This document shows, piece after piece, positions 1 through 64,000 of a stretch of 64,000 nt of DNA (position 1 is the first letter of the stretch; every line of letters begins with the position of its first letter). The DNA is from Herbiconiux moechotypicola (GTDB taxonomy: Bacteria > Actinomycetota > Actinomycetes > Actinomycetales > Microbacteriaceae): the NCBI RefSeq assembly GCF_024979255.1, contig NZ_JANLCN010000005.1, positions 186,001 to 250,000 on the forward strand, written 5' to 3'. Below the pieces are notes generated by a model that saw only the letters and a list, made by a program, of their open reading frames with translations, was not told the origin of the DNA and did not search any database. Both the position numbers and the translations under genes were made by a program.

Positions 1-2
1 CG

Positions 3-410
3 CAGGACATGTTGCAGGCCGTGAAGATGGCCGCCCTGCTGCAGAAGGTGCACCACATCGACCCGTCGGTGATCGACGCCTCCACCGTGCTGCGCATGGC
101 CACGATCGACGGTGCCCGCGCCCTCGGGCTCGACCACCTGGTGGGCAGCCTCGAGCCCGGCAAGCGCGCCGACGTGGTGCTCTACCAGGACACCGTCGAC
201 GTGTCGGTGCTGCACGACCCCGAGGGGCAGCTCGTGTACGGGGCGTCTCCGCGCTCGGTGGCGGCGGTGTTCGTCGACGGGCGGATGCTCGTGAGCGACC
301 ACCGGTGCGTGTCGGTGGACGAGGCGGCGCAGATCGAGCGGTGCCGGCCGCTGGTGCGGCGCATCGCGCGGGCGTCGGCGCTCGCCGCGGAGGGGTGGTC
401 GCGGGCGTGA
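3..410 (+). CDS. Amidohydrolase, C-terminal part (5' end outside window)
   Basis: The reading frame is open from the first bases, so only the last ~135 residues are visible. They match the C-terminus of cytosine-deaminase/8-oxoguanine-deaminase-like amidohydrolases: the DMLQAVKMAALLQKV helix, a TIDGARALGL segment, and the closing beta-sandwich signature GSLEPGKRADVVLY followed by VFVDGRMLV. The metal-binding residues lie upstream of the window, so the substrate cannot be inferred. The stop overlaps the GTG start of the next gene (GTGA), so it is the first visible gene of a translationally coupled operon reaching 5179. A second amidohydrolase of the same general class lies at 20246. Confidence 0.85.
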   Translation, partial: QDMLQAVKMAALLQKVHHIDPSVIDASTVLRMATIDGARALGLDHLVGSLEPGKRADVVLYQDTVDVSVLHDPEGQLVYGASPRSVAAVFVDGRMLVSDHRCVSVDEAAQIERCRPLVRRIARASALAAEGWSRA

Positions 411-2101
411 GCGGGGCGGGTGCAGGTGCGGACGCGCGAACCGGACCGCAGCCGCGGGCGGCCGAGTCGGTCGCGGTGATCGGCGCCGGCCACAACGGTC
501 TCGTGTGCGCGCTGCTGCTCGCGCGCGCCGGCTTCGCCGTGACGCTCCTCGAGGCGGCAGACGAGGTGGGTGGTTGCGTGTGGACCGACACCGACTCGCG
601 CGGCCTCCGCCGCGAACGCGGCGCGATCGACCACGGCGGGGTGCACGCCCTGGCGGAGGATCTCGGCCTCGCCGAGCACGGCCTCCGCTTTCGCGAGCGC
701 GACACCCTGGCGGTGTTCCGCGTGGCGGGCGAGGACCGCCGCTTCGCCGTCTCCGCCGAGGAGACCGCGTCGGCGCTCGGCTCCGACGGACCCGCCTACC
801 TCGACCTCGCCGAGCGCGCGGCGAGCCTGTTCGGCATGATCGACCGCTTCCCCGAGCCGCCCACCCTCACACAGCTCGCGACGGTGCTCGCGCGCCTGCG
901 CGGGGGCGACGAGCTCTTCCGTTCGCTGCTCGCGCCCGCCCGCGCCGTGATCGAGCAGGCGGTCACCGATCCGCGCACGCGCGCGGCGCTCGAGCTCTAC
1001 GCCTCGCACAGCCAGATCCCGTCGTGGGCGCCGGGCTCCGGAGCGATGGCGATGATGCTGCCCTCCGGGCACGGGCACGCGGCCGTGCGTCCCGAAGGCG
1101 GTTCGGCGGCGCTGACCGGGTCGTTGCGCCGCGCCTTCGAGGCGGCGGGCGGCACGGTGCGCACGGGCGCCGCCGTGCGTGAGGTGCGGATGGCGGGCGC
1201 GGGCGGCGGGACCGGCGCGCATCCGATCGTCGTGCTCGACTCGGGCGAGAGCCTCGAGGCCGGCCGGGTGGTGTCGACCATCGGGGTGCCGCGCACCGCG
1301 GCGCTGCTCGAACGGGCGGGGTCCGCCCCCGCCGCGCTGCGGCTCGACGCCGCCAGCCAGCGATCGGGGCAGTTCAACGTCTCTGAGCTCACCGTGTCGA
1401 TCACGCGAGCGTCGTCGGCGCCGTTGCTCGACGACGACGCGATCCACTTCGTGCAGAGCGGTCTCGGCGACCTCCACCGCGGGTTCGGCGACCTCATCGC
1501 GGGCCGTCTGCCCGCGTCGCCGTGGGCGATGGTGGCCGACGTTCCGCAAGACGAGGGGGTCACCGGTTCGGCGGTCTGGCTGTCGTCGGTGGTGCCGATC
1601 GAGCGGGCCGACGGGCCGTGGACGAGCGAGCGCGAGCAGCAGGCGGGCGCCGCTGTGATCGAGGCGGTGTCGCGCCAGCTCGATCGCGATGTCGCGCCCG
1701 AGGGCTCCGAGGTGGTGGTGACCGGGCCGCTCGGCTGGGCCGAGCGCATCGGCGGCATCGGCAACCCGAACCACGTCGACCTCACGCTCGACCAGCTCTT
1801 CGGCTGGCGTCCGGCGAGCGGGCGCGGCGCCCGCACCGAGGCGCCGTGGCTCTATCTTGCGGGGGCGGGCGTGCATCCGGGCGGCGGACTGTCGGGGGCG
1901 TCGGGCCGGGCTGCGGCCGAGGCCGTGATCGCGGATGCGCGGGGCGGCGCGCGCGGGAACGGTGCGGGCGGGGTGCGGGGCGTTCTCGCCGGCGCGGCCG
2001 GCCGGGTGCGCTCGACGGTCTCCGGGGCGGCCGACGAAGCGGCGGGACTGGTGGCGGCGGCGCGCAGCTACCGCGCCATGAGGAAGGGGTCGAAGCGATG
2101 A
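407..2101 (+). CDS. FAD-dependent oxidoreductase, CrtI/phytoene-desaturase-like
   Basis: About 564 residues. An N-terminal dinucleotide fold VAVIGAGHNGLVCALLLA (about residues 22-40) with the VTLLEAADEVGG acidic-end strand binds FAD. The C-terminal LAGAGVHPGGGLSGASG motif is the second FAD contact typical of the phytoene-desaturase/amine-oxidase clan. The GTG at 407 was chosen because it gives a GTGA overlap with the upstream stop and places the Rossmann fold at the usual distance; the in-frame ATG at 305 would lie inside the amidohydrolase. The substrate is unknown. The last ~55 residues form an Ala/Gly/Arg-rich tail beyond the usual family end. It is coupled by ATGA to the next gene and probably acts on the same small molecule as its neighbours rather than in carotenoid synthesis. 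Confidence 0.85.
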   Translation: MSGAGAGADARTGPQPRAAESVAVIGAGHNGLVCALLLARAGFAVTLLEAADEVGGCVWTDTDSRGLRRERGAIDHGGVHALAEDLGLAEHGLRFRERDTLAVFRVAGEDRRFAVSAEETASALGSDGPAYLDLAERAASLFGMIDRFPEPPTLTQLATVLARLRGGDELFRSLLAPARAVIEQAVTDPRTRAALELYASHSQIPSWAPGSGAMAMMLPSGHGHAAVRPEGGSAALTGSLRRAFEAAGGTVRTGAAVREVRMAGAGGGTGAHPIVVLDSGESLEAGRVVSTIGVPRTAALLERAGSAPAALRLDAASQRSGQFNVSELTVSITRASSAPLLDDDAIHFVQSGLGDLHRGFGDLIAGRLPASPWAMVADVPQDEGVTGSAVWLSSVVPIERADGPWTSEREQQAGAAVIEAVSRQLDRDVAPEGSEVVVTGPLGWAERIGGIGNPNHVDLTLDQLFGWRPASGRGARTEAPWLYLAGAGVHPGGGLSGASGRAAAEAVIADARGGARGNGAGGVRGVLAGAAGRVRSTVSGAADEAAGLVAAARSYRAMRKGSKR

Positions 2102-3198
2102 CCGAGGAACTCGGCGAGTACGACGTGCTCGACATCCTGACCGGGTATCAACCGGCGGCGGCGCTGGCCACTGCGGTGCGGCTCGGTGTCTTCGATGCGG
2201 TGCTCGCGGGTGCGGGTGTGGCGGACGCCGATCCAGACGGGCGTGCGGGTGCCGCGAGTGCAGTCGCGGGCGTGGATTCCGGTGCCGGGGTGAGCGCGAA
2301 CGAGGTCGCGGAGCGCTGCGGCAGCGCGCCTGCGGCGACGCGCGCGCTGCTCGACGCGCTGGTGGGGCTCCGGCTCCTGGCCGCGGCCGACGGGCCGCCC
2401 GACGAGCGCAGCTACCTCCCCACGCCCATCGCCGCGCGACTGTCGCGGGGTGGCGACCTCGTCGATCTCGTGGGCAAGGAGTCCTACCTGGCGGGGGAGT
2501 GGCAGCAGCTCCACCGCGCAGTGCAGAGCGGAACCCCCACGATCGCGCCGTGGCGGGCCCGCGTGGCCGACGACCCGGAGACCGCCCGCAGCTTCCTTCG
2601 CGCGCTCGTGACGCTCGCCCGCCTCACCGGCCCCGACCTCGCGGCGCTGCCTGAACTCACGGCCACGATGCCGCCCGGCGCTCGGCCTCGGCACGTGGTC
2701 GACGTGGGGGGCGGCCTCGGCTCGTACGCCGTCCCGCTCGCAGGGGCCGGCGCCTCCGTCACACTCGTCGAGCTGCCCGCCGTCGCCGCCTGGGCCGCGG
2801 AGGACACCGCGGCCACGCCGGGCGTGACGGTGCTCGCGGCCGACGTGCTGGCCGACGGCGAACCCTCGCTCGGGGTGCCCGCCGGCACCGCCGACGCCGT
2901 GCTGGTCTCGCACCTGCTGCACGACCTCGACGACGCCGCAGCGGCACTGCTGCTCGCGCGGGCCCGGGCCGCGCTCGCCCCGAGCGGAGCGCTCGTGGTG
3001 CTCGAGATCCCGGGCGACGCCGCGGGCCTGCCCGGCGCCTTCGGTCCGCTGTTCGACCTCATGATGCAGATCGAGACCCCCGGCCGTGCCCGCCTGGCCC
3101 CCGAGCTCATCCGGATGCTCGAGGCCGCCGGCTTCGTCGCCGTGCGGTCGGCCGGGGTGCCCGCCCCGAACCTCGTGCTCGTCGGGGAGGCGCCGTGA
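2098..3198 (+). CDS. SAM-dependent O-methyltransferase-like protein
   Basis: About 366 residues with the plan of plant-type O-methyltransferases. An N-terminal winged-helix dimerisation region (about residues 8-125) precedes a class I SAM fold with motif I DVGGGLGSY at 202-210 and a later VSHLLHDLDD segment followed by a carboxy-terminal strand. A hydroxyl group on an aromatic or heteroaromatic acceptor is the family norm, and the N-terminal fold can also serve in non-methylating relatives. The start ATG at 2098 overlaps the upstream stop (ATGA) and the stop overlaps the next GTG. A loop at about residues 40-65 is rich in Ala, Gly, Asp and Val and looks like an expansion. The precise substrate cannot be read from the sequence. 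Confidence 0.8.
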   Translation: MTEELGEYDVLDILTGYQPAAALATAVRLGVFDAVLAGAGVADADPDGRAGAASAVAGVDSGAGVSANEVAERCGSAPAATRALLDALVGLRLLAAADGPPDERSYLPTPIAARLSRGGDLVDLVGKESYLAGEWQQLHRAVQSGTPTIAPWRARVADDPETARSFLRALVTLARLTGPDLAALPELTATMPPGARPRHVVDVGGGLGSYAVPLAGAGASVTLVELPAVAAWAAEDTAATPGVTVLAADVLADGEPSLGVPAGTADAVLVSHLLHDLDDAAAALLLARARAALAPSGALVVLEIPGDAAGLPGAFGPLFDLMMQIETPGRARLAPELIRMLEAAGFVAVRSAGVPAPNLVLVGEAP

Positions 3199-4175
3199 TC
3201 GACGAGGTGCTCACCGTCTCCGACGTCTACCGCAGCCTGCTCGAGCGGCTGAGCGCCGGCCGCTATGCCCCGGGCACGAAGCTGCCGTCGTGCCGGGCCC
3301 TCGCCGAGGAACTCGGTTCGAACCCGTCGACGGTCGACCGCGCTCTCAAACGTCTCGTCGAGGTGGGGCTGGTGCGCACCGTGCCGCGCCGCGGCAGCTT
3401 CGTGGTGCAGGCGGGCACCGCCGCGGTGCACTCCCGCGACGAGATCGCCGACGAGCTCGGGCGGGTGCTGGCGAAGGCCTGGCGCTCGGGCATCGTGCTC
3501 GACGACATCCGGCAGCTGGTGGCCCAGGCCGTCGGCCAGCTCGAGGAGTCGCCGAAGGTGGCCTTCGTGGAGTGCAACCGCCGCGACCTCGACCACATGC
3601 ACGCGCTCGTGCGCGAAGCCACCGGCATCGAGGTGCAGCCCGTGCTCATCGACGACGCCTGGGGGCGACGGCTCGACGAGGAGTTCGACGTGGTGACCAC
3701 GCCGATCTTCCACCTCGACGACCTCGGCGACATCGTCACCGGCTTCGACCGCGTGGTCGAGGTGAACTTCGTGGCCTCGCAGTCGGTCATGCGCCGACTC
3801 GTCGCCCTGCGGTCGGCCCCGCGGATGGTGGCTGCAGCTCCGACCGCGCGCGGGGTCTCGTGGATGACCGCGCTGGTGGGCCAGTACTACGCCGGCGCGA
3901 TCGAGCCGTTCCACATCGGGGTCGACGACCCCTCGCGGCTGGTGGGCGCCGACGTGGTCGTGATGAACAACGCCGCCCGGCTGCCCGACGGATGGGAGAC
4001 CCGGGTTCCCGAGATCGTCTCGGTGGAGTGGGAGCTCGACCCCCGCTTCGCCGGCACCTTCCGCGGGCGCATCGACGAGGTGCTCGCCGCCCGCGCGACG
4101 GCTGCCGCCGGCGCATCATCCGGGCCTGTACCCGCATCCGCTTCCCTCACCACCCTCGACCCTGGAGCACCATGA
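3195..4175 (+). CDS. GntR-family regulator with atypical effector domain
   Basis: About 326 residues from a GTG start overlapping the upstream stop. Residues ~8-75 are a GntR winged helix (YRSLLERLSAGRYAPGTKLPS, ELGSNPSTVDRALKRL, GLVRTVPRRGSFVV). The remaining ~240 residues do not look like UTRA, FCD or aminotransferase effector domains; the alternation of hydrophobic strands and helices (VAFVECNRRD, VQPVLIDDAW, FDVVTTPIFH, ADVVVMNNAA) suggests a periplasmic-binding-protein-like fold. Its position inside the operon, directly before a binding-protein-like gene, suggests that it senses the pathway substrate. No clear operator could be assigned in the visible sequence because the operon promoter lies upstream of the window. 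Confidence 0.8.
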   Translation: MIDEVLTVSDVYRSLLERLSAGRYAPGTKLPSCRALAEELGSNPSTVDRALKRLVEVGLVRTVPRRGSFVVQAGTAAVHSRDEIADELGRVLAKAWRSGIVLDDIRQLVAQAVGQLEESPKVAFVECNRRDLDHMHALVREATGIEVQPVLIDDAWGRRLDEEFDVVTTPIFHLDDLGDIVTGFDRVVEVNFVASQSVMRRLVALRSAPRMVAAAPTARGVSWMTALVGQYYAGAIEPFHIGVDDPSRLVGADVVVMNNAARLPDGWETRVPEIVSVEWELDPRFAGTFRGRIDEVLAARATAAAGASSGPVPASASLTTLDPGAP

Positions 4176-5179
4176 TGAGACTCACCCTCGGCCTCTCCGA
4201 CACCGACCGCGCCCGCCCGCTCGCCGACGGCTCGGTCGCGCTCGCCGCCGACGGCCTCGTGCTCGAGACCGAGGTCACGCTCATGCCCACGCAGGCCCTG
4301 TTCAACAAGCAGCTCGTGGAGCACACCTTCGACGTGTGCGAGTTCCCCGTCGGCACCTACGTGCGCACCCTCGAGCAGGAGGGGCAGCCCTACCTCGCGC
4401 TGCCCGTCTTCCCCTCGCGGCATTTCAGGCTCTCGTGCATCTTCGTGAACGCCGACGCGGGCATCCGCACGCCGGCCGATCTCGCCGGCCGCCGTGTGGG
4501 CATCCCGGTGTTCGACATGGCGGCCGCGGTGTGGCTGCGCGGCATCCTCGAGGAGCACTACGGACTGCCGCGCACCGCGCCCACCTACGTGTCGGGCGGG
4601 CTGGAGGCCGCGCGGTCGGGCGACGAGCATCCGCAGTTCTACCCGCCGCGCTTCACGGTGGAGCACCGCAGCGACAAGAGCCTCGCGCAGCTGCTCGCCG
4701 AGGGCGAGATCGACGCGCTCTACACGGCCCGGGCGCCCAGCACCTGGCCGTCGTCGCGGGTGGTGCGGCTGTTCGACGGCGACGCGTACTCGTCAGCACA
4801 GGCGGAGGAGCTCTCCTACTTCAAGGAGACCGGCATCTTTCCGCCCATGCACCTGGTGGCCATCAAGCGGTCGCTGGCCGACGCGCATCCGGAGCTCGTG
4901 CCCGCCGTGTACCGGGCGTTCACCGCGGCTCAGGATGCGGCACGGGCCGCGCTCTACGACTCGACGGCGCTGTCGACGCTGCTGCCGTGGCAGCTGGAGT
5001 CGCTGCTCGAGGCCGAGCGCCAGCTGGGTGACGACTACTGGGCCTCGGGGTTCGCGGCGAACCGGGGGATGCTCGAGGTGCTGCTGCGCTACCTGGCCGA
5101 CGACGGGCTGGTGTCGGACGCCCACACGGCGGAGTCGCTGTTCGCGGGGCCCGGGTCGGAGTTCGTGCTCGGGACCTGA
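4172..5179 (+). CDS. 4,5-dihydroxyphthalate decarboxylase-like / PBP-fold protein
   Basis: About 335 residues without a signal peptide, starting MMRLTLGLSDTDRARPLADG, which matches the start of the Pht5-type family (MKLTLAC.DYDRT..L.DG). That family has a periplasmic-binding-protein fold. Further family-like segments are FDVCEFPVGTYV, LPVFPSRHFRLSCIFVN, AGIRTPADLAGRRVGIP and the late PVYRAFTAAQDAARAALYDS region. Members include real decarboxylases and cytosolic or exported ligand binders, so the catalytic role here is uncertain. The start was taken at the first ATG of ATGATG, overlapping the regulator stop; a GGAG lies about 6 nt upstream. It is the last gene of the operon, and its 3' end overlaps the convergent ROK gene by 91 bp. 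Confidence 0.75.
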   Translation: MMRLTLGLSDTDRARPLADGSVALAADGLVLETEVTLMPTQALFNKQLVEHTFDVCEFPVGTYVRTLEQEGQPYLALPVFPSRHFRLSCIFVNADAGIRTPADLAGRRVGIPVFDMAAAVWLRGILEEHYGLPRTAPTYVSGGLEAARSGDEHPQFYPPRFTVEHRSDKSLAQLLAEGEIDALYTARAPSTWPSSRVVRLFDGDAYSSAQAEELSYFKETGIFPPMHLVAIKRSLADAHPELVPAVYRAFTAAQDAARAALYDSTALSTLLPWQLESLLEAERQLGDDYWASGFAANRGMLEVLLRYLADDGLVSDAHTAESLFAGPGSEFVLGT

Positions 5180-6399
5180 AGGGTGGGCCCGCTCTTCGCC
5201 ACCCCGGCGGGGTCGGCCAGGAGCGGGGCGAAGGCGAGCTCGGCGGCTCCGACGAGGAGCAGCCTCGAACGCAGTTGCGCGCGGGTGATGGTGAGGTCGT
5301 CGGCCAGCGGGGCGAAGGCCCCGGCGCGCACGCGGTCGAGCAGGGTATCGGCGCCGCCCGCGATGAGGGAGCCGAGAAAGCCGCCGAGCACGATGCGTTC
5401 GGGCTCGAACACGCTCACGTAGTCGGAGAGTACCGAGCTCAACACGTCGAGCTGGCGCTCGACCTCGTGGCGGACGGACGGGTCGGTGGCGTGGCCAGTC
5501 AGTGCGGCGTCGAGCTCGTCGAGGTCGATCGAGGTGCGGCCGAGCACGGCGAGCAGGCGGTCGAGCGACACCTCGGTCTCGAGGCATCCGGTGCGGCCGC
5601 AGTGGCACACGATCGTGGCGCCGGGAGCCCGGGTGTGGCCGAGTTCGGCGCCGAAGCCGCGGGCGCCGCGGAGGGGGAGGCCGCCCACGAGCACGCCGCC
5701 GCCGATGCCGCCGCTGGAGCCGTTGAGATAGACGAGGTCGCGCACGCCGCGGGCGGCGCCGTAGAGGCTCTCGGCGATCGCGCCGGCGTGGGCGTCGTTG
5801 GTGACCGCGACGGGGAGGCCGAGCGCTGCTCCTAGGGGCGCGGCCACGGGCGCGTCGCGCCAGCCGAGGTGGGGGGCCATGGTCACGACGCCGCTCTCGG
5901 TGCGCACGAGGCCGGGCACCGCGACGCCGACGCCGACGATGCGCACCGGGGTGGTTGCGATGGCGGTCGCGGTCCAGTCGGCGATCACACGTTCGACGAG
6001 GGCGACCGTCTCCGCGACCGTGGGGACGGTCGCGGTCTCCACGCGCATCCGTCGGTGCACGGTGCCGCCGAGACCGACCAGGCCGATGGTGACGGCGTCG
6101 GTGTCGGGGTTGACGGCGATCACGCCGACCGAGGGGTCGGGGTGCACGTGTGGGCTGGGGCGGCCGACGCCCGCGTGGGCGGTGGCGGCGGTCTCGTAGG
6201 CCAGGCCGAGGTCGACGAGTTCGCCGACCAGGGCCGAGATGGTGGAGCGGTTGAGGCCGAGTCGGCGGGTGAGGTGGGCGCGGGTGTGGTCGCCGTCGTG
6301 GTGGAGCGTGGTGAGCACGGCGGAGAGGTTGTGGCGGCGCGTCTGGTCGTTGCCGGTGCCGAGGCCGTGCGGGGCTCGCGGAGCGGGGCCGGGGGTCAT
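5089..6399 (-). CDS. ROK-family transcriptional repressor (XylR-like)
   Basis: About 436 residues. The N-terminus carries a winged helix ([37 protein letters not shown]) and the rest is an ATPase-like ROK domain with the family zinc motif ([10 protein letters not shown]) and [18 protein letters not shown]. The start was set at the ATG at 6399, which has AGGAG 5 nt upstream; the longer frame to 6450 runs through the operator and lacks a ribosome site. It is divergent from xylA, which is the standard arrangement for a xylose-responsive repressor. The last ~30 residues overlap the end of the convergent gene at 5179. Confidence 0.9.
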
Positions 6400-6416
6400 C
6401 GCCGCTCCTCTCGCGC

Positions 6417-6441
6417 CATTTGTCCATTCTACGAACAAATG
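6417..6441. promoter_or_regulatory. Palindromic operator between ROK regulator and xylA
   Basis: Perfect inverted repeat CATTTGT (6417-6423) and ACAAATG (6435-6441) separated by 11 bp, lying 18 bp upstream of the ROK start and about 100 bp upstream of xylA. Its size and AT-richness in a GC-rich setting fit a ROK repressor site. Autoregulation plus control of xylA is inferred from position. Confidence 0.65.
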
Positions 6442-6539
6442 TGGGCGCATCCGTTGACGCCCCGGGTCGCGGCGAATATGTTGTAGCCGACACCTTTTTC
6501 ACCCGGACTCTCACCGACGACGTTGACTGGAGCACGACC

Positions 6540-7730
6540 ATGGCGCCCATCCCCACCCGAGCCGACAAGTTCTCGTTCGGCCTCTGGACCATCGGCTACA
6601 ACGGGGCCGACCCCTTCGGTGGCCCCACCCGTGCGCCGCTCGACGTGGTGCACGCGGTCGAGAAGCTCGCCGAGCTCGGCGCCTACGGCCTCACCTTCCA
6701 CGACGACGACCTGTTCGCCTTCGGCTCCAGCGACGCCGAGCGGCAGACCCAGATCGACCGACTCAAGGGCGCACTCGCCGACACCGGCATCATCGTGCCG
6801 ATGGTCACGACGAACCTGTTCTCGGCCCCCGTGTTCAAAGACGGCGGGTTCACCTCGAACGACCGCGCGGTGCGGCGGTTCGCGCTGCGGAAGGTGCTGC
6901 GCAACATCGATCTCGCCGCCGAGCTCGGCGCGAAGACCTTCGTGATGTGGGGCGGGCGCGAGGGGGCCGAGTACGACGCGGCGAAAGACATCCGGGCGGC
7001 GCTCGAGCGGTACCGCGAGGCGGTGAACCTGCTCGGGGACTACGTGACCGACAAGGGCTACGACATCCGCTTCGCGATCGAGCCGAAGCCGAACGAGCCA
7101 CGGGGCGACATCCTGCTGCCGACCGTCGGGCACGCGCTGGCCTTCATCGAGTCGCTCGAGCGGCCGGAGCTCGTGGGCGTGAACCCCGAGGTCGGGCACG
7201 AGCAGATGGCCGGGCTCAACTTCGCCGCGGGCATCGCTCAGGCGCTCTACCAGGGCAAGCTCTACCACATCGATCTCAACGGGCAGCGGGGCATCAAGTA
7301 CGACCAAGACCTCGTGTTCGGGCACGGCGACCTGCAGAACGCCTTCGCGCTGGTCGACCTGCTCGAGAACGGCGGCCCGGCCGGCGGGCCCGCCTACGAC
7401 GGGCCGCGGCACTTCGACTACAAGCCGTCGCGCACCGAGGGCCCGGAGGGCGTGTGGGAGTCGGCGGCGGCGAACATGCGCACCTACCTGCTGCTCAAGG
7501 AGCGGGCGGCGGCGTTCCGCGCCGACCCCGAGGTGCAAGAGGCGCTGGCGGCGTCGCGCGTGCCCGAGCTGTCGGTGCCGACGCTCGGCTCCGGAGAGGG
7601 CTACGCCGAGCTGCTCGCCGACCCGACCGCGTTCGAGGAGTTCGACGCCGGCGCCTACTTCGACGGCAAGGGCTTCGGCTTCGTGCGCCTGCAGCAGCTC
7701 GCCCTCGAGCACCTCCTCGGCGCCCGGTAG
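6540..7730 (+). CDS. xylA: Xylose isomerase
   Basis: 396 residues, the normal length of actinobacterial xylose isomerase, which interconverts D-xylose and D-xylulose (and D-glucose and D-fructose) in the cytosol. Every key residue sits at the number known for the Streptomyces enzymes: His54 and Asp57 for ring opening, Lys183, and metal ligands Glu181, Glu217, His220, Asp245, Asp255, Asp257 and Asp287. The ATG at 6540 is preceded by a GGAG at a suitable distance. A candidate promoter is TTGACG at 6454-6459 and TATGTT at 6477-6482 (17 bp spacer), downstream of the palindromic operator. No xylulose kinase or xylose transporter gene is nearby, so the rest of the pathway must be elsewhere. Confidence 0.97.
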
Positions 7731-7758
7731 GCGTCAGCCGCCCCGCCGCCCCGCGCAG

Positions 7759-7823
7759 TTCTGCATAAGAATCCGGGGGTGCAAGCGCTGAGAGAGGTTG
7801 CACCCCCGGATTCTTATGCAGAA
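7759..7823. repeat. 26-bp perfect inverted repeat (hairpin element)
   Basis: Two perfect 26-bp arms (7759-7784 and 7798-7823, outer end TTCTGCATAAGAATCC) flank a 13-bp loop. It lies between the convergent ends of xylA (stop 7730) and the cyclodeaminase-like gene (stop 7814-7816), so it can serve both as a bidirectional terminator. There is no T-run. The right arm supplies the last codons and the TAA stop of the minus-strand gene. A perfect stem of this length with an AT-rich outer half resembles a dispersed palindromic element more than an ordinary terminator. Confidence 0.85.
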
Positions 7824-8599
7824 GTGTGGCCGCCCCCGGAGGCGTCCGTCGTCAGGGCGGCGTCCATCGCGGCCAGGGTGTCGCGGAGCGCGGAAAGGTC
7901 TGCGTCGGCCGCGGTGGCCGCGGTGGCGGGCGGGGCGGCCTCGTAGAGGGCGAGGTCGGCGGAGAGGTTGGTGCGGGCGCCCGTCAGGGCGGCCCGCAGG
8001 GCGGCGTGTGCGACGGCGACGTCGGCGGCCACGGCGGGATTGCCCTCGCGGGAGAGCCAGTCGAGATCAGGCAGGAGCGCGAGTGCCGCCCCTCCAAGCG
8101 CGGCCGACGAGCGTGCGCCACCCAGGGCCGCCACCCTCACGGCGGCGTGGTGGTGGTCGGTTCCGGGCGGAAGCGCGAACGCCGAGCTGAACGCCCCCGA
8201 TGCCTCCGCGTCGGAGTCGGCCAACTGCAACGCCTTCTCACGCAACGCCGCGACCCGCTCAGCGACTGCCCGCCTAGCGGCCTCCCATCCGCCGTGTCGG
8301 CCGCCCGCCCCCTGGTCGGCGCCGATGGTCGTGCTCTGCTCGCCGCCGCTGATCGCGCCGTCGCCGCAGCCGCTGGAGGCACCTTCGTCCCCGTCGGTGG
8401 CTGCACCGTCGTCCCCGCCGACGGGTGCGCCCTCGAACTTCGCGGGCGCACTGTATCCCGCCACCATTCCCGCGAGCGATGCCGCGAACGCCAGCATCAC
8501 GGCGGACGCCGCACCTCCTCCGGGATCCCCGTGAGGCTCCGACAGCGTCCGAACCCACGCCGCCACGCTCGCGGTCTCCACCCGCGCCGCAGTGCTCAC
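7814..8599 (-). CDS. Cyclodeaminase/cyclohydrolase-family (FTCD_C-like) protein
   Basis: About 261 residues from a GTG start that overlaps the upstream stop (GTGA); AGGAGG lies 13 nt upstream. The first ~40 residues carry the family hallmark (WVRTLSEPHGDPGGGAASA followed by an Ala/Met-rich helix), as in formimidoyltransferase-cyclodeaminase C-domains and methenyl-THF cyclohydrolase FchA. A roughly 50-residue Gly/Asp/Ser-rich low-complexity insert (about residues 50-95) follows before the helical bundle resumes (AVAERVAALREKALQLAD). A folate-linked deaminase or cyclohydrolase activity is the family expectation only. It is the last gene of a four-gene minus-strand cluster, and its C-terminal TSA and stop codon come from the hairpin repeat. 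Confidence 0.75.
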   Translation of the reverse strand: MSTAARVETASVAAWVRTLSEPHGDPGGGAASAVMLAFAASLAGMVAGYSAPAKFEGAPVGGDDGAATDGDEGASSGCGDGAISGGEQSTTIGADQGAGGRHGGWEAARRAVAERVAALREKALQLADSDAEASGAFSSAFALPPGTDHHHAAVRVAALGGARSSAALGGAALALLPDLDWLSREGNPAVAADVAVAHAALRAALTGARTNLSADLALYEAAPPATAATAADADLSALRDTLAAMDAALTTDASGGGHTSA

Positions 8600-8865
8600 G
8601 CTCGCGGCGGGTCCTCCTTGGTGGGACCCTCCGGATCCGCCGCCCGCGCCTGCGTCCGCTCCCGGTCCACCGTCGCCACCAGCTCCCGGGCCGCCGACAT
8701 CACCCACGGATTCACTCCCCACAGCCCGTCCTTGCCCTTCGAGTACAGCGCATCCTCGATGCCCTTGCGCACCGACCACCGCACCACGGCCCCGAGCACG
8801 AACGCCACGACGAGCACACCCACCGCGTAGATCACGACGGTGATGAGAATCCCCACGGTCTGCAT
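8596..8865 (-). CDS. Small membrane protein, one TM segment
   Basis: 89 residues: an N-terminal hydrophobic segment (about residues 4-29, ILITVVIYAVGVLVVAFVLG) followed by a charged cytoplasmic part. The middle portion (RKGIEDALYSKGKDGLWGVNPWVM) is distinctive but I do not recognise a named family. The ATG at 8865 shares its A with the previous stop (TGATG), and its stop overlaps the next GTG, so expression is coupled to both neighbours. It may act with the SHOCT protein upstream as a membrane pair; no catalytic residues are visible. Confidence 0.75.
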   Translation of the reverse strand: MQTVGILITVVIYAVGVLVVAFVLGAVVRWSVRKGIEDALYSKGKDGLWGVNPWVMSAARELVATVDRERTQARAADPEGPTKEDPPRA

Positions 8866-9164
8866 CAGCGCCCCGCCAGCACGCGGGCGCGGGCCGTGCG
8901 GTACTCGTCCTCCGAGATCGCCTGGCGATCGTGCAACCGGTCGAGTTCACCCAGCCGCTCCTCGGTCGACCGGTCCTTGCTCAGCATCTCGCTGTCGAGC
9001 AGCTTCGTCGTGAGGTCGGCCTGCAGCGTCAGCGGGTTGTGCCCCGCCTGCCTGACCCGCCTCACATTGGCGACGATCTGCACGACGATGACCACGGCCA
9101 CGACGGCGATGACCGCCAGGGCGATCACGAACAGAATCGGAAAGAGATCGTAGAGCTCGGGCAT
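8865..9164 (-). CDS. Small membrane protein with C-terminal SHOCT-like domain
   Basis: 99 residues. An N-terminal hydrophobic helix (about residues 7-33) anchors the protein. The C-terminal ~30 residues (LGELDRLHDRQAISEDEYRTARARVL) fit the short SHOCT helix pair found at the ends of many bacterial membrane proteins and thought to aid oligomerisation. The ATG at 9164 has a GGAAGGGGG run upstream. It lies 62 bp downstream of the deacetylase and overlaps the next gene by one base. A role in membrane-associated assembly is inference. Confidence 0.8.
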   Translation of the reverse strand: MPELYDLFPILFVIALAVIAVVAVVIVVQIVANVRRVRQAGHNPLTLQADLTTKLLDSEMLSKDRSTEERLGELDRLHDRQAISEDEYRTARARVLAGR

Positions 9165-9226
9165 GACTGCCCCCTTCCTGTCGTTCGTTCCAGCCTTCAA
9201 CGCCTCGTCGCCGAGGTGCCCGACGC

Positions 9227-10396
9227 TCAGGAACCTCGGAGGGTCGACCCCGAACCCGGGCCCGAACCCGAACCCGCGCCCGGCCCCGAGCCCGCGACCG
9301 GCACCGCCTCCACCTGCGCCGCCGCCCGCGCCACCGCCTCCGCCTGGTGCGGCCACAGCTCTTGCCCGTACCCCTCGATCGCCGGCAGGAACGGGTCGAC
9401 CACCGGCGTGCGCACCCCGCTCAGCGCCTCCACGATCGCGAGCCCGCAGAACGGCACCACGAACGGCGAGTATCCGCCCTCGTGCGCCATCACGAGCCGC
9501 CCGTCGCAGAGCTCCTCGGCCAGCGCCTTGATGCGCCCCGCCATCATGCGGAACGACTCCGAGTGCAGCATCTGCCGCGCCAGCGGGTCCATCCCGTTGC
9601 CGTCGAGCCCGCTCGCCACCAGGATGAGCGACGGCGCGAACCGCCGCAGCGCCGGCTCGACCACCTCGGTGAAGACGGCGTCGTACGCTCCGTGACCCGA
9701 CCCGGGCGGCAGCGGCACGTTGAGGTTGGTGCCCTCGGCCCCGGATGCGCCCAGCTCGCCGAGCGCACCCGAACCGGGTGGGTAGGCACCATCCTGGTGG
9801 ATCGACAGCGTGAGCACCGACGGGTCGTTCCAGAACGCGTCCTGCGTGCCGTTGCCGTGGTGCACGTCCCAGTCCACGATCGCCACCCGTTCCGCCCCGC
9901 GCACCTCCCGCGCATAGCGCGCGGCGACGGCCACGTTGTTGAAGATGCAGAACCCCCACCCGGTCTCGGGCGAGGCGTGGTGGCCCGGGGGACGCACGAG
10001 CGCGTAGGCGTTGTCGGCCACCCCGTCGAACACGGCATCGACCCCCGCGATCACCCCGCCCGCAGCGAGCAGCGCGATGTCGTACGACTCCCGCCCGAAC
10101 GGGCTCGAGTCGTCGCCCGCGTCACCGCGCCCGGTGGCGGCGTCGGCGGCGATCCGCTCTCGATGGGCCCGCGTGTGCACGCGCTCGATGTCCGTCTCCG
10201 TCGCCCGTCGCGCCGGCACCGGCACGAGCTGGGCGAGCAATCCGGATGCGGCGACCAGGTTCGCGAAGCGCCGCTTGGCCGAGGGCCCCTCGATGTGCTC
10301 CATCGGCTCGATCCACCCGCCGGCCGGCAGCGGCCCCGCCCCGGTGCCGGTGTCGTGCCACATGTACTTCTCATCCCAGATCCATGCCGTGCTCAT
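9227..10396 (-). CDS. Class II histone-deacetylase-like / acetylpolyamine amidohydrolase
   Basis: 389 residues with the arginase-deacetylase fold. The zinc site is intact: Asp177 and His179 in DWDVHHGNG and Asp265 in the ASGLDGNGMDPL loop, with the charge-relay PPGHH at 136-140 and Gly-rich loop later. Bacterial members remove acetyl groups from polyamines, other amines or proteins. The start at 10396 lies next to the ATTGTCAACAA operator, and a GACAAT element overlapping it ends 8 nt before the ATG, so the transcript may be leaderless. The last ~25 residues are a Gly/Ser/Pro tail encoded by short CCCGAA/CCCGGG repeats. It is divergent from the HpaB operon and probably shares its FCD-GntR control. 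Confidence 0.9.
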   Translation of the reverse strand: MSTAWIWDEKYMWHDTGTGAGPLPAGGWIEPMEHIEGPSAKRRFANLVAASGLLAQLVPVPARRATETDIERVHTRAHRERIAADAATGRGDAGDDSSPFGRESYDIALLAAGGVIAGVDAVFDGVADNAYALVRPPGHHASPETGWGFCIFNNVAVAARYAREVRGAERVAIVDWDVHHGNGTQDAFWNDPSVLTLSIHQDGAYPPGSGALGELGASGAEGTNLNVPLPPGSGHGAYDAVFTEVVEPALRRFAPSLILVASGLDGNGMDPLARQMLHSESFRMMAGRIKALAEELCDGRLVMAHEGGYSPFVVPFCGLAIVEALSGVRTPVVDPFLPAIEGYGQELWPHQAEAVARAAAQVEAVPVAGSGPGAGSGSGPGSGSTLRGS

Positions 10397-10404
10397 GACA
10401 CCAG

Positions 10405-10416
10405 ATTGTCAACAAA
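10405..10416. promoter_or_regulatory. GntR/FCD operator copy 1 (deacetylase side)
   Basis: ATTGTCAACAAA, eight bases upstream of the deacetylase start, overlapping its presumed -10 region. The half-sites ATTGT and ACAA(T) around a 2-bp centre fit the short palindromes bound by FCD-type GntR proteins. The same AGATTGTCAACAA word recurs 110 bp away at 10513-10525. Confidence 0.6.
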
Positions 10417-10514
10417 ACGGATGAGTCCATCCCGGTTCTGCGAGATCTCGGCTCCCGGAAACCCGGAATTTCCCGTCAGGAAACACCCCCGTAACACGAC
10501 GGCCCTTCAATGAG

Positions 10515-10526
10515 ATTGTCAACAAT
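10515..10526. promoter_or_regulatory. GntR/FCD operator copy 2 (monooxygenase side)
   Basis: ATTGTCAACAAT, a perfect ATTGT-N2-ACAAT palindrome 13 bp upstream of the monooxygenase ATG at 10540. It is identical over 13 bases to copy 1 and lies 110 bp from it, near a whole number of helical turns, which would allow the regulator encoded at 12038 to bind both or loop the intervening DNA. Confidence 0.65.
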
Positions 10527-10539
10527 TCGAGGGAGCAGC

Positions 10540-12045
10540 ATGCGCACCGGCCGGCAGTACATCGAGGCGCTCGACGACGGACGCGACGTGCGCGTCGACG
10601 GCGAGCGGGTGCAGAACGTGGCCACGCACCCGGCGTTCGCGGGCATCGTGGCGAGCGTGGCCGGCATCTACGATCACGCCAACACGGCGGGTAGCCGCAT
10701 GCTCGATCCCGAGACCGGACGCCACCTCATCTACAGCATCCCGCGCACCACCGCGGAGAGCGACGCCCGCCGGGCAGCCCTCGAGGAGTGGTCGGAACTC
10801 GCCAACGGTTTCATCGGCCGTGGCCCCGACCACGTGGCCGGTCTGCTGGCCGGTTTCGTGAGCAACGCGGCCCTGTTCGACGAGCCCGCCGATCCCGTCA
10901 CCGGCGCACCGGGAGCGCAACGCAGCCGCACCGTGCTCGACTACTACGAGTACGCCGCCTCTCGCGGGCTCTGGATCACCAACTCGATCGTGCCCCCGCA
11001 GTCCAACCCGGCCGACCCCACCTCCACCGCCCGCCAGCTCGAGGTGGTGGGTGAGACGGCCGAGGGCGTGATCGTGTCGGGTGCCCAGATGCTCGCCTCC
11101 GGCGGCGCGGTGGCCGACGAGATCTTCGTCACGTGCGTGCGCCCCCTCCGCGAGGGCGAAGAAGACCGCGCGCTCTCGTTCATCATCCCGGTGAACGCAC
11201 CGGGACTCCGCATGATCAGCCGCCGCCCCTACGCCCAGTCGGGTTCGGTGTTCGACTACCCGCTCAGCACCCGCTTCGACGAGTCCGACTCGATGGTCAC
11301 CTTCGACGACGTGCTCGTGCCGTGGGACAGGCTCTTCATCCTCCGCGACCGCGCCAAGCTGCAGCAGCAGTTCTTCGCCACCGCCGCGCACCAGCTGGGC
11401 AACATCCAGTCGGTCATCCGCCTCGCCGCCAAGCTGCGCTTCATCGCCGGGCTCGCCGCGCGGGTGGCCTCGGCGAACGGCCGCGAGAACGACCTTGCGG
11501 TGAAGCACATGGTCACCGACGTCTCGCTCATCGCCACCACGGTGGAGTCGTTCGTGGAGTCGGCCTACAGCCGCGCCTCGGTCGACGAGTTCGGAGTGGT
11601 GCGGCCGGACGGCCAGTTCTTGTATGCCGCTCTCGGCATGCAGACCGAGCTCTACCCGAACGCCGTGCGCATCCTGGCCGAGCTCTGCGGTGGCGGAGTG
11701 ATCCAGCTGCCGGCCTCGGAGGCCGACCTCGCCGACCCCGAGGAGCGCGCCTCGATGGCCCTGCTCATGGGCTCAGAGCTGGTCACCCTCGACGAGCGGG
11801 TGAAGCTCTTCAAGCTGGTGTGGGATGTGGTGGGCTCCGAGTACGCCGGCCGGCACGTGCAGTACGAGCGCTTCTACTCGGGCGCCCAGCACGTGGTGAA
11901 GGGTTACGCCCACCGCAACTACCCGTTCGCCCGCGCCGATCGCCTTGTCGACGAATTCCTCTCCGGCTATGACCGGGGGAGCATGACCGGAGCGGCCGCG
12001 GCCGGAACAGCCGGGCCCACCGAGACGGAGCCGGTCGATGCCTGA
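10540..12045 (+). CDS. HpaB-family FADH2-dependent monooxygenase
   Basis: 501 residues. The opening MRTGRQYIEALDDGRDVRVDG and THPAFAGIV segments, the acyl-CoA-dehydrogenase-like helical core, and the late AGRHVQYERFYSGAQHVVKG region are characteristic of 4-hydroxyphenylacetate 3-hydroxylase large components. Family members use reduced flavin supplied by a separate reductase to hydroxylate phenols or open N-heteroaromatic rings. The ATG at 10540 (GGGAG just upstream) was chosen over the frame start at 10510, which would translate through the operator. No flavin reductase is visible in the cluster. It is the first gene of an operon reaching at least 23682, and its stop overlaps the FCD regulator by 8 bp. 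Confidence 0.92.
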   Translation: MRTGRQYIEALDDGRDVRVDGERVQNVATHPAFAGIVASVAGIYDHANTAGSRMLDPETGRHLIYSIPRTTAESDARRAALEEWSELANGFIGRGPDHVAGLLAGFVSNAALFDEPADPVTGAPGAQRSRTVLDYYEYAASRGLWITNSIVPPQSNPADPTSTARQLEVVGETAEGVIVSGAQMLASGGAVADEIFVTCVRPLREGEEDRALSFIIPVNAPGLRMISRRPYAQSGSVFDYPLSTRFDESDSMVTFDDVLVPWDRLFILRDRAKLQQQFFATAAHQLGNIQSVIRLAAKLRFIAGLAARVASANGRENDLAVKHMVTDVSLIATTVESFVESAYSRASVDEFGVVRPDGQFLYAALGMQTELYPNAVRILAELCGGGVIQLPASEADLADPEERASMALLMGSELVTLDERVKLFKLVWDVVGSEYAGRHVQYERFYSGAQHVVKGYAHRNYPFARADRLVDEFLSGYDRGSMTGAAAAGTAGPTETEPVDA

Positions 12046-12724
12046 GATCGGGTTCGAAGAGCTCGTCGCACTCCCGCCCGTCGCCGAGAACCGCTCGATG
12101 GCGGCGAGGCGTCAGATCGAGCGCCTCATCACCTCGGGCGAGCTCGCACCGGGCGACCGGCTCGCCGAGGTGCAGCTCTCGGCGCGGCTCGGGGTGAGCC
12201 GCGGCCCGATCCGCGAGGCCATCACGGCGCTCGAACGCGACGGGCTGATCGAGCAGATCCCCAATCGCGGCGCCTTCGTGCGCGTCGTGAGCGAGGTCGA
12301 GGCGCGTGGTCTCTACGAGATCCGCTCCGCCCTGTTCGGCCTCGCCTGCGAGCTCGCGGCCCGTCGCTCCGGAGGGGCCGCGGCCATCGAGTTCCGCGCC
12401 CTGCTCGCCTCCATGCGCACCGTCGCCGAGCGCGACGACGCCGCGGCCTACTACGAGCTCAACCGCGAGTTCCACCGGGCGCTGCTCACCGCATCCGGCA
12501 ACCCACGCCTGGGCGAGGAGTACGAGAGCATCTCGCGCGAGATCAACCTGTTCCGGGCGAGGGCGCTCAGCATCCACGAGAACATCGAGTCGTCGCTCGG
12601 CGAGCACGAGGAGATCGCGGCCGCCGTAGTGGAGGGACGGGCGTCGGATGCGCGCGACCTGGCCACGAGGCACGTCGCCAACGGATTCGAGAGGCACCTG
12701 AAAGAGAGCGGGGGCGCACGATGA
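12038..12724 (+). CDS. GntR-family regulator, FCD (FadR) subfamily
   Basis: 228 residues: winged helix at about 20-85 (ARRQIERLITSGELAPGDRL, LSARLGVSRGPIREAITALE, GLIEQIPNRGAFV) and an all-helical FCD effector domain with acidic/His metal-ligand-type positions (EIRSALFGLACELAA, ELNREFHRALL, EHEEIAAAVVEG). FCD proteins usually sense small carboxylates or sugar acids. It starts eight bases inside the monooxygenase gene and ends in an ATGA overlap with the amidase. The twin ATTGTCAACAA sites upstream of the operon are its likely targets, giving repression until a pathway acid appears. Confidence 0.93.
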   Translation: MPEIGFEELVALPPVAENRSMAARRQIERLITSGELAPGDRLAEVQLSARLGVSRGPIREAITALERDGLIEQIPNRGAFVRVVSEVEARGLYEIRSALFGLACELAARRSGGAAAIEFRALLASMRTVAERDDAAAYYELNREFHRALLTASGNPRLGEEYESISREINLFRARALSIHENIESSLGEHEEIAAAVVEGRASDARDLATRHVANGFERHLKESGGAR

Positions 12725-13947
12725 CCGGCCCGACGACGGCGAAGGAGCCGGGCACGAGTGAGTCGACGAGCTACTTCGCCCCCGGCGGTCAGTTCACGCT
12801 CACGGAGCACGACGACGGCCCGCTCCGCGGCGTGACCGTGGCGGTGAAAGACCTCTACGACGTGGCCGGCCACGTGACCGGCGCCGGCAACCCGTCCTTG
12901 GCGCGCACCTCGGCCCCCGCCGCGCGGCACAGCACCGCCGTCGGGCTGTTGCTCGGCGCGGGCGCGACGGTGATCGGCAAGACGGCCACCGACGAGCTCG
13001 CCGCCGGCATGTTCGGCGTCAACTCGCACTACGGCACCCCGTGGAACCCGGCCGCGCTGGATCGCGTGCCCGGCGGCTCGTCGAGCGGGAGCGCCTCGGC
13101 GGTCGCCGCGGGCGACGCCCTGCTCGGTCTCGGCACCGACACCGGCGGCTCCATCCGCACCCCCGCGTCCTTCTGCGGCCTCTTCGGCTTGCGCACCACC
13201 CACGACCGCATCGACCGCGGCGGCGTGCGCCCGATGGCGCCGCGGTTCGACACCGTGTCGCTGCTGGCACGCCGCCCCGCCGTCCTCGACGCTGCCCTCG
13301 CGGTGCTGGCGGCCACCCCCGCTCGCCGTCGCCCCATCCGGCGCCTCGTGCTGCTCGACGACCTCGTGGCCCTCGCCGACCCCGCGACCCGCGCGCTGAC
13401 CGAGCGCACGGCGGCGCGCTGGGCCTCGCAGTGGGGGCTCGAGCTCTCGAGCGCCGCGCTCGCCGACGCGGCGGGAGCCGCGCCCCTCACCTCGGTGTTC
13501 TGGCCGCTCATGAGCCGCCAGCTCTGGGAGAGCAACGGCGCCTGGGTGCTCGCCGACGACCCGGAGCTCGGCGCGGGCATCCGCGACCGCATCCTGGCCG
13601 CGGGCGAGGTGACCGACGATCAGGTCGCCGCCGCCGAGGCCGAGCGGCAGGAGTTCGTCGACGGGCTCGCCGAGCTGCTGGTCGACGCGATCGCCGTGCT
13701 GCCCACCGCGATCGGGCCCGCGCCCCTGCGTTCGTCGACGCACGACGAACTGATGGCCTTCCGCGACGCCAACCTCGCCCTGGTGGTGCCCGCCTCGCTC
13801 GCGGGGAGCCCGCAGTTGAGCATCCCGTCGGGCCTCGTCGACGGGGCCCCGATCGGCGTGTCGATCCTGGGCCTGCCGGGCGACGACGAGCTGCTGGTCG
13901 AGCTCGCCGAGCGGGCGGGTCAGGATGTGCCGGGGGAGCAGTCGTGA
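12721..13947 (+). CDS. Amidase-signature enzyme
   Basis: 408 residues. The Ser-cisSer-Lys triad is readable: Lys43 in VAVKDLYDV, Ser120 in the GGSSSGSAS loop and Ser144 in GTDTGGSIR; the 24-residue Ser-Ser spacing equals that of fatty acid amide hydrolase. The protein is short for the family, like the compact AtzF/half-amidase type. It would hydrolyse an amide such as a half-amide from ring opening, releasing ammonia. It is coupled at both ends by 4-base overlaps. A second, more divergent amidase follows at 14921, so two successive amide bonds may need cutting. Confidence 0.9.
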   Translation: MTGPTTAKEPGTSESTSYFAPGGQFTLTEHDDGPLRGVTVAVKDLYDVAGHVTGAGNPSLARTSAPAARHSTAVGLLLGAGATVIGKTATDELAAGMFGVNSHYGTPWNPAALDRVPGGSSSGSASAVAAGDALLGLGTDTGGSIRTPASFCGLFGLRTTHDRIDRGGVRPMAPRFDTVSLLARRPAVLDAALAVLAATPARRRPIRRLVLLDDLVALADPATRALTERTAARWASQWGLELSSAALADAAGAAPLTSVFWPLMSRQLWESNGAWVLADDPELGAGIRDRILAAGEVTDDQVAAAEAERQEFVDGLAELLVDAIAVLPTAIGPAPLRSSTHDELMAFRDANLALVVPASLAGSPQLSIPSGLVDGAPIGVSILGLPGDDELLVELAERAGQDVPGEQS

Positions 13948-14924
13948 GCGGCACCGGCCGCCGCGCCCCGGCACCGTTCGCCTTCGCGCCCGACGCCCCG
14001 CCGCTCCAGCCGTTCGGCGGCGACGGAGGCGACGGCGGCGGCGCCCGCGTGCTCGTGCAGTTCGTGCTCAACCTCGAGCACTGGACGCTCGACCGCCCCA
14101 TGCCCCGTGCCATCCTGCCCGCCCCGCACGGACTCAGCGTGGTGCCCGACGTGGCGAACCACTCCTGGGTGCTCTACGGACTACGCGCCGGCCTCCCGCG
14201 CGTCGCCGCCGCGCTCGCGCCGATCGGCGCCTCGGTGACGGTGGCGCTCAACTCCGACGTCGTGGAGCACTATCCCCAGGTCGCCGACCTCATCGCCGAG
14301 CGGGGCTGGGAGGTGGTGGGTCACGGCATCCGCCAGCAGAGCATCCAGGGTTTCGACGACGAGCGCGCGGTGGTGGAGGAGGCGATCGAGGTCATCACGC
14401 GCCGCTTCGGTGCGGCCCCGCGCGGCTGGCTCGGGCCCGGCATGAACCAGACCGACGAGACCCTCCGCATCCTGCGCGAGACCGGCCTCGAGTTCGACCA
14501 CGACTGGATGATCGACGACCGCCCCGTGTGGCTCGACGCCGGAGCCGGCAGGAGCATCCTGGGCCTGCCCTACACGGTCGAACTCAACGACGTCACCACC
14601 TACCAGGTGCAGACCCAGCCCGCGGGATCGCTGCTCGCGCGCACCGCGGCCACCCTGCCGGTGCTCACTCGCGAGGCCGAGCTGAGCCCCGTGGTGATGC
14701 CGATCGGCCTGCACCCGCACATCATGGGGGTGCCGCACCGCATCGCCGAGCTGGAGGCGATGGTCGACCTGGTGCAGGGGGCAGCCGGATGCGCGGCCGT
14801 CACGTCGTCGCAGGTGCACGACTGGTTCGCGGCGCAGGTTCCCGCGCCCGCCGTGACCGCTCCCGCCGTGACCGCTCCCGCCGTGACCGCTCCCGCCGTA
14901 GCCCCTCGCCAAGGGGCGGAGTGA
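13944..14924 (+). CDS. CE4-fold (polysaccharide deacetylase-like) amide hydrolase
   Basis: About 326 residues from a GTG overlapping the amidase stop. The fold is recognisable from VLVQFVLNLEHWTL, VTVALNSDVVEHYPQVADLI, GWEVVGHGIRQQSIQG and PRGWLGPGMNQTDETLRILR, which resemble the PuuE/imidase branch of the carbohydrate esterase 4 superfamily rather than true chitin or peptidoglycan deacetylases. There is no signal peptide, so it is cytosolic. A role in opening a cyclic amide, imide or formamide is inferred from context. The C-terminus ends in a TAPAV tandem repeat encoded by 15-bp DNA repeats, which looks like a recent expansion outside the fold. Confidence 0.8.
   Translation: MSGTGRRAPAPFAFAPDAPPLQPFGGDGGDGGGARVLVQFVLNLEHWTLDRPMPRAILPAPHGLSVVPDVANHSWVLYGLRAGLPRVAAALAPIGASVTVALNSDVVEHYPQVADLIAERGWEVVGHGIRQQSIQGFDDERAVVEEAIEVITRRFGAAPRGWLGPGMNQTDETLRILRETGLEFDHDWMIDDRPVWLDAGAGRSILGLPYTVELNDVTTYQVQTQPAGSLLARTAATLPVLTREAELSPVVMPIGLHPHIMGVPHRIAELEAMVDLVQGAAGCAAVTSSQVHDWFAAQVPAPAVTAPAVTAPAVTAPAVAPRQGAE
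14847..14899 (+). repeat. 15-bp tandem repeat at CDS 3' end
   Basis: Three exact head-to-tail copies of CCCGCCGTGACCGCT (14847-14861, 14862-14876, 14877-14891) and a partial fourth (14892-14899), encoding repeated PAVTA in the tail of the CE4-like protein. Because the unit is a multiple of three, copy number can change without a frameshift. Confidence 0.9.
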
Positions 14925-16354
14925 CGGCGAACGGCGCGAGCGGCGCGCATCCCGTGGCCTGGAGCGAGCGCCCGGGCACGCCGTCGGAGTTCCTGGCCGG
15001 GGTCGCCGCCCGCCTCGCGCGGTGGGAGCCGGAGCTCCGGGCGTTCACGCACGTCGACCTCGACCGGGCGGCCGTCGCCGCGGCCGAGGCGGATGCCCGG
15101 TGGGCAGCGGGCACCCCGCTCAGCCCGATCGACGGGATGCCCGTGGCGGTGAAGGAGATCATCGACAGCGCGGAGTTCCCGACCGAGCTGGGCTCGTCGC
15201 TGTTCGCGGGCCGCCGGCCGGAGGCCGACGCCGAGGCCGTGGCGCGGTTGCGGGCGGCGGGCGCGATCGTGATCGGCATGACGACGAGCACCCCGTTCGC
15301 CTGCGGCACCACGACGGTCACCGCGAACCCGCACGATCTCGCGCGCACTCCGGGCGGCAGCTCGGCGGGATCGGGCGCCGCCGTCGGCGCGGGCATCGTG
15401 CCGGCGGCGTTGGCGTCGCAGACCGGGGCGTCCACCATCCGCCCGGCCTCGTACTGCGGCGCGGTCGGCTACAAGCCGAGCCACCGCCGCCTGCCGATGG
15501 GCGGAGTGCACCCAGTGGCGCCGTCGCTCGACGACGTGGGCGTCATCGCCGCCTCGGTCGACGACCTGGCGCTCGTGGCGGCGGTGCTCGCGGCCGGCAC
15601 CCCCGATGCTCCTCCCGAACGACGGGTGCGCCCACGCCTCGGGCTCGTGCGACTCGATTCGGGCGACGAGCCCGACCCCGAGAGCTGGGCGGCCTTGGAA
15701 GTGCTGCTGGCCCGCCTGGATGAGACGGGCACGGCGACGGTGACCCGTTCCGAACACGACCCCGGCCTCGCCGCCTTCGACGCCGAGGTCGCCGGCTCGA
15801 CCCCGCTCGTGTTCGACCTGTTCGCGGCCGAGGCGGCACCGATCCTCGCCCCCTACGTCGACGCCGCCCGTCCCGATCCGGAGCCCGACCCGCGCATCCG
15901 GGACCTCGTCGAGCGCGGGCCGGAGCAGAGTGCGAAACACCTGGCCACGATCCATGCGTTGCGAGCCCGGCTGCGACACCGGCTGCAGGCACTCTCCGAA
16001 CGGTACGACGCGCTCGTCACTCTCTCGACGGCGAACGTCGCACCTCTCGGTCACACCACCACCGGCAGCCGCACCATGCCGGCCACCTGGAGCTTCCTCG
16101 GCGCCCCGGCCCTCAGCCTCCCCCTGCTCGAGGTGGACGGCCTGCCCCTCGGCCTGCAGCTGCTCGGCTTCCCCGACCGCGACGACGAGCTGATCGCCCT
16201 GGCCCGAATCCTCACTGCCCCTCCGGCCGCCGCCCCGCGTATCCCGCCCGCGCCCGCCCCGCTCGCGCCCGCACCGTCGGCGCCCGCCCCCTCAGCCACC
16301 ACCCCTCAGCCCGAACCGCAGCACCACCCGCACCGACCGAACGGAACCCCATGA
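14921..16354 (+). CDS. Second amidase-signature enzyme
   Basis: 477 residues from a GTG that overlaps the previous stop. The triad is Lys78 in MPVAVKEII, Ser147 in TPGGSSAGSG and Ser171 in QTGASTIRP; the usual GTDTGGS strand has become SQTGAST, so the oxyanion region differs from the first amidase and substrate preference probably does too. The C-terminal ~45 residues are Pro/Ala-rich and lie beyond the fold. It is in the same coupled operon (GTGA before, ATGA after). It could hydrolyse a primary amide or carbamoyl group; the exact substrate is not readable. Confidence 0.88.
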   Translation: MTANGASGAHPVAWSERPGTPSEFLAGVAARLARWEPELRAFTHVDLDRAAVAAAEADARWAAGTPLSPIDGMPVAVKEIIDSAEFPTELGSSLFAGRRPEADAEAVARLRAAGAIVIGMTTSTPFACGTTTVTANPHDLARTPGGSSAGSGAAVGAGIVPAALASQTGASTIRPASYCGAVGYKPSHRRLPMGGVHPVAPSLDDVGVIAASVDDLALVAAVLAAGTPDAPPERRVRPRLGLVRLDSGDEPDPESWAALEVLLARLDETGTATVTRSEHDPGLAAFDAEVAGSTPLVFDLFAAEAAPILAPYVDAARPDPEPDPRIRDLVERGPEQSAKHLATIHALRARLRHRLQALSERYDALVTLSTANVAPLGHTTTGSRTMPATWSFLGAPALSLPLLEVDGLPLGLQLLGFPDRDDELIALARILTAPPAAAPRIPPAPAPLAPAPSAPAPSATTPQPEPQHHPHRPNGTP

Positions 16355-17787
16355 GCACCCCCGTCAACTTCACCCCCACCATCGACCCCGAGAAGGGCCG
16401 CGACCTCACCCGCGAGGTCGCCTCCTTCGTGCTCGACACCCCGCGCGAGGCCGTGCCCGAGAACGTCGTGGCGCTCGCGAAGTCGTCCATCCTCGACGGT
16501 CTGGGCCTCGCGCTCTCCGGTTCGGTCGCCGAGTCGGGCCAGATCGTGAAGGGCTACCTCGAGGCCACCGGGGTCGTCGGCTCGGGCACCACCACCGTCA
16601 TCGGCACCGACCTCAAGGTCTCGCCCCGCTTCGCCGCCTTCGCCAACGGCGTCGCCATCCACGCCGACGACTACGACGACACCCAGCTCGCCGTGGCCGA
16701 GGACCGCGTCTACGGTCTGCTCACCCACCCCACCGCCCCGGCCCTGCCGGCGGCGCTCGCCGTCTCGGAGCAGCTCGGCGCAGGCGGCACCGAGCTGCTC
16801 ATGGCCTACCTCGTGGGCGTCGACGTGGAGTGCAAGATCGCCGAGGCCATCTCGCCCCGCCACTACCAGCACGGCTTCCACGCCACGGCCACCTGCGGCC
16901 CCTTCGCCAGCGCCAGCGCGGCGAGCCGCCTGCGCGGCTCCGACCTCGAGACCACGCAGCGCGCCCTCTCCATCGCGGGCAGCCAGTCGGCGGGTCTGCG
17001 CGAGAACTTCGGCACCATGACGAAGCCGTTCCACGCCGGCCGCGCCGCCGAGGCCGGCGTGGTGGCCACCGACTTCGCGCGGGCCGGCTGGAGCGCGAGC
17101 CCCGAGATCCTCGAGGCACCGCGCGGCTTCTTCCAGGCGGCGGGCGGCGGCTATGACGAGGCCGCCATCCGCGGTCAGCTCGGCCACCCGTGGACCTTCG
17201 CCGACCCCGGCGTCTCCATCAAGCCGCACCCCTCCGGCTCGCTCACCCACCCCGCCATGACCGAGATGCTGCGTCTCATCAAAGCGAACGACCTCCACAT
17301 CGACGACGTGAAGCACGTCAAGGTGGGCACCAACCACAACATGCCGAACGCCCTCATCCACCACCGGCCCGTGAACGAGCTGCAGGCCAAGTTCTCGATG
17401 GAGTTCTGCATGGCGATCCTGCTGCTCGAGCGCCGCGCGGGCCTGAACGAGTTCACCGACGAGGTGGTGAACCGGCCCGACGTGAAGGCCGCCATCGAGA
17501 AGGTCGAGTTCTGGGTGCACCCCGAGGCCGAGGCCGACGGTTACGCGAAGATGACGTCGATCATCGACATCGAGCTGAACGACGGCACCGTCATCTCGGG
17601 CCGCAGCGCCTTCGGCAAGGGCAGCCCGGCCGACCCGATGAGCTACGGCGAGGTGGCCGAGAAGTTCCGCGGCTGCGCCGAGTTCGCGGGGTGGGATGCG
17701 GGCAAGGCCGACGAGATCGTGGCGGTCGTCGCCGAGCTCGAGTCGCTCACCGACGTCGCGGCCCTCACCGCGCTCGTGAGCAGGTGA
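16351..17787 (+). CDS. MmgE/PrpD-family dehydratase/isomerase
   Basis: 478 residues, the normal family length. N-terminal all-helical domain (ALAKSSILDGLGLALSG, AFANGVAIHADDYDDTQ) and C-terminal domain (GVSIKPHPSGSLTHPAM, FSMEFCMAILLLERRAG) match the MmgE/PrpD family, which includes 2-methylcitrate dehydratase, cis-aconitate decarboxylase and iminodisuccinate epimerase. These enzymes act on di- and tricarboxylates. Here it probably dehydrates or epimerises the acid released by the amidases before the dehydrogenase at 21879 acts. No prpB/prpC genes are near, so a methylcitrate role is unlikely. Confidence 0.9.
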   Translation: MSTPVNFTPTIDPEKGRDLTREVASFVLDTPREAVPENVVALAKSSILDGLGLALSGSVAESGQIVKGYLEATGVVGSGTTTVIGTDLKVSPRFAAFANGVAIHADDYDDTQLAVAEDRVYGLLTHPTAPALPAALAVSEQLGAGGTELLMAYLVGVDVECKIAEAISPRHYQHGFHATATCGPFASASAASRLRGSDLETTQRALSIAGSQSAGLRENFGTMTKPFHAGRAAEAGVVATDFARAGWSASPEILEAPRGFFQAAGGGYDEAAIRGQLGHPWTFADPGVSIKPHPSGSLTHPAMTEMLRLIKANDLHIDDVKHVKVGTNHNMPNALIHHRPVNELQAKFSMEFCMAILLLERRAGLNEFTDEVVNRPDVKAAIEKVEFWVHPEAEADGYAKMTSIIDIELNDGTVISGRSAFGKGSPADPMSYGEVAEKFRGCAEFAGWDAGKADEIVAVVAELESLTDVAALTALVSR

Positions 17788-19292
17788 GCGCCGTGCACGA
17801 CCCCGCCCGCGACACGGCGCGCGACCCGGCTCACGACTCCGAGGCCGCCCTCACGGCGCTCGAGGACGCGGTGCGGCGCGAGCTCGACATCACCGCCTAC
17901 CCCCGCCCCGAGTGGCTCACCGCCCAGGAGTTCGCCGGCCGACCGGTGCGCGACGTGCTCATCGTGGGCGGCGGCCAGGGCGGCCTCACCGCCGCCTTCG
18001 CCCTGCGCCGCCGCGCCATCACCAACGTCGAGATCGTCGACACCGCGCCCGCCGGCAAGGAGGGCCCCTGGGTCACCTACGCCCGCATGCACACCCTCCG
18101 CACCCCGAAGGGCCTCACCGGCCCCGACCAGGGCCTGCCGAGCCTCACCCCCGAGAGCTGGTACCGCGCCCGCTTCGGCGACACGGCCTGGAACGACCTC
18201 GTGCACATCGACCGGCACCACTGGCAGGAGTACCTCGGCTGGTATCGACGGGTGACGGATGCGCGGGTGCGCAACGAGACCACGGTCACCTCGATCACGC
18301 CCGCGGCGCTCGAGCCCGGAGCCCCGCTCGCGGTGCAGCTCGACACCCCCGACGGCCCCGAGACGGTGTTCGCCCGCCGTGTGGTGCTCGCCACCGGCCT
18401 CGCCGGCAACGGCGCCTGGACGGCACCCGCCTTCATCCGCGAGGCGCTCCCCGAGGGGCGCTACAACCACACCGGCGAGGAGCTCGACTTCAGCGCCTTC
18501 GCCGGCAAGCGGCTGGGCGTGCTCGGCGGCGGCGCCTCGGCCTTCGACTACGCGGCCTCCGCGCTGGAGGCGGGAGCCGCCTCCGTCGACCTGTTCTACC
18601 GCCGCGCCGAGATCCCGCGCGTGAACCCGTTCCGCTGGATGGAGTTCTACGCCTTCGGCGCGCACTTCCCCGACCTGCCCGACGCCGACAAGTGGCGCTA
18701 CACGGTGCGCTTCAACCAGACCAACCAGCCGCCGCCCCAGCCCACCTGGTACCGCTGCATGCGGCATGAGACGTTCACGCCGCACACGGGCTCCCCGTGG
18801 ACCTCGATCGGGCTGGGGGCCGACGACCGCATCCGGGTCACCACCCCCGAGGCCTCGTTCGAGTTCGACCACGTGATCGCCGCGACCGGCCCCACCGTCG
18901 ACCTCGCCGCGCGCCCCGAGCTGGCCGAGCTCGCACCCCGGGTGGCCCTCTGGCGGCACCGCTTCACCCCGCCGGCCGAGTGGCAGGATGCGTCGTTGCT
19001 CGACTACCCCTACCTCGGTTCGGGCTTCGAGTTCGTGGCCCGTGAGCCGGGTCGGGCATCCTGGGTCACCCGGGTGAGCGACTTCACCTACGGCGCCCGG
19101 CTCTCGATGGGCCTGAACGGCAACATGAACTCGGGGCTCGGAGCCGGCGGCAGACGGCTCGCCGACGCGCTCAGCCGCTCGCTCTTCCTCGAAGATAGAG
19201 AGGCGTTCTTCGACAGCTACCGTGCTTTCGACGTGCGCGAGCTGGTCGATCTCGGCCGGCCCGCCGACGCCGCCCTTCCCGAGGTCGACTGA
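17784..19292 (+). CDS. FAD/NAD(P)-dependent monooxygenase-like oxidoreductase
   Basis: About 502 residues. Two dinucleotide-binding folds are visible: VLIVGGGQGGLTAAFAL near residue 60 (FAD) and LGVLGGGASAFDYAASAL near residue 248 (NADPH), as in flavin-containing and Baeyer-Villiger monooxygenases and related lysine/ornithine hydroxylases. The consensus FMO fingerprint is not evident, so the reaction is uncertain. The GTG at 17784 overlaps the previous stop; a second GTG at 17793 is an alternative. The roughly 45-residue polar N-terminus (VHDPARDTARDPAHDSE) precedes the fold. It is the last gene in the unbroken overlap chain; a 40-bp gap follows. Confidence 0.82.
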   Translation: MSAVHDPARDTARDPAHDSEAALTALEDAVRRELDITAYPRPEWLTAQEFAGRPVRDVLIVGGGQGGLTAAFALRRRAITNVEIVDTAPAGKEGPWVTYARMHTLRTPKGLTGPDQGLPSLTPESWYRARFGDTAWNDLVHIDRHHWQEYLGWYRRVTDARVRNETTVTSITPAALEPGAPLAVQLDTPDGPETVFARRVVLATGLAGNGAWTAPAFIREALPEGRYNHTGEELDFSAFAGKRLGVLGGGASAFDYAASALEAGAASVDLFYRRAEIPRVNPFRWMEFYAFGAHFPDLPDADKWRYTVRFNQTNQPPPQPTWYRCMRHETFTPHTGSPWTSIGLGADDRIRVTTPEASFEFDHVIAATGPTVDLAARPELAELAPRVALWRHRFTPPAEWQDASLLDYPYLGSGFEFVAREPGRASWVTRVSDFTYGARLSMGLNGNMNSGLGAGGRRLADALSRSLFLEDREAFFDSYRAFDVRELVDLGRPADAALPEVD

Positions 19293-19332
19293 TCACCCGT
19301 CGGTCGACCGACCCGAGTACCGAGGAGTTCCG

Positions 19333-20232
19333 ATGCGCGACCTGGTGGGCTACGGCCGCAACCGCCCCGATCCGCACTGGCCGGGTGATGCCCGCATCGC
19401 CGTCAACATCACCATCAACGTGGAGGAGGGCGCCGAGGACAACGTCGAGGACGGCTTCGACCACAGCGAGTCGCCACTGACGGACGGGGGCACCGCGGGT
19501 GCCGACGTGCCCGGCCGCGACCTGGCGGGGGAGTCGATGATGGCCTACGGCTCGCGCGTGGGGTTCTGGCGGCTGCAGCGTCTGCTCGAGGAGCGGGGCC
19601 TGCCCGCCACCATCTCGGCCTGCGCGGTGGCGCTGGAGTACAACCCGCAGATCGCGGTGCACTCCCGCTTCGCCGGCTACGACCTGCTCGGCCACGGCTA
19701 CCGCTACACCAAGCACTACCTGCTCGACGAGGAGGAGGAGCGCGCTCACCTGAAGCTCGCCCTCGCCAGCTTCAAGAGCATCTGGGGCAGCGTGCCCGAC
19801 GGCTGGTACTGCCGCTACGGGCCGAGCGAGTCGACACGCTCGCTGCTGGTGGAGAACGGCTTTCTCTACGACTCGGATGCGTACGACGACGAGCTGCCGT
19901 ACTGGACGCCGGTGGGAGGCCGCAAGCACCTCGTGATTCCGCACACCTTCTCGAACAACGACAACAAGTTCGCGAAGGGCTGGTGGTCGACGAGCGACGA
20001 CATGTTCACCTACCTCAAAGACGCCTTCGACGTGATGTATGCCGAGGGCGCGCGCTCGCCCGGCATGATGATGGTGAGCCTGCACCCGCGGGTGAGCGGG
20101 CATGCCGCCCGCGCGGCCGGGGTGGCGCGCTTTCTCGACTACGTGCAGGGGCACGAGTCGGTGTGGTGGGCGCGCCGGGCCGACATCGCGCGGCACTGGT
20201 ACGAGAACTTTCCGCCGGAGATCGCACGATGA
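19333..20232 (+). CDS. PuuE/imidase-like CE4-fold hydrolase
   Basis: 299 residues. The start MRDLVGYGRNRPDPHWPGD and AVNITINVEEGAED are almost a signature of PuuE allantoinases and bacterial imidases, which open cyclic ureides or imides without being deacetylases. Later segments (GYDLLGHGYRYTKHYLL, GWYCRYGPSESTRSLL, YDSDAYDDELPYW, SLHPRVSGH) fit the same branch. It has GAGGAG 6 nt before the ATG. There is no signal peptide. With two amidases upstream, a cyclic imide or lactam ring-opening step is the most natural role; allantoin itself is less likely because no other clear allantoin-utilisation gene except the AllA-like cupin is present. Confidence 0.88.
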   Translation: MRDLVGYGRNRPDPHWPGDARIAVNITINVEEGAEDNVEDGFDHSESPLTDGGTAGADVPGRDLAGESMMAYGSRVGFWRLQRLLEERGLPATISACAVALEYNPQIAVHSRFAGYDLLGHGYRYTKHYLLDEEEERAHLKLALASFKSIWGSVPDGWYCRYGPSESTRSLLVENGFLYDSDAYDDELPYWTPVGGRKHLVIPHTFSNNDNKFAKGWWSTSDDMFTYLKDAFDVMYAEGARSPGMMMVSLHPRVSGHAARAAGVARFLDYVQGHESVWWARRADIARHWYENFPPEIAR

Positions 20233-20245
20233 GGGGGCCGGCGCT

Positions 20246-21844
20246 GTGAGAGTCGTCGTCGCGGGCGGGCTCGTGCTCACGGCCGACCACGGGTCGACCG
20301 CCGAGCTCGACCTGCTCGTCGACGACGGCGTCATCGTGGCGACGGGCCCCTGGGGTTCGTTCGCCGCGGCCGACGGCTCGGTGCAGGCCGAGGTGATCGA
20401 CGCATCCGGATGTCTCGTGACTCCCGGCTTCGTCAACGGCCACACCCATAGCCACTCCGGCATACTCAAGGGCATCGCCCGTGAGTGGACCCTCGAACAC
20501 TCCCTCACCCACGGCGCCTGGATGGCCTCCGCCCGCTCCGACGAGCTCACCCGCCTCTCCGCCCTCCTCACCGCCACCGAACTCCTCTCCTCCGGCTGCA
20601 CCGCCCTCTTCGACCTCCACTCCCGCACCCCCACCCCCACCCTCGAAGCCATCCACCTCACCGCCACCGCCTACGCCACCACCGGCATCCGCGCCACCCT
20701 CGCCCCCATGGTCTCCGACCGCCCCCTCCCCGCCTCCCTCCCCTTCCTCCACCAAGGCTGCGGCGATCCGGGCATCCCCTCGTCCCCCTCGCAGCCGGTT
20801 GATTCCGACCAAGCTGGGGAGTTGGGGGTTGGGGGTCCCGGTGTGGCGGGCGTCCTCGGGCAGGACCCCCAACCCCCAACTCCCCAGCGCCCCCCCGAAC
20901 AACCAAACACGGCACACATCCTCGAAACCTGCACCGCCCTCATCGAATCCTGGCCCTACGACCCGACCTTCCTCACCCCCGCCCTAGCCCCCACGATCCC
21001 CGCCCACTGCACCCCCACCCTCACCCAAGGCCTCGCGACCCTGGCCCGCTCCCACGACCTCCGCCTCCACACCCACCTGGCCGAGTCCAAGCCCCAGGCC
21101 CTGGCCGGCGAACACTACTTCGGTCGCTCCATCACGGCCGAGCTCGACCGTCTCGGCGTGCTCGGCCCGTGGCTCACGGCCGCGCATTCCATCTGGACGA
21201 GCCCGGCCGACAACGAGCTGCTGGGCTCTGCCGGGGTGACCGCGGTGACGGTTCCGGCGAGCAACCTGCGCCTGGGTTCGGGGGTGCAGGACTCACGGGG
21301 GCTGCTCGACGCCGGTGTGGGGCTCGCGATCGGCACCGACGGGGCGAACTCCTCGGACGCGCTCGACATGGTGGACGGCATCCGGCTCACCGCTCTGCTC
21401 TCGCGGGTGTCGGAGCGACCGGCAGGGGAGTGGCTGACGGTGCAGGAGGTGCTGCGCGCGGCGACGGCCGGTGGCGCGGCGGCGCTCGGGCGCGCAGACG
21501 ACCTCGGGGTGATCGCGCCGGGTTTCGCGGCCGACCTGGTGCTGCACGATCTCTCGGCGGTCACCTACGTTCCGCGCACCGATGTGCTCAACCAGCTCGT
21601 GACCGCCGGGCGTGCCGTCGACGTGCGCACGGTGCTCGTGGCGGGGCGCGTCGTCTACGACCGCGGCGCGTGGCCCGGGCTCGACGTGCCCGCGCTTCGC
21701 GCGCGGGCCACGGAGCTCGCCGCCGAGTACCTCGAGCGGGCCGCCCCCGCCCGCGCCGAGAGCACGACGCTCCTCGAGGCCTCCGCCGACTCGCTCGCCG
21801 CCGCCCGCCGGGCCCCGTGGCACACGCGACGACTTCTCCCCTAG
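20246..21844 (+). CDS. Amidohydrolase, guanine/8-oxoguanine-deaminase-like, with insertion
   Basis: About 532 residues from a GTG 13 bp after the previous stop. Metal ligands are intact: HTHSHS (near residue 62), LRLHTHLAE, TAAHSIWTS and IGTDGANSSD. This is the mononuclear deaminase branch (cytosine, guanine, 8-oxoguanine, aminotriazine). Between PLPASLPFL and TAHILETC is a Gly/Pro/Asp/Gln-rich stretch of roughly 50 residues not expected in the fold; it contains a 26-bp-arm DNA palindrome in frame. The DNA from about 20455 to 21115 is also extremely C-rich on this strand, with TCC, CTC and ACC codons, unlike its surroundings. Whether the enzyme still folds well is open, although the frame is uninterrupted. 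Confidence 0.85.
   Translation: MRVVVAGGLVLTADHGSTAELDLLVDDGVIVATGPWGSFAAADGSVQAEVIDASGCLVTPGFVNGHTHSHSGILKGIAREWTLEHSLTHGAWMASARSDELTRLSALLTATELLSSGCTALFDLHSRTPTPTLEAIHLTATAYATTGIRATLAPMVSDRPLPASLPFLHQGCGDPGIPSSPSQPVDSDQAGELGVGGPGVAGVLGQDPQPPTPQRPPEQPNTAHILETCTALIESWPYDPTFLTPALAPTIPAHCTPTLTQGLATLARSHDLRLHTHLAESKPQALAGEHYFGRSITAELDRLGVLGPWLTAAHSIWTSPADNELLGSAGVTAVTVPASNLRLGSGVQDSRGLLDAGVGLAIGTDGANSSDALDMVDGIRLTALLSRVSERPAGEWLTVQEVLRAATAGGAAALGRADDLGVIAPGFAADLVLHDLSAVTYVPRTDVLNQLVTAGRAVDVRTVLVAGRVVYDRGAWPGLDVPALRARATELAAEYLERAAPARAESTTLLEASADSLAAARRAPWHTRRLLP
20813..20888. repeat. Long palindrome inserted in frame inside an amidohydrolase gene
   Basis: Perfect 26-bp arms 20813-20838 (beginning GCTGGGGAGTTGGGGG) and 20863-20888 with a 24-bp loop. 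The element is translated as low-complexity GELGVGGPG ... QDPQPPTPQ sequence between two conserved segments of the enzyme. The flanks hold a second, shorter inverted pair (GGCTGCG near 20756 and CGCAGCC near 20791). It looks like a palindromic element tolerated in a surface loop. Confidence 0.85.
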
Positions 21845-21878
21845 CCGCACCACCCGCTCACCCCATCCGAGGACACCC

Positions 21879-22928
21879 ATGCGCACCCACATCATCGACG
21901 TCATCCCCGGCGACGGCATCGGCCAGGAGGTGGTGCCGCCGGCGCTCGCCTGCGTCGACGCCCTCGCCGACCGCTTCGGCTTCGCGGTGGAGTGGCGGCA
22001 CCGCGACTGGGGCTCCGAGCTCTACCGCTCCACCGGCGCCATGATGCCGGCCGACGCGCTCGACCTCATGGCCACCGCCGACGCCATCCTGCTCGGAGCC
22101 GTCGGGGCGCCCGACATCCCCGACGACGTCACCCTGTGGGGCCTGCTCATCCCCATCCGCCGCCGCTTCGAGCAGTACGTCAACCTGCGGCCCACCCGGC
22201 TGTTCGACGGGGTGCGCAGCCCGCTCGCGCATCCCGAGGGTCTCGACCTCGTGATCGTGCGCGAGAACGTGGAGGGCGAGTACTCGGAGGTGGGCGGCCG
22301 CTTCAACCGTGGCCTCGAAGGCGAGCTCGCCGTGCAGGAGGCGGTGTTCACCCGGGCCGGCATCGAGCGGGTCACCCGCTTCGCGGCCGACCTCGCCCGC
22401 CGTCGCAAAGGGAGGCTGACCTCGGCGACGAAGTCGAACGGCATCATCCACACGATGCCGTTCTGGGACCAGGTGGTGGCCGAGACCGTCGCCGCCGAGT
22501 TCCCCGAGGTGCAGCTGCGCAGCGTGCTCATCGACGCGCTCGCCGCCGAACTGGTGCTGAAGCCGGCCCGCAACGACGTGATCGTGGCATCGAACCTGTT
22601 CGGCGACATCCTCTCCGACATCGCCGCGGCCACGGGCGGCTCGATCGGAATCGCACCGAGCGGCAACCTCAACCCGGAGCGCCGCCACCCCTCGCTGTTC
22701 GAGCCGGTGCACGGCTCGGCACCCGACATCGCGGGGCAGGGCATCGCCAACCCGCTGGCCACCATCTGGGCCGCGGCGATGATGCTCGAGCACCTCGGAG
22801 AGACCGAGGCCGCCGCCGCGCTCGAGCAGGCGCTCGCCGACACTCTCGCCGCTGGCGTCGCCACGGGCGACATCGGCGGCACCGCCGGCACCACCGAGTT
22901 CGCCGGGGCCGTGCTCGCGCGGCTGTAG
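21879..22928 (+). CDS. Tartrate/D-malate dehydrogenase-like (isopropylmalate dehydrogenase family)
   Basis: 349 residues. Family features: VIPGDGIGQEVVPP at the N-terminus, GAVGAPDIPDDVTLWGLLIPIRR, the VNLRPTRLFDG and IVRENVEGEYSEVGG substrate loops, KSNGIIHTMPFW, and SNLFGDILSDIAA with EPVHGSAPDIAGQG. The LWGLLIPIRR(R)FEQYVNLRP form is typical of the tartrate/D-malate dehydrogenase branch rather than LeuB or Icd. It would oxidatively decarboxylate a 2-hydroxy-dicarboxylate using NAD+, feeding pyruvate or another keto acid into metabolism. A CCGAGGAC element precedes the ATG at 21879. Confidence 0.9.
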   Translation: MRTHIIDVIPGDGIGQEVVPPALACVDALADRFGFAVEWRHRDWGSELYRSTGAMMPADALDLMATADAILLGAVGAPDIPDDVTLWGLLIPIRRRFEQYVNLRPTRLFDGVRSPLAHPEGLDLVIVRENVEGEYSEVGGRFNRGLEGELAVQEAVFTRAGIERVTRFAADLARRRKGRLTSATKSNGIIHTMPFWDQVVAETVAAEFPEVQLRSVLIDALAAELVLKPARNDVIVASNLFGDILSDIAAATGGSIGIAPSGNLNPERRHPSLFEPVHGSAPDIAGQGIANPLATIWAAAMMLEHLGETEAAAALEQALADTLAAGVATGDIGGTAGTTEFAGAVLARL

Positions 22929-22938
22929 CCTGGGGCGC

Positions 22939-23682
22939 ATGCAGAGAGATTCCTCGCACGTGTCTGACAAGGTGTCGCTGGATGACCGGCTCCGCGACGT
23001 GTGGCGGCGCGCGGCCGAGGAGGGCACCTCGATGCCGGGGGAGTCGACCCTCGCCCTCGACCTCGAGATGAGCCGGCCCGCCGTGCGGGAGGCGCTCGTG
23101 CGGCTGGAGGAGCGCGGCTACATCCGGCGCCGCAAGGGCGCCGACACGGTGGTGAACACGTCGCTCCTGAACATCCCGGCACGGTTCGACCGCCAGGTGG
23201 ACAAGCTCGAGCTGATCCGGTCGACCGGGCGCGATCCGGGGGTGGAGGTGCTCTCTCACGAGATCACGCCGATCACCGTCGATGAGGCCGTCGAGTTCGA
23301 GGTCGCACCCGGCACCCCGGTGCTCCGCCTCACCAAGCTCTGGACGGCCGACGGGAGGCCCGTCATGCTGGCCCGGGACTGCGTGCCGCTCGCCGGTCGG
23401 CGAGCCGTCGGCTACGACCCCTCCGAGTCGATCTTCAGCCTCGCCCTGTCGCTCGGTCACGAGCACATCGAGTGGGAGGTGGTCTGGCCGGGCGCCGACG
23501 TGCTGAGCGAGGCCGATGCCCGGGCGCTCGGCCGTCCCGAAGGCGAGGCGGTGCTCACGGTCGAGCTCACGGGGGTGGGCCGCTCCGGTCGCACGGGCTA
23601 CTGGTCGTCGGAACTGCACGTGAAGGGCGCCCTGCGCTACGCCATGGTGCGCTCGGTGAAGGTCGACCGCGGCGAGCGCTGA
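22939..23682 (+). CDS. GntR-family regulator, HutC/UTRA type
   Basis: 247 residues: winged helix in the first ~75 residues (LRDVWRRAAEEGTSMPGEST, ALDLEMSRPAVREALVRLEE, GYIRRRKGADTVV) and a UTRA ligand-binding domain (VLRLTKLWTADGRPVMLARD, LTVELTGVGRSGRTGYWSS). A TAGCCT hexamer at 22926-22931 ends 7 nt before the ATG, so besides read-through from the operon it can have its own leaderless promoter. It is followed by the two-site operator at 23707-23738 before the luciferase-like operon, and near-identical sites precede the binding-protein gene at 29689; both are its probable targets. Confidence 0.92.
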   Translation: MQRDSSHVSDKVSLDDRLRDVWRRAAEEGTSMPGESTLALDLEMSRPAVREALVRLEERGYIRRRKGADTVVNTSLLNIPARFDRQVDKLELIRSTGRDPGVEVLSHEITPITVDEAVEFEVAPGTPVLRLTKLWTADGRPVMLARDCVPLAGRRAVGYDPSESIFSLALSLGHEHIEWEVVWPGADVLSEADARALGRPEGEAVLTVELTGVGRSGRTGYWSSELHVKGALRYAMVRSVKVDRGER

Positions 23683-23706
23683 CCGGCTGCACTTCCGTGT
23701 GCAACC

Positions 23707-23738
23707 TGTCTTACATGTGATACTCTCTTTGTAAGACA
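23707..23738. promoter_or_regulatory. Paired TGT-N3-ACA operator upstream of luciferase-like operon
   Basis: TGTCTTACA (23707-23715) and TGTAAGACA (23730-23738) are perfect inverted copies of each other, start 23 bp apart, and each is a TGT-N3-ACA half-palindrome. A GATACT hexamer (23719-23724) between them could be a -10. The second site ends 13 bp before the ATG at 23752, so bound regulator would block transcription. The adjacent UTRA-type GntR is the natural candidate. Confidence 0.65.
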
Positions 23739-23751
23739 TGAGGGGAGCGCG

Positions 23752-24783
23752 ATGAGCGACAGGATCGACCACGGCATCCTCGACCAGCAGTGGGGCGTGC
23801 GCGGCCAGAGCGACGCAGAACAACTGCGTAAGACACTCGACGACGCCCTGCTCGCCGAGGAGCTGGGCTACGACTCCTACCTCCTCGGGGAGCACCACCT
23901 GGCGAAGCCCGCCGAGGCGTTCTCCTCGCGCATCCCGTGGCCCGAGCTGGTGGTGTCGCACCTGGCCGCCCTCACCGACTCGCTGCGCATCGGCACCGGG
24001 GTGAAGGTGCTCTCGCTCGACGCCGCCTGGCGCACGGCGGAGATGATGCTCACGCTCGACCTGGTGACAGGAGGCCGAGCTCTCTTCGGTCTCGGTGCGG
24101 GCGGCGACGAGCCCGAGATCTTCCGCGACGCGGCGGTGGGGGCGGATGCGCGGCGGTGGCTCTTCCGCGACCGCCTCGGCGAGCTCCTCGAGCTGCTGCG
24201 CAGTGACGGGCGGTCGGCCTTCTCGCGTGAGCTCTCCCCGGTCGGAGACGCCGCTTCGCTCGTGTCGCGCATCCTGGTGGCGGCCCGCGACGACGAGACG
24301 ATCGCGCTGGCCGCCCGCGAGCAGCTCGGCTTCGTGATGGGTCAGGCCGAACCCGCCGCCACCTCGCTGCAGTACGCCGACCGCTATCGCGCCCACGGCG
24401 GAACCGGCGAGGTGCGGCTGGTGCGCATCGTGCACGTCGCCGCGACCGACGCGCTCGCGCTCGAGTCGGTCACCCCGGCGTACCGGCTCTACTCCTCGTA
24501 CTTCCTCGGCCTCCGCTACTACCAGGAGGCGGTGGCGCGGCTGTACCCCACCCCGATGCCGGTCGACCTCGCCGACGGACTCGACCGGATGTGCTTCGTC
24601 GTCGGCGGCCCCGAGCGGGTGGCGCGCCGCCTCGCCGAGGAGGGTCGGGCCTCGGGTGCGTCGCGCATAGACATACTCGTCGACATCCCCGGGCTGAGCA
24701 CCGCCCAGCGCCACGAGTCCCTGCGTCTGTTCGCCCGCGAGGTCGCCCCGGCCCTGCGGCCCGCTCTCGAAAGGATCCCCTGA
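23752..24783 (+). CDS. Luciferase-like (LLM) flavin-dependent monooxygenase 1
   Basis: 343 residues of the bacterial-luciferase TIM-barrel type: YDSYLLGEHHLAKPAEAF, LAALTDSLRIGTGVKVLSL, AEMMLTLDLVTGGRALFGLGAG are the usual flavin and substrate loop regions. Family members use FMNH2 or F420 for oxygenation or ring cleavage, including of pyrimidines and alkanesulfonates. It is the first gene of a four-gene operon under the TGT-N3-ACA operator, with AGGGGAG upstream of the ATG. Its stop shares one base with the next start (TGATG). Confidence 0.88.
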   Translation: MSDRIDHGILDQQWGVRGQSDAEQLRKTLDDALLAEELGYDSYLLGEHHLAKPAEAFSSRIPWPELVVSHLAALTDSLRIGTGVKVLSLDAAWRTAEMMLTLDLVTGGRALFGLGAGGDEPEIFRDAAVGADARRWLFRDRLGELLELLRSDGRSAFSRELSPVGDAASLVSRILVAARDDETIALAAREQLGFVMGQAEPAATSLQYADRYRAHGGTGEVRLVRIVHVAATDALALESVTPAYRLYSSYFLGLRYYQEAVARLYPTPMPVDLADGLDRMCFVVGGPERVARRLAEEGRASGASRIDILVDIPGLSTAQRHESLRLFAREVAPALRPALERIP

Positions 24784-25280
24784 TGTCCGGTACCACGCAT
24801 CCCTTCATCGCCCGCCCGGTGACCGCCGAGGGCTTCGCGCGGTTCGGCGAACTGCTCGCCCCGGGGGAGGATGGAGCGCCGCCGAGCGCCGCCGAGAGCG
24901 CGCTCGACCTGTCGCAGGGGGCTCCTCGCTTCTATCTCATGGAGCTCGAGGACAAGCCGGCGCGATTCCGGTCGCTCACCAGGCACCGTCGTGTGACGCA
25001 GGTTCTCGCGTCGGTGGGTGGGGGCGAGTGGCTCCTCGCCGTGGCCGCTCCCACGGGAGAGGGAGACGACGACCCGCGACCGGGGCTCGCCGACGTCGCG
25101 GCGTTCCGCATCCCGGGCGACGTGGCCGTGCTGCTGCACCGCGGCACCTGGCACGCGGGCCCCTACTTCGACGGCGAACGGATGTCGTTCTTCAACCTCG
25201 AGCTCGCCGACACCAACGTGGTCGACCACCAGTCCCATCCGGTGGCCGGTGACGGGATCTGCACGATCGAGGCGTCGTGA
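24783..25280 (+). CDS. Ureidoglycolate lyase-like (AllA family) cupin
   Basis: 165 residues. The segments LTRHRRVTQVLASVGGGEWLL, VAAFRIPGDVAVLLHRGTWHAGPYFDGERMSFFNLELADTN (the family core, quoted here in pieces: RIPGDV, HRGTWHAGPYF, FFNLELADTN) and the final VDHQSH match AllA ureidoglycolate lyases, small beta-barrel enzymes that split ureidoglycolate into glyoxylate and urea. No allantoicase or allantoate amidohydrolase lies nearby, so it may act on a related ureido or amido acid from this pathway. It is translationally coupled to the luciferase-like gene before it; the next gene starts 4 bp after its stop. Confidence 0.85.
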   Translation: MSGTTHPFIARPVTAEGFARFGELLAPGEDGAPPSAAESALDLSQGAPRFYLMELEDKPARFRSLTRHRRVTQVLASVGGGEWLLAVAAPTGEGDDDPRPGLADVAAFRIPGDVAVLLHRGTWHAGPYFDGERMSFFNLELADTNVVDHQSHPVAGDGICTIEAS

Positions 25281-25284
25281 ACGC

Positions 25285-26118
25285 ATGATCGCCGTGAACG
25301 TCATGCCGGTCGACGCGCTCCAGGTCGTGCGCGCGGCGCAGAGCGCCGAGGCGGCCGGCGTGCCCACCCTCGTGCTGCCCGACAACGGCGCGCGCACGCG
25401 CGACGGGTGGGTGGCACTCGGTGCGGCGGCGATGTGCACCGACCGGATGCGGCTGGGCCTCATCACGAACCCGTTCACGCGCCGGCCCGAGGTCACCGCG
25501 GGGGCACTGGCCACGCTCGACGAGGTCAGCGGTGGCCGAGGGCTGCTGATACTCTCCGCCGGTGGCGCCTACCAGCTGGCGAGCATGGGGGCGCAGCGCT
25601 CGCAACCGCTCGACGCGCTGGCCGAGTCGATCGCGATCGTACGCGACCGTCACCCCGCCGGCCGGCTGTGGCTGGCCACGAAGGGACCGAAGACACTCGA
25701 GCTGGCCGCCGCGCGAGCCGATGGCGTGCTGCTGTCGGGCATCCCGTTCTCGTTGCTCGGTGGGCTCGTGCTGGCGCTGCGCGAGCAGGCACCCGCCCTC
25801 ACCGTGGCGCTGACGCTGCACCATCGATTCGACGAGGCGAGCGATCTGGCCTCTCGCGAGAGGGTGGTCTACGAGCTGCTGAACATGAGGCCCGAGTATC
25901 GCGAGGCGGCCGGGGTGCCGGGAGCGCTCGTGAGCGAGGTGTCCGCCGCGGTCGCCGAGGCGGGGCCTGTCGCTGCGGCCGCCCTGGTGCCGGAACGGGT
26001 GATCGCCGAGTTCTGCCTCGACGGACCGCGCAACGAGGTGGTCGCCCGGGCCGAGGCCCTCGCGCGCGACACCGGCCTCGACGAAGTCGTGCTGCCCGAA
26101 CGCTCGCTGCTACCGTGA
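25285..26118 (+). CDS. Luciferase-like (LLM) flavin-dependent oxidoreductase 2
   Basis: 277 residues, shorter than the first LLM protein and lacking a long N-terminal strand. Recognisable segments are AQSAEAAGVPTLVLPDNG, MRLGLITNPFTRRPEVTAGALATLDEVSGGR and the late DGVLLSGIP strand, as in F420-dependent LLM oxidoreductases. Two LLM enzymes in one operon suggest either two redox steps or a heterodimer like LuxAB. It starts 4 bp after the cupin stop, and its own stop overlaps the following GTG (GTGA). Confidence 0.82.
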   Translation: MIAVNVMPVDALQVVRAAQSAEAAGVPTLVLPDNGARTRDGWVALGAAAMCTDRMRLGLITNPFTRRPEVTAGALATLDEVSGGRGLLILSAGGAYQLASMGAQRSQPLDALAESIAIVRDRHPAGRLWLATKGPKTLELAAARADGVLLSGIPFSLLGGLVLALREQAPALTVALTLHHRFDEASDLASRERVVYELLNMRPEYREAAGVPGALVSEVSAAVAEAGPVAAAALVPERVIAEFCLDGPRNEVVARAEALARDTGLDEVVLPERSLLP

Positions 26119-27143
26119 CCGCGACCGTGACCGCTTCCGCCCCCGCCTCGCCGCTCCGGGTCGGCTGGATGCACGCCAACTCCGTGCGCGACTGGTGGGG
26201 CCACGGTCACGATCGCGCCCGGCGGGCGGCCGAACGCCGGTTCGGCGCCCGCATCCGCACCGAGGTGCTCGACGAGCTGGGCGACGGCGACGGCTGGAGC
26301 GCGGCCGCCGACTCCCTGGCGTCGCGCGCATCCCTGGTCTTCGTCTGCGACGTCACCGTCACCGATCGCCTGGAGCGAGTGGCGGCCTCTCACCCGACCA
26401 CCCGATTCGTGCACTGTCAGGGCCGTCGTCCCTCGGCCAACGTGGCGACATATCGGGCAGCGCGCGACGAGCACGCTTTCGTCTCGGGGATGCTCGCCGG
26501 CGCCGCCACCCGCACAGGTCGGCTGGGCCTCGTGGAAGGTGCGCGTTCGGCGCACGATCTGCTCTATACGAACGCGTGGATCCTGGGGGCGCTGCGCAGC
26601 GCACCGGATGCACGGATCGAGCTGCGGTGGCTCGGCACCTACCATGCGCCCGACCAGGCGGAGAGGGAGCGTGCTGCGGTGGCGGAGTTGATCGCCGCCG
26701 GCGTGGACGTGATCGGGGGGAACCTGGCCGAGAATCCGGCGGTCGTCGCAGCGGCGGGTGAGGGTGGGGCGTTGGTGACCGCGCACGACGATCGCCTCAG
26801 TCACCTTCCGCAGGTGCTCGACGCCTCGTATCTCGAGTGGAGCCCGTACGTGATCCGCTCGATCGCGGCGGTGCTCGACGGCACGTGGAGCGCGCGTGAC
26901 GACTATCTGCGGGCCTCCGACGGTGTGGTGCTCAACACGCCGCCCGCGCCGTGGCTGCCTGAGCGGGCGCGGACGCGGGCGAACGACGTCGCTTCCGCGA
27001 TCCGTGCCGGCCGTTTCGACATCTGGGCGGGGCCGATCCGTGATCAGGCGGGTGAACTCGTGGTACCTGCCGGATCGAGGCTCACCGAGGAATATCTCGA
27101 CTCCGACCGCCTCGACTGGATCGCCGGCTCCGTCACCGACTGA
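26115..27143 (+). CDS. BMP-family (PnrA/TmpC-like) ligand-binding protein without signal peptide
   Basis: 342 residues starting GTG, coupled to the LLM gene. The body matches basic membrane protein/PnrA nucleoside-binding proteins: VGWMHANSVRDWWGHGHDRA, ATYRAARDEHAFVSGMLAGAATRTGRLGLVEG, RWLGTYHAPDQAERERAAVAELIAAGVDVIGGN (in pieces FVSGMLAGA, LIAAGVDVIGGN). Normal members are secreted lipoproteins of ABC importers for purine nucleosides. Here the first 20 residues (VTATVTASAPASPLRVGWMH) contain no Lys/Arg plus hydrophobic core and no lipobox cysteine, so the protein appears cytosolic. No cognate ATPase or permease is present. It may be an intracellular ligand sensor or an enzyme derived from the binding fold. 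Confidence 0.82.
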   Translation: MTATVTASAPASPLRVGWMHANSVRDWWGHGHDRARRAAERRFGARIRTEVLDELGDGDGWSAAADSLASRASLVFVCDVTVTDRLERVAASHPTTRFVHCQGRRPSANVATYRAARDEHAFVSGMLAGAATRTGRLGLVEGARSAHDLLYTNAWILGALRSAPDARIELRWLGTYHAPDQAERERAAVAELIAAGVDVIGGNLAENPAVVAAAGEGGALVTAHDDRLSHLPQVLDASYLEWSPYVIRSIAAVLDGTWSARDDYLRASDGVVLNTPPAPWLPERARTRANDVASAIRAGRFDIWAGPIRDQAGELVVPAGSRLTEEYLDSDRLDWIAGSVTD

Positions 27144-27168
27144 GTCGCCGGCTCCGTCGTCGTTCGGC

Positions 27169-28470
27169 TCACGCCACGCGATCGAGCTTGCCGGGGTTCA
27201 GCAGTCCCGCGGGGTCGGTGCGGAGTGCGAGGTCGATCGTGCGCCGCACCTCGAAGTCGACTTTCGACTGGTGGGGGCTGTGCGAGCGCACCCCCAGGGC
27301 GGCCAGGCGGTCATAGCCCTCGAGCACTGTCCGTTCATCGCGGTACGGGGCCACGAGCATCCCGAGCGGCGCGGGGTTCATGGCCTCGAGGTGCAGCGAT
27401 GCGCCCGGGTAGACCGCGAGCACCTCGTCGAGGCGGTCGACGATCGCGTGACCGTTGACCTCGACATGGAACAGCCGCGAGGGCGACGACTTCTGCAACC
27501 ACTCGATCGGGTGGTTGTAGGAGATCATGCTGAGGCGCACCGTGTCCTGCGGGCTGTCGCGCACCGCCTCGACCGTGCCGCCGTGCTCGCGGATGAGCTC
27601 CTCGGCCTCGGCGAGGGCGGCGGCGTCGACGATCGCCCTGAAGGAGGCGCGGTCGGACGGGATCGCGGGGTCGGAGGGCAGCGCGCCGGCGATCTCGGCG
27701 GGGTCGGCCGACACGAGACGCGGTGTGGGGTGCAGCGCCGCCAGGGGTCGCAGCGCTGCGGCCGCCCGGGGGAGGTCGTCGAAGGAGGCGTAGAGCGCGC
27801 ACCACGGCTGCAGCGGCTCGAGGGCGATCGTGGCGCGCAGGATGACTCCGGCCGTGCCGTAGTTGTGGAGATACGCCTGGGCGGCTTCACCCTCCACGTG
27901 GTGCACGCCCTCACCGCTCGCGTGCACCACGTCGAGCGCGAGCACGAAGTGCCCCGAGGTCGTGAGACCGTGGGCGATCGACCCGGTGCCCCCCGAGCCG
28001 CCGGAGAGGAAGCCCCCGACGGTCGACTGCGCCGTGGAGGGGTACATCAGCACCTGCTGCCCTGCGGCTCGGGCAGCCTGCTCGAGGGTGATCATCGTCA
28101 CGCCCGCCTCCACCGTCATCCGGCCCTCGCCCACCTCGAGGATGCGACGGCAGCGCGAGAGGTCGAGCACGAGGCCGCCGTGCGTGGGGATGGCCTGGCC
28201 GTAGTTGCCGGTGCCCTTCCCCCGCGGTGTCACGGCGACCCCGTGCCGCACGCAGGCGGTCACCACGGCGGCGGCGTCATCGGCCGTTGCCGGGGTGACC
28301 ACCACGTCGGCGGCACCGAGGGGGAGCTTGTCGGAGAGGATCGGCGACAGTCGCGCGCCGTCGACCGAGGCCTTGGCGAGAGCCGCGGGCTCGGTCGACA
28401 CGGCCCGGTCGCCGAGGAGTGCGCGCAGCTCGAGCTCGAGGGCGCGGAGACGGGTGGACTCGAACGGCAT
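27169..28470 (-). CDS. FAD-linked oxidase (GlcD/PCMH type)
   Basis: 433 residues with a PCMH-type FAD domain in the first ~220: VVVTPATADDAAAVVTACVRHGVAVTPRG, KGTGNYGQAIPTHGGLVLDL, MYPSTAQSTVGGFLSGGSGG and GTAGVILRATIALEP. The C-terminal part is the FAD-linked oxidase cap, ending RTDPAGLLNPGKLDRV as in glycolate and lactate oxidases (DPxGxLNPGK). It would oxidise a 2-hydroxy acid or related alcohol. It is convergent with the BMP gene across a 25-bp gap and lies downstream of the binding-protein gene, with which it probably forms a two-gene operon. Confidence 0.88.
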   Translation of the reverse strand: MPFESTRLRALELELRALLGDRAVSTEPAALAKASVDGARLSPILSDKLPLGAADVVVTPATADDAAAVVTACVRHGVAVTPRGKGTGNYGQAIPTHGGLVLDLSRCRRILEVGEGRMTVEAGVTMITLEQAARAAGQQVLMYPSTAQSTVGGFLSGGSGGTGSIAHGLTTSGHFVLALDVVHASGEGVHHVEGEAAQAYLHNYGTAGVILRATIALEPLQPWCALYASFDDLPRAAAALRPLAALHPTPRLVSADPAEIAGALPSDPAIPSDRASFRAIVDAAALAEAEELIREHGGTVEAVRDSPQDTVRLSMISYNHPIEWLQKSSPSRLFHVEVNGHAIVDRLDEVLAVYPGASLHLEAMNPAPLGMLVAPYRDERTVLEGYDRLAALGVRSHSPHQSKVDFEVRRTIDLALRTDPAGLLNPGKLDRVA

Positions 28471-28525
28471 GCGGCATTCCTTCGCTCGGTGCGGGGAGGG
28501 GAGGGAGCTGGGAGGGTCGGCGCGG

Positions 28526-29689
28526 TCAGTCGACCGGCAGGCCGATCGAGGGGTCGATGAACTCGTTGGTGACGAGGTCGTCGGCGGTCAGGCCGTCCGC
28601 GGGTGCCGTTCCCAGGGTCGCGAACACGGGCGTCACCTTCTCGAGCAGGTCGTTCACGCGGTCGAGGTCGAAGTCGCCCAGGGTCTCGTCGTCGCCGTTG
28701 CCCGCGAGACCGAGCTCGAGCTGGGTGGCCACCGAGTAGTCGGCGACGTCGTGGCTGTAGACCCAGCCGGTGTCGTACTGCTCCACGAGGTCGATGATGA
28801 GCGCGTTCGTCGCATCCGGGTCGGCGTAGTAGTCGACCGAGGCCTGTTGCAGAACCGGCACGAGCGCCGAGAGGCAGGCGCTGTCCTCCTCGAGCGCGTC
28901 GGCCCGCACCGACACGGTCTGCATGTAGTTCGTGTACCCGCTGTCGTTCACGAGCGAGTACGCGACGGGCTTCATCCAGTCGGCGATCTCGTGCTCGTAG
29001 ATGTAGGGCTCGGCGGAGGCGAAGCCCTGTTGGGCGCTCGCCCCCTGGGCCGCGACGAAGCTCGCCGGCGTTCCGTCGTAGGAGCCGTCGGCCTGGTTCT
29101 CCGGCACGATGCCCGCGGCCTTGAGGTACTCCATGTAGGCAGAACCCTCGAAGTAGCGGATGGTCGCGCCGTCGGCGACGATGTCGGCGATCGTCTCGGC
29201 TCCGGGGTAGCTCTCCGGATCCCACATGATCATCTGAGGGCTGATGTCGAGCGGGGCGAAGACGGCGACGGTCGGCATCTCGGTGGACTGCTGGATCGAC
29301 TCGTCGGTCGAGACGTACCCCAGCATGATGTCGGGGTCGGTGTAGAGCTGACTCGAGACCGACTGGAATCCGATCGCCGGGCCGCCCGCCCTGATCTCGA
29401 TGTCGACGCCGGTGAACTCACCCCCGGAGTAGAGCGGGCCCGACACCGCCTTCTTCGAGGCGTCGATCGCGGGGTTCGGGCCGAGCAGCTGGTAGAGGTG
29501 GCCGTGCTCGGCCTCGGGATTCCAGTCGGTCTGCACGATGACGGTCGAGGGGCAGACCCCGGAGAGGTCGACCGCGCCGACGGCCGCGGTGGCAGAGGGC
29601 TGCGACGCCGTGCCGGAGCTGCTGCAGCCGGAGAGAGCGATCGCGGCGACGGTGACAGGGGCGAGGGCGAGGAGACGAGCGTGACGCAT
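28526..29689 (-). CDS. ABC-transporter substrate-binding lipoprotein (NMT1/TauA-like), orphan
   Basis: 387 residues with a lipoprotein signal: MRHARLLALAPVTVAAIALSGC, cleaved at LSGC (Cys22), then a Ser/Thr/Ala linker. The mature part has the type II periplasmic-binding features of the nitrate/sulfonate/thiamin-precursor group (VIVQTDWNPEAEHG, IEIRAGGPAIGFQS, EYLKAAGIVPENQ). TDWNPEAEHG resembles the TDWxPxxxHxG start of the NMT1-like pyrimidine and riboflavin-precursor binders. No permease or ATPase gene is adjacent, so it must share components encoded elsewhere. Upstream lies a pair of TGT-N3-ACA sites identical in spacing to those before the luciferase-like operon. Confidence 0.88.
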   Translation of the reverse strand: MRHARLLALAPVTVAAIALSGCSSSGTASQPSATAAVGAVDLSGVCPSTVIVQTDWNPEAEHGHLYQLLGPNPAIDASKKAVSGPLYSGGEFTGVDIEIRAGGPAIGFQSVSSQLYTDPDIMLGYVSTDESIQQSTEMPTVAVFAPLDISPQMIMWDPESYPGAETIADIVADGATIRYFEGSAYMEYLKAAGIVPENQADGSYDGTPASFVAAQGASAQQGFASAEPYIYEHEIADWMKPVAYSLVNDSGYTNYMQTVSVRADALEEDSACLSALVPVLQQASVDYYADPDATNALIIDLVEQYDTGWVYSHDVADYSVATQLELGLAGNGDDETLGDFDLDRVNDLLEKVTPVFATLGTAPADGLTADDLVTNEFIDPSIGLPVD

Positions 29690-29719
29690 GAGGAGCTCCA
29701 GACGGGAAGGATCGACAGA

Positions 29720-29751
29720 TATATGACACTTGCTGGTGGAGATGTATGACA
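29720..29751. promoter_or_regulatory. Paired TGT-N3-ACA-type sites upstream of the binding-protein gene
   Basis: Direct 12-bp repeats AGATATATGACA (29717-29728) and AGATGTATGACA (29740-29751) differ at one base. Their cores TATATGACA (29720-29728) and TGTATGACA (29743-29751) match the TGT-N3-ACA word at 23707 and 23730 and have exactly the same 23-bp period. An AGATATCT palindrome follows at about 29763. This is the best evidence that one regulator, probably the UTRA GntR at 22939, controls uptake and catabolism together. Confidence 0.6.
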
Positions 29752-29804
29752 GGTAAGCATACAGATATCTCCACGGCGTGCGAAATCGATCCTTCGAGCC
29801 GGCC

Positions 29805-30533
29805 TCAGGCGGCTCCCGATGCCCCGACGGCGTCGACCAGGATGCGGCCGAGCTCGGCCGGCCGGGTGAGCTGCGGCCAGTGGCTGGTGGGCAGCTCGAC
29901 CACCGTCACCGACCGCATCGGCGGGAACTCCGCGAACAGCGGATGACCCGACGCGATGTACCCGTCGAGCTCTTCGCCGGTGAAGGTGGTCGCCACCACC
30001 GTGACGGGCACCTCGAAGCGGGCCTGGTCGCCCAGCACCTGCGGGTCGCGCGCGACGCGCACCGGCTGGGGGACCGACTCGGTGCGCAGCCGTTCGCGCA
30101 GCTCGTCGGACAGATGCAGCAGGTCGGCCTCCCCGAAGGCGTCCCAGGCGGGGAGCGGGATGTCGTCACCCACGGCGGGGATGTCCTCGTTGATGGACTG
30201 CCCGTCCGCCGTCGGCCAGGTGTCGACGTAGACGGCGCGGGCGATCGCCTCGGGCCGCTGATCGACGACGGCATGGATGATCGCGCCGCCGCCGGAGTGC
30301 CCCACGAGCACGACCTGGGAGCCGGACTCGTCGCCCACGACGAGATCGTCCACCAGCGACACGACTTCCGCCACCTGCGACGCCAGTGTCACCTGCGAGC
30401 GGTCCTCCTCCACCGCGTGCAGCCCGCCGAGCGTCGGCGTGTGCACGGTGTGCCCCGCGGCACGCAGCGGGCCCACCGCCTCCTCCCACGACGAGTCTTG
30501 CAGCCAGAACCCGGGAATCATCACGACGTCCAT
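29805..30533 (-). CDS. Alpha/beta hydrolase (small esterase-like)
   Basis: 242 residues, single alpha/beta-hydrolase domain without signal peptide. VMIPGFWLQDSSWEE holds the oxyanion-type loop, VVLVGHSGGGAIIH is the nucleophile elbow (GHSGG), and TSHWPQLTRP near the end carries the catalytic His; an acidic residue follows VVATTFTGEEL. The arrangement resembles the small plant esterase/salicylate-esterase-like group (PGFWxxxxxW, HSxGG). It lies downstream of purC on the same strand with a 55-bp gap and upstream of the binding-protein promoter; nothing ties it firmly to either locus. Confidence 0.88.
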   Translation of the reverse strand: MDVVMIPGFWLQDSSWEEAVGPLRAAGHTVHTPTLGGLHAVEEDRSQVTLASQVAEVVSLVDDLVVGDESGSQVVLVGHSGGGAIIHAVVDQRPEAIARAVYVDTWPTADGQSINEDIPAVGDDIPLPAWDAFGEADLLHLSDELRERLRTESVPQPVRVARDPQVLGDQARFEVPVTVVATTFTGEELDGYIASGHPLFAEFPPMRSVTVVELPTSHWPQLTRPAELGRILVDAVGASGAA

Positions 30534-30588
30534 GCTGCGACCCTACGGCGCAGCCGCGACGGGCGCCACGATCCCTCGGGCCCCGGGG

Positions 30589-31482
30589 TCACCCCTCGGC
30601 GGTCAGCCGCTCCAGCAGCTCGCGGTACCGCAGTGCCGTCTGCTCCACGATCTCGGCCGGCAGCGTGGGCGGCACGCCCTCGCCGTCCCAGTTCGCGGCG
30701 AGCCAGTTGCGCACGATCTGCTTGTCGAAGCTGGCCGTACGCTCGCCTGAATCGTAGGCCGCCGCATCCCAGTACCGGCTCGAGTCGCTCGTGAGCACCT
30801 CGTCGGCGAGCGTGATGGCACCGGAGGCCGCGTCGCGCCCGAACTCGAACTTGGTGTCGGCGAGAATGACGCCGCGCGACTCGGCGATGGCCGCCGCCCG
30901 CGCGTAGACCGCGAGCGAGAGCTCCCGCAGCTCGGTCGCATCCGAGAATCCCACCAGCTCCACGGTGCGCTCGAAGCTGATGTTCTCGTCGTGCTCGCCC
31001 ATCGGCGCCTTGTAGGCGGGGGTGTAGATGGGCTCGGGCAGGCGGTCGCCGTCGGCCAGGCCGGCGGGCAGGGGCACGCCGCACACGCTCTGCGTGGCCT
31101 GGTACTCCTTCCATCCGCTCCCCGAGAGGTAGCCGCGCACGACGCACTCGATCGGGAACATGTCCAGCGACTTCACCACCATCGACCGCGCAGCAATCGC
31201 GTCGGGAACGGGCGGGATGCTTCCCGCTTCCGCCCCGGTCACCAGATGGTTCGGCACCTCGCCGAGTCGCTCGAACCACCACCGGCTGAGCGTGGTGAGC
31301 AGCTCGCCCTTGCCCGGGATGCCCGGCTCCAGCACGTGGTCGAAAGCGCTCACGCGATCGCTCGCCACCACGAGCAGGGCGTCGCCGTCGCCCGTGGCGT
31401 CACCGGCCGGACGGTAGAGGTCGCGCACCTTGCCGCTGTAGACGTGCGTCCACCCGGCCACGGCGGCGGGCTGGGCGCTCAT
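30589..31482 (-). CDS. purC: Phosphoribosylaminoimidazole-succinocarboxamide synthase
   Basis: 297 residues. SAICAR synthase joins CAIR and aspartate with ATP in purine biosynthesis. Diagnostic segments: VYSGKVRDLY (ATP loop), LLVVASDRVSAFDHVLEPGIPGKG, ECVVRGYLSGSGWKEYQAT, and ILADTKFEFGRD with DEVLTSDSSRYWD. The length and the C-terminal DKQIVRNWLAANWDGEGVPP region match the actinobacterial enzyme. The ATG overlaps the purD stop by four bases, so the two are cotranscribed in the order purD-purC. Confidence 0.97.
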   Translation of the reverse strand: MSAQPAAVAGWTHVYSGKVRDLYRPAGDATGDGDALLVVASDRVSAFDHVLEPGIPGKGELLTTLSRWWFERLGEVPNHLVTGAEAGSIPPVPDAIAARSMVVKSLDMFPIECVVRGYLSGSGWKEYQATQSVCGVPLPAGLADGDRLPEPIYTPAYKAPMGEHDENISFERTVELVGFSDATELRELSLAVYARAAAIAESRGVILADTKFEFGRDAASGAITLADEVLTSDSSRYWDAAAYDSGERTASFDKQIVRNWLAANWDGEGVPPTLPAEIVEQTALRYRELLERLTAEG

Positions 31483-32750
31483 GCCGTCACCACCTTCGCG
31501 GCGATGTCGCCGCGGTGCTGCGCACCCTCCAACCGGATGCCTGCCAGCGCCCCGTAGGCGCGGTCGCGAGCGAGCGCGAAGTTGGGAGCCGTGGCCACCA
31601 CGTTGAGCACCCGCCCGCCGGTGGCGCGCACCACGTCTCCGTCGCGATCGGTCGCGGCGTGCATGACCGACACCCCCTCCACGCCCTCGGCGGAGTCGAG
31701 CCCCTCGATCACGCGCCCGATCACCGGCGAACCCGGGTAGTTCTCGCTGGCCAGCACCACGGTCACGGCCACCTCGTCGCCGAACTCCGGCCGCGTCACC
31801 TGCGACAGGGTGCCGGTGGCCGCGGCCAGCAGCAGTCCCGACAGCGGAGTGCGCAGCCGCGGCAGCACCACCTGGGTCTCCGGGTCGCCGAAGCGGGCGT
31901 TGAACTCGATCACCCTGATGCCCTTCGGGGTGAGGATGAGTCCGCAGTAGAGCAGCCCGATGAACGGGGTGTCCTCAGCGGCGAGCCGGCGCACGGTGGG
32001 CAGTGCGATGGTCTCGATCACCTCGTCGACGAAGACCTTCTCGCTGCCGAAGCGCTCGTCGAGCCAGGGGAGGGGCGAGTAGGCGCCCATGCCGCCGGTG
32101 TTGGGGCCGAGGTCGCCGTCGAGCAGCCGCTTGTAGTCCTGCGCCGGCGAGAGCGGCGCCACGGAGTGCCCGTCGGAGAGCAGGAACAGCGAGACCTCCT
32201 CACCGTCGAGGAACTCCTCGACGAGCACGTCGCCGTGCTGCAGCCAGTGCGTCGCGTGTGCGGTGGCCTCGGCCAGGTCGGAGGTGACGAGCACCCCCTT
32301 GCCGGCGGCGAGGCCGTCGGCCTTCACCACGTAGGGGGCTCCGAACTCGGCAAGCGCGGCCTCGGCCTCGGCGAGCGTGCCGGCGTTGACGGCACGACCC
32401 GTGGGCACTCCGGACTCGTCCATGATGCGCTTCGCGAAGGCCTTGCTGCCCTCGAGGGCGGCCGCCTCCTTGCCCGGGCCGAACACCGGTATGCCGCGGG
32501 TGCGGAGGGCGTCGGCGACCCCGGCCACGAGCGGCGCCTCAGGGCCGATCACGACGAACTGCACGTCTTCGGAGAGGGCGTAGTTGGTCACGGCCTGCGG
32601 GTCGTCGGCGTCGAGATCGATCACCGGCACGTCGGCGGCGATGCCGGCGTTGCCCGGGGCGGCCACGATCTCGTGCGCGTCGCCCTCACGGAGCAGAGCG
32701 GTGATGATGGCGTGCTCACGCGCGCCGGAGCCGAGAACCAGGATCTTCAC
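31479..32750 (-). CDS. purD: Phosphoribosylamine-glycine ligase
   Basis: 423 residues from a GTG start (VKILVLGSGAREHAII). GAR synthetase makes glycinamide ribonucleotide from phosphoribosylamine, glycine and ATP. The ATP-grasp fold is complete: FVVIGPEAPLVAGVADAL, GKEAAALEGSKAFAKRIM, YVVKADGLAAGKGVLV, LLSDGHSVAPLSPAQDYKR and GNTGGM-type DLGPNTGGMGAYSP, IRVIEFNARFGDPETQV. TAGGCT on the minus strand (32758-32763) ends 7 nt before the start, so transcription is probably leaderless. The upstream open frame to 33386 is antisense to other genes and was not used. Confidence 0.97.
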   Translation of the reverse strand: MKILVLGSGAREHAIITALLREGDAHEIVAAPGNAGIAADVPVIDLDADDPQAVTNYALSEDVQFVVIGPEAPLVAGVADALRTRGIPVFGPGKEAAALEGSKAFAKRIMDESGVPTGRAVNAGTLAEAEAALAEFGAPYVVKADGLAAGKGVLVTSDLAEATAHATHWLQHGDVLVEEFLDGEEVSLFLLSDGHSVAPLSPAQDYKRLLDGDLGPNTGGMGAYSPLPWLDERFGSEKVFVDEVIETIALPTVRRLAAEDTPFIGLLYCGLILTPKGIRVIEFNARFGDPETQVVLPRLRTPLSGLLLAAATGTLSQVTRPEFGDEVAVTVVLASENYPGSPVIGRVIEGLDSAEGVEGVSVMHAATDRDGDVVRATGGRVLNVVATAPNFALARDRAYGALAGIRLEGAQHRGDIAAKVVTA

Positions 32751-32799
32751 GGAGCCCAGCCTACCGAGAGCCCCGGTCGCGCGACGGTACCGTGGGGTC

Positions 32800-33186
32800 A
32801 TGGCAAAGGCGAGGATCGACGACACCTCCGGCATCGCGGCGGTGCACGCGGCGACGGCGGATTTCGACTCCGCGAGCCGCGACGCGAGGGCGACCGCCGT
32901 GCGGTACCTCCTGCAGCTGCTGGCGGATGCCGCCCCCGGCAACTCCGTCGAGGTGAGGGTTCCGCCGTTCGGGGCGGTGCAGTGCATCGAGGGGCCGGGG
33001 CACACCCGGGGCACACCCCCCAATGTGGTGGAGACGGATGCGCACACCTGGGTCGAGCTCGCCACGGGCGCCCTCTCGTGGGCCGACGGGGTGGCAGCGG
33101 CGCGCATCCGGGCCTCGGGCAGTCGCGCCGATCTCACGACGCACCTCCCGGTACTGGACAGGATTCCGACGATCAGAGGAAAATGA
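32800..33186 (+). CDS. Sterol-carrier-family (SCP/MDMPI-like) protein
   Basis: 128 residues. The segments VRYLLQLLADAAPGNSVEVRVPPFGAVQ, ETDAHTWVELATGALSWADG and the short C-terminal helix match the small proteins annotated as sterol carrier family in Micrococcales, commonly found beside purD. They resemble the C-terminal domain of mycothiol maleylpyruvate isomerases. No catalytic site is evident; a role in binding a hydrophobic or thiol-linked ligand is possible. TACCGT (32788-32793) ends 6 nt before the ATG, indicating a leaderless transcript divergent from purD. Confidence 0.85.
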   Translation: MAKARIDDTSGIAAVHAATADFDSASRDARATAVRYLLQLLADAAPGNSVEVRVPPFGAVQCIEGPGHTRGTPPNVVETDAHTWVELATGALSWADGVAAARIRASGSRADLTTHLPVLDRIPTIRGK

Positions 33187-33246
33187 GGCCCACCCGACCT
33201 GACGATGGAGCCGGATCGAGAGCGTGCCCACCGACCCTGGAGCTGA

Positions 33247-34152
33247 ATGCCAACCAAACTCGGCGACTTCCTGCGAGCCAGGCGGGCGCGTCTTCGGGCT
33301 GAAGACGTAGGCCTTCCGTTCGATGCGCGGCGGAGGGTTCCCGGTCTCCGCCGCTCCGAGGTGGCCGCGCTCGCGGGCATCAGCACCGAGTACTATCTGC
33401 GGCTCGAGCAGGGCCGCGAGCATCAGCCCTCCGACCAGGTGATGATCGCCCTGGGCCGCGCGCTCAGGCTCGACGACGACGGCGTGCACCACCTCACCCG
33501 CCTGGTGCGCCGCGGCACCCCGGTGCGCGGTCAGCAGCGCCCGTCCGCGCCGCAGGAGGTCGACGACTCGGTGCTCGCCCTGCTGGAGCAGTGGGAGAAC
33601 ACTCCAGCCGTGGTGCTCGACGCGTGTCTCGACGTGCTCGCGGCCAACGCCCTGGCGTCGGCGCTGGTGCCCGGCATGTTCAGGCAGGGCGCCAACCTCC
33701 TGGTGAGCGTGGTCGAGGGGGCTCCGCACGCCGGAGACCTCGAGTCGCTGTGGTACGACCAGGCGGCGCTCATCGCCGCGGCGCTCCGCTTCCACGGCAA
33801 CCCCGACGACCCGCGCTACATCGAGATCGTCTCCCGACTGTGCGAGCGGGATGCGCGCTTCGCCGTGATCTGGGAGCTGCACGACGTGAAGGCGCTCGTG
33901 TCGGGCGTCGTGCACATCGACGTGCCCGCCATCGGCTGGACGGAGATCCCGTGGCGGATCCTCAACGTTCCGCGGAGCCCGGGGCAGCTGCTGCTGGTGT
34001 TCTGGGGCGACGCCGGCTCGCCGGCCAGGGTGGTGTTCGACACGCTCGCCCTCCGAGTGGCGATCGCGCGCGACGACGCCGTCGTGGAGAGCGGGCTCAC
34101 GGGGGTAGCACCGGGGGCACGCGACCTCGACGAGGCCGGCTCTATCGTCTGA
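33247..34152 (+). CDS. XRE-family regulator with MmyB-like ligand domain (copy 1)
   Basis: 301 residues. The N-terminal ~75 residues form a Cro/CI-type HTH (GDFLRARRARL, RRVPGLRRSEVAALAGISTEYYLRLEQGR), and the remainder is the MmyB-like/MLTR PAS-related domain (VLDACLDVLAANALASAL, DPRYIEIVSRLCERDARFAVIWELHDV, LLVFWGDAGSPA). Such regulators often control an adjacent oxidoreductase and bind lipophilic molecules. A GGAG 4 nt before the ATG at 33247 supports the start. It is followed 4 bp later by the PucR-type regulator. A second family member is at 51162. Confidence 0.92.
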   Translation: MPTKLGDFLRARRARLRAEDVGLPFDARRRVPGLRRSEVAALAGISTEYYLRLEQGREHQPSDQVMIALGRALRLDDDGVHHLTRLVRRGTPVRGQQRPSAPQEVDDSVLALLEQWENTPAVVLDACLDVLAANALASALVPGMFRQGANLLVSVVEGAPHAGDLESLWYDQAALIAAALRFHGNPDDPRYIEIVSRLCERDARFAVIWELHDVKALVSGVVHIDVPAIGWTEIPWRILNVPRSPGQLLLVFWGDAGSPARVVFDTLALRVAIARDDAVVESGLTGVAPGARDLDEAGSIV

Positions 34153-34156
34153 GGGC

Positions 34157-35227
34157 ATGGGGCTCCAAGAGGTCGTCGACCAGCTGGCCGTCGCACTCTG
34201 CCGTCCCGTGGTGCTCGACGACCTCGATCGCCGTCAGCTCGCGGCCTCCGATCCCGCCGCGCCGGTTCCGTCGCCCCGGGCGCCCCGCTCGGCACCGTTC
34301 GCCGGACAGGAGCGGATCGCCGTCGCGGTTCGCGACGACCGCGTACCGCTCGCCCTGCTCTGGGTGTCGACCGGCGGCCTTCCTCCGCTCACGGCGCTCG
34401 ACAGGGCGGCGATCGACTCGTCGGTCGAGCTGGTGCGGGAGACGCTTCTGGCCGGTCCCTTGTCGGGGGAACCGGCCCCGGGTGAGCCGCTCGTTCGACG
34501 GCTGCTCGACACCGACCTCGAGGTGCGGCGCCACGCGTTCACCGAGGCCGTCGCCGAACGCTGGATCGACCGCACCGGTGGCACCACCGTCTACTCCGTC
34601 GCGTTCGACGGTCCCGGGCCGGGCATCGATCGGGTGGCCTTCGGGCGACACGTCGCCGCCACGAAGGGTTCGGGGCTGATGTACCTCGCCGAGTCCGCCG
34701 GCACCGTGCTGCTGGTGGGTCGCGGGGTGCGCGAGCAGGCGATCTCGCTCACCCGGGCCGAGGCCCTTCGTCACCGTGTGACGGTCGACGGCATCGGGAT
34801 GGCCGCCGTCGATCCCGAGGCGAACGAGCTCCGCTCCGCCGCCCGGGCGGCCGTCTCCGCTGCCCGGATCGTCTCGCAGCTGCCGGAGACCGGAGAGGCG
34901 GCGGATGCCAGCGAGCTCGGTCCCTGGCTGATGCTCGCCGAGATCAGGCGCGACCCGACGAGCCTCGCACGGTTCTCACCGGCCGCCGAAGCCCTGGTCA
35001 CGGCAGCCGACGACGTCGAGCGGGTGACGGTCGAGCACTACCTCGATGCGGGTGCGAGTGTGAGGCTCGCGTGCGAAGCCCTGCACATCCACCGCACCAC
35101 GCTCTACTACCGGCTCGAGAACCTCCCCCCGGTGGTGCGCGAGGCGCTCGACGACGGCCTCGCGCGCAGCACCCTGCACCTCGCGCTCAAGCTCGCGCGC
35201 CTGTGGGAAGCCGGCGGCCGTCGCTGA
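34157..35227 (+). CDS. PucR/CdaR-type transcriptional regulator
   Basis: 356 residues. An N-terminal GAF-like region is followed by a GGDEF-related middle and the C-terminal PucR helix-turn-helix: VEHYLDAGASVRLACEALHIHRTTLYYRLENL, quoted in parts (YLDAGAS, LHIHRTTLYYRLE). PucR proteins activate purine, GABA or sugar-acid catabolism genes in other bacteria. TATCGT (34143-34148) lies 8 nt before the ATG, suggesting its own leaderless promoter within the end of the XRE gene. Its target is not evident from adjacent genes. Confidence 0.9.
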   Translation: MGLQEVVDQLAVALCRPVVLDDLDRRQLAASDPAAPVPSPRAPRSAPFAGQERIAVAVRDDRVPLALLWVSTGGLPPLTALDRAAIDSSVELVRETLLAGPLSGEPAPGEPLVRRLLDTDLEVRRHAFTEAVAERWIDRTGGTTVYSVAFDGPGPGIDRVAFGRHVAATKGSGLMYLAESAGTVLLVGRGVREQAISLTRAEALRHRVTVDGIGMAAVDPEANELRSAARAAVSAARIVSQLPETGEAADASELGPWLMLAEIRRDPTSLARFSPAAEALVTAADDVERVTVEHYLDAGASVRLACEALHIHRTTLYYRLENLPPVVREALDDGLARSTLHLALKLARLWEAGGRR

Positions 35228-35266
35228 CGGCACGGGGCACCCAGGCTGGTGCGCGACAATAGAGGG

Positions 35267-35614
35267 GTGAGTGAGCAGCACGACCCCGTCGAACCCGAGG
35301 CGAAGGTCACCGAGTCGCAGAGCACGGTGACCGTGAGGCGGGCGCCGCGGTACTACCGCTTCATGGCGCTCGGTGTGGCGGTGGGGCTCGTGGTCACGCT
35401 GGTGCTCACCTTCGCCTTCCCCGAGCAGGACGACTTCAGCCGCCTGCAGGTGTTCGGCTTCACCGGTCTGTTCATCGTGGCGATCTGCGCGGCGCTCGGA
35501 GCACTGGTCGCGATCATCCTCGACCGGGTGAGCCGTCGGCGTGCGCGCACCGTGGTGATGGACGTGGAGCACGTCGATGCGGTGCCCGCGCCGGAGGACG
35601 ACGCTCAGGGCTGA
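35267..35614 (+). CDS. Two-TM membrane protein, uncharacterised
   Basis: 115 residues from a GTG. Two hydrophobic helices (about residues 30-50, ALGVAVGLVVTLVLTFAF, and 64-86, FGFTGLFIVAICAALGALVA) are joined by a short acidic loop; the ends are charged and cytoplasmic (DRVSRRRART). Similar proteins in Microbacteriaceae are loosely called potassium transporter Trk-like, but no pore motif is visible. GACAAT (35255-35260) ends 6 nt before the GTG, supporting this start over the ATG at 35249 which would lie in the promoter. Confidence 0.8.
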   Translation: MSEQHDPVEPEAKVTESQSTVTVRRAPRYYRFMALGVAVGLVVTLVLTFAFPEQDDFSRLQVFGFTGLFIVAICAALGALVAIILDRVSRRRARTVVMDVEHVDAVPAPEDDAQG

Positions 35615-35672
35615 CCGGTCAAGCGCGGCACGGCTTGGCGCAGCAGCTCAGATCAGCCGAGTGGTTCGTGCG

Positions 35673-35870
35673 TCAGGCGCGCTTCTGCTCGTCGCTCGGC
35701 TCGTACGCGTCGTCGGAGTCGTCGTCGTCTTCGATCCACTTCGAGTAGTCGGGCTCGCCCGACTTGCCGCCGAGCTCGCGTTCGAGCGCGGAGTAGTTCG
35801 TGTCGGGGCTGAAGTACTTCAGCTCGCGAGCGACCTTCGTGTGCTTGGCTTTCTGACGGCCACGCCCCAT
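35673..35870 (-). CDS. DUF3073-family protein
   Basis: 65 residues: MGRGRQKAKHTKVARELKY is the conserved start of DUF3073, followed by FSPDTNYSALERELGG and an acidic tail (WIEDDDDSDDAYEPSDEQKR). The family is confined to Actinobacteria and has no known function; the basic N-terminus and acidic C-terminus suggest interaction with nucleic acid or ribosomes. The ATG at 35870 was preferred because it matches the conserved family start; the longer frame to 35885 adds five residues. It is convergent with the two-TM gene. Confidence 0.9.
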   Translation of the reverse strand: MGRGRQKAKHTKVARELKYFSPDTNYSALERELGGKSGEPDYSKWIEDDDDSDDAYEPSDEQKRA

Positions 35871-35965
35871 GCGAGACCCCCTCACGAATCTGGCCGGGGG
35901 ATGAAGACCACCCGGATGAAGACGAACAAACGACGAAAACGAGGGTCAGTTTAGCACGCGGGTCT

Positions 35966-37993
35966 TCAGCGTCGCCGGTGACCGGACGCGCCTGTCTGAT
36001 GCGGCTTCCTCGCGATCGGGCGCACCGGCTCGCCGCGGCGCTCCTGGCCCGGGAGCGGGCGGGATCGCTTGCCGTAGAGGATCTCCGAGGAGTCCAGGAG
36101 CCACGGCACGAGCGCGATCGTGACGCCGTGCACGAGCATGAGCTTCTTGCGGATGCGCCGCGCCTTGTGGTTGTGCAGGATGGTCTCCCACCAGTGCCCC
36201 ACGATGTAGATCGGGGTGTACACGGTGACCACCTCGGAGCCGTGCTCCGCCCGGTGTTTCAGGATGTACTGGCAGAGCGGCTCCGCCACGTCGCGGTAAG
36301 GCGACTCGATGATGTTGAGCGGCACCTCGATGTTCATCGCCTGCCAGTCGCTCTCGAGCTGAGCGGTCTGCTCGTCGTCGATGGAGAGGTGCACCGCCTC
36401 GATGGAGTCGTGGCGCGCCGCGATCGCGTAGTCGAGGGCCTTCAGCACCGGCTTCTGCATGCGGCCCACCAGCACGATGGCGTGGTCGCCCGTGGCGCCG
36501 AAGGTGGTGTGGGGGTCGACCTCGACCTCCTTGTTCACGTCGCGGTAGTAGCGGTTCACGCCCATCATGAGCAGGAACAGCACGGGCATGATGGCGAACA
36601 CGAGCCAGGCGCCGTGGGTGAACTTCGTGATGGTCACCACGATGAGCACGACGGCCGTGAACACAGCGCCCACCGCGTTGATGGCGAGGGAGCGGATGAC
36701 TGCGGGGCGCTCCGCGCATCCGTTCTTCAGCATCGTGAGCCAGTGCTTCACCATGCCCGTCTGGCCGAGGGTGAAGGAGACGAACACCCCGATGATGTAG
36801 AGCTGGATGAGCTGGGTGAGGTTGGCCTGGTAGACGATGAGGATGGCCGTGGCGGCGAGGGCCAGCACGATCATGCCGTTGGAGAACACGAGGCGGTCGC
36901 CGCGGGTGAGCATGGCCTTGGGGGCGTAGGAGTCCTTCGCCAGCACCGAGCCGAGCAGAGGGAAGCCGTTGAACGCGGTGTTGGCCGCGAGCAGCAGCAC
37001 CGCGGCCGTGGCGGCCTGGATGACGAAGAACATGATCGAGTTGTTGCCGAAGGTGGCGGCGGCCACCTGGGCCATGAGACTGCGCTGCGGGGTGGTCTCG
37101 CAGTTCGCGAAGCCCACGAGGTGGCAGGCGTTCTCGGCGTAGTGCACGTTCGAGATCAGCGCGACCGCCGTGAGCCCGGCGAACAGGCAGATGGCGATGC
37201 CGCCCATGAGCACGAGGGTGCGCTGCGCGTTGCGGATCTTCGGGGTGCGGAACGCGGGCACGCCGTTCGAGATGGCCTCGACGCCGGTGAGCGCCGAACA
37301 CCCGCTCGAGAACGCGCGCAGCAGGAGCAGGATCATGGCCGCCTGGGTGAGCTGCTCGGCCTCCACGTCGAAGCCGGCGGACTCGGCCACCGGGGCGTCG
37401 CCGAGAGCGGTGCGCACGAGGCCCACCACGATCATGACGGCCACGCTCACCACGAACAGGTAGGTGGGGATGGCGAAGGCCTTGCTCGACTCACGCACGC
37501 CCCGGAGGTTGACCGCCATGAGGATGACGACGAAGCCCACCGCGATCTCGACCCGCCACGGATTCAGCTCGGGGATGGCCGAGATGATGTTGTCGACGCC
37601 CGAGGCCACCGACACGGCGACGGTGAGCACGTAGTCGACGAGAAGAGCGGATGCGACGACGAGACCCGCCTTCTCGCCCAGGTTCTTGTGGGCGACCTCG
37701 TAGTCGCCGCCGCCCGAGGGGTAGGCCTTCACCAGCTGCCGGTAGCTGGCCACCACCACCACGAGCAGCAGCACCACGGCGGCCGCCACCCAGGGGGCGA
37801 AGGTGAGGAAGGAGAGCCCGCCGATGAGCAGGATCATGAGCAGCTCCTGTGGCGCGTAGGCCACCGAGGAGAGCGGATCGCTCGCGAAGATCGGGAGGGC
37901 CAGACGCTTCGGGAGGAGCTGCCCTTCGAGCTTGTCGCTCGGCAGCGGATCGCCGATCAGCCAGCGCTTCGGCGAACGGGTTTCGTTGACCAC
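35966..37993 (-). CDS. APC-superfamily permease (KimA/YdaO-like)
   Basis: About 675 residues. The N-terminal 480 residues contain some twelve hydrophobic helices beginning LPIFASDPLSSVAYAPQELL, with YPSGGGDYEVAHKNLG and SGCSALTGVEAISNGVPAF typical of the large APC permeases that include the Bacillus K+ transporter KimA. A cytosolic C-terminal domain (AIVLVGRMQKPVLKALDYAIA, AVHLSIDDEQTAQL) resembles the universal-stress/ligand-sensing tail of that group. Ion or amino-acid transport is the family role; the substrate is not certain. Start at GTG 37993: TTGACT (38024-38029), 16-bp spacer and TAGTGT (38002-38007) sit 8 nt upstream, so the message is likely leaderless. Confidence 0.85.
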   Translation of the reverse strand: MVNETRSPKRWLIGDPLPSDKLEGQLLPKRLALPIFASDPLSSVAYAPQELLMILLIGGLSFLTFAPWVAAAVVLLLVVVVASYRQLVKAYPSGGGDYEVAHKNLGEKAGLVVASALLVDYVLTVAVSVASGVDNIISAIPELNPWRVEIAVGFVVILMAVNLRGVRESSKAFAIPTYLFVVSVAVMIVVGLVRTALGDAPVAESAGFDVEAEQLTQAAMILLLLRAFSSGCSALTGVEAISNGVPAFRTPKIRNAQRTLVLMGGIAICLFAGLTAVALISNVHYAENACHLVGFANCETTPQRSLMAQVAAATFGNNSIMFFVIQAATAAVLLLAANTAFNGFPLLGSVLAKDSYAPKAMLTRGDRLVFSNGMIVLALAATAILIVYQANLTQLIQLYIIGVFVSFTLGQTGMVKHWLTMLKNGCAERPAVIRSLAINAVGAVFTAVVLIVVTITKFTHGAWLVFAIMPVLFLLMMGVNRYYRDVNKEVEVDPHTTFGATGDHAIVLVGRMQKPVLKALDYAIAARHDSIEAVHLSIDDEQTAQLESDWQAMNIEVPLNIIESPYRDVAEPLCQYILKHRAEHGSEVVTVYTPIYIVGHWWETILHNHKARRIRKKLMLVHGVTIALVPWLLDSSEILYGKRSRPLPGQERRGEPVRPIARKPHQTGASGHRRR

Positions 37994-38001
37994 GAGCGAG
38001 A

Positions 38002-38029
38002 ACACTACTCGCGCCCAACCCAAAGTCAA
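38002..38029 (-). promoter_or_regulatory. Leaderless promoter of the APC permease
   Basis: Minus-strand -35 TTGACT (38029-38024), 16-bp spacer, -10 TAGTGT (38007-38002), then 8 nt to the GTG at 37993. The -10 to start distance leaves essentially no 5' UTR, which also fixes the start codon. Confidence 0.6.
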
Positions 38030-38058
38030 GTCGGCCCGGCGGTCGTGTATTCCCGATC

Positions 38059-40071
38059 TCACCCCGCCTGGCCGAGCAGCGCCCTCAGGCGGGTGAGAAC
38101 CGCCGGTGAGACGGTGTTCGTGCCGCCGAGCACGACGATGCGCCTGGCCCCGAGTCGGGTGATCTCGTCAGCGACCGAGGTGGGCACCGAGTCGGGCGCG
38201 ACGAGGAGGATCGGCGCTCCGTTGGCCGCGGCGGCACTACCCCCGGCGAGCGCATCGGGGAAGACCGCTCCCGAGGCCACGAACACCGCCGGGGCGCCCG
38301 AGGGATACGCCGCCCGGGAGACGGCCGCTGAGCCCGCGTAGCGGTCCGGGCCCGCGATGCGGCTGGTGGGTGCGATCGCGCCGAGTTCCGTGGCCACCCG
38401 GGCGCTCACGGTGCTCTCGCCGCCCAGCACGACGATCTTTCCAGGGGCGAGGCGCCTCAACTCGGCCGCGACGACGGCGGGGACGCTGTCGCGGGTGACG
38501 AGCAGGAGTGACGCCCCACCGCCTCCGGCGGCGCTCGCCGCTCCTCCCGCGAGGGCGTCGGGGAACACCTCCCCCGACGCCACGTAGGCCACGGGCGTTG
38601 CGGCGGGGAAGGCGTCTTGCGAGATGCGTGCGGAGACTTCGTAGCGGTCGGCGCCACCGAGTCTCGTGACGGGGGCGTAAGAGCGCAGAGCGCGTTCGAC
38701 GGCGTCGCCCACCGACGCGGTTCCGCCCAGCACCACTATCCGCTTCGGCCGGAGCCGTGCCAGCTCGGCGCCCACGGCGGTCGGGACAGTGTCGCGCGCG
38801 ACGAGGAGCACGGGTGCCTTCTTCGCCGCCGCGGCGGCCGACCCTGACAGGGCGTCGGGGAAGGTCGCGCCCGACGCCACGTAGACGACGTCGCCCCCGC
38901 TCGCGAACTCCCTCCGCGACACCGCGGCCGAACCGTCGAATCGATCGACACCGCTCAGTCGCGACAACGCAGCAGTGGTATCTATATCGATCACGGCGAC
39001 GGTGTTCGTCACCGACGCCGTGACGAGCAGCTCGCGACGACCAGGATCGACAACCATGCCACCTGCGCCATAGCCGAAGTCGGCCGAGGTGCTTCGTTCG
39101 ATCGTGCGTGTGATCTTCAGCGACGAGGTATCGATGGCAACGATCCGGTCTTTTGACGCGACCAAGACCTGGCCTCCGACGGAATCTGCGGTGACCCACC
39201 AGGCTCCTGACGGGATGCCGGCCGATTCGTCGTGGGGGAGCACGGCCACAACGGAGTTCGACCGTGTGTCGATGACCGAGATCGTGTTGTCGCCGCTGTT
39301 CGTGACGAACGCTCGATGAGTACCTGTGTCGACCGCGATCTCACGGGGCGCGTCTCCGATACCGCGGCCTGCATCGTGCGGGATGACCGCGATCACGTTG
39401 TTGCGCCGCGTGTCGATGACGGAGACGGTGTCGTCGCTGTTGTTGGTGACGTACGCGCGGTGCAACTCCTGATCGATCGCGATCCCGATCAGGAAGGTGC
39501 CGATCCCCGCGACCGGATCGTGCGCGATCACGTCGATCACCGTGTCGCTGACGGTGTCGATGACCGAGACCGTGCCGTCGACGAGGTTCGTCACGTACGC
39601 CCGGCGCAGAGTGGTGTCGATCTCGATCGCGCTGGGGTGCGCTCCGATGCCTCTGGTCGAGTCGTGCGGCAGTACCTTCAGCACTCGATTGGTGGGGATG
39701 TCGATCACGGACACGGTATCGGAGTTGTAGTTGACGACGTAGGCCTTGCGGCCGGCCTCATCGATCGCGACGGACGACGGGCCGTCGCCGATGCTGGTGG
39801 CACCGTGGGGGATGGTGGCCGTGACCTCGCGCGACACGGTGTCGATCACGGACACCGTTCCCTCGAAGGTGTTCGCGACGTAAGCCTGGTGCGAGCGCGG
39901 ATCGACGGCCACATCGACGGGTGCCGGGTCGGGTCGCGTCTCCGAGACGATGCGGATCTTCGCGAGCACGAAGTTGGTCGCTGATGCCGGCTGGCCCACG
40001 GTGATGAGCCCGACGACCACTCCGACGGCGGCCGTCGACGCCAGAATCCACCGCAATGATGATCGAGCCAT
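38059..40071 (-). CDS. Secreted beta-propeller protein with three cell-wall-binding repeats
   Basis: About 670 residues. A signal peptide (MARSSLRWILASTAAVGVVV ... ASA) is followed by a YVTN/YncE-type propeller of about seven ~45-residue blades with recurring AYVTN/AYVAN, SVIDT and VIPHDAGRGIG motifs (about residues 40-360). Three ~90-residue cell-wall-binding-2 repeats follow, each with a TRLGGADRYEVSA-type start, VYVASGATFPDALSG and RIVVLGGTASV. Such repeats anchor proteins to the wall. It is probably an exported, surface-attached scaffold or binding protein. The ATG at 40071 was preferred to the GTG at 40077 because TAGTAT (40078-40083) ends 6 nt before it. Confidence 0.9.
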   Translation of the reverse strand: MARSSLRWILASTAAVGVVVGLITVGQPASATNFVLAKIRIVSETRPDPAPVDVAVDPRSHQAYVANTFEGTVSVIDTVSREVTATIPHGATSIGDGPSSVAIDEAGRKAYVVNYNSDTVSVIDIPTNRVLKVLPHDSTRGIGAHPSAIEIDTTLRRAYVTNLVDGTVSVIDTVSDTVIDVIAHDPVAGIGTFLIGIAIDQELHRAYVTNNSDDTVSVIDTRRNNVIAVIPHDAGRGIGDAPREIAVDTGTHRAFVTNSGDNTISVIDTRSNSVVAVLPHDESAGIPSGAWWVTADSVGGQVLVASKDRIVAIDTSSLKITRTIERSTSADFGYGAGGMVVDPGRRELLVTASVTNTVAVIDIDTTAALSRLSGVDRFDGSAAVSRREFASGGDVVYVASGATFPDALSGSAAAAAKKAPVLLVARDTVPTAVGAELARLRPKRIVVLGGTASVGDAVERALRSYAPVTRLGGADRYEVSARISQDAFPAATPVAYVASGEVFPDALAGGAASAAGGGGASLLLVTRDSVPAVVAAELRRLAPGKIVVLGGESTVSARVATELGAIAPTSRIAGPDRYAGSAAVSRAAYPSGAPAVFVASGAVFPDALAGGSAAAANGAPILLVAPDSVPTSVADEITRLGARRIVVLGGTNTVSPAVLTRLRALLGQAG

Positions 40072-40093
40072 CCTCACATACTAAGTGAGGATG
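40069..40093. promoter_or_regulatory. Hairpin overlapping the start of the wall-binding protein gene
   Basis: Perfect 9-bp arms CATCCTCAC (40069-40077) and GTGAGGATG (40085-40093) with a 7-bp loop ATACTAA that contains the TAGTAT -10 on the minus strand. The ATG start lies inside one arm. It could be an operator or simply a promoter dyad. Confidence 0.45.
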
Positions 40094-40111
40094 ACTCTAT
40101 CTGAAACCCTG

Positions 40112-40231
40112 CTACTCCTCGCCGGGGATGTCGCTGTCGGTGTACTCGCCCTCGTCGGGCTCGGGGGTGAAGACGTCTTCGTCTTCGGTGTCGGTGTACT
40201 CGCCGTCGCGTTCGCCGCGCTTCTCGGTCAT
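40112..40231 (-). CDS. Small acidic peptide
   Basis: 39 residues, strongly acidic, with the motif GEYTD occurring twice and a Pro/Glu/Asp-rich C-terminus. The ATG at 40231 has a strong GAGGAGG 5 nt upstream, which favours it over the ATG at 40294 that lacks a ribosome site. I do not recognise a family; short acidic proteins of this type are common near ligD and other stress genes in Microbacteriaceae, but the function is unknown. It lies downstream of ligD on the same strand and 40 bp upstream of the wall-binding protein start. Confidence 0.6.
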   Translation of the reverse strand: MTEKRGERDGEYTDTEDEDVFTPEPDEGEYTDSDIPGEE

Positions 40232-40336
40232 GAGATCCTCCTCGATGTCGTGATGCCGAACGGCCTCTGTCGCGAAGCTACCACTCGCCGCCATCCGCCG
40301 ACAGAGTTCGCACGGATGTGCAGCGGGCGCGCCCGA

Positions 40337-42922
40337 TCAGCTCTCCCGCACCACCTCGGAGGGCGACTTGTCGGGGCGCCAGCCGCGCCACACGGCGTGC
40401 CGGATGCGCCCCGACGAGGTCCACTCCGCGAACTCGACCTCGGCCACGAGCAGCGGCTCCACCCATCGGGCGTCGCGGGCGTCGAGAGCGGGTACGTCGT
40501 CGACCGGAGGGAGGGGGCGCGCTGTCCCCGACGTCAGCTCCAGGGGCGCCAGGCGGGCGGTGATCTCGTCGAGCTGCCGCTCGGTGAACCCGCTGCCGAC
40601 CCGGCCCGCGTAGACCAGCCGGCCGCGCGCATCCGGAACCCGCGCATCCGGAACCCCCATGAGCAGCGAGCCCACGCGCGACGACCGTGTGCCCTGACCA
40701 GGCCGCCAGCCCACGATCACCACCTCCTGGGTCAGCCGGTGCTTGATCTTCAGCCAGTCACGGGTGCGGGTGGAGCGGTAGGGACTGTCGCGGCGCTTGG
40801 CCATCACGCCCTCGAGGCCGAGCTGGCGGCTCGCCGCGACGGCGTGTGCGAGGTCACCGTCGAACGCGGGTGGCAGGTGCAGCGGGCCGTCATCGGCGGG
40901 TACCTGCCCGGTGAGGGCCTCGCGGCGGGCCTCGTACGATTCGTCGGTGAGCGGGCGGCCGTCGAGCTCGAGCAGGTCGAACACGAAGTAGTCCACCGTC
41001 ACCTTGCGCCGGGCGGCCTCCACCTCGGCGGGCTTCGTGAGCCCCATGCGCTGCTGCAGCCGACCGAAGCTCGGGCGGCCCGAAGAGTCGAGGGCGACGA
41101 GCTCCCCGTCGAGCACGAGCGACCGGTCGGGGTGCAGCGCGGCCAGGGCGTCGACCACCTCCGGGTAGCCGGCGGTCACGTCGTTGCCGTTGCGGGTGCG
41201 GAGGGTGACGGTACCGTGGTCGGCGCGGGCGATCGCGCGGATGCCGTCCCACTTCATCTCGAAGGCGTACTCCGAGTCGTCGGAGATGTCGGCGGCGCTC
41301 GCCGCGGTGGCGAGCATCGGCGTCAGTCCTGCCGGCGTCGGACCGCCTCGGGGAGTTCGGGAGGACGATGCGGCAACCGCCGGCCGGCCTGGGCGTCGGT
41401 TGCCGGCTCCTTCTCCCGAACGTCGCTCACCGTTCATCAGGTGGATCAGCCACTGATCGGCGCCCCGCCCCGCACCGCCCGTGTGGATGAGTGCCAGCCG
41501 CCGCGCCTCGCCCAAGCCGCCGCTGGGCTGCCCGTGCAGCGTCGCGATCACCTCTTCCCCCTCGCGCCACTTCTCGAGCTCGTAGGTGCCGAAGTCCCAG
41601 ATGGTGACCGTGCCGGCACCATATTCCCCTTTCGGAATGGACCCCTCGAAGGTGCCGTACTCCAGCGGGTGGTCCTCGGTCTGCACGGCGAGATGGTTCT
41701 GGCCGGGGTCGGTGGGGACACCCTTCGGCAGCGCCCACGACACGAGCACGCCGTCGTGCTCGAGTCGGAAGTCCCAGTGCAGCCGGGAGGCATGGTGCTC
41801 CTGGATCACGAAGGAACGGCCATCGGATGCGCGGGGCGGCGCCGCCGGCACGGGCTCGGGCGTCTTCGAGCCGTCGCGCTTCGAGCGGTAGACGGTGAGG
41901 CGGTCGCGCGCGGTGCCGTGCGCATCCTTCCCGCCAGCCGCCTCGCGACCGCGGGCGGACTTCGGCGGCCGGTCGGAGTGCCACTCGCCCCCGGGCACCT
42001 CCACCGACCCTGGCGCGTCCGCCGCCTCGGCCAGCGGGTCGGCACGGTGCCGCATCCGCTCGAGCACCTCGCCGAGTTCGAGCTGCCGCAGGCCGGGCGA
42101 CGAGATCTCGCGCCAGCTCCGCGGCACGGCGACGGTCGGATGCGCGCGGCCGCGCAACGAGTACGGGCAGATGGTGGTCTTGTTGCGGTTGTTCTGACTC
42201 CAGTCGACGAGCACCTTGCCGCCGCGCAGTGACTTCTTCATGTCGGAGACCACGAGGTCGGGGTGGTCGGCCTCCAGCACCCGGGCGAGCTCGTGCGCTA
42301 CCGCCGACACCTCGTCGGAGCTCTGCCGCCCGTCGAGCGCCGCGTAGAGGTGGATGCCCTTCGAGCCGCTGGTCACCGGCACCGGCTCCAGCCCCATGCC
42401 GATCAGGAGCGTGCGCGCCAGCTTCGCCACCTCGGCGCACTCGGCGAGGCCCGCGCCCTCGCCCGGGTCGAGGTCGATCACCAGCCGGTCGGGGTTCTTG
42501 GGGCGGCCGTGCGCATCCACCCGCCACTGCGGCACGTGGATCTCGAGCGCCGCGATCTGCGCCAGCCAGGCGAGCGTGGCCTGGTTGTTGACCAGGGGAT
42601 AGACGTTCACGTGGTCGGAGTGTTCGATGCTCACCCGCCGCACCCACTCGGGGGTGCCGTCGGCGAGGTTCTTCTGAAAGAACACCTCGCCCGGCTGTTC
42701 GTCGGTGCCTACGCCGTGCACCCAGCGCTTGCGCGTGGCCGGGCGGTTGCGGGCGTGCGGGATGAGGACGGACGCGATCTCCGCGTAGTAGTGCATCACC
42801 TCGCCCTTGGTGGTACCCGTGGCGGGATAGAGCACCTTGTCGAGATTGGTGATGCGCAGGCGGTGACCGCCGACGCTCACGGTCTGCCCGGCGTCGTTCG
42901 ATCCTCTCGCTTTCGCGGCCAT
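40337..42922 (-). CDS. ligD: Multifunctional ATP-dependent DNA ligase D (NHEJ)
   Basis: 861 residues in the Pol-PE-Lig order of mycobacterial LigD. Polymerase/primase domain about residues 15-300 with the metal-binding DLDPGEG at 150-156 and SGSKGIHLYA; phosphoesterase domain about 370-500 with HHASRLHWDFRLE; ligase domain about 530-855 with the adenylated Lys557 in FEMKWDGIRA, DGELVALD and WLKIKHR. It repairs double-strand breaks together with Ku by end fill-in, 3'-end healing and sealing. The start at 42922 leaves 37 bp to the divergent ku gene, so both share one short control region. Confidence 0.97.
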   Translation of the reverse strand: MAAKARGSNDAGQTVSVGGHRLRITNLDKVLYPATGTTKGEVMHYYAEIASVLIPHARNRPATRKRWVHGVGTDEQPGEVFFQKNLADGTPEWVRRVSIEHSDHVNVYPLVNNQATLAWLAQIAALEIHVPQWRVDAHGRPKNPDRLVIDLDPGEGAGLAECAEVAKLARTLLIGMGLEPVPVTSGSKGIHLYAALDGRQSSDEVSAVAHELARVLEADHPDLVVSDMKKSLRGGKVLVDWSQNNRNKTTICPYSLRGRAHPTVAVPRSWREISSPGLRQLELGEVLERMRHRADPLAEAADAPGSVEVPGGEWHSDRPPKSARGREAAGGKDAHGTARDRLTVYRSKRDGSKTPEPVPAAPPRASDGRSFVIQEHHASRLHWDFRLEHDGVLVSWALPKGVPTDPGQNHLAVQTEDHPLEYGTFEGSIPKGEYGAGTVTIWDFGTYELEKWREGEEVIATLHGQPSGGLGEARRLALIHTGGAGRGADQWLIHLMNGERRSGEGAGNRRPGRPAVAASSSRTPRGGPTPAGLTPMLATAASAADISDDSEYAFEMKWDGIRAIARADHGTVTLRTRNGNDVTAGYPEVVDALAALHPDRSLVLDGELVALDSSGRPSFGRLQQRMGLTKPAEVEAARRKVTVDYFVFDLLELDGRPLTDESYEARREALTGQVPADDGPLHLPPAFDGDLAHAVAASRQLGLEGVMAKRRDSPYRSTRTRDWLKIKHRLTQEVVIVGWRPGQGTRSSRVGSLLMGVPDARVPDARGRLVYAGRVGSGFTERQLDEITARLAPLELTSGTARPLPPVDDVPALDARDARWVEPLLVAEVEFAEWTSSGRIRHAVWRGWRPDKSPSEVVRES

Positions 42923-42959
42923 GCTTTCATCCTGGTGCCTGATCGCGGTTGAATGGCAT

Positions 42960-43847
42960 ATGCGATCCATCTGGAAGGGCGCGATCACCTTCGGCCTGGT
43001 GAACGTGCCGGTCAAGGTCTACGGCGCCACCGAAGACCACGACATCTCCCTGCACCAGGTGCACGAGGCCGACGGCGGCCGCATCCGGTACCAGCGCCGG
43101 TGCGAGATCGACGGCAAGGTCATCGACTACGCCGACATCGCGCGGGCCTACGACGACGGCGAGCGCACCGTCATCCTCACCAAGGACGACCTCGCCTCGC
43201 TGCCCGAGGAGCGCAGCCGCGAGATCGAGGTGGTGGAGTTCGTGCCGAGCGAACAGATCGACCCGATCATGCTCGACAAGAGCTACTACCTCGAGCCCGA
43301 CTCGAAGTCGCCGAAGGCCTACGCGCTGCTGCGCAAGACGCTCGAGACCACCGACCGCACGGCGATCGTGCACTTCGCCCTGCGGCAGAAGACCAGGCTC
43401 GGAGCCCTGCGGGTGCGGGGTGACGTGCTCGTGCTGCAGGGGCTGCTGTGGGGCGACGAGGTGCGCGAGGCAGCGTTCCCCGCGCTCGACGAGCCCACGC
43501 GGGTGTCGTCGCAGGAGCTCGAGATGGCGATGTCGCTGGTGGACCAGTTCTCGTCGGACTTCGCGCCCGAGAAGTTCTCCGACGACTATCAGCAGCAGTT
43601 GCGCACGCTCATCGAGGCGAAGCTCGAGGCGGGAGACTCGGTCGACACGGATGCGACGTTCGGCCGCGATGCCTCCTCGGGCGACGGCGGGGGCGAGGTG
43701 CTCGACCTCATGGAGGCGCTGCGACGGTCGGTGGAGAAGAGCCGCGGCGGCGGCGACGCGCCGGCGGAGAAGGCCCCTGCGAAGAAGACGTCCGGCGCTG
43801 CACCCGCGAAGAAGGCGGCGTCGAAGAAGTCGACCAAGGCCTCCTGA
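42960..43847 (+). CDS. ku: Ku DNA end-binding protein
   Basis: 295 residues. MRSIWKGAITFGLVNVPVKVY is the classical bacterial Ku start, followed by RRCEIDGKVIDYADIARAYD and the core beta-barrel (LALRQKT-like HFALRQKTRLGALRVRGDVL, VSSQELEMAMSLVDQ). The last ~35 residues are a Lys/Ala-rich tail (AKKTSGAAPAKKAASKK), as in the extended C-termini that stimulate DNA bridging. Ku homodimers bind broken DNA ends and recruit LigD. It is divergent from ligD across 37 bp. Confidence 0.97.
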   Translation: MRSIWKGAITFGLVNVPVKVYGATEDHDISLHQVHEADGGRIRYQRRCEIDGKVIDYADIARAYDDGERTVILTKDDLASLPEERSREIEVVEFVPSEQIDPIMLDKSYYLEPDSKSPKAYALLRKTLETTDRTAIVHFALRQKTRLGALRVRGDVLVLQGLLWGDEVREAAFPALDEPTRVSSQELEMAMSLVDQFSSDFAPEKFSDDYQQQLRTLIEAKLEAGDSVDTDATFGRDASSGDGGGEVLDLMEALRRSVEKSRGGGDAPAEKAPAKKTSGAAPAKKAASKKSTKAS

Positions 43848-43872
43848 CCGGGTGCACTGACGGTTCGGGTGG

Positions 43873-44445
43873 TCAGGCTCGGGCGGCGAGGGCTGACCAG
43901 CGGTCGATGACCACGGTGCCGAGGGTGCCGGCGACGAGCCAGGTGACGATCGAGGCGGGTGCGCCGGTCACGAAGAGGCCGAACAGCAGCGCGGCGACCC
44001 AGCCCAGCACGACGGCGAGCGCGGTGGCGAGCGCGAGGGCTACGACCCTCCAGGGATGGCGCCGCACGAGTGACCCGGCACCGCGAGGACCGGCACCGGC
44101 GATCAGGAGGCACCCGATCGGCACCACGAGCAGGACGAGGTAGGGGGAGGCCACTGCCACGGCCGCCGCTGCGACGCCGGTCGCGGCGGTGAGCGCCAGG
44201 ATCCGGCGCGGGGAGGCCGCTGCGGTGGCGGCTGGTGCGGCGATGAGCCACGCGGCGGTGGTGGCGGCGAAGAGGGCGACACCGGATGCGGCGGCGAGCG
44301 CGAGGGCTGCCGTGCTGAGGGGCAGGGGCGGTGCGATCCACACCAGGAGGCCCTGCACGAGGGCGCCGAGCACGACGACGACGGCGAGCCACGCGGCGGT
44401 ACGCAGGCCGCTGCGGCGAAGGGGCAGCGACGGTTCGTGGCTCAC
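43873..44445 (-). CDS. Multi-spanning membrane protein, uncharacterised
   Basis: 190 residues, GTG start overlapping the previous stop (GTGA). Five or six hydrophobic helices rich in Ala, Val and Leu (TAAWLAVVVVLGALVQGLLVW, VALFAATTAAWLIAAPAA, YLVLLVVPIGCLLIAGA, ALALATALAVVLGWVAALLF). No signature motif or family is recognised. As the last gene of the phosphoesterase-lipoprotein operon it may anchor or assist the exported lipoprotein. It is convergent with ku; the 25-bp gap contains only a weak 7-bp inverted repeat. Confidence 0.75.
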   Translation of the reverse strand: MSHEPSLPLRRSGLRTAAWLAVVVVLGALVQGLLVWIAPPLPLSTAALALAAASGVALFAATTAAWLIAAPAATAAASPRRILALTAATGVAAAAVAVASPYLVLLVVPIGCLLIAGAGPRGAGSLVRRHPWRVVALALATALAVVLGWVAALLFGLFVTGAPASIVTWLVAGTLGTVVIDRWSALAARA

Positions 44446-44936
44446 GGGCGGGCCGCCTCGTCGAGCACCTGCTGGAGGTCGCCGGTGAAGAGGGTGTCGC
44501 CGTCGACGGTGACGGTGAGCACGGCGTCGGCGGCGGTGCTGGACACCACCTCGATCGCTTGGCCCGAGGTGGTGCTGCCTGTGCACGTCACGATCGTGCC
44601 GCCGGTGCCGGCCGGTGTGGCCGGGGTGGCGGCAGGGGATGACGTGTCGTCGTCAGCCGCGGCGCAGGTGGGGACCTCGAGCAGGTCGACGCCGTGGGCG
44701 AGCAGCACGTCGATCGCGCCGTAGCGCACCTCGGCCACGGCGTTGCCGCCCACCGGCGCGAGGGCCGCCACCTGGGTGCACCCGGCGAGCGCGACCGCGG
44801 CGCCCGCGGCGACGACCACGGCGACCCCGAGGCGAGGGCCGCGCCCGCGGCGAGCGCCACGCCCGCGACCCGTTGCGCGCGAGCCACCCGTTCCGCGCCC
44901 GCGACCAACCCCGCTCACGCCACCCGCCCCGATCAC
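44442..44936 (-). CDS. Putative lipoprotein
   Basis: 164 residues from a GTG overlapping the metallophosphoesterase stop. An unusually long Arg/Gly-rich N-terminus (about 30 residues of RGRG and GARRGRGPR) precedes a hydrophobic segment LGVAVVVAAGAAVALAGC with a lipobox LAGC, so the protein would be lipid-anchored. The mature part of ~115 residues contains two further Cys (VPTCAAADDD and VTCTGST), possibly a disulfide. No family is recognised. Its place between a secreted phosphoesterase and a membrane protein suggests a cell-surface role. Confidence 0.7.
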   Translation of the reverse strand: MIGAGGVSGVGRGRGTGGSRATGRGRGARRGRGPRLGVAVVVAAGAAVALAGCTQVAALAPVGGNAVAEVRYGAIDVLLAHGVDLLEVPTCAAADDDTSSPAATPATPAGTGGTIVTCTGSTTSGQAIEVVSSTAADAVLTVTVDGDTLFTGDLQQVLDEAARP

Positions 44937-46765
44937 GAGAGCCCCGCCTCGTGCTGCAGCAGGCGGGCGCGCTCGACGAGGTGCTGGGCTTCGAGCGCCG
45001 CATCCGTCACCCGCGAGAGGTCGAACGGCGCGGGCAGCAGCAGCTCGGTGTTGCGGTCGAGCGCCGAGCCGCGGCGCATGAGCGGGGTCTCGGCCCAGTC
45101 GTTGGAGGCGAGTTCGCGGCTGCGGGAGGCCAGGGTGAGGTAGTCGCCGCCCGAGCCGGGCTGCGCATCCGCCGCGTGGTCGACCACGGTGGTGAAGATC
45201 GAGAGGGTGCCGTCGCGGTTGTCGACGAGCTCCACCATCTGCTGCTGCTGCGGAAAGTCGATGCACGAGGCGGTCGTGATCTCCCAGAACCCGCCACCCC
45301 CGCCGGGCCGCTGGTGCGCCAGGATCTGGTTGAGATGCGTGTGCCGGTTGAGCCACCCCACCATCACCGGGTAGTGCAGCAGCATCGCCACGAACTCCTC
45401 GGCCCCGTAGAGCTTCTCGTTCTGCCCGGGTCGCTGTGCGCGGTTCTCGAGCGTGACGCTGTTGTGGTGGCTGAGCACCAGCGCGAGCACCCCGTCGGCG
45501 GTGGCCTGCTCGAGCTGTGCCCGCAGCCACACGAACTGCGACTCGGGCACGGCGCCGTCGGGCCCCGCCACCTGGTTGCAGGTGTCGAGGCCGAACACGC
45601 GCACCCAGGGGGTGAGGTCGGCGCTCCACCAGGTGCGGCCGGTCTCGAGGTTGTCGCGGGTGAAGCCGTGGCCCACGGGCCCAGGGGACTGCGTCGTCTC
45701 GAAGTGCTGGGCCATGAAGTCGGCCTGGTCGAAGAGGGCGCGGGCGGGATCGGCCGGCACCGACCGGAAACCGGGCCGGAGCCCCAGGGCGAGACCCAGC
45801 GCATCCAGCCCCTGTTGCAGCACGCCCGTGCTCGACGCGTAGCCGCCGAGCGCCAGCGACGCGGTGCCCTCGAGCGTGTACGACTTCTGTCCGCCGACCG
45901 CGAGGGCGCGCAGCTGCGAGTCGAGCCCGAAGGTGCCGAGCAGCAGGGTCTCGTGGTTGCCGTACACCGTGTACCAGGGTGCGGGCAGGCCCACCGAGGG
46001 CACGGGCTGCGCGATGGCCTGGTCGAGCAGCTCGGGCAGGGTGGGGAACCCGTAGTCGCCGAAGGATCCTCCCGCGGGGTCGCCCGGGCGGTAGGCCCAC
46101 ACGGCCTCGGCCCAGGCTTGCACGCCCTCGAAGGTGTCGCTCGTCTTCGGGTCGACTTCGAGGCCGTCGAGCAGGTCGATGTACCAGCGCAGCTCGCGCA
46201 TCGAGTGCATGTCGGCGCGGTCGCCCGTGACCACCGCGGCGCTCATCGGCGCGCCCGTGAGCGGGCTGTAGCGCAGGTCGGACATCGATTTCACCATCGA
46301 GGCGATCACGTGCGGGCTGAGCGGGTCTTGCGGGTGGAAGGCCGAACCCCAGGCGGAGTGGTTCTGCTCGATCATGGGCTCGATGCGTCCGGGCGACTGG
46401 GCGTCGATCACGTGCATGTCGGAGAGGTGGCCGAGGTAGAGCAGTGAGCGCCGGGCGGCGGCGCGGTCGGGGTTCGCGGCGTGGCCGAGCACGTCGAGAC
46501 GGGGCAGGTAGGGCTCGCCGGGGCCCGTCACGAGGGTGCGGTAGGAGCCCTTCTGCACGGCGCCCTGCAGCACGGTCTGCTCGAGGGTGCTGGGGGCGGG
46601 GCCTGCGGCTGCGGCGGCCGCGCGGCCCTGGGTTCCGGATGCGCCACCGCCGGGCAGGGCGGGCTCGGCCGCGAGTGCCGGGCCGAGGGTCTCGACGGGG
46701 ACGGCGTGCGCGGCCGCGAGGGCGGTGACGGCCGCGATGAACTGGCGGCGCGAGAGTCCGGGCAC
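44933..46765 (-). CDS. Tat-exported metallophosphoesterase, TIGR03767-like
   Basis: 610 residues from a GTG with GAGG 5 nt upstream. The N-terminus carries a twin-arginine signal (LSRRQFIAAVTALAAAHA), followed by a calcineurin-type phosphoesterase: LYLGHLSDMHVID, VVTGDRAD, WYTVYGNHE, LALVLSHHNS and GWLNRHTHLN give the usual D, GD, GNH, H and GHxH-like metal positions, the last two with variations. The arrangement and length match the actinobacterial TIGR03767 family of unknown substrate. It is the first gene of a three-gene overlapping operon. Phosphate scavenging is possible but unproven. Confidence 0.88.
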   Translation of the reverse strand: MPGLSRRQFIAAVTALAAAHAVPVETLGPALAAEPALPGGGASGTQGRAAAAAAGPAPSTLEQTVLQGAVQKGSYRTLVTGPGEPYLPRLDVLGHAANPDRAAARRSLLYLGHLSDMHVIDAQSPGRIEPMIEQNHSAWGSAFHPQDPLSPHVIASMVKSMSDLRYSPLTGAPMSAAVVTGDRADMHSMRELRWYIDLLDGLEVDPKTSDTFEGVQAWAEAVWAYRPGDPAGGSFGDYGFPTLPELLDQAIAQPVPSVGLPAPWYTVYGNHETLLLGTFGLDSQLRALAVGGQKSYTLEGTASLALGGYASSTGVLQQGLDALGLALGLRPGFRSVPADPARALFDQADFMAQHFETTQSPGPVGHGFTRDNLETGRTWWSADLTPWVRVFGLDTCNQVAGPDGAVPESQFVWLRAQLEQATADGVLALVLSHHNSVTLENRAQRPGQNEKLYGAEEFVAMLLHYPVMVGWLNRHTHLNQILAHQRPGGGGGFWEITTASCIDFPQQQQMVELVDNRDGTLSIFTTVVDHAADAQPGSGGDYLTLASRSRELASNDWAETPLMRRGSALDRNTELLLPAPFDLSRVTDAALEAQHLVERARLLQHEAGLS

Positions 46766-46941
46766 GGTACCTCGGTGGTGATGGGGAAGCGGGTCGGGTG
46801 CTTCCGACAGTAGCGGTCGCCGGATGCGCGCGGCCACACCCGGAATGGGGGTCAGGTGGGGCTGGGCGGCGTCGCGGGTGGGGCGTGGCGGGAGGGACCG
46901 GCCGAGGTAGGTCGCGCCGGGGGACGGCCGGTGCGGACGGG

Positions 46942-48324
46942 TCAGCCGGCGGAGCCCGGCCCGGGTTCGATCATGGGCAGCTCGGAGTCGGTGTCGGAGT
47001 CGTGGTCGTGGCGCGCAGCCGAGGACGCCGCCGGGTGCGAGCGGGCCGCAGCGTCTGCGTCTGCGCGCGCCAGCGCATCCGCCACCGCTCCCTCGGACGC
47101 CGGAGCCGCGCCCGCGCGGCGGCGGCGGTACGCCCCGCGCACCGCGAGCGCCGAGCGCGCCCCGTCGATCAGCGGGTGGAAGAACGCCGTGCGGTACCCC
47201 GCGTTCGTCACCACCGACACGAGGAAGTTGAGCGACGACACGCAGCTGAGGAACACGGCCGTCTTCACCAGCGCCCAGGTGAACGGCACCTCCACGCCGA
47301 ACAGCTCGATCTCGGTGAGCCGTCCGCCCACCCACTCCTCGAGCACCTCGCGTGAGAACGCCAGGCCGCCGAGCAGCATGAGCACCACCCACACGATCAC
47401 GGCGAACACGAGCGTCTGCAGGGCCAGCGACACCACGAGCACCGCCCAGAGGTTGGCGCGCTCGAGCCGCCGCAGCGGCGGGCCGGGCTCGGTGGCGTAG
47501 GCGCTCAGCGCCTCGAGTCCCGCGCTGCGCACCGAACGGATGCGGTCGCCCGGCGCGATGGTCTCGTCGAGCTCGCGCATCTCGGTGCGGCCGATCGGCA
47601 GCACGAACAGCAGCCCGAGCACCGCGAAGAACACCGCCACGGCGAACAGGCGCGCCACGGACATGGTGCTCGTCACCTCCCACACCGGCCGGGAGAAGAA
47701 CGCGAACACGATGACGAGCATGAGGATGGGGAGGGCACGGGTGACGAGGGCGCCCACGGCGGAGAGCTGCTGCACGGCGGCCCGGCCCGTCCAGGCGAGC
47801 AGCGAGCCGACGCCGAGCCAGGTGAGGGCGACGGCCACGAGCACGATCGCCAGGTGGAGCGCTGCCCGCCAGAGCGCGGTGGCCGAGTCGTCGACGATCG
47901 CGCCCACCACTGGCAGCACGACGAGGTAGAGGGCCAGGGCGACGATGCCGGTCGGCAGCGCGGCGGGCGGGCGGCGGCGCAGGATGCGCGCGGAGGCCAC
48001 CGCGAGCAGGATCGGCAGCGCGATGGTCGCGGCCGCGCCGAGCACGAGGGCGGCGAGGAAGAGCAGGGCCAGTGCGTCGGAGTCGGTGTCGAAGTCGAGG
48101 TCGATCAGCGGGGTGAGGAGGGCCAGCACCGCGGCGGCGACGAGATAGACCACGAAGGGGGTCACGCGCGAGACGAGCTGCTCGCCCGCCGCGCCCGCCC
48201 GCACGAACGACGGAAGGCCGACGCCGCGCAGCCAGCGCTCGACCTCGCGGTCGTCGCCTGCAGGAGGCGGCACGCTCACGCCGGCACCGCTCGCGCCCGG
48301 CTCGGTCTCACCGACCCCGTTCAT
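46942..48324 (-). CDS. Multi-spanning membrane protein with charged termini
   Basis: 460 residues. After an ~50-residue Pro/Gly/Glu-rich cytoplasmic N-terminus, eight or so hydrophobic helices follow, including FVVYLVAAAVLALLTPLI, LLFLAALVLGAAATIALPILLA, IVALALYLVVLPVVGAIV and a late pair around VLVVSLALQTLVFAVIVWVV. The C-terminal ~70 residues are Ala/Arg/Asp-rich with His/Asp repeats. No transporter or enzyme motif is recognised. The start at 48324 (MNGVGETEPG) was chosen over 48381 because the extra residues are low-complexity Arg/Gly/Asp. It is preceded by the esterase gene with a 76-bp gap. Confidence 0.78.
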   Translation of the reverse strand: MNGVGETEPGASGAGVSVPPPAGDDREVERWLRGVGLPSFVRAGAAGEQLVSRVTPFVVYLVAAAVLALLTPLIDLDFDTDSDALALLFLAALVLGAAATIALPILLAVASARILRRRPPAALPTGIVALALYLVVLPVVGAIVDDSATALWRAALHLAIVLVAVALTWLGVGSLLAWTGRAAVQQLSAVGALVTRALPILMLVIVFAFFSRPVWEVTSTMSVARLFAVAVFFAVLGLLFVLPIGRTEMRELDETIAPGDRIRSVRSAGLEALSAYATEPGPPLRRLERANLWAVLVVSLALQTLVFAVIVWVVLMLLGGLAFSREVLEEWVGGRLTEIELFGVEVPFTWALVKTAVFLSCVSSLNFLVSVVTNAGYRTAFFHPLIDGARSALAVRGAYRRRRAGAAPASEGAVADALARADADAAARSHPAASSAARHDHDSDTDSELPMIEPGPGSAG

Positions 48325-48400
48325 CCGGCCGCCCCGCGCATCCCGGCCCCGTTCATCCCGCCCATCTCTCCATCGTGGCATGGTCGCTCAGCAGGGGCGC

Positions 48401-49726
48401 TCAGCCCAGGCCCCACTCGGGGTAGAGCACCGCGAACGCCCGCTCGAAGCCGTACTCGATGGTGGCCGACTCGTGCCCGGTGCCCGGCGAGATGACGAGG
48501 TGGGTGCGCATGCCGGCCTCGGTCGCCGCGGCGAACAGGGTCCTCGTGGCGGTGAGGTAGGGCTCGTCGTCGGAGCCGTCGGCGAACACGGCCGTGGTCT
48601 CGGCGTAGAGCGCCGCCGTGGCGGGGTCGGCGGCGCCCGCCCGCAGCAGGTTGAGCGGTTTCGCCGCGTCGTAGGCTGCCTGGTCGCCGCCGAAGCCTAT
48701 GTCGAGGGTCTCCTCGTCGGTGCCGAGGTCGGGTTCGAGCTCGCCCGAGATGTCGATGATCGACCCCCAGCGCTCGGGGTTCGCGGCGCCCGAGGCGATG
48801 GCGCACTCGCCGCCGTTGGAGAAGCCGGCGATGGTCCAGTACTCGCGACCGGGCAGCACGTTGAAGGTGTCGGCGATGAAGGCGGGCGCATCCGTGTTCA
48901 CGTAGCGGAAGGCGTCGCCCTGGTAGCCGTCGACGCAGAGCGGGTTGTTGGCCGACGAGCCGCCGAGGTGGTCGATCGACACGACGATGGGGGCGAGCCC
49001 GTCGTGCGCGGCGGCGTACCCGTCGAGCACGGTGCCGATGTCGGCGACGTCGGGAGCACCCGGCTGCCCGCTCAGGAAGACGACCACGGGCAGAGCGGGC
49101 GCATCCGGCAGCTGCGCGGCGGGCGGCAGGTAGACGACCGCGTCACGTGGGGTGAACGAGGGATCGCTCGCGGGGATGGTGACGGTGCCGTGGATGCTCG
49201 TGGTGGGCATGTCGACCGGGGCCTGCCACGAGTCGGCGAGCGGGCCTTCGGGGTTCACCGAATGCGGGGCGAGGGAGGCGAGGTCGAGCGGCTTCTCGGT
49301 GGAGACGTCGAGCAGGTCGCCGAGGTTCTTGAGGATGCCGAAGTCGGCCGAGATGCCGAGCGTGGCGGTCCAGGCGAAGAGCGCGATCGCCCACACCGCC
49401 ACGAGCTTGCGCCACCAGCGCGAGCGCCAGAGGTTCACGACGGCGAGGGCCACGGATGCGCCGGCCAGCACGATCCAGGCGCGCGCCGTGATGGTCATGG
49501 GCGAGTTGAAGACGTTCAGCACGTCTTGCACCACGAAGGTGGCCAGGAGCGCGGCGAGGGTTCCGCCGACGAGAGCGCTCGCCGCGGTCACGACCCAGCG
49601 CCGGGTGGGGCGGCGCAGCAGGAGGAAGAGGAACACCGCGGCGGCGAGGGCGTAGGTGCCCCAGAGGAACGGGCCGTCCACGATGCGGATCTCGAGGATC
49701 AGCTCCACCGGGCCCTCCTCCGTCAT
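48401..49726 (-). CDS. Membrane-anchored esterase (alpha/beta hydrolase, antigen-85-like)
   Basis: 441 residues. The first ~130 residues hold four hydrophobic helices ([72 protein letters not shown]). The extracytoplasmic remainder is an esterase: [38 protein letters not shown] (nucleophile elbow GFSNG), and [12 protein letters not shown] with the catalytic His. This architecture occurs in actinobacterial putative esterases that modify the cell envelope. AGGAGG 4 nt before the ATG supports the start. A divergent -10 pair at 49745-49754 serves this gene and glyS. Confidence 0.88.
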
Positions 49727-49744
49727 CGGGCCTCCTGTCGCCTC

Positions 49745-49754
49745 ACACTAGAAT
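49745..49754. promoter_or_regulatory. Overlapping divergent -10 elements (esterase and glyS)
   Basis: The word ACACTAGAAT reads as TAGAAT on the plus strand (49749-49754, toward glyS) and as TAGTGT on the minus strand (49750-49745, toward the esterase). The two hexamers share the central TA, so initiation in one direction should exclude the other. Confidence 0.55.
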
Positions 49755-49809
49755 TGTCGCTGATCCAGCGCGAGCAGCCGGCCGCGCGGAGATAACCGGA
49801 GCCTCACCC

Positions 49810-51192
49810 ATGCCTGCATCCCGTCTCGATTCTGTCATCGCCCTCGCCAAGCGCCGGGGCTTCGTGTTCCCGACGGGTGAGATCTACGGCGGCACGCGCT
49901 CCGCGTGGGACTACGGGCCCCTCGGTGTGGAGCTCAAGGAGAACATCAAGCGCCAGTGGTGGAAGTTCATGGTGCAGGGCCGCGACAACGTCGTGGGCCT
50001 CGACTCCGCCGTCATCCTGCCGAAGGCCGTGTGGGAGGCCTCCGGCCACGTGGAGGTGTTCACCGACCCCCTGGTGGAGTCGCTGCACACGCACAAGCGC
50101 TACCGCGCCGACCACCTGCTCGAGGCCTACGAGGAGAAGCACGGCCATCCGCCCGTGAACGGGCTCGCCGACATCCGCGACCCCGACACCGGGCAGCCCG
50201 GCTCGTGGACCGAGCCGAAGAACTTCTCGGGCCTCATGAAGACCTACCTCGGCGCCGTCGACGACGAGTCGGGCCTGCACTATCTGCGCCCCGAGACGGC
50301 GCAGGGCATCTTCGTCGACTTCAACGCGGTGCTGAACTCCTCGCGCCAGAAGCCGCCGTTCGGAATCGGCCAGATCGGCAAGAGCTTCCGCAACGAGATC
50401 ACCCCCGGCAACTTCATCTTCCGCACCCGCGAGTTCGAGCAGATGGAGATGGAGTTCTTCGTCAAGCCCGGAGAAGACGAAGAGTGGCACCAGTACTGGA
50501 TCGACCAGCGGTTCCAGTGGTACGTCGACCTCGGCATCGACCCGTCGAATCTCCGTCTGTTCGAGCACCCCGCCGAGAAGCTGTCGCACTACTCCAAGCG
50601 CACGGTCGACATCGAGTACAAGTTCGGCTTCGTGGGCTCGGCGTTCGGCGAGCTCGAGGGTGTGGCCAACCGCACCGACTTCGACCTGTCGACGCACTCG
50701 AAGGCCTCCGGCACCGACCTGTCGTACTTCGACCAGACCACCGGCGAGCGCTGGACCCCCTACGTCATCGAGCCCGCAGCGGGCCTCACCCGCTCGCTCA
50801 TGGCCTTCCTGGTCGACGCCTTCCACGAAGACGAGGCGCCCAACACCAAGGGCGGGGTCGACAAGCGCACCGTGCTGAAGCTCGACCCGCGCCTCGCGCC
50901 CGTGAAGGCGGCCGTGCTGCCGCTCTCGCGCAACGAGGCCCTGTCGCCGCTCGCGCGCACCCTCGCGGCCGACCTGCGCAAGAACTGGAACGTCGACTTC
51001 GACGACGCCGGGGCCATCGGCCGCCGCTACCGCCGTCAAGACGAGGTGGGCACGCCGTTCTGCATCACGGTCGACTTCGACTCGCTGGACGACAACGCGG
51101 TGACCGTGCGCGAGCGCGACACCATGGGCCAGGAGCGCATCTCGCTCGACCGGCTCACCGGCTACCTGGCCGAGAGGCTCGTCGGCGCGTAG
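49810..51192 (+). CDS. glyS: Glycyl-tRNA synthetase (alpha2 type)
   Basis: 460 residues, the homodimeric class II form of Actinobacteria and eukaryotes rather than the alpha2beta2 bacterial form. Seen are [37 protein letters not shown], the motif 2 region [40 protein letters not shown] and the motif 3-type region [14 protein letters not shown]. The C-terminal anticodon-binding domain starts near [13 protein letters not shown]. It charges tRNA-Gly in the cytosol and is essential. A roughly 50-nt leader follows the TAGAAT -10, with GGAG-containing sequence before the ATG. The 3' end overlaps the convergent XRE gene by 31 bp. Confidence 0.97.
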
Positions 51193-52034
51193 GAGCTGCC
51201 CACCACCATCAGGAGCTCCAGTTTCTCGGCGCTCTCGGTGCCGGGGGTGGCGGTGAACACGAGCAGCGACTGCAGCTGGTCGGGGTCCATCACGACCTGG
51301 CAGAACAGGTCGAGTTCGCCGACGTGCTCGTTGACGAAGCGCTTCTCGTCGGAGTAGCGGAGGGCGACCTCGCCGCGGTTCCAGATCTCGGCGAACTCGG
51401 GGCTCTCGGTCTTGAGGCGCTCCACGAGGGCGGCGGCGTCCGATCCGGGGCCGGCCGCGGCGGCGGAGGCGCGGAGCTGGGCGACGCGCACCTCGCTGTG
51501 GTGGGGGTGGTGCTCGGCGGGGTAGATGCGACGGGCGTGGTCGGGATCGAGGAACCAGCGGTAGACGGCGCTGCGGCGGTGGTCTGAGGTTCCGCCGCTT
51601 GCGCTCGTCTGGTCGCCCAGGAGTGCGATGGCTCCGGCGTTCTGCACGAGCACCTCGTGCATCGAGCCGATGATCTGGGCGGGGGTGTCGGCGAGGCGGT
51701 CGAGGATGCGCATGAGGCCGGGGCTGACGTGCTGCTCGCTCGACGAGGTGCGGGCGGGCGGGCGGTGGCCGGCGAGCAGGAAGAGGTGGTCGCGCTCGGC
51801 GAGGCTGAGGCGCAGGGCGCGTGCGAGGGCCGCGGTGATCTGCTCGGAGGGCTGGATGCCGTCGCCGCGTTCGAGCCGCGCGAGGTAGTCGGTGGACATG
51901 CCGGCGAGTTCGGCGACCTCTTCGCGCCGGAGGCCGCTGGTGCGGCGCCGGGTTCCGCGCCGCAATCCCACGTCTTCGGGTTGGAGCGCCTCGCGTCGCG
52001 CTCGCACGAATTCGCCGAATGCCGTCACGTCCAT
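51162..52034 (-). CDS. XRE-family regulator with MmyB-like ligand domain (copy 2)
   Basis: 290 residues. HTH in the first ~75 residues ([40 protein letters not shown]), then the MmyB/PAS-like domain ([69 protein letters not shown] in part). It is divergent from the short-chain dehydrogenase at 52136, the usual arrangement in which the regulator represses the neighbouring oxidoreductase. The ATG at 52034 fits the conserved family start ([15 protein letters not shown]); the frame start at 52070 adds twelve unlikely residues. It overlaps glyS by 31 bp at its 3' end. Confidence 0.92.
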
Positions 52035-52135
52035 TCCTCCACTGTCGCGCGTCTTCGCGAAGTTATCCACTGATCGGCGGTCAGCGGATGCGGCTGTCCT
52101 GGATGCGGGCGGGATTCGGGTCTGGAATGGTCACC

Positions 52136-52885
52136 ATGGACATCACAGGGAACACCGTCTTCATCCCCGGCGCGACCTCGGGCATCGGCCTGGGGCTCGC
52201 CCTCCGCCTGCACGCGGCCGGCAACACGGTCATCATCGGCGGCCGTCGGGCCGAGCTGCTCGAGTCGATCGCCGCCGAGCATCCGGGCATCCACACCGTG
52301 GTGATCGACACCACCGACCCCTCGTCGATCGCTTCGGCGGCGTCGAGCGTGCTCGCTTCGCATCCCTCGCTCAACGTGCTCGTGGCGATGGCGGGCATCA
52401 TGCTGCCCGAGAACCTGCGCGACCCCGCCTTCCTCGAGGTCGCCGAGCGCACCGTCGTCACGAACCTGCTGGGGCCGATCAGGCTCGTGGCGGCGTTCGA
52501 GCCTGCGCTCGAGCGGCAGCCTTCGGCGGCCATCATCACGGTGACGTCGGGGCTGGCTTATGTGCCGCTGCCGGCCACGCCCACCTACAGTGCGACGAAG
52601 GCCGCCATCCACTCGTTCAGCGACGCGATGCGGGTGCAGCTCGCCGACACCTCGGTGCAGGTGATCGAGCTCGCGCCGCCCGCCACGCAGACCACGCTCA
52701 TGAACCTCGACCAGAACCCGCACGCGCTGCCCCTTGACGACTTTCTCGACGAGGTGATGCAGCTGCTCGCCAGCCAGCCCGACGCCGAGCAGATCCTCGT
52801 TGAGCGGGTGAAGAACCAGCGCTTCGCCGAGGCCGAGGGCCGGTACGCCAGCGTGCTCGCCGCCCAGTCGGGCCGGGCCAACTAG
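52136..52885 (+). CDS. Short-chain dehydrogenase/reductase (DltE-like)
   Basis: 249 residues. NAD(P)-binding GATSGIGLGLALRL near residue 11, NVLVAMAG, and the Ser-Tyr-Lys catalytic set in TVTSGLAYVPLPATPTYSATKAA. The opening MDITGNTVFIPGATSGIG is typical of the DltE/YkvO group (MxITGNTIxITGGxSGIG). The ATG at 52136 matches that pattern; an in-frame ATG at 52127 adds three residues. It is divergent from the MmyB-type regulator, which probably represses it. Confidence 0.9.
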   Translation: MDITGNTVFIPGATSGIGLGLALRLHAAGNTVIIGGRRAELLESIAAEHPGIHTVVIDTTDPSSIASAASSVLASHPSLNVLVAMAGIMLPENLRDPAFLEVAERTVVTNLLGPIRLVAAFEPALERQPSAAIITVTSGLAYVPLPATPTYSATKAAIHSFSDAMRVQLADTSVQVIELAPPATQTTLMNLDQNPHALPLDDFLDEVMQLLASQPDAEQILVERVKNQRFAEAEGRYASVLAAQSGRAN

Positions 52886-52889
52886 CGTC

Positions 52890-52935
52890 GGTGCGGGCGC
52901 ACGCTCGTGTCGCGGGGGCGGCGTGCGCCTGCGCC
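52890..52935. terminator. Bidirectional hairpin between convergent genes
   Basis: GGTGCGGGCGCACGC (52890-52904) can pair with GCGTGCGCCTGCGCC (52921-52935) over all 15 positions as RNA, using two G-U wobbles, with a 16-nt loop. It sits between the stops of the dehydrogenase (52885) and the permease (52983). No U-run follows, as is common in this kind of genome. Confidence 0.55.
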
Positions 52936-52982
52936 CGGTCTGGGCGCGTTCGGGAGGATGAGCCGCGATGTGCTGAGGCGGG

Positions 52983-54224
52983 TCAGTAGCGGATGGCGTC
53001 GATGACCTTGACGCGCACGGCGACGAGGGCGGGGAGGAGGCCGGCGAGGGCGCCGACGAGGGTGGCGGAGGCCAGGCCGAGGAGGGCGGCGTCGACCGGG
53101 AAGGGCGGGAAGTCGCTCACCATGCCCTGGCCCACGAACTCCTGCACCATCGGCGACTGCACCAGCAGCACCGCCGCCATCACGCCCACCGCGCCCGCGG
53201 CGACGGTGGCCACCACGCTCTCCATCATCACGGCGAAGAACACCCGCCCCGCCGTCGCCCCGAAGCTGCGGCGGATGCCGATCTCGCGCACCCGCTGCTT
53301 CACCGTGACGAGGGCGATGTTCACCAGCCCGAGCGCGCCGAGCAGCAGCACGAGCACCGCGATCCCTCCCACCACGAGCTTGGTGACGAGGAACGGGTCG
53401 TCGCCGTACTGCGCGTAGTCCTGCCGGTTCACGTCGACCTGCACGCCGTCGCCGAGCGCGGCGCCGATGTCGCGCCGCACCAGCTCGGTGAGTTCGGTGG
53501 AGATGGCCGGCGGCACCCACATCTCGTACTGAGTGCCGCCGCCGTAGGGGTCGGACTCCGTGCCGCCCGACGGGTCGGCCGCACGCACCGCGGCGAGCTG
53601 GTCGGCGAGGAGGTACATCGACGGTTCGGTCTCCCACGACGCCGCCGGGTAGACGCCCACCACGATCGCGGTGGCGCCGTGATCGCCACCGAGCCTCACC
53701 GTGGGGTGGGTGGCGAGGTCGGGGCGCCCGATCCTGTCCCAGAACACCTCGTTCACCACGAGCGCCGGAGCGAGGCGTGCGGCATCGGCCTCGGTGAACC
53801 ACGACCCCTCCGTGATGCGGAGGCGGTGCATCTCGCCGTAGGGCAGGTCGACGGCCTGCGCACCCACCTGCAAGCCTCCGGTGACGAAGGGCACGAGCAG
53901 CATGGTCTGCGCCACGCGGCTGGCGTAGTCGACGTGGTAGCGGTCGAGGGTCTCCTGCCACGCCGCGTCCATGGCCTCGGCGTCGAGCGTGCCGCCGTCA
54001 TTGGTGTAGGCCGAGACGTACAGCGTGGCGGGCCGCCCGCTGGAGCGCTCGCTGAGCTCTTCGTTGGCCTGCTGCACGATCGCGCCGAGCGCGACCACCG
54101 TCGTGAGCGAGCACACCGCCACCGCGACCCCGATGAGCGAGAGCAGCACCCGGGTGCGGTGCACCCGCAGCTCCTGCCAGGCCTCGAGCACCGCACCCAC
54201 GAAGCCGGTGAGCGCCCGCCTCAC
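52983..54224 (-). CDS. ABC transporter permease, MacB/FtsX type
   Basis: 413 residues from a GTG that overlaps the ATPase stop. One N-terminal helix (TRVLLSLIGVAVAVCSLTTVVAL), a large extracytoplasmic MacB-PCD region (about residues 50-275), and three C-terminal helices (LVVGGIAVLVLLLGALGLVNIAL, VVATVAAGAVGVMAAVLLV, ALLGLASATLVGALAGLLPALVA) with the coupling motif VKQRVREIGIRRSFGAT. Such permeases drive efflux or mechanotransmission rather than import. It completes a three-gene operon with the ATPase and adaptor; the order is adaptor, ATPase, permease. Confidence 0.92.
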   Translation of the reverse strand: MRRALTGFVGAVLEAWQELRVHRTRVLLSLIGVAVAVCSLTTVVALGAIVQQANEELSERSSGRPATLYVSAYTNDGGTLDAEAMDAAWQETLDRYHVDYASRVAQTMLLVPFVTGGLQVGAQAVDLPYGEMHRLRITEGSWFTEADAARLAPALVVNEVFWDRIGRPDLATHPTVRLGGDHGATAIVVGVYPAASWETEPSMYLLADQLAAVRAADPSGGTESDPYGGGTQYEMWVPPAISTELTELVRRDIGAALGDGVQVDVNRQDYAQYGDDPFLVTKLVVGGIAVLVLLLGALGLVNIALVTVKQRVREIGIRRSFGATAGRVFFAVMMESVVATVAAGAVGVMAAVLLVQSPMVQEFVGQGMVSDFPPFPVDAALLGLASATLVGALAGLLPALVAVRVKVIDAIRY

Positions 54225-55084
54225 GAGTCGGCCCCGGGGGTGGGGGAGGTGGAGGGGCCAGGACCGGTGGAGCCGCCGGCGGGGATCTTGCCAGCGAGGA
54301 TCTCGCCGGTTCGGTATGGCGAAGTGGTGTCGCAAGCGGGCGGGGCGTCGCCGGCGATCGTGGCGGCAGCCGGCGGGGCGTCGCCGTGGAGGTCGGCGGG
54401 GTCGTCGACGCGGGTGAGCACGCCGCGGTCGAGGCGGTAGTGGTCGTGGGCGCGGCGGGCGATCGCCGGGTCGTGGGTGATGGTGACGAGCGCGGCGCCG
54501 GTGCGGGTGGCCACCTCGTCGATCAGCTCCATCACGCTCTGCCCGGTGTCGAGGTCGAGAGCGCCGGTGGGCTCGTCGGCGAGGATGAGCTCGGGTCCGC
54601 GCACGAGCGACCGCGCGATGGCCACCCGCTGCTGCTCCCCGCCCGACAGTCGGTCGGGCATGCTGTCGAGGCGGTGGCCGAGCCCCACCTGCTCCAGCAT
54701 CTCGGCGGCCAGCGTGCGCCGTCGCCAGAACTGGCGCCCCTCGGCGTAGTGCAGCGGCATGGTGACGTTCTCGAGCGCCGTGCGCCCGGGCAGCAGGTTG
54801 AACTGCTGGAACACGAAGCCGATCCTGGCCCCGCGCATCCGGTCGCGTGCCGCCCCCGAGATCGACTTCGCCGGCCGGCCGTCGAACTCGAGCACGCCGC
54901 TGGTGGGCAGGTCGAGCAGCCCCATGAGGTTGAGCAGCGTCGACTTGCCCGAGCCCGACCGCCCCACGATCGACACCCGGTCGCCGGGCGACACCGTCAG
55001 GCTGACGCCGTTCAGGATGGTGAGCGCCGGCTGATCGGGCGGCAGCACCGTGCGCGTGACGTCTTCGAGCCGCAGCAGGGTCAC
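54221..55084 (-). CDS. ABC transporter ATP-binding protein, MacB/LolD type
   Basis: 287 residues from a GTG overlapping the adaptor stop. Walker A GRSGSGKST at 41-49, Q-loop FVFQQFNLLPGRTALENV, signature LSGGEQQRVAIARSL, Walker B LILADEPTGALD and H-loop VTITHDPAI are all intact. The ATPase domain ends near residue 225; the last ~60 residues are a Pro/Gly/Thr-rich tail (GEILAGKIPAGG) not needed for catalysis and unusual for this family. It is coupled to both neighbours by GTGA overlaps and powers the adjacent permease. Confidence 0.93.
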   Translation of the reverse strand: MTLLRLEDVTRTVLPPDQPALTILNGVSLTVSPGDRVSIVGRSGSGKSTLLNLMGLLDLPTSGVLEFDGRPAKSISGAARDRMRGARIGFVFQQFNLLPGRTALENVTMPLHYAEGRQFWRRRTLAAEMLEQVGLGHRLDSMPDRLSGGEQQRVAIARSLVRGPELILADEPTGALDLDTGQSVMELIDEVATRTGAALVTITHDPAIARRAHDHYRLDRGVLTRVDDPADLHGDAPPAAATIAGDAPPACDTTSPYRTGEILAGKIPAGGSTGPGPSTSPTPGADS

Positions 55085-56148
55085 GACACCGAACCGCACA
55101 TCATGCTGCCGTCGGGCATGGCGGTGCAGTCTCCGCCGAAGCCGTCGACCATGCCGCCGCCGGGCACGGCCATCGCTCCCGGCGCGAACTGCAGGATCTC
55201 CTCGCCCTCGGTGAGCCCGCCGGTGATCTCGACCATGCTGCCGTCGCTGAGCCCGAGCCCCACCGGGCGCTCCTCGGTCGACCCATCGGCGGCCGACACC
55301 CACACCGTTCCGCTCTGCGCGGCACCCCGCACCGCGGTGGTGGGCACCACGAGCACGTTCTCGGCCTTGCCGCCCGCGATCGTCATGTCGGCCGCCAGCC
55401 CCGAGAACACCGTCACGCCGTCGGGCACCGGACAGCTCACAGTCGTTCCCGAACCGCTCCCGCCCGAGACGCCCCCGCCACCGCCCGCGCCCACGTCGCC
55501 ACCCTCGTCGCCGGTGCTGCCCGGCAGGGGCGTGACGATGCGCAACCCCGTGCACGTGAACGGCTCGGGCCCCCCGGTGATGGCGATCGACGCCTCGGTG
55601 GGCTGGGTGAGGAGCCGGTACTGCTGCGCCGGCTCGAGCGAGCCCGACACCGAGAAGGTGGGCGGGGCGATCTGGCCGGCCACCATGCCGACCGTCACGT
55701 CTTGGCCCGGGATGACGCCGAGCGAGCTGAGGGTTCCGGAGGCGGGCGCCGTCACCTGCTCGTAACGGAAGAGGGGCGGCAGTGGCTTCCCCTCCGCATC
55801 CACCGACTCCGACGGGTCGCGCTCGATGGTGACCTTCACGTCGAAGATCACGTCGCCGGCCGCGACCGCCGCGCCCTGCGCCGCGAACAGCTCGTCGACC
55901 GTGCCCGCCGCCGTGGACTTCACCGGCACGGCGGCGTCGGCCGAGACGGTCGCCTTCACCACCACGTCGTTCGTGATGCTGCCGAGGGCGACCGGGATGC
56001 GCGGCTCGACGATCTCGCCCGTCGGAACCGCAGGATCGGCCTCCTCGGCCTGATCGGGGAAGAACGCGAGCCTGCCGAGCGCCACGGCGATCACCGCGAT
56101 GAGGACGATCCGGATGATGGGGAAGACCCATCGGCGTGCGATGCCCAA
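55081..56148 (-). CDS. Efflux adaptor-like (HlyD/MacA-type) membrane fusion protein
   Basis: 355 residues. A single N-terminal TM helix (VFPIIRIVLIAVIAVALGRLAFF) anchors an extracytoplasmic part with lipoyl-like and beta-barrel segments: VVVKATVSADAAVPVKSTAAGTVDELFAAQGAAVAAGD and TAPASGTLSSLGVIPGQDV (partial quotes: GTVDELFAAQG, ASGTLSSLGVIPGQDV). VLVVPTTAVRG and GLSDGSMVEITGGLTEGEEIL are the membrane-proximal repeat region. A Gly/Ser-rich linker lies near residue 220 and two Cys near the end. A ribosome site GAGGAG is 12 nt upstream. In a monoderm it would bridge the transporter to the wall or substrate rather than to an outer membrane channel. Confidence 0.88.
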   Translation of the reverse strand: MGIARRWVFPIIRIVLIAVIAVALGRLAFFPDQAEEADPAVPTGEIVEPRIPVALGSITNDVVVKATVSADAAVPVKSTAAGTVDELFAAQGAAVAAGDVIFDVKVTIERDPSESVDAEGKPLPPLFRYEQVTAPASGTLSSLGVIPGQDVTVGMVAGQIAPPTFSVSGSLEPAQQYRLLTQPTEASIAITGGPEPFTCTGLRIVTPLPGSTGDEGGDVGAGGGGGVSGGSGSGTTVSCPVPDGVTVFSGLAADMTIAGGKAENVLVVPTTAVRGAAQSGTVWVSAADGSTEERPVGLGLSDGSMVEITGGLTEGEEILQFAPGAMAVPGGGMVDGFGGDCTAMPDGSMMCGSVS

Positions 56149-56251
56149 ACAGTGCTCCTCGGTCGGTCGGCGCCGTCACCCGGGTTGCCCCCGGGCGCAC
56201 GAGCCCCCATCCTAACCATGCGGGGTGACCGGCAAGCCAGGGAGATGAGCA

Positions 56252-56767
56252 ATGTTCGTGGAAGACTTCGAGGTGCGCCGCACGGTGGAGGAGGACTGGG
56301 AGAGGGTGCGCGACCTGCGCCTGGAGATGCTCGCCGACACCCCCTTGGCGTACCTGGAGACCCTCGAGCAGGCTGGGCGGAGGCCGGAGAGCCACTGGAG
56401 GGGCTGGGCCCGCGACGGATCCTCGGAGGGGTCGATCACGGTCGTAGCGGTCACCGCCTCCGGCCGCTGGGTGGGCACCATGATGTCGAAGGTGCCGCGT
56501 GGCGCATCCGGAGCCTTCCTCTATGGCGTCTACGTGGCGCCCGACGCGCGCGGAAGGGCCGCGGGGGTGACGGATGCGCTGCTGGAGCGGGTGGAGAGCT
56601 GGGCGTCGGAGCGCGGCGACACCCTCACGCTCGAGGTGCACGAGCGTAACCTGCGCGCCCGGGCGGCGTACACCTCCCGTGGATTCGTGGAGACCGGCGC
56701 CACCACGCCGTACCCGCTGGCCGCCGGCGGGCTCGAGGTTGTGATGGTCAAGCGCCTCTCGACCTGA
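56252..56767 (+). CDS. GNAT-family N-acetyltransferase
   Basis: 171 residues of the GNAT fold. FEVRRTVEEDWERVRDLRLEML is the N-terminal strand-helix, FLYGVYVAPDARGRAAGVTDALL contains the acetyl-CoA pyrophosphate loop (RGRAAG), and LEVHERNLRARAAYTSRGFVET is the C-terminal signature. It acetylates an amine on a small molecule or protein. A GGGAGA element lies about 8 nt before the ATG. It is followed 16 bp later by a transporter gene, so a shared role in detoxification is possible. Confidence 0.9.
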   Translation: MFVEDFEVRRTVEEDWERVRDLRLEMLADTPLAYLETLEQAGRRPESHWRGWARDGSSEGSITVVAVTASGRWVGTMMSKVPRGASGAFLYGVYVAPDARGRAAGVTDALLERVESWASERGDTLTLEVHERNLRARAAYTSRGFVETGATTPYPLAAGGLEVVMVKRLST

Positions 56768-56783
56768 GCCGTAGGCTGAGCCT

Positions 56784-57710
56784 GTGGGAGCAGGGCGCCG
56801 GAGGGCGGTGACGGCGACGGTCTCCCTCGTCGCGGCCACGCTGTTCTGGGCCGGCAATTACGTGGTGGGCGAGACCGCGGTGACCGCGCTCGACCCGGTG
56901 AGCCTGGTGCTGCTGCGCTGGGCGTTCGCCGCCGTGCCCCTGCTCGTGATCGCGCAGCTCGTGGAGCGCCCGCGCTGGCGCGAGGTACTGCGGGCGTGGC
57001 GGTGGATCGTGGTGCTGGGCCTGCTCGGCGTGCTCGGCTACACCCTCATCCTCTACGAGGCGCTGCGGTTCACGGATGCGTTCAGTGCGTCGGTCATCAA
57101 CGCCTTCAACCCGGCGATGATCAGCATCGCCGCCGTGCTCTTCTTGCGCCAGCGACTGGGTCTGCGTGCGATCGCGGGGATCGTCATCGCGCTCGTCGGC
57201 GTCTTGATCGTGCTCAGTCGCGGGTCGGTCGAGGTGCTGCTCGAGGGCGGATTCGGTCTCGGCGACCTGCTCATGGTGGGTGCGGGAGTGGCCTGGACCG
57301 CCTACACGATCGTCGGTCGTCGCGCTCCCGCCGTGCCGCCGATCACCTCGACCGCGCTTCAGGCGGTCGTCGCGGTCATCGCCATCGCGCCGGTCTCGCT
57401 CGCCCTCGGTGGCCCGGCGATGCCGCCCGACGCCTCCGTCTGGGGCGCGCTGGCGTTCATCGTGGTGTTCCCGTCGGTGCTGTCGTACCTGCTCTGGAAC
57501 CGGGCGCTCGAGGTCGTTCCGCCGGCCCGTGCGGGCGTGTTCCTCAACCTCATCACCGTGTTCACGGCGCTGCTCACCCTGCTCACCGGCCACCCGCTGG
57601 GTGCGGCGCAGATCATCGGCGGGGTGGTGGTGATCGCGGGCATCGTGCTCACCAACCTCTCCCCGTCGCGCCGCGCCCGCGGGCCCGCCGCCGGCGGCGG
57701 AGCCGGCTGA
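56784..57710 (+). CDS. EamA/DMT-family transporter
   Basis: 308 residues with ten hydrophobic helices in two five-helix EamA repeats (ATLFWAGNYVVGETAVTALDP in the first, GVAWTAYTIVGRRAPAVPPI in the second). The SVINAFNPAMISIAAVLFLRQRL and VLSYLLWNRALEVVPPARAGVFLNL segments are typical of drug/metabolite exporters. Substrate unknown. The GTG start at 56784 follows TAGGCT (56772-56777) by 6 nt, giving a leaderless promoter in the gap after the acetyltransferase. The C-terminal tail is Arg/Gly-rich. Confidence 0.92.
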   Translation: MGAGRRRAVTATVSLVAATLFWAGNYVVGETAVTALDPVSLVLLRWAFAAVPLLVIAQLVERPRWREVLRAWRWIVVLGLLGVLGYTLILYEALRFTDAFSASVINAFNPAMISIAAVLFLRQRLGLRAIAGIVIALVGVLIVLSRGSVEVLLEGGFGLGDLLMVGAGVAWTAYTIVGRRAPAVPPITSTALQAVVAVIAIAPVSLALGGPAMPPDASVWGALAFIVVFPSVLSYLLWNRALEVVPPARAGVFLNLITVFTALLTLLTGHPLGAAQIIGGVVVIAGIVLTNLSPSRRARGPAAGGGAG

Positions 57711-57731
57711 GCCTGCCGACCCGGTCGGGAG

Positions 57732-58508
57732 TCACTCGAGCGACAGCGCGAAGTGGGCGAGCGCGTCGCGCACGAAGCGTGCGCCGTCCAGGCCGCCGTA
57801 GTTCGCGGCGAAGCGCTCGTCGGTCAGGTAGAGCTCGCCGAGGCCGGTGAGGTAGTCGGCCGCGAGGGCACCGGATGCGGAACGCGGCACCCCGGGAATG
57901 CCGGCGAGCCAGTCGTGGTGGCGCGCCGCGAGGGCCTGTGCCTCGGCGCCGGCGGGGTCGAGACCGCGTTCGGCCGCATCCTGCCAGTCGGCGTTGAGCG
58001 CGGAGAGCGCGCCCTGCCACTGCGCCTTCTGTTCGTCGGACTGCGACGACCACCAGGCGTCGCCCGCGGCGTAGGCGTCGGCGCCCCAGCGCTGTTCCAC
58101 CTCCTCGCGGTGCCGCGTGTGGTCGAAGCCGTCGAACATCGTCTCGGCCATGAGTGCTTCCTTTCTCTCGAGGGATGTGAGTGTCGAACGCACCGACGCG
58201 ATCTGCCGGTCGAGCCGCGAGCGCTCCGAGTCGAGCCACCCCAGGTGGCTGCGCAGTGCATCCGTCTCGGTCGTCGCGTGACCCAGCACCTCGGCCACGG
58301 CGGGCAGGCCGAGCCCGAGTTCGCGCAGCAGCAGCACGCGCTGCAGCCGCAGCAGGGCCGCCTCGTCGTAGTAGCGGTAGCCGTTGGCGCCCACGCGCGC
58401 GGGGCGCACGAGCCCGAGGGAGTCGTAGTGCCGAAGGGTGCGGCTGGTCGTTCCGGCGAGGCGGGCGACCTCCTGGATCGACCACTCTCCGGGGGTGGCG
58501 TTCGTCAT
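57732..58508 (-). CDS. MerR-family regulator with TipAS ligand domain
   Basis: 258 residues: MerR winged helix (SIQEVARLAGTTSRTLRHYDSLGLVRPARVG, YRYYDEAALLRLQRVLLLRELG), a coiled-coil helix, and a C-terminal TipAS-type multidrug-binding domain (about residues 120-255, EQRWGADAYAAGDAWWSSQSDEQKAQW). TipA proteins activate genes in response to thiopeptide or other amphipathic drugs. An in-frame Met inside (MAETMFDG) could give the drug-binding form alone, as in TipAS. The divergent aldo-keto reductase is the likely regulated target. Confidence 0.93.
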   Translation of the reverse strand: MTNATPGEWSIQEVARLAGTTSRTLRHYDSLGLVRPARVGANGYRYYDEAALLRLQRVLLLRELGLGLPAVAEVLGHATTETDALRSHLGWLDSERSRLDRQIASVRSTLTSLERKEALMAETMFDGFDHTRHREEVEQRWGADAYAAGDAWWSSQSDEQKAQWQGALSALNADWQDAAERGLDPAGAEAQALAARHHDWLAGIPGVPRSASGALAADYLTGLGELYLTDERFAANYGGLDGARFVRDALAHFALSLE

Positions 58509-58515
58509 GAGAGTC

Positions 58516-58546
58516 AGCGTAGAACTTGACGCTGCGTCAAGGTCAA
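58516..58546 (-). promoter_or_regulatory. MerR-type promoter and operator dyad
   Basis: On the minus strand, TTGACC (58546-58541), a 19-bp spacer and TACGCT (58521-58516) precede the ATG by 7 nt. Within the spacer lies the dyad CTTGACG-N3-CGTCAAG (58525-58541). The long 19-bp spacer with a central dyad is the classical MerR-activated promoter, so the regulator appears to control itself. A plus-strand TAACGT at 58569-58574 serves the divergent reductase. Confidence 0.7.
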
Positions 58547-58581
58547 GGGCGAAGTCGGTGCCGCGTAGTAACGTCGGGAGC

Positions 58582-59538
58582 ATGGTCAGAATCGGTACGA
58601 GCGAACTCGACGTCTTCCCCCTCTGCCTCGGTGGCAATGTGTTCGGGTGGACGGCCGATCGGGCCGCGTCGCTGGCCATCCTCGACGGCTTCGCGGCCGG
58701 CGGAGGCGACTTCGTCGACACCGCCGACGTGTACATGGCGGCGGCGCCCGGCAACTCGGGCGGCGAGTCGGAGACCCTCATCGGCGAGTGGTTCACCACC
58801 TCCGGCCGGCGCGACGAGACGGTCGTCGCCACCAAGGTGGCCAAGCATCCCGAGTTCCGGGGCCTCGCGCCCGCGAACATCCGGGCCGCCGCCGACGCCT
58901 CGCTGACGCGCCTGCAGACCGACCGCATCGACCTCTACTACGCCCACGAAGACGACCCCGAGACTCCCCTCACCGAGATCGTGAGTGCCTTCGACGAGCT
59001 CGTGCGGGTCGGCAAGGTGCGCTACCTCGGGCTTTCGAACTGGTCGCCCGAGCGGGTGCAGCAGTACCTCGACGTGGCCGACGCGGGCGGCTTCGCCCGC
59101 CCCGTCGCGCTCCAGCCGCACTACAACCTCGTGCACCGCAACGACGTCGAAGACCACCTCGCCCCGCTGGCGCTGCGCGAGAACCTCTCGGTCATGCCCT
59201 ACTTCGCACTCGCGAGCGGCTTCCTCACCGGCAAGTACCGGTCGAAGGATGCGCTGGCCGGCACGACACGGGCGGGCGCGGCCTCGCGGTACGCGACCGA
59301 GCAGGGGCTCGCCATCGTCGACACGCTGGTCGAGATCGGGGACGCGCGCGGGGTGTCGGCCACGACCGTGGCGCTCGCGTGGCTGGTGGCCAAGCCGTTC
59401 GTCGCCGCTCCGATCGCGAGTGCGAGCAAGCTCTCCCAGCTGCCCGACCTGCTGGCCGTCGGGAACGTGGCGCTCACTCCCGAGGAGGAGTCGGCGCTCG
59501 ACGCCGTGTCGGCGTGGAGCCCGGGGGCCGCTGCGTGA
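58582..59538 (+). CDS. Aldo/keto reductase
   Basis: 318 residues, (beta/alpha)8 NADPH enzyme. GTSELDVFPLCLGGNVFGW, FVDTADVYMAAAPGNSGGESE (catalytic Asp and Tyr), VATKV (Lys) and DLYYAHEDDP (His) provide the tetrad; LGLSNWSPERVQQ and QPHYNLVHRNDVE follow the family pattern. It reduces aldehydes or ketones. TAACGT ends 7 nt before the ATG, so it is probably leaderless and driven from the MerR intergenic region. Its stop overlaps the GTG of the phosphoesterase (GTGA), linking both into one operon. Confidence 0.93.
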   Translation: MVRIGTSELDVFPLCLGGNVFGWTADRAASLAILDGFAAGGGDFVDTADVYMAAAPGNSGGESETLIGEWFTTSGRRDETVVATKVAKHPEFRGLAPANIRAAADASLTRLQTDRIDLYYAHEDDPETPLTEIVSAFDELVRVGKVRYLGLSNWSPERVQQYLDVADAGGFARPVALQPHYNLVHRNDVEDHLAPLALRENLSVMPYFALASGFLTGKYRSKDALAGTTRAGAASRYATEQGLAIVDTLVEIGDARGVSATTVALAWLVAKPFVAAPIASASKLSQLPDLLAVGNVALTPEEESALDAVSAWSPGAAA

Positions 59539-61448
59539 CGCCGCCTTTCGGCCGACGCGGGCGCAAGGGCGCCGGGGAGCCCGACGAGTCCACCGGCCCC
59601 GCGACCACCCCCGTGCATCCGACCCCCGCGGCACCGGATGCGCAGGGTGCGGTCGCCTCTCGTCGCGCGTTCCTGAAAGCGGCGGCCGTGGGTGCCGCGG
59701 GCGCGGCCGTCGGCGGCGGGGTGGGCGCGGCCGTCGGCGCGGGCGTCTACCTGCAGGAGACCTCGCTCGACTTCGGCGCCGAACCGGTGGAGAAGGAGCC
59801 CGGGTTCGATCACCTCGTCGTGGTCATGTACGAGAACCGCTCCTTCGACAACGTGCTCGGCTGGCTCTACCGCAACGACGAGCTGAAAGACGGGCAGAGC
59901 TTCGAGGGCCTGCACCAGGGTGACCACTCCAATCCGGTGCCGGGCAGCGACGAGGTCATCAAGGCGCATCCGTACACGGGCACCACCGACGAGATCATGT
60001 CGAGCCCCGACCCCGATCCGGGCGAGGAGTACTCACACGTGAACACGCAGCTGTTCCAGAAGGTCGATCCGCCCGAGAACGCGAATCTGCACGAACACGG
60101 CCTCAAGTACCCCTACAACGCGCCGGGGCCGAACGAGCAGCCCACGATGAAGGGATTCATCGAGGACTACGTCATCAACTACCGCCACATCACGAAGGGC
60201 AAGAAGGAGGCCGGCCGCGCCGAGCAGGAGCTCGCGATGGGCTCGTTCACGCCCGAGATGCTGCCGGTGTTCTCCACCCTGGCCAAGAACTTCGCGGTCT
60301 ACGACCACTGGTTCAGCGCGGTGCCCTCACAGACGTTCTGCAACCGCGTGTTCTTCCACGCCAGCACCTCGCACGGCTTCGTCACCAACCAGGGCGACGG
60401 CGGCTACAAGAAGTGGCTCGACGTGCCTGCCGACGAGTCGACGACCGTGTTCAACCGGCTCGAGGAGGCCGGCCTCAGCTGGCGCGTCTACTACGACGCC
60501 GCGCAGCTGGTGTCGATGACCGGCGTGCTGCACTCGCCGGCGCTCGAGCCGTACTGGAAGACGAACTTCCGCGTGATGGAGCAGTTCTACGACGACGTGG
60601 CGAACGGCGACCTGCCCGACTACACCTTCATCGAGCCGCGCATGATCTACAACCACAACGACATGCACCCGCCGCACGGTGTGCTGCGCGAGACCGACGA
60701 CACCGGCACCGACGGCACGGCCGGGCCGGGTGTGGTGGTCGATGGGGCGGTGTCGGATGCGCGGGCGGCCGACGCGCTGCTGCACGCGATCTACTCGGCG
60801 GTGCGCGCTTCGGACTCTCCCACCGGGTCGAACGCCCTCAACACGATGCTGCTGGTCACCTTCGACGAGCACGGAGGCACCTACGACCACGTGCCGCCAC
60901 CGTCGGCGGTGCCGCCGCGCGTGGGAGACCCGGGCGAGATGGGGTTCACCTTCGACCGGCTCGGCTGCCGGGTGCCCGCCATCGCGATCTCGGCATACAC
61001 GGCCAAGAACACCGTGATCACCGAGCAGATGGACCACGGTTCGGTGATCGCGACCCTCAGCCGGCGGCACGGGCTGAAGCCGCTCACGAGACGCGACAAG
61101 AACTCGAACGACATGTTCAACGCGGTGAACCTCACCAAGCCCCGGCCGGCGAGCGAGTGGCCGCAGACCCTGCCGCAGTACACACCGCCGAACCCGGAGG
61201 TGAGCTTCGACGCCACCTCGGAGTCGCAGCGGGCGAAGCCCATCAGCAACCCCGCCAAGGGTCTGCTGGGGCTGCTCATCGCGAAGTACGGCGTGAAGGG
61301 TGAGACCGACCCCACCACCTACGGCGAGGCCTACGCCACCCTCATGGAGACGCAGCAGCAGACCGGCCAGCTCTTCGGCACCCTCGACTCCGTCGACGGC
61401 ACCCCCACCCCGCGGGCCAGCGCCGCGCCGAGCCCCACGCCGCGCTGA
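59535..61448 (+). CDS. Tat-exported phosphoesterase (phospholipase C/acid phosphatase family)
   Basis: 637 residues, GTG start overlapping the reductase stop. A twin-arginine motif SRRAFLKAA lies at 42-50, unusually far from the start, followed by a hydrophobic Ala/Gly region. The catalytic domain has the phosphoesterase hallmarks VVVMYENRSFDNVLGWLY, DHWFSAVPSQTFCNR, YNHNDMHPPHG, LLVTFDEHGGTYDHVPPP and VIATLSRRHGL, as in bacterial non-haemolytic phospholipase C and AcpA. It would hydrolyse phosphate esters outside the membrane. The last ~20 residues are Pro/Thr/Ala-rich. The early start may be wrong if a later GTG is used to shorten the Tat signal, though the coupling favours it. Confidence 0.9.
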   Translation: MTPPFGRRGRKGAGEPDESTGPATTPVHPTPAAPDAQGAVASRRAFLKAAAVGAAGAAVGGGVGAAVGAGVYLQETSLDFGAEPVEKEPGFDHLVVVMYENRSFDNVLGWLYRNDELKDGQSFEGLHQGDHSNPVPGSDEVIKAHPYTGTTDEIMSSPDPDPGEEYSHVNTQLFQKVDPPENANLHEHGLKYPYNAPGPNEQPTMKGFIEDYVINYRHITKGKKEAGRAEQELAMGSFTPEMLPVFSTLAKNFAVYDHWFSAVPSQTFCNRVFFHASTSHGFVTNQGDGGYKKWLDVPADESTTVFNRLEEAGLSWRVYYDAAQLVSMTGVLHSPALEPYWKTNFRVMEQFYDDVANGDLPDYTFIEPRMIYNHNDMHPPHGVLRETDDTGTDGTAGPGVVVDGAVSDARAADALLHAIYSAVRASDSPTGSNALNTMLLVTFDEHGGTYDHVPPPSAVPPRVGDPGEMGFTFDRLGCRVPAIAISAYTAKNTVITEQMDHGSVIATLSRRHGLKPLTRRDKNSNDMFNAVNLTKPRPASEWPQTLPQYTPPNPEVSFDATSESQRAKPISNPAKGLLGLLIAKYGVKGETDPTTYGEAYATLMETQQQTGQLFGTLDSVDGTPTPRASAAPSPTPR

Positions 61449-61747
61449 CGCTCGCGCTCCGCCGGCCGGCGTCACTTCCTGTCGATCGAGCCGTCGCAAA
61501 GTGCCGTCTGGAACGCGTCAAGGGGCACTTCGGGACCGGTCGATCGTCGTGTGTGGGGCGTCGGCGGTGCCGGTGCCACGCGGTGGGGAGCCTCGGCGGC
61601 GGGACCGAGCGCGTCCTCACCCCCCCCCCCGCGCGTCCGCACCCCACCCTCGCGATCCGCCAAGAAGTCGTGCATCTCGCGCAAGTCAGGAGGATTTTTG
61701 GCGGGTCGCGAGGGGCGGGGTCGTGGGGCGAGGCGTGGGGCTTCGCG
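61449..61747. other. Intergenic region with an 11-base C run
   Basis: This is the longest noncoding gap in the window, between the convergent ends of the phosphoesterase and the amidohydrolase. It contains an uninterrupted run of 11 C (61620-61630). A 70-codon minus-strand frame (61472-61684) crosses the run but has no clear ribosome site or family match. A GGAGG near 61690 and CCGGCCGGC near 61460 are short features only. I see no convincing gene, RNA or terminator here. Confidence 0.5.
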
Positions 61748-63379
61748 TCAGTGGTGGCGGGTGCCTGCGATCCAGGTCTGGGTGACGCGGGTGTCGCCGA
61801 TCTCGTCGGGGGCGCCGCGGAAGGGGTCGCGGTCGAGCACCACGATGTCGGCCAGGTAGCCCGCCCTGAGCCGGCCCGTGGTGCTGCCGCGCCCGTTGGC
61901 GTGGGCGCTGCCGGCGGTGTAGCCGCCGAGTGCGGTGGCGAGGTCGAGCTTGTCGCGGTCGCCGCCGAGGGGTTCCGGTTCCGCCCCGTAGCCCGTGCGG
62001 TTGACGGCCACGTGCACCGCGGCCAGTGGATCGGCCGTCGACACCGGCCAGTCGCTGCCGAACGCGAGTGCGGCACCCGCCCGCGCGAGCCGGCCGAACG
62101 GGTAGGTGCGCTCCCTCGCGCCGGGAGGCAGGATCGGCAGACACAGGTCACGGAGCTGGTCGTCGGTGCGGGCCCAGAATGCCTGCAGGTTGGCGATGGC
62201 GCCGACGGATGCGAAACGCGGCAGGTCCGCATCCGCCACCATCTGCAGGTGGGCGAGCTGGTGCCGCCGTGCGCTCCCGCCGAGTGCCTCGACGGCGTCG
62301 AGGGCCTGGGTGACCGCGCGATCGCCCAGGGCGTGGAAGTGCACCGAGAATCCGTCGGAGTCGAGCGCGGCCAAGTGTGCGCCGAGCCGCTCGGGGTCGA
62401 TGAAGTCGAGGCCCGAGCCGGCGTCGCCTCCGGGCAGGCGGTAGTGCCCGTGGATCGAGGCCGTGTGGTTCTCGACGATGCCGTCGAGCATCATCTTGAC
62501 GGTGTCGGCCATGAAGAGGTCGGGGCGGGCGAGGGCCGCGGCCCTGGACCGGCGGTCGAGGAGTTCGGGCAGCTGCTCGATGCCGCGTTCGCGGTGCCAC
62601 CAGAGTGCCCCGGTGACCCGCGCCACCAGCGTCTCCTCCTGAACGGCCCGGAGGTAGAGCGGGAGGGAGTCGCCGAAGCCCAGTCCCTCGCCGACCAGGG
62701 CGTCCTGCCAGCCGGTGATGCCGAGCGCGATCAGGTGGCTCTGGGCGGCGAGCAGTCCGCGGTAGGCGAGCTCCTCGTCCGCGACCGGCTTCACGCCGTC
62801 GAGCAGTGAGAGAGCGCCCTCGTGCAGGGTGCCCGAGGGTGTGCCGTCGGCGTCGCGCTCGATCACGCCGTCGGCCGGATCGGGCGTGGACGCGGTGATG
62901 CCGGCGCGGGCGAGCGCGACGGAGTTGACCCAGGCGCTGTGGTGGTCGCGGCTGACGAGGAACGCGGGCCGGTCGCCCGTGACCCCGTCGAGCCCAGTGC
63001 GGTGGGGGGATCCGCCGGCGAAGTGATCCATGGTCCAGCCGCCGCCCTGCAGCCAGTCGTCGTCCGACGCGGCGGCGTAGCGGGCGATCAGCGCGAGGGT
63101 CTCTTCGGCGGAGTCGGCGCCGGAGAGGTCGCACTGCAGCATCTCGACGCCGGCCGGGGCGGGATGCACGTGGGCGTCTTGGAAGCCGGGGAGGAGCAGC
63201 CCACCCGCGAGGTCGACCTGCGTCGCGGCGCGCGGGTCGACGGATGCGGCGCTCACCTCGTCGAGGGAGCCGACCGCCGCGATCCTCCCGTCGCGCACCA
63301 GCACCGCGCCGCCGGTGCGGCTCTCGGTCATGCCCGCTGTGAAGTACCCGCCGCCGCTGAAGAGGATCTCGTCGCTCAC
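61748..63379 (-). CDS. YtcJ-type amidohydrolase
   Basis: 543 residues from a GTG. The amidohydrolase fold is complete: GLLLPGFQDAHVHPAPAG (HxH), WTMDHFAGGSP, DTVKMMLDGIVENHTAS, VHFHALGDRAVTQALD, HLQMVADADLPRFASVG and FGSDWPVSTADPLAAVH carry the metal and catalytic positions, and the C-terminus closes with GYLADIVVLDRDPF. YtcJ-like proteins are large, cytosolic, binuclear amidohydrolases of mostly unknown substrate (N-acyl or imide hydrolysis). It stands alone on the minus strand, upstream of the C-run region, with its own hairpin before the start. Confidence 0.9.
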   Translation of the reverse strand: MSDEILFSGGGYFTAGMTESRTGGAVLVRDGRIAAVGSLDEVSAASVDPRAATQVDLAGGLLLPGFQDAHVHPAPAGVEMLQCDLSGADSAEETLALIARYAAASDDDWLQGGGWTMDHFAGGSPHRTGLDGVTGDRPAFLVSRDHHSAWVNSVALARAGITASTPDPADGVIERDADGTPSGTLHEGALSLLDGVKPVADEELAYRGLLAAQSHLIALGITGWQDALVGEGLGFGDSLPLYLRAVQEETLVARVTGALWWHRERGIEQLPELLDRRSRAAALARPDLFMADTVKMMLDGIVENHTASIHGHYRLPGGDAGSGLDFIDPERLGAHLAALDSDGFSVHFHALGDRAVTQALDAVEALGGSARRHQLAHLQMVADADLPRFASVGAIANLQAFWARTDDQLRDLCLPILPPGARERTYPFGRLARAGAALAFGSDWPVSTADPLAAVHVAVNRTGYGAEPEPLGGDRDKLDLATALGGYTAGSAHANGRGSTTGRLRAGYLADIVVLDRDPFRGAPDEIGDTRVTQTWIAGTRHH

Positions 63380-63415
63380 GCCACCATTCTCTCCTGGCTC
63401 CGTCGTGACGAGAGT

Positions 63416-63452
63416 GATCGGCCCGCCCCGTGGTGGGTGGGGCGGGCCGATC
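63416..63452. terminator. 14-bp perfect hairpin upstream of the YtcJ-type gene
   Basis: GATCGGCCCGCCCC (63416-63429) and its exact complement GGGGCGGGCCGATC (63439-63452) with a 9-base loop. It lies after the stop of the minus-strand kinase-like gene (63536) and before the amidohydrolase start (63379), so it most likely ends transcription of the former. There is no T-run. Confidence 0.7.
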
Positions 63453-63535
63453 GGAGGGATTCAGAGGTGAGGAGGCCGGCGCCGCCCCGCCTGAGCCGGG
63501 GGGAGGAGGAGCGGGGCGGAGCCGGGGTCGGTGGA

Positions 63536-64000
63536 TCAGGCCGAGAGGATGGCGCCCGTGATGCCGGAGACCACGAGGTCGGCGCGGGGAGCGGTCGACT
63601 CGATGAGGAGGGCGTTGCGGCCGTCGACGGTCTCGGCCCAGGCCAGGGCCGCCTCGGGGGTGCGGCCGCCGATCCCGTGGCGCACGACGAGGCGGGAGAC
63701 CCGCACCTCGTCGGGCGTCTCGCAGAACCACGACTCGGTGAGCAGCGGTTTCACCTGAGCCCACGGACCGTCGCCGTCGTCGACCAGGAGGTAGTTGCCC
63801 TCCAGCACGACGAGGCGGGTCTCGGGCTCGATCGCGTGCTCACCCGCGATCGGCTCCTCGATGGAGCGGTCGAAGCTCGGGGCGTACACCGTGTGGTCGG
63901 TCTCCGAGGTGAGGCGGCGCACCAGGGCGAGGAACCCCCAGCCGTCGAAGGTGTCGAGGGCGCCCTTGCGGTCGGAGCGGCCCAGGCGGGCCAGCGTGGA
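63536..64000 (-). CDS. Nucleoside/nucleotide kinase-family protein, C-terminal part
   Basis: Only the last ~154 residues are in the window; the frame is open to the right edge. GRSDRKGALDTFDGWGFLAL, VYAPSFDRSIEEPIAG, RLVVLEGNYLLVDDG and WFCETPDEVRVSRLVVRHGIGG match the P-loop kinase group that includes uridine kinase, phosphoribulokinase, pantothenate kinase and the fructokinase-like FrcK branch. The Walker A lies outside the window. The segment LEGNYLL is the usual Walker B-like strand. Substrate cannot be decided. Confidence 0.85.
   Translation of the reverse strand, partial: STLARLGRSDRKGALDTFDGWGFLALVRRLTSETDHTVYAPSFDRSIEEPIAGEHAIEPETRLVVLEGNYLLVDDGDGPWAQVKPLLTESWFCETPDEVRVSRLVVRHGIGGRTPEAALAWAETVDGRNALLIESTAPRADLVVSGITGAILSA

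Follow-up and report, generated by a model that had tools for sequence, protein, structure and literature searches.

Two pairs of TGT-N3-ACA sites in the 64,000 nt stretch of Herbiconiux moechotypicola DNA analysed here (the window) are very probably double operators of the UTRA-domain GntR regulator P0001, through which uptake and catabolism would be jointly controlled. One pair, operator A, precedes an operon that begins with the gene for a luciferase-like (LLM) monooxygenase, and the other, operator B, precedes a minus-strand binding-protein gene. An earlier note on this DNA had placed the four cores correctly, including the one mismatch at 29720, and was also right in giving both pairs a common period of 23 bp. 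The core mismatch in one of the B sites counts against our reading. The elements concerned are as follows.

23704..23718, plus strand: distal site of operator A, ACCTGTCTTACATGT, with core TGTCTTACA at 23707-23715
23727..23741, plus strand: proximal site of operator A, CTTTGTAAGACATGA, with core TGTAAGACA at 23730-23738, 23 bp downstream of the distal site and 13 bp before the LLM start codon
29740..29754, minus strand: distal site of operator B, ACCTGTCATACATCT, with plus-strand core TGTATGACA at 29743-29751
29717..29731, minus strand: proximal site of operator B, AAGTGTCATATATCT, with plus-strand core TATATGACA at 29720-29728, one mismatch
22939..23682, plus strand: UTRA-domain GntR regulator P0001 (Pfam GntR and UTRA), proposed repressor of A and B

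Read 5'-3' toward their genes, the two operators show the same order, a strong distal site followed 23 bp further on by a second site, so that A runs ACCTGTCTTACATGT - 8 bp - CTTTGTAAGACATGA and B runs ACCTGTCATACATCT - 8 bp - AAGTGTCATATATCT. The distal sites of A and B are identical at 13 of 15 positions and have ACCTGTCWTACATST in common; the 14-base form CCTGTCWTACATST has exact matches in the genome at these two sites only. Because the distal sites match to this extent, the flanks of the two pairs are related, contrary to what had been claimed for them. The geometry proposed in the earlier note, with two dimers on the same face two helical turns apart, also needs revision, since at 10.5 bp to the turn a period of 23 bp makes 2.2 turns, which leaves the sites some 70 degrees away from the same face, and relatives use periods of 22 and 24 bp. 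Strict same-face placement of the paired sites is therefore doubtful and would be approximate at best.

Single TGT-N3-ACA sites are unremarkable in the window (7 against 3.75 expected) and the claim therefore rests on the pairs. A scan of the 4.28-Mb genome for such pairs at a 23-bp period, as the earlier note had suggested, found, with at most one mismatch allowed and apart from an overlapping spur at 23730/23753, only A and B, and the reversed-pattern control gave 0 matches. No pair with a 22-bp period was found in the genome, and a 24-bp period gave four scattered matches against four in the control. Two single sites may be mentioned separately. Away from the A/B locus TGTCWTACA occurs only twice, once as TGTCATACA at position 50861 of contig C12 (L002 4962), a lone site before an amidohydrolase gene that could be a further single-site target of the regulator; the occurrence of TGTCATACA at position 164641 of contig C1 was rejected as a further site, as it looks coding. 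In the window, a single TGTCTGACA followed by AGG stands at 22961-22969, 22 bases after the regulator start codon, and its core is that of the Cellulomonas operator described below; it may be a chance occurrence in coding sequence.

The proposed regulator has Pfam scores of 37.5 bits for GntR and 55.7 bits for UTRA, both over the cut-off, which place it by its domains in the HutC/UTRA subfamily. Its nearest relatives are found in Agreia pratensis (locus L083, from the same genome as L072), Microbacteriaceae bacterium 3FA27C10 (L086, the same as L065), Herbiconiux ginsengi (L111) and Cellulomonas sp. JH27-2 (L090). In a tree of 22 regulators, P0001 and these four form one side of a branch with support 98/94, P0001 itself lying on a long branch and being 35-40% identical to the other four. 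In all four relatives the regulator adjoins homologues of the lyase-like and FAD enzymes encoded in the window, and in two of the four an ABC transporter with a binding protein adjoins it as well. Our literature search found nothing on this gene set or on GntR regulators in Herbiconiux.

The intergenic regions of these relatives carry the same arrangement. Two ACTTGT-N3-ACAAGT palindromes 24 bp apart precede the lyase gene in 4/4 (with one core mismatch in L090), and in 3FA27C10 and H. ginsengi this pair lies between divergent operons. In the latter two genomes a pair with 22-bp spacing and one mismatch in the core also stands before the binding-protein/ABC transporter operon, and another, likewise at 22 bp, before a nucleoside hydrolase-PfkB-SLOG operon. 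The pattern CTTGT-N3-ACAAG occurs only 2 to 5 times per genome in the four relatives, and 11 of its 13 occurrences are at this locus. The sites of the window keep the TGT/ACA core and have lost the outer CT...AG of the relatives' sites. The spacing of the pairs is near-constant, 22-24 bp, before the putatively controlled operons of the window and the four relatives. Comparison of orthologous intergenic regions, in which the earlier note's reading predicted the pair, thus found it in four relatives, wherever a close P0001 homologue occurs.

We further scanned 76 loci with lyase homologues and found the pair upstream in 4/4 with a P0001-type regulator and in 0/72 without one; in a few of these loci the scanned stretch was not exactly the upstream region. 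By a hypergeometric count this association has a probability of about 8 in 10 million, the four positives being related actinobacteria. Elsewhere, across 391 kb comprising two XRE-cupin loci and the neighbourhoods of regulators from the same bacterial family, only the pairs already named were found and no false pair; where the module lies under an XRE-cupin regulator (L168 and L169), it has no pair. The choice of the UTRA-GntR at 22939 as the regulator, which the earlier note had made as the nearest candidate, is supported by this comparison. So are its proposals that the pairs are operators and that uptake and breakdown come under one control, the pair standing before both operons in two relatives; joint induction by the substrate is predicted.

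The genes behind the operators and those of the surrounding module are listed below.

23752..24783, plus strand: luciferase-like (LLM) monooxygenase (Pfam Bac_luciferase), first gene behind operator A
24783..25280, plus strand: ureidoglycolate-lyase-like protein (Pfam), with homologues behind the site pair in 4/4 relatives
25285..26118, plus strand: second luciferase-like (F420/FMN type) protein of the A operon (Pfam)
26115..27143, plus strand: Bmp/PnrA-fold protein (Pfam Bmp), last gene of the A operon
28526..29689, minus strand: binding protein P0003, a lipoprotein (lipobox LSGC in the translation), behind operator B
27169..28470, minus strand: FAD_binding_4 oxidase (Pfam), downstream of the binding-protein gene
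17784..19292, plus strand: FAD/NAD-binding oxidoreductase of the same pathway module, with homologues after the lyase gene in L083, L086, L090 and L111
12721..13947, plus strand: amidase of the same module (Pfam Amidase), with homologues after the FAD oxidoreductase in L086, L090 and L111

The last two belong to a long plus-strand gene series upstream, which has P0001 as its last gene and also includes an HpaB-type monooxygenase, an FCD GntR, amidases, two PuuE-like proteins and an amidohydrolase; the cluster in the window also has 8-oxoguanine-deaminase-like enzymes. No operator pair was found in the window before the series with the FAD oxidoreductase, the amidase and P0001, so these three genes are without an operator pair of their own. 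The amidohydrolase gene at 20246-21844 contains a perfect 26-bp inverted repeat with a 24-bp loop (20813-20888), through which it stays open and whose arm has no other copy in the genome. In L086 and L111 the genes for an ABC ATPase and permease follow the P0003 homologue; in the window, the transporter ATPase and permease genes do not adjoin P0003. In L168 and L169 a 64% identical homologue of P0003 is the first gene of an operon that also encodes the FAD oxidoreductase and the lyase, with the oxidoreductase homologue between binding protein and lyase; by gene order, P0003 and the enzyme genes belong to one functional module. P0003 has no Pfam or NCBIfam family and no similar solved structure, and its predicted structure, with a mean pLDDT of 38 (from an alignment of three rows), was set aside. 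The genome encodes five further copies of it, and of 299 genomes from the bacterial family 54 have a homologue.

The pairs could be operators of a different GntR protein, such as the FCD (FadR-type) regulator P0004 at 12038, whose subfamily typically reads TNGTNNNACNA. P0004 has GntR and FCD domains and lies in the same gene series as P0001, and the N3 spacing of the sites is typical of FadR-type regulators (PMC4494728, PMC2230225). However, none of the gene calls next to the pairs in L083, L086, L090 and L111 matched P0004, where a P0001 homologue adjoins them in every case, the pair tracks the P0001-type regulator across the 76 loci, and the window sites are without the outer T and A of TNGTNNNACNA. 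We therefore regard an assignment to P0004 or another such GntR as improbable.

Two explanations that dispense with a repressor are less probable still. The two cores of A, TGTCTTACA and TGTAAGACA, lie 14 bp apart and each is the exact reverse complement of the other, which would suit an RNA hairpin or attenuator at A, with B an unrelated direct repeat. The two sites of B, however, are direct and not inverted copies, yet the B distal site matches that of A as closely as described above; each site in the relatives is itself a palindrome, in pairs with equal or different centres, and no terminator-like structure was found at A or B. Such an explanation is thus very improbable. We give least credence of all to chance, by which AT-rich intergenic DNA would have thrown up two similar pairs. 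Single sites are indeed no commoner than expected, but first-order Markov simulation of each intergenic stretch put the probability of one pair at a period of 22-24 bp at about 0.0003-0.0008 per stretch (0.00075 for A, 0.0003 for B), matches in the genome are confined to A and B, and four relatives have kept the arrangement. The earlier note's judgement that the common period was unlikely to have arisen by chance is borne out by these values and by the genome-wide confinement.

Assignment of A and B to P0001, the reading we prefer, invites comparison with known systems. Like the HutC repressors NagR and DasR with their dre-sites (PMC4333415, PMC4918961), P0001 combines a GntR wing-helix domain with a UTRA effector domain, its putative sites are palindromes with a GT...AC core before uptake and catabolic genes, and release by a pathway molecule would be expected. 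However, HutC-type sites mostly have four bases between GT and AC (GTMTAKAC, with published exceptions), whereas FadR-type sites mostly have three (PMC4494728). The sites in the window and the four relatives are GT-N3-AC and stand in close pairs of 22-24 bp, so that this UTRA clade departs from the four-base HutC rule. The likeness to the FadR subfamily, whose operator has been quoted as TNGTNNNACNA (PMC2230225), extends to the CTTGT-N3-ACAAG of the relatives, most of whose sites fit that pattern, and to a (V/I)REAL recognition helix; P0001 differs in having UTRA and not FCD, and in the window the pattern fits by its core at three of four sites and with its full outer T...A at none. In a survey of GntR divergons, neighbouring palindromes were found at a nearly constant distance and proposed to act together (PMC4494728). 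Our pairs resemble these in having two palindromes at a nearly constant distance, but those in the window precede single operons and not a divergon holding the regulator gene.

The arrangement of A and B is thus real but ordinary in kind, as relatives carry the same; the one unusual point is the FadR-type GT-N3-AC spacing at the putative sites of a UTRA (HutC-type) regulator. P0001 and the four N3-type regulators have the recognition helix SR-x-x-(V/I)-R-E-A-L, and those remoter UTRA relatives whose helix could be read have, for the most part, (S/T)-R-x-Q-(V/L)-R-x-x-L; at twelve loci ACTTGT-N2-ACAAGT is found instead of the N3 form. We tentatively suggest, the balance leaning slightly against it, that within one UTRA group the half-site spacing changed with the recognition helix, (V/I)REAL going with TGT-N3-ACA pairs of 22-24 bp and QVR/QLR with CTTGT-N2-ACAAG, which in five genomes of the same genus occurs in pairs 105 bp apart. 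Those latter pairs, exactly 105 bp apart at L070 (17759/17864), L071 (17635/17740), L073 (12/117), L074 (17767/17872) and L078 (475/580), go with remoter P0001 homologues with a QVR-type helix, all in the genus of the window; the distance equals ten helical turns, which would suit a DNA loop, and shared descent of the intergenic region is a possible explanation. Two other UTRA-GntR homologues beside binding-protein operons, at L063 (about 8430-8460) and L066 (about 9365-9395), have in their intergenic regions a conserved GTAAGACCGGTTTATAAC, different from the A/B element.

UTRA-GntR proteins are usually dimeric repressors that are released by a small molecule, NagR being an example. Our current working model is that one repressor dimer would sit on each TGT-N3-ACA pseudo-palindrome and that two dimers about 23 bp apart, perhaps binding cooperatively, would lie over the promoter and start region of the LLM/lyase operon at A and of the binding-protein operon at B, blocking both operons until an inducer appears. 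Overlap with the promoter is assumed here, since a scan of A and B for sigma-70-like promoters recognised none. The inducer, a small molecule that the pathway either takes up or produces, would then bind the UTRA domain and release both pairs, so that uptake and breakdown would be switched on together. Besides the mismatched B core and the unrecognised promoters, several points given above count against the model: the 35-40% identity of P0001 to the other four regulators, the lost outer bases of the window sites, the gene series that no operator pair precedes, the separation of the ATPase and permease genes from P0003, and the relatedness of the four supporting genomes. The substrate is probably a pyrimidine-like N-heterocycle, and likely a pyrimidine- or purine-like ring compound, because among the regulon members of the relatives are a uracil-type permease and a pyrimidine-type nucleoside hydrolase, the former RutG/UraA-like and the latter closest to pyrimidine-specific models, all below curated cut-offs, and because PuuE-like and 8-oxoguanine-deaminase-like enzymes are encoded in the cluster of the window.

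A motif picked out by eye thus becomes a testable regulon, with one undescribed repressor and its putative operator in five genomes. Tying the enzymes and transporters of one regulon to one inducer would narrow the search for the substrate of the flavin-monooxygenase/lyase-like/amidase module. A FadR-spaced UTRA regulator beside UTRA relatives with N2 sites also offers material on the evolution of operator spacing and, if spacing and helix did change together, the UTRA group would provide a natural series in which to follow how GntR proteins change it.
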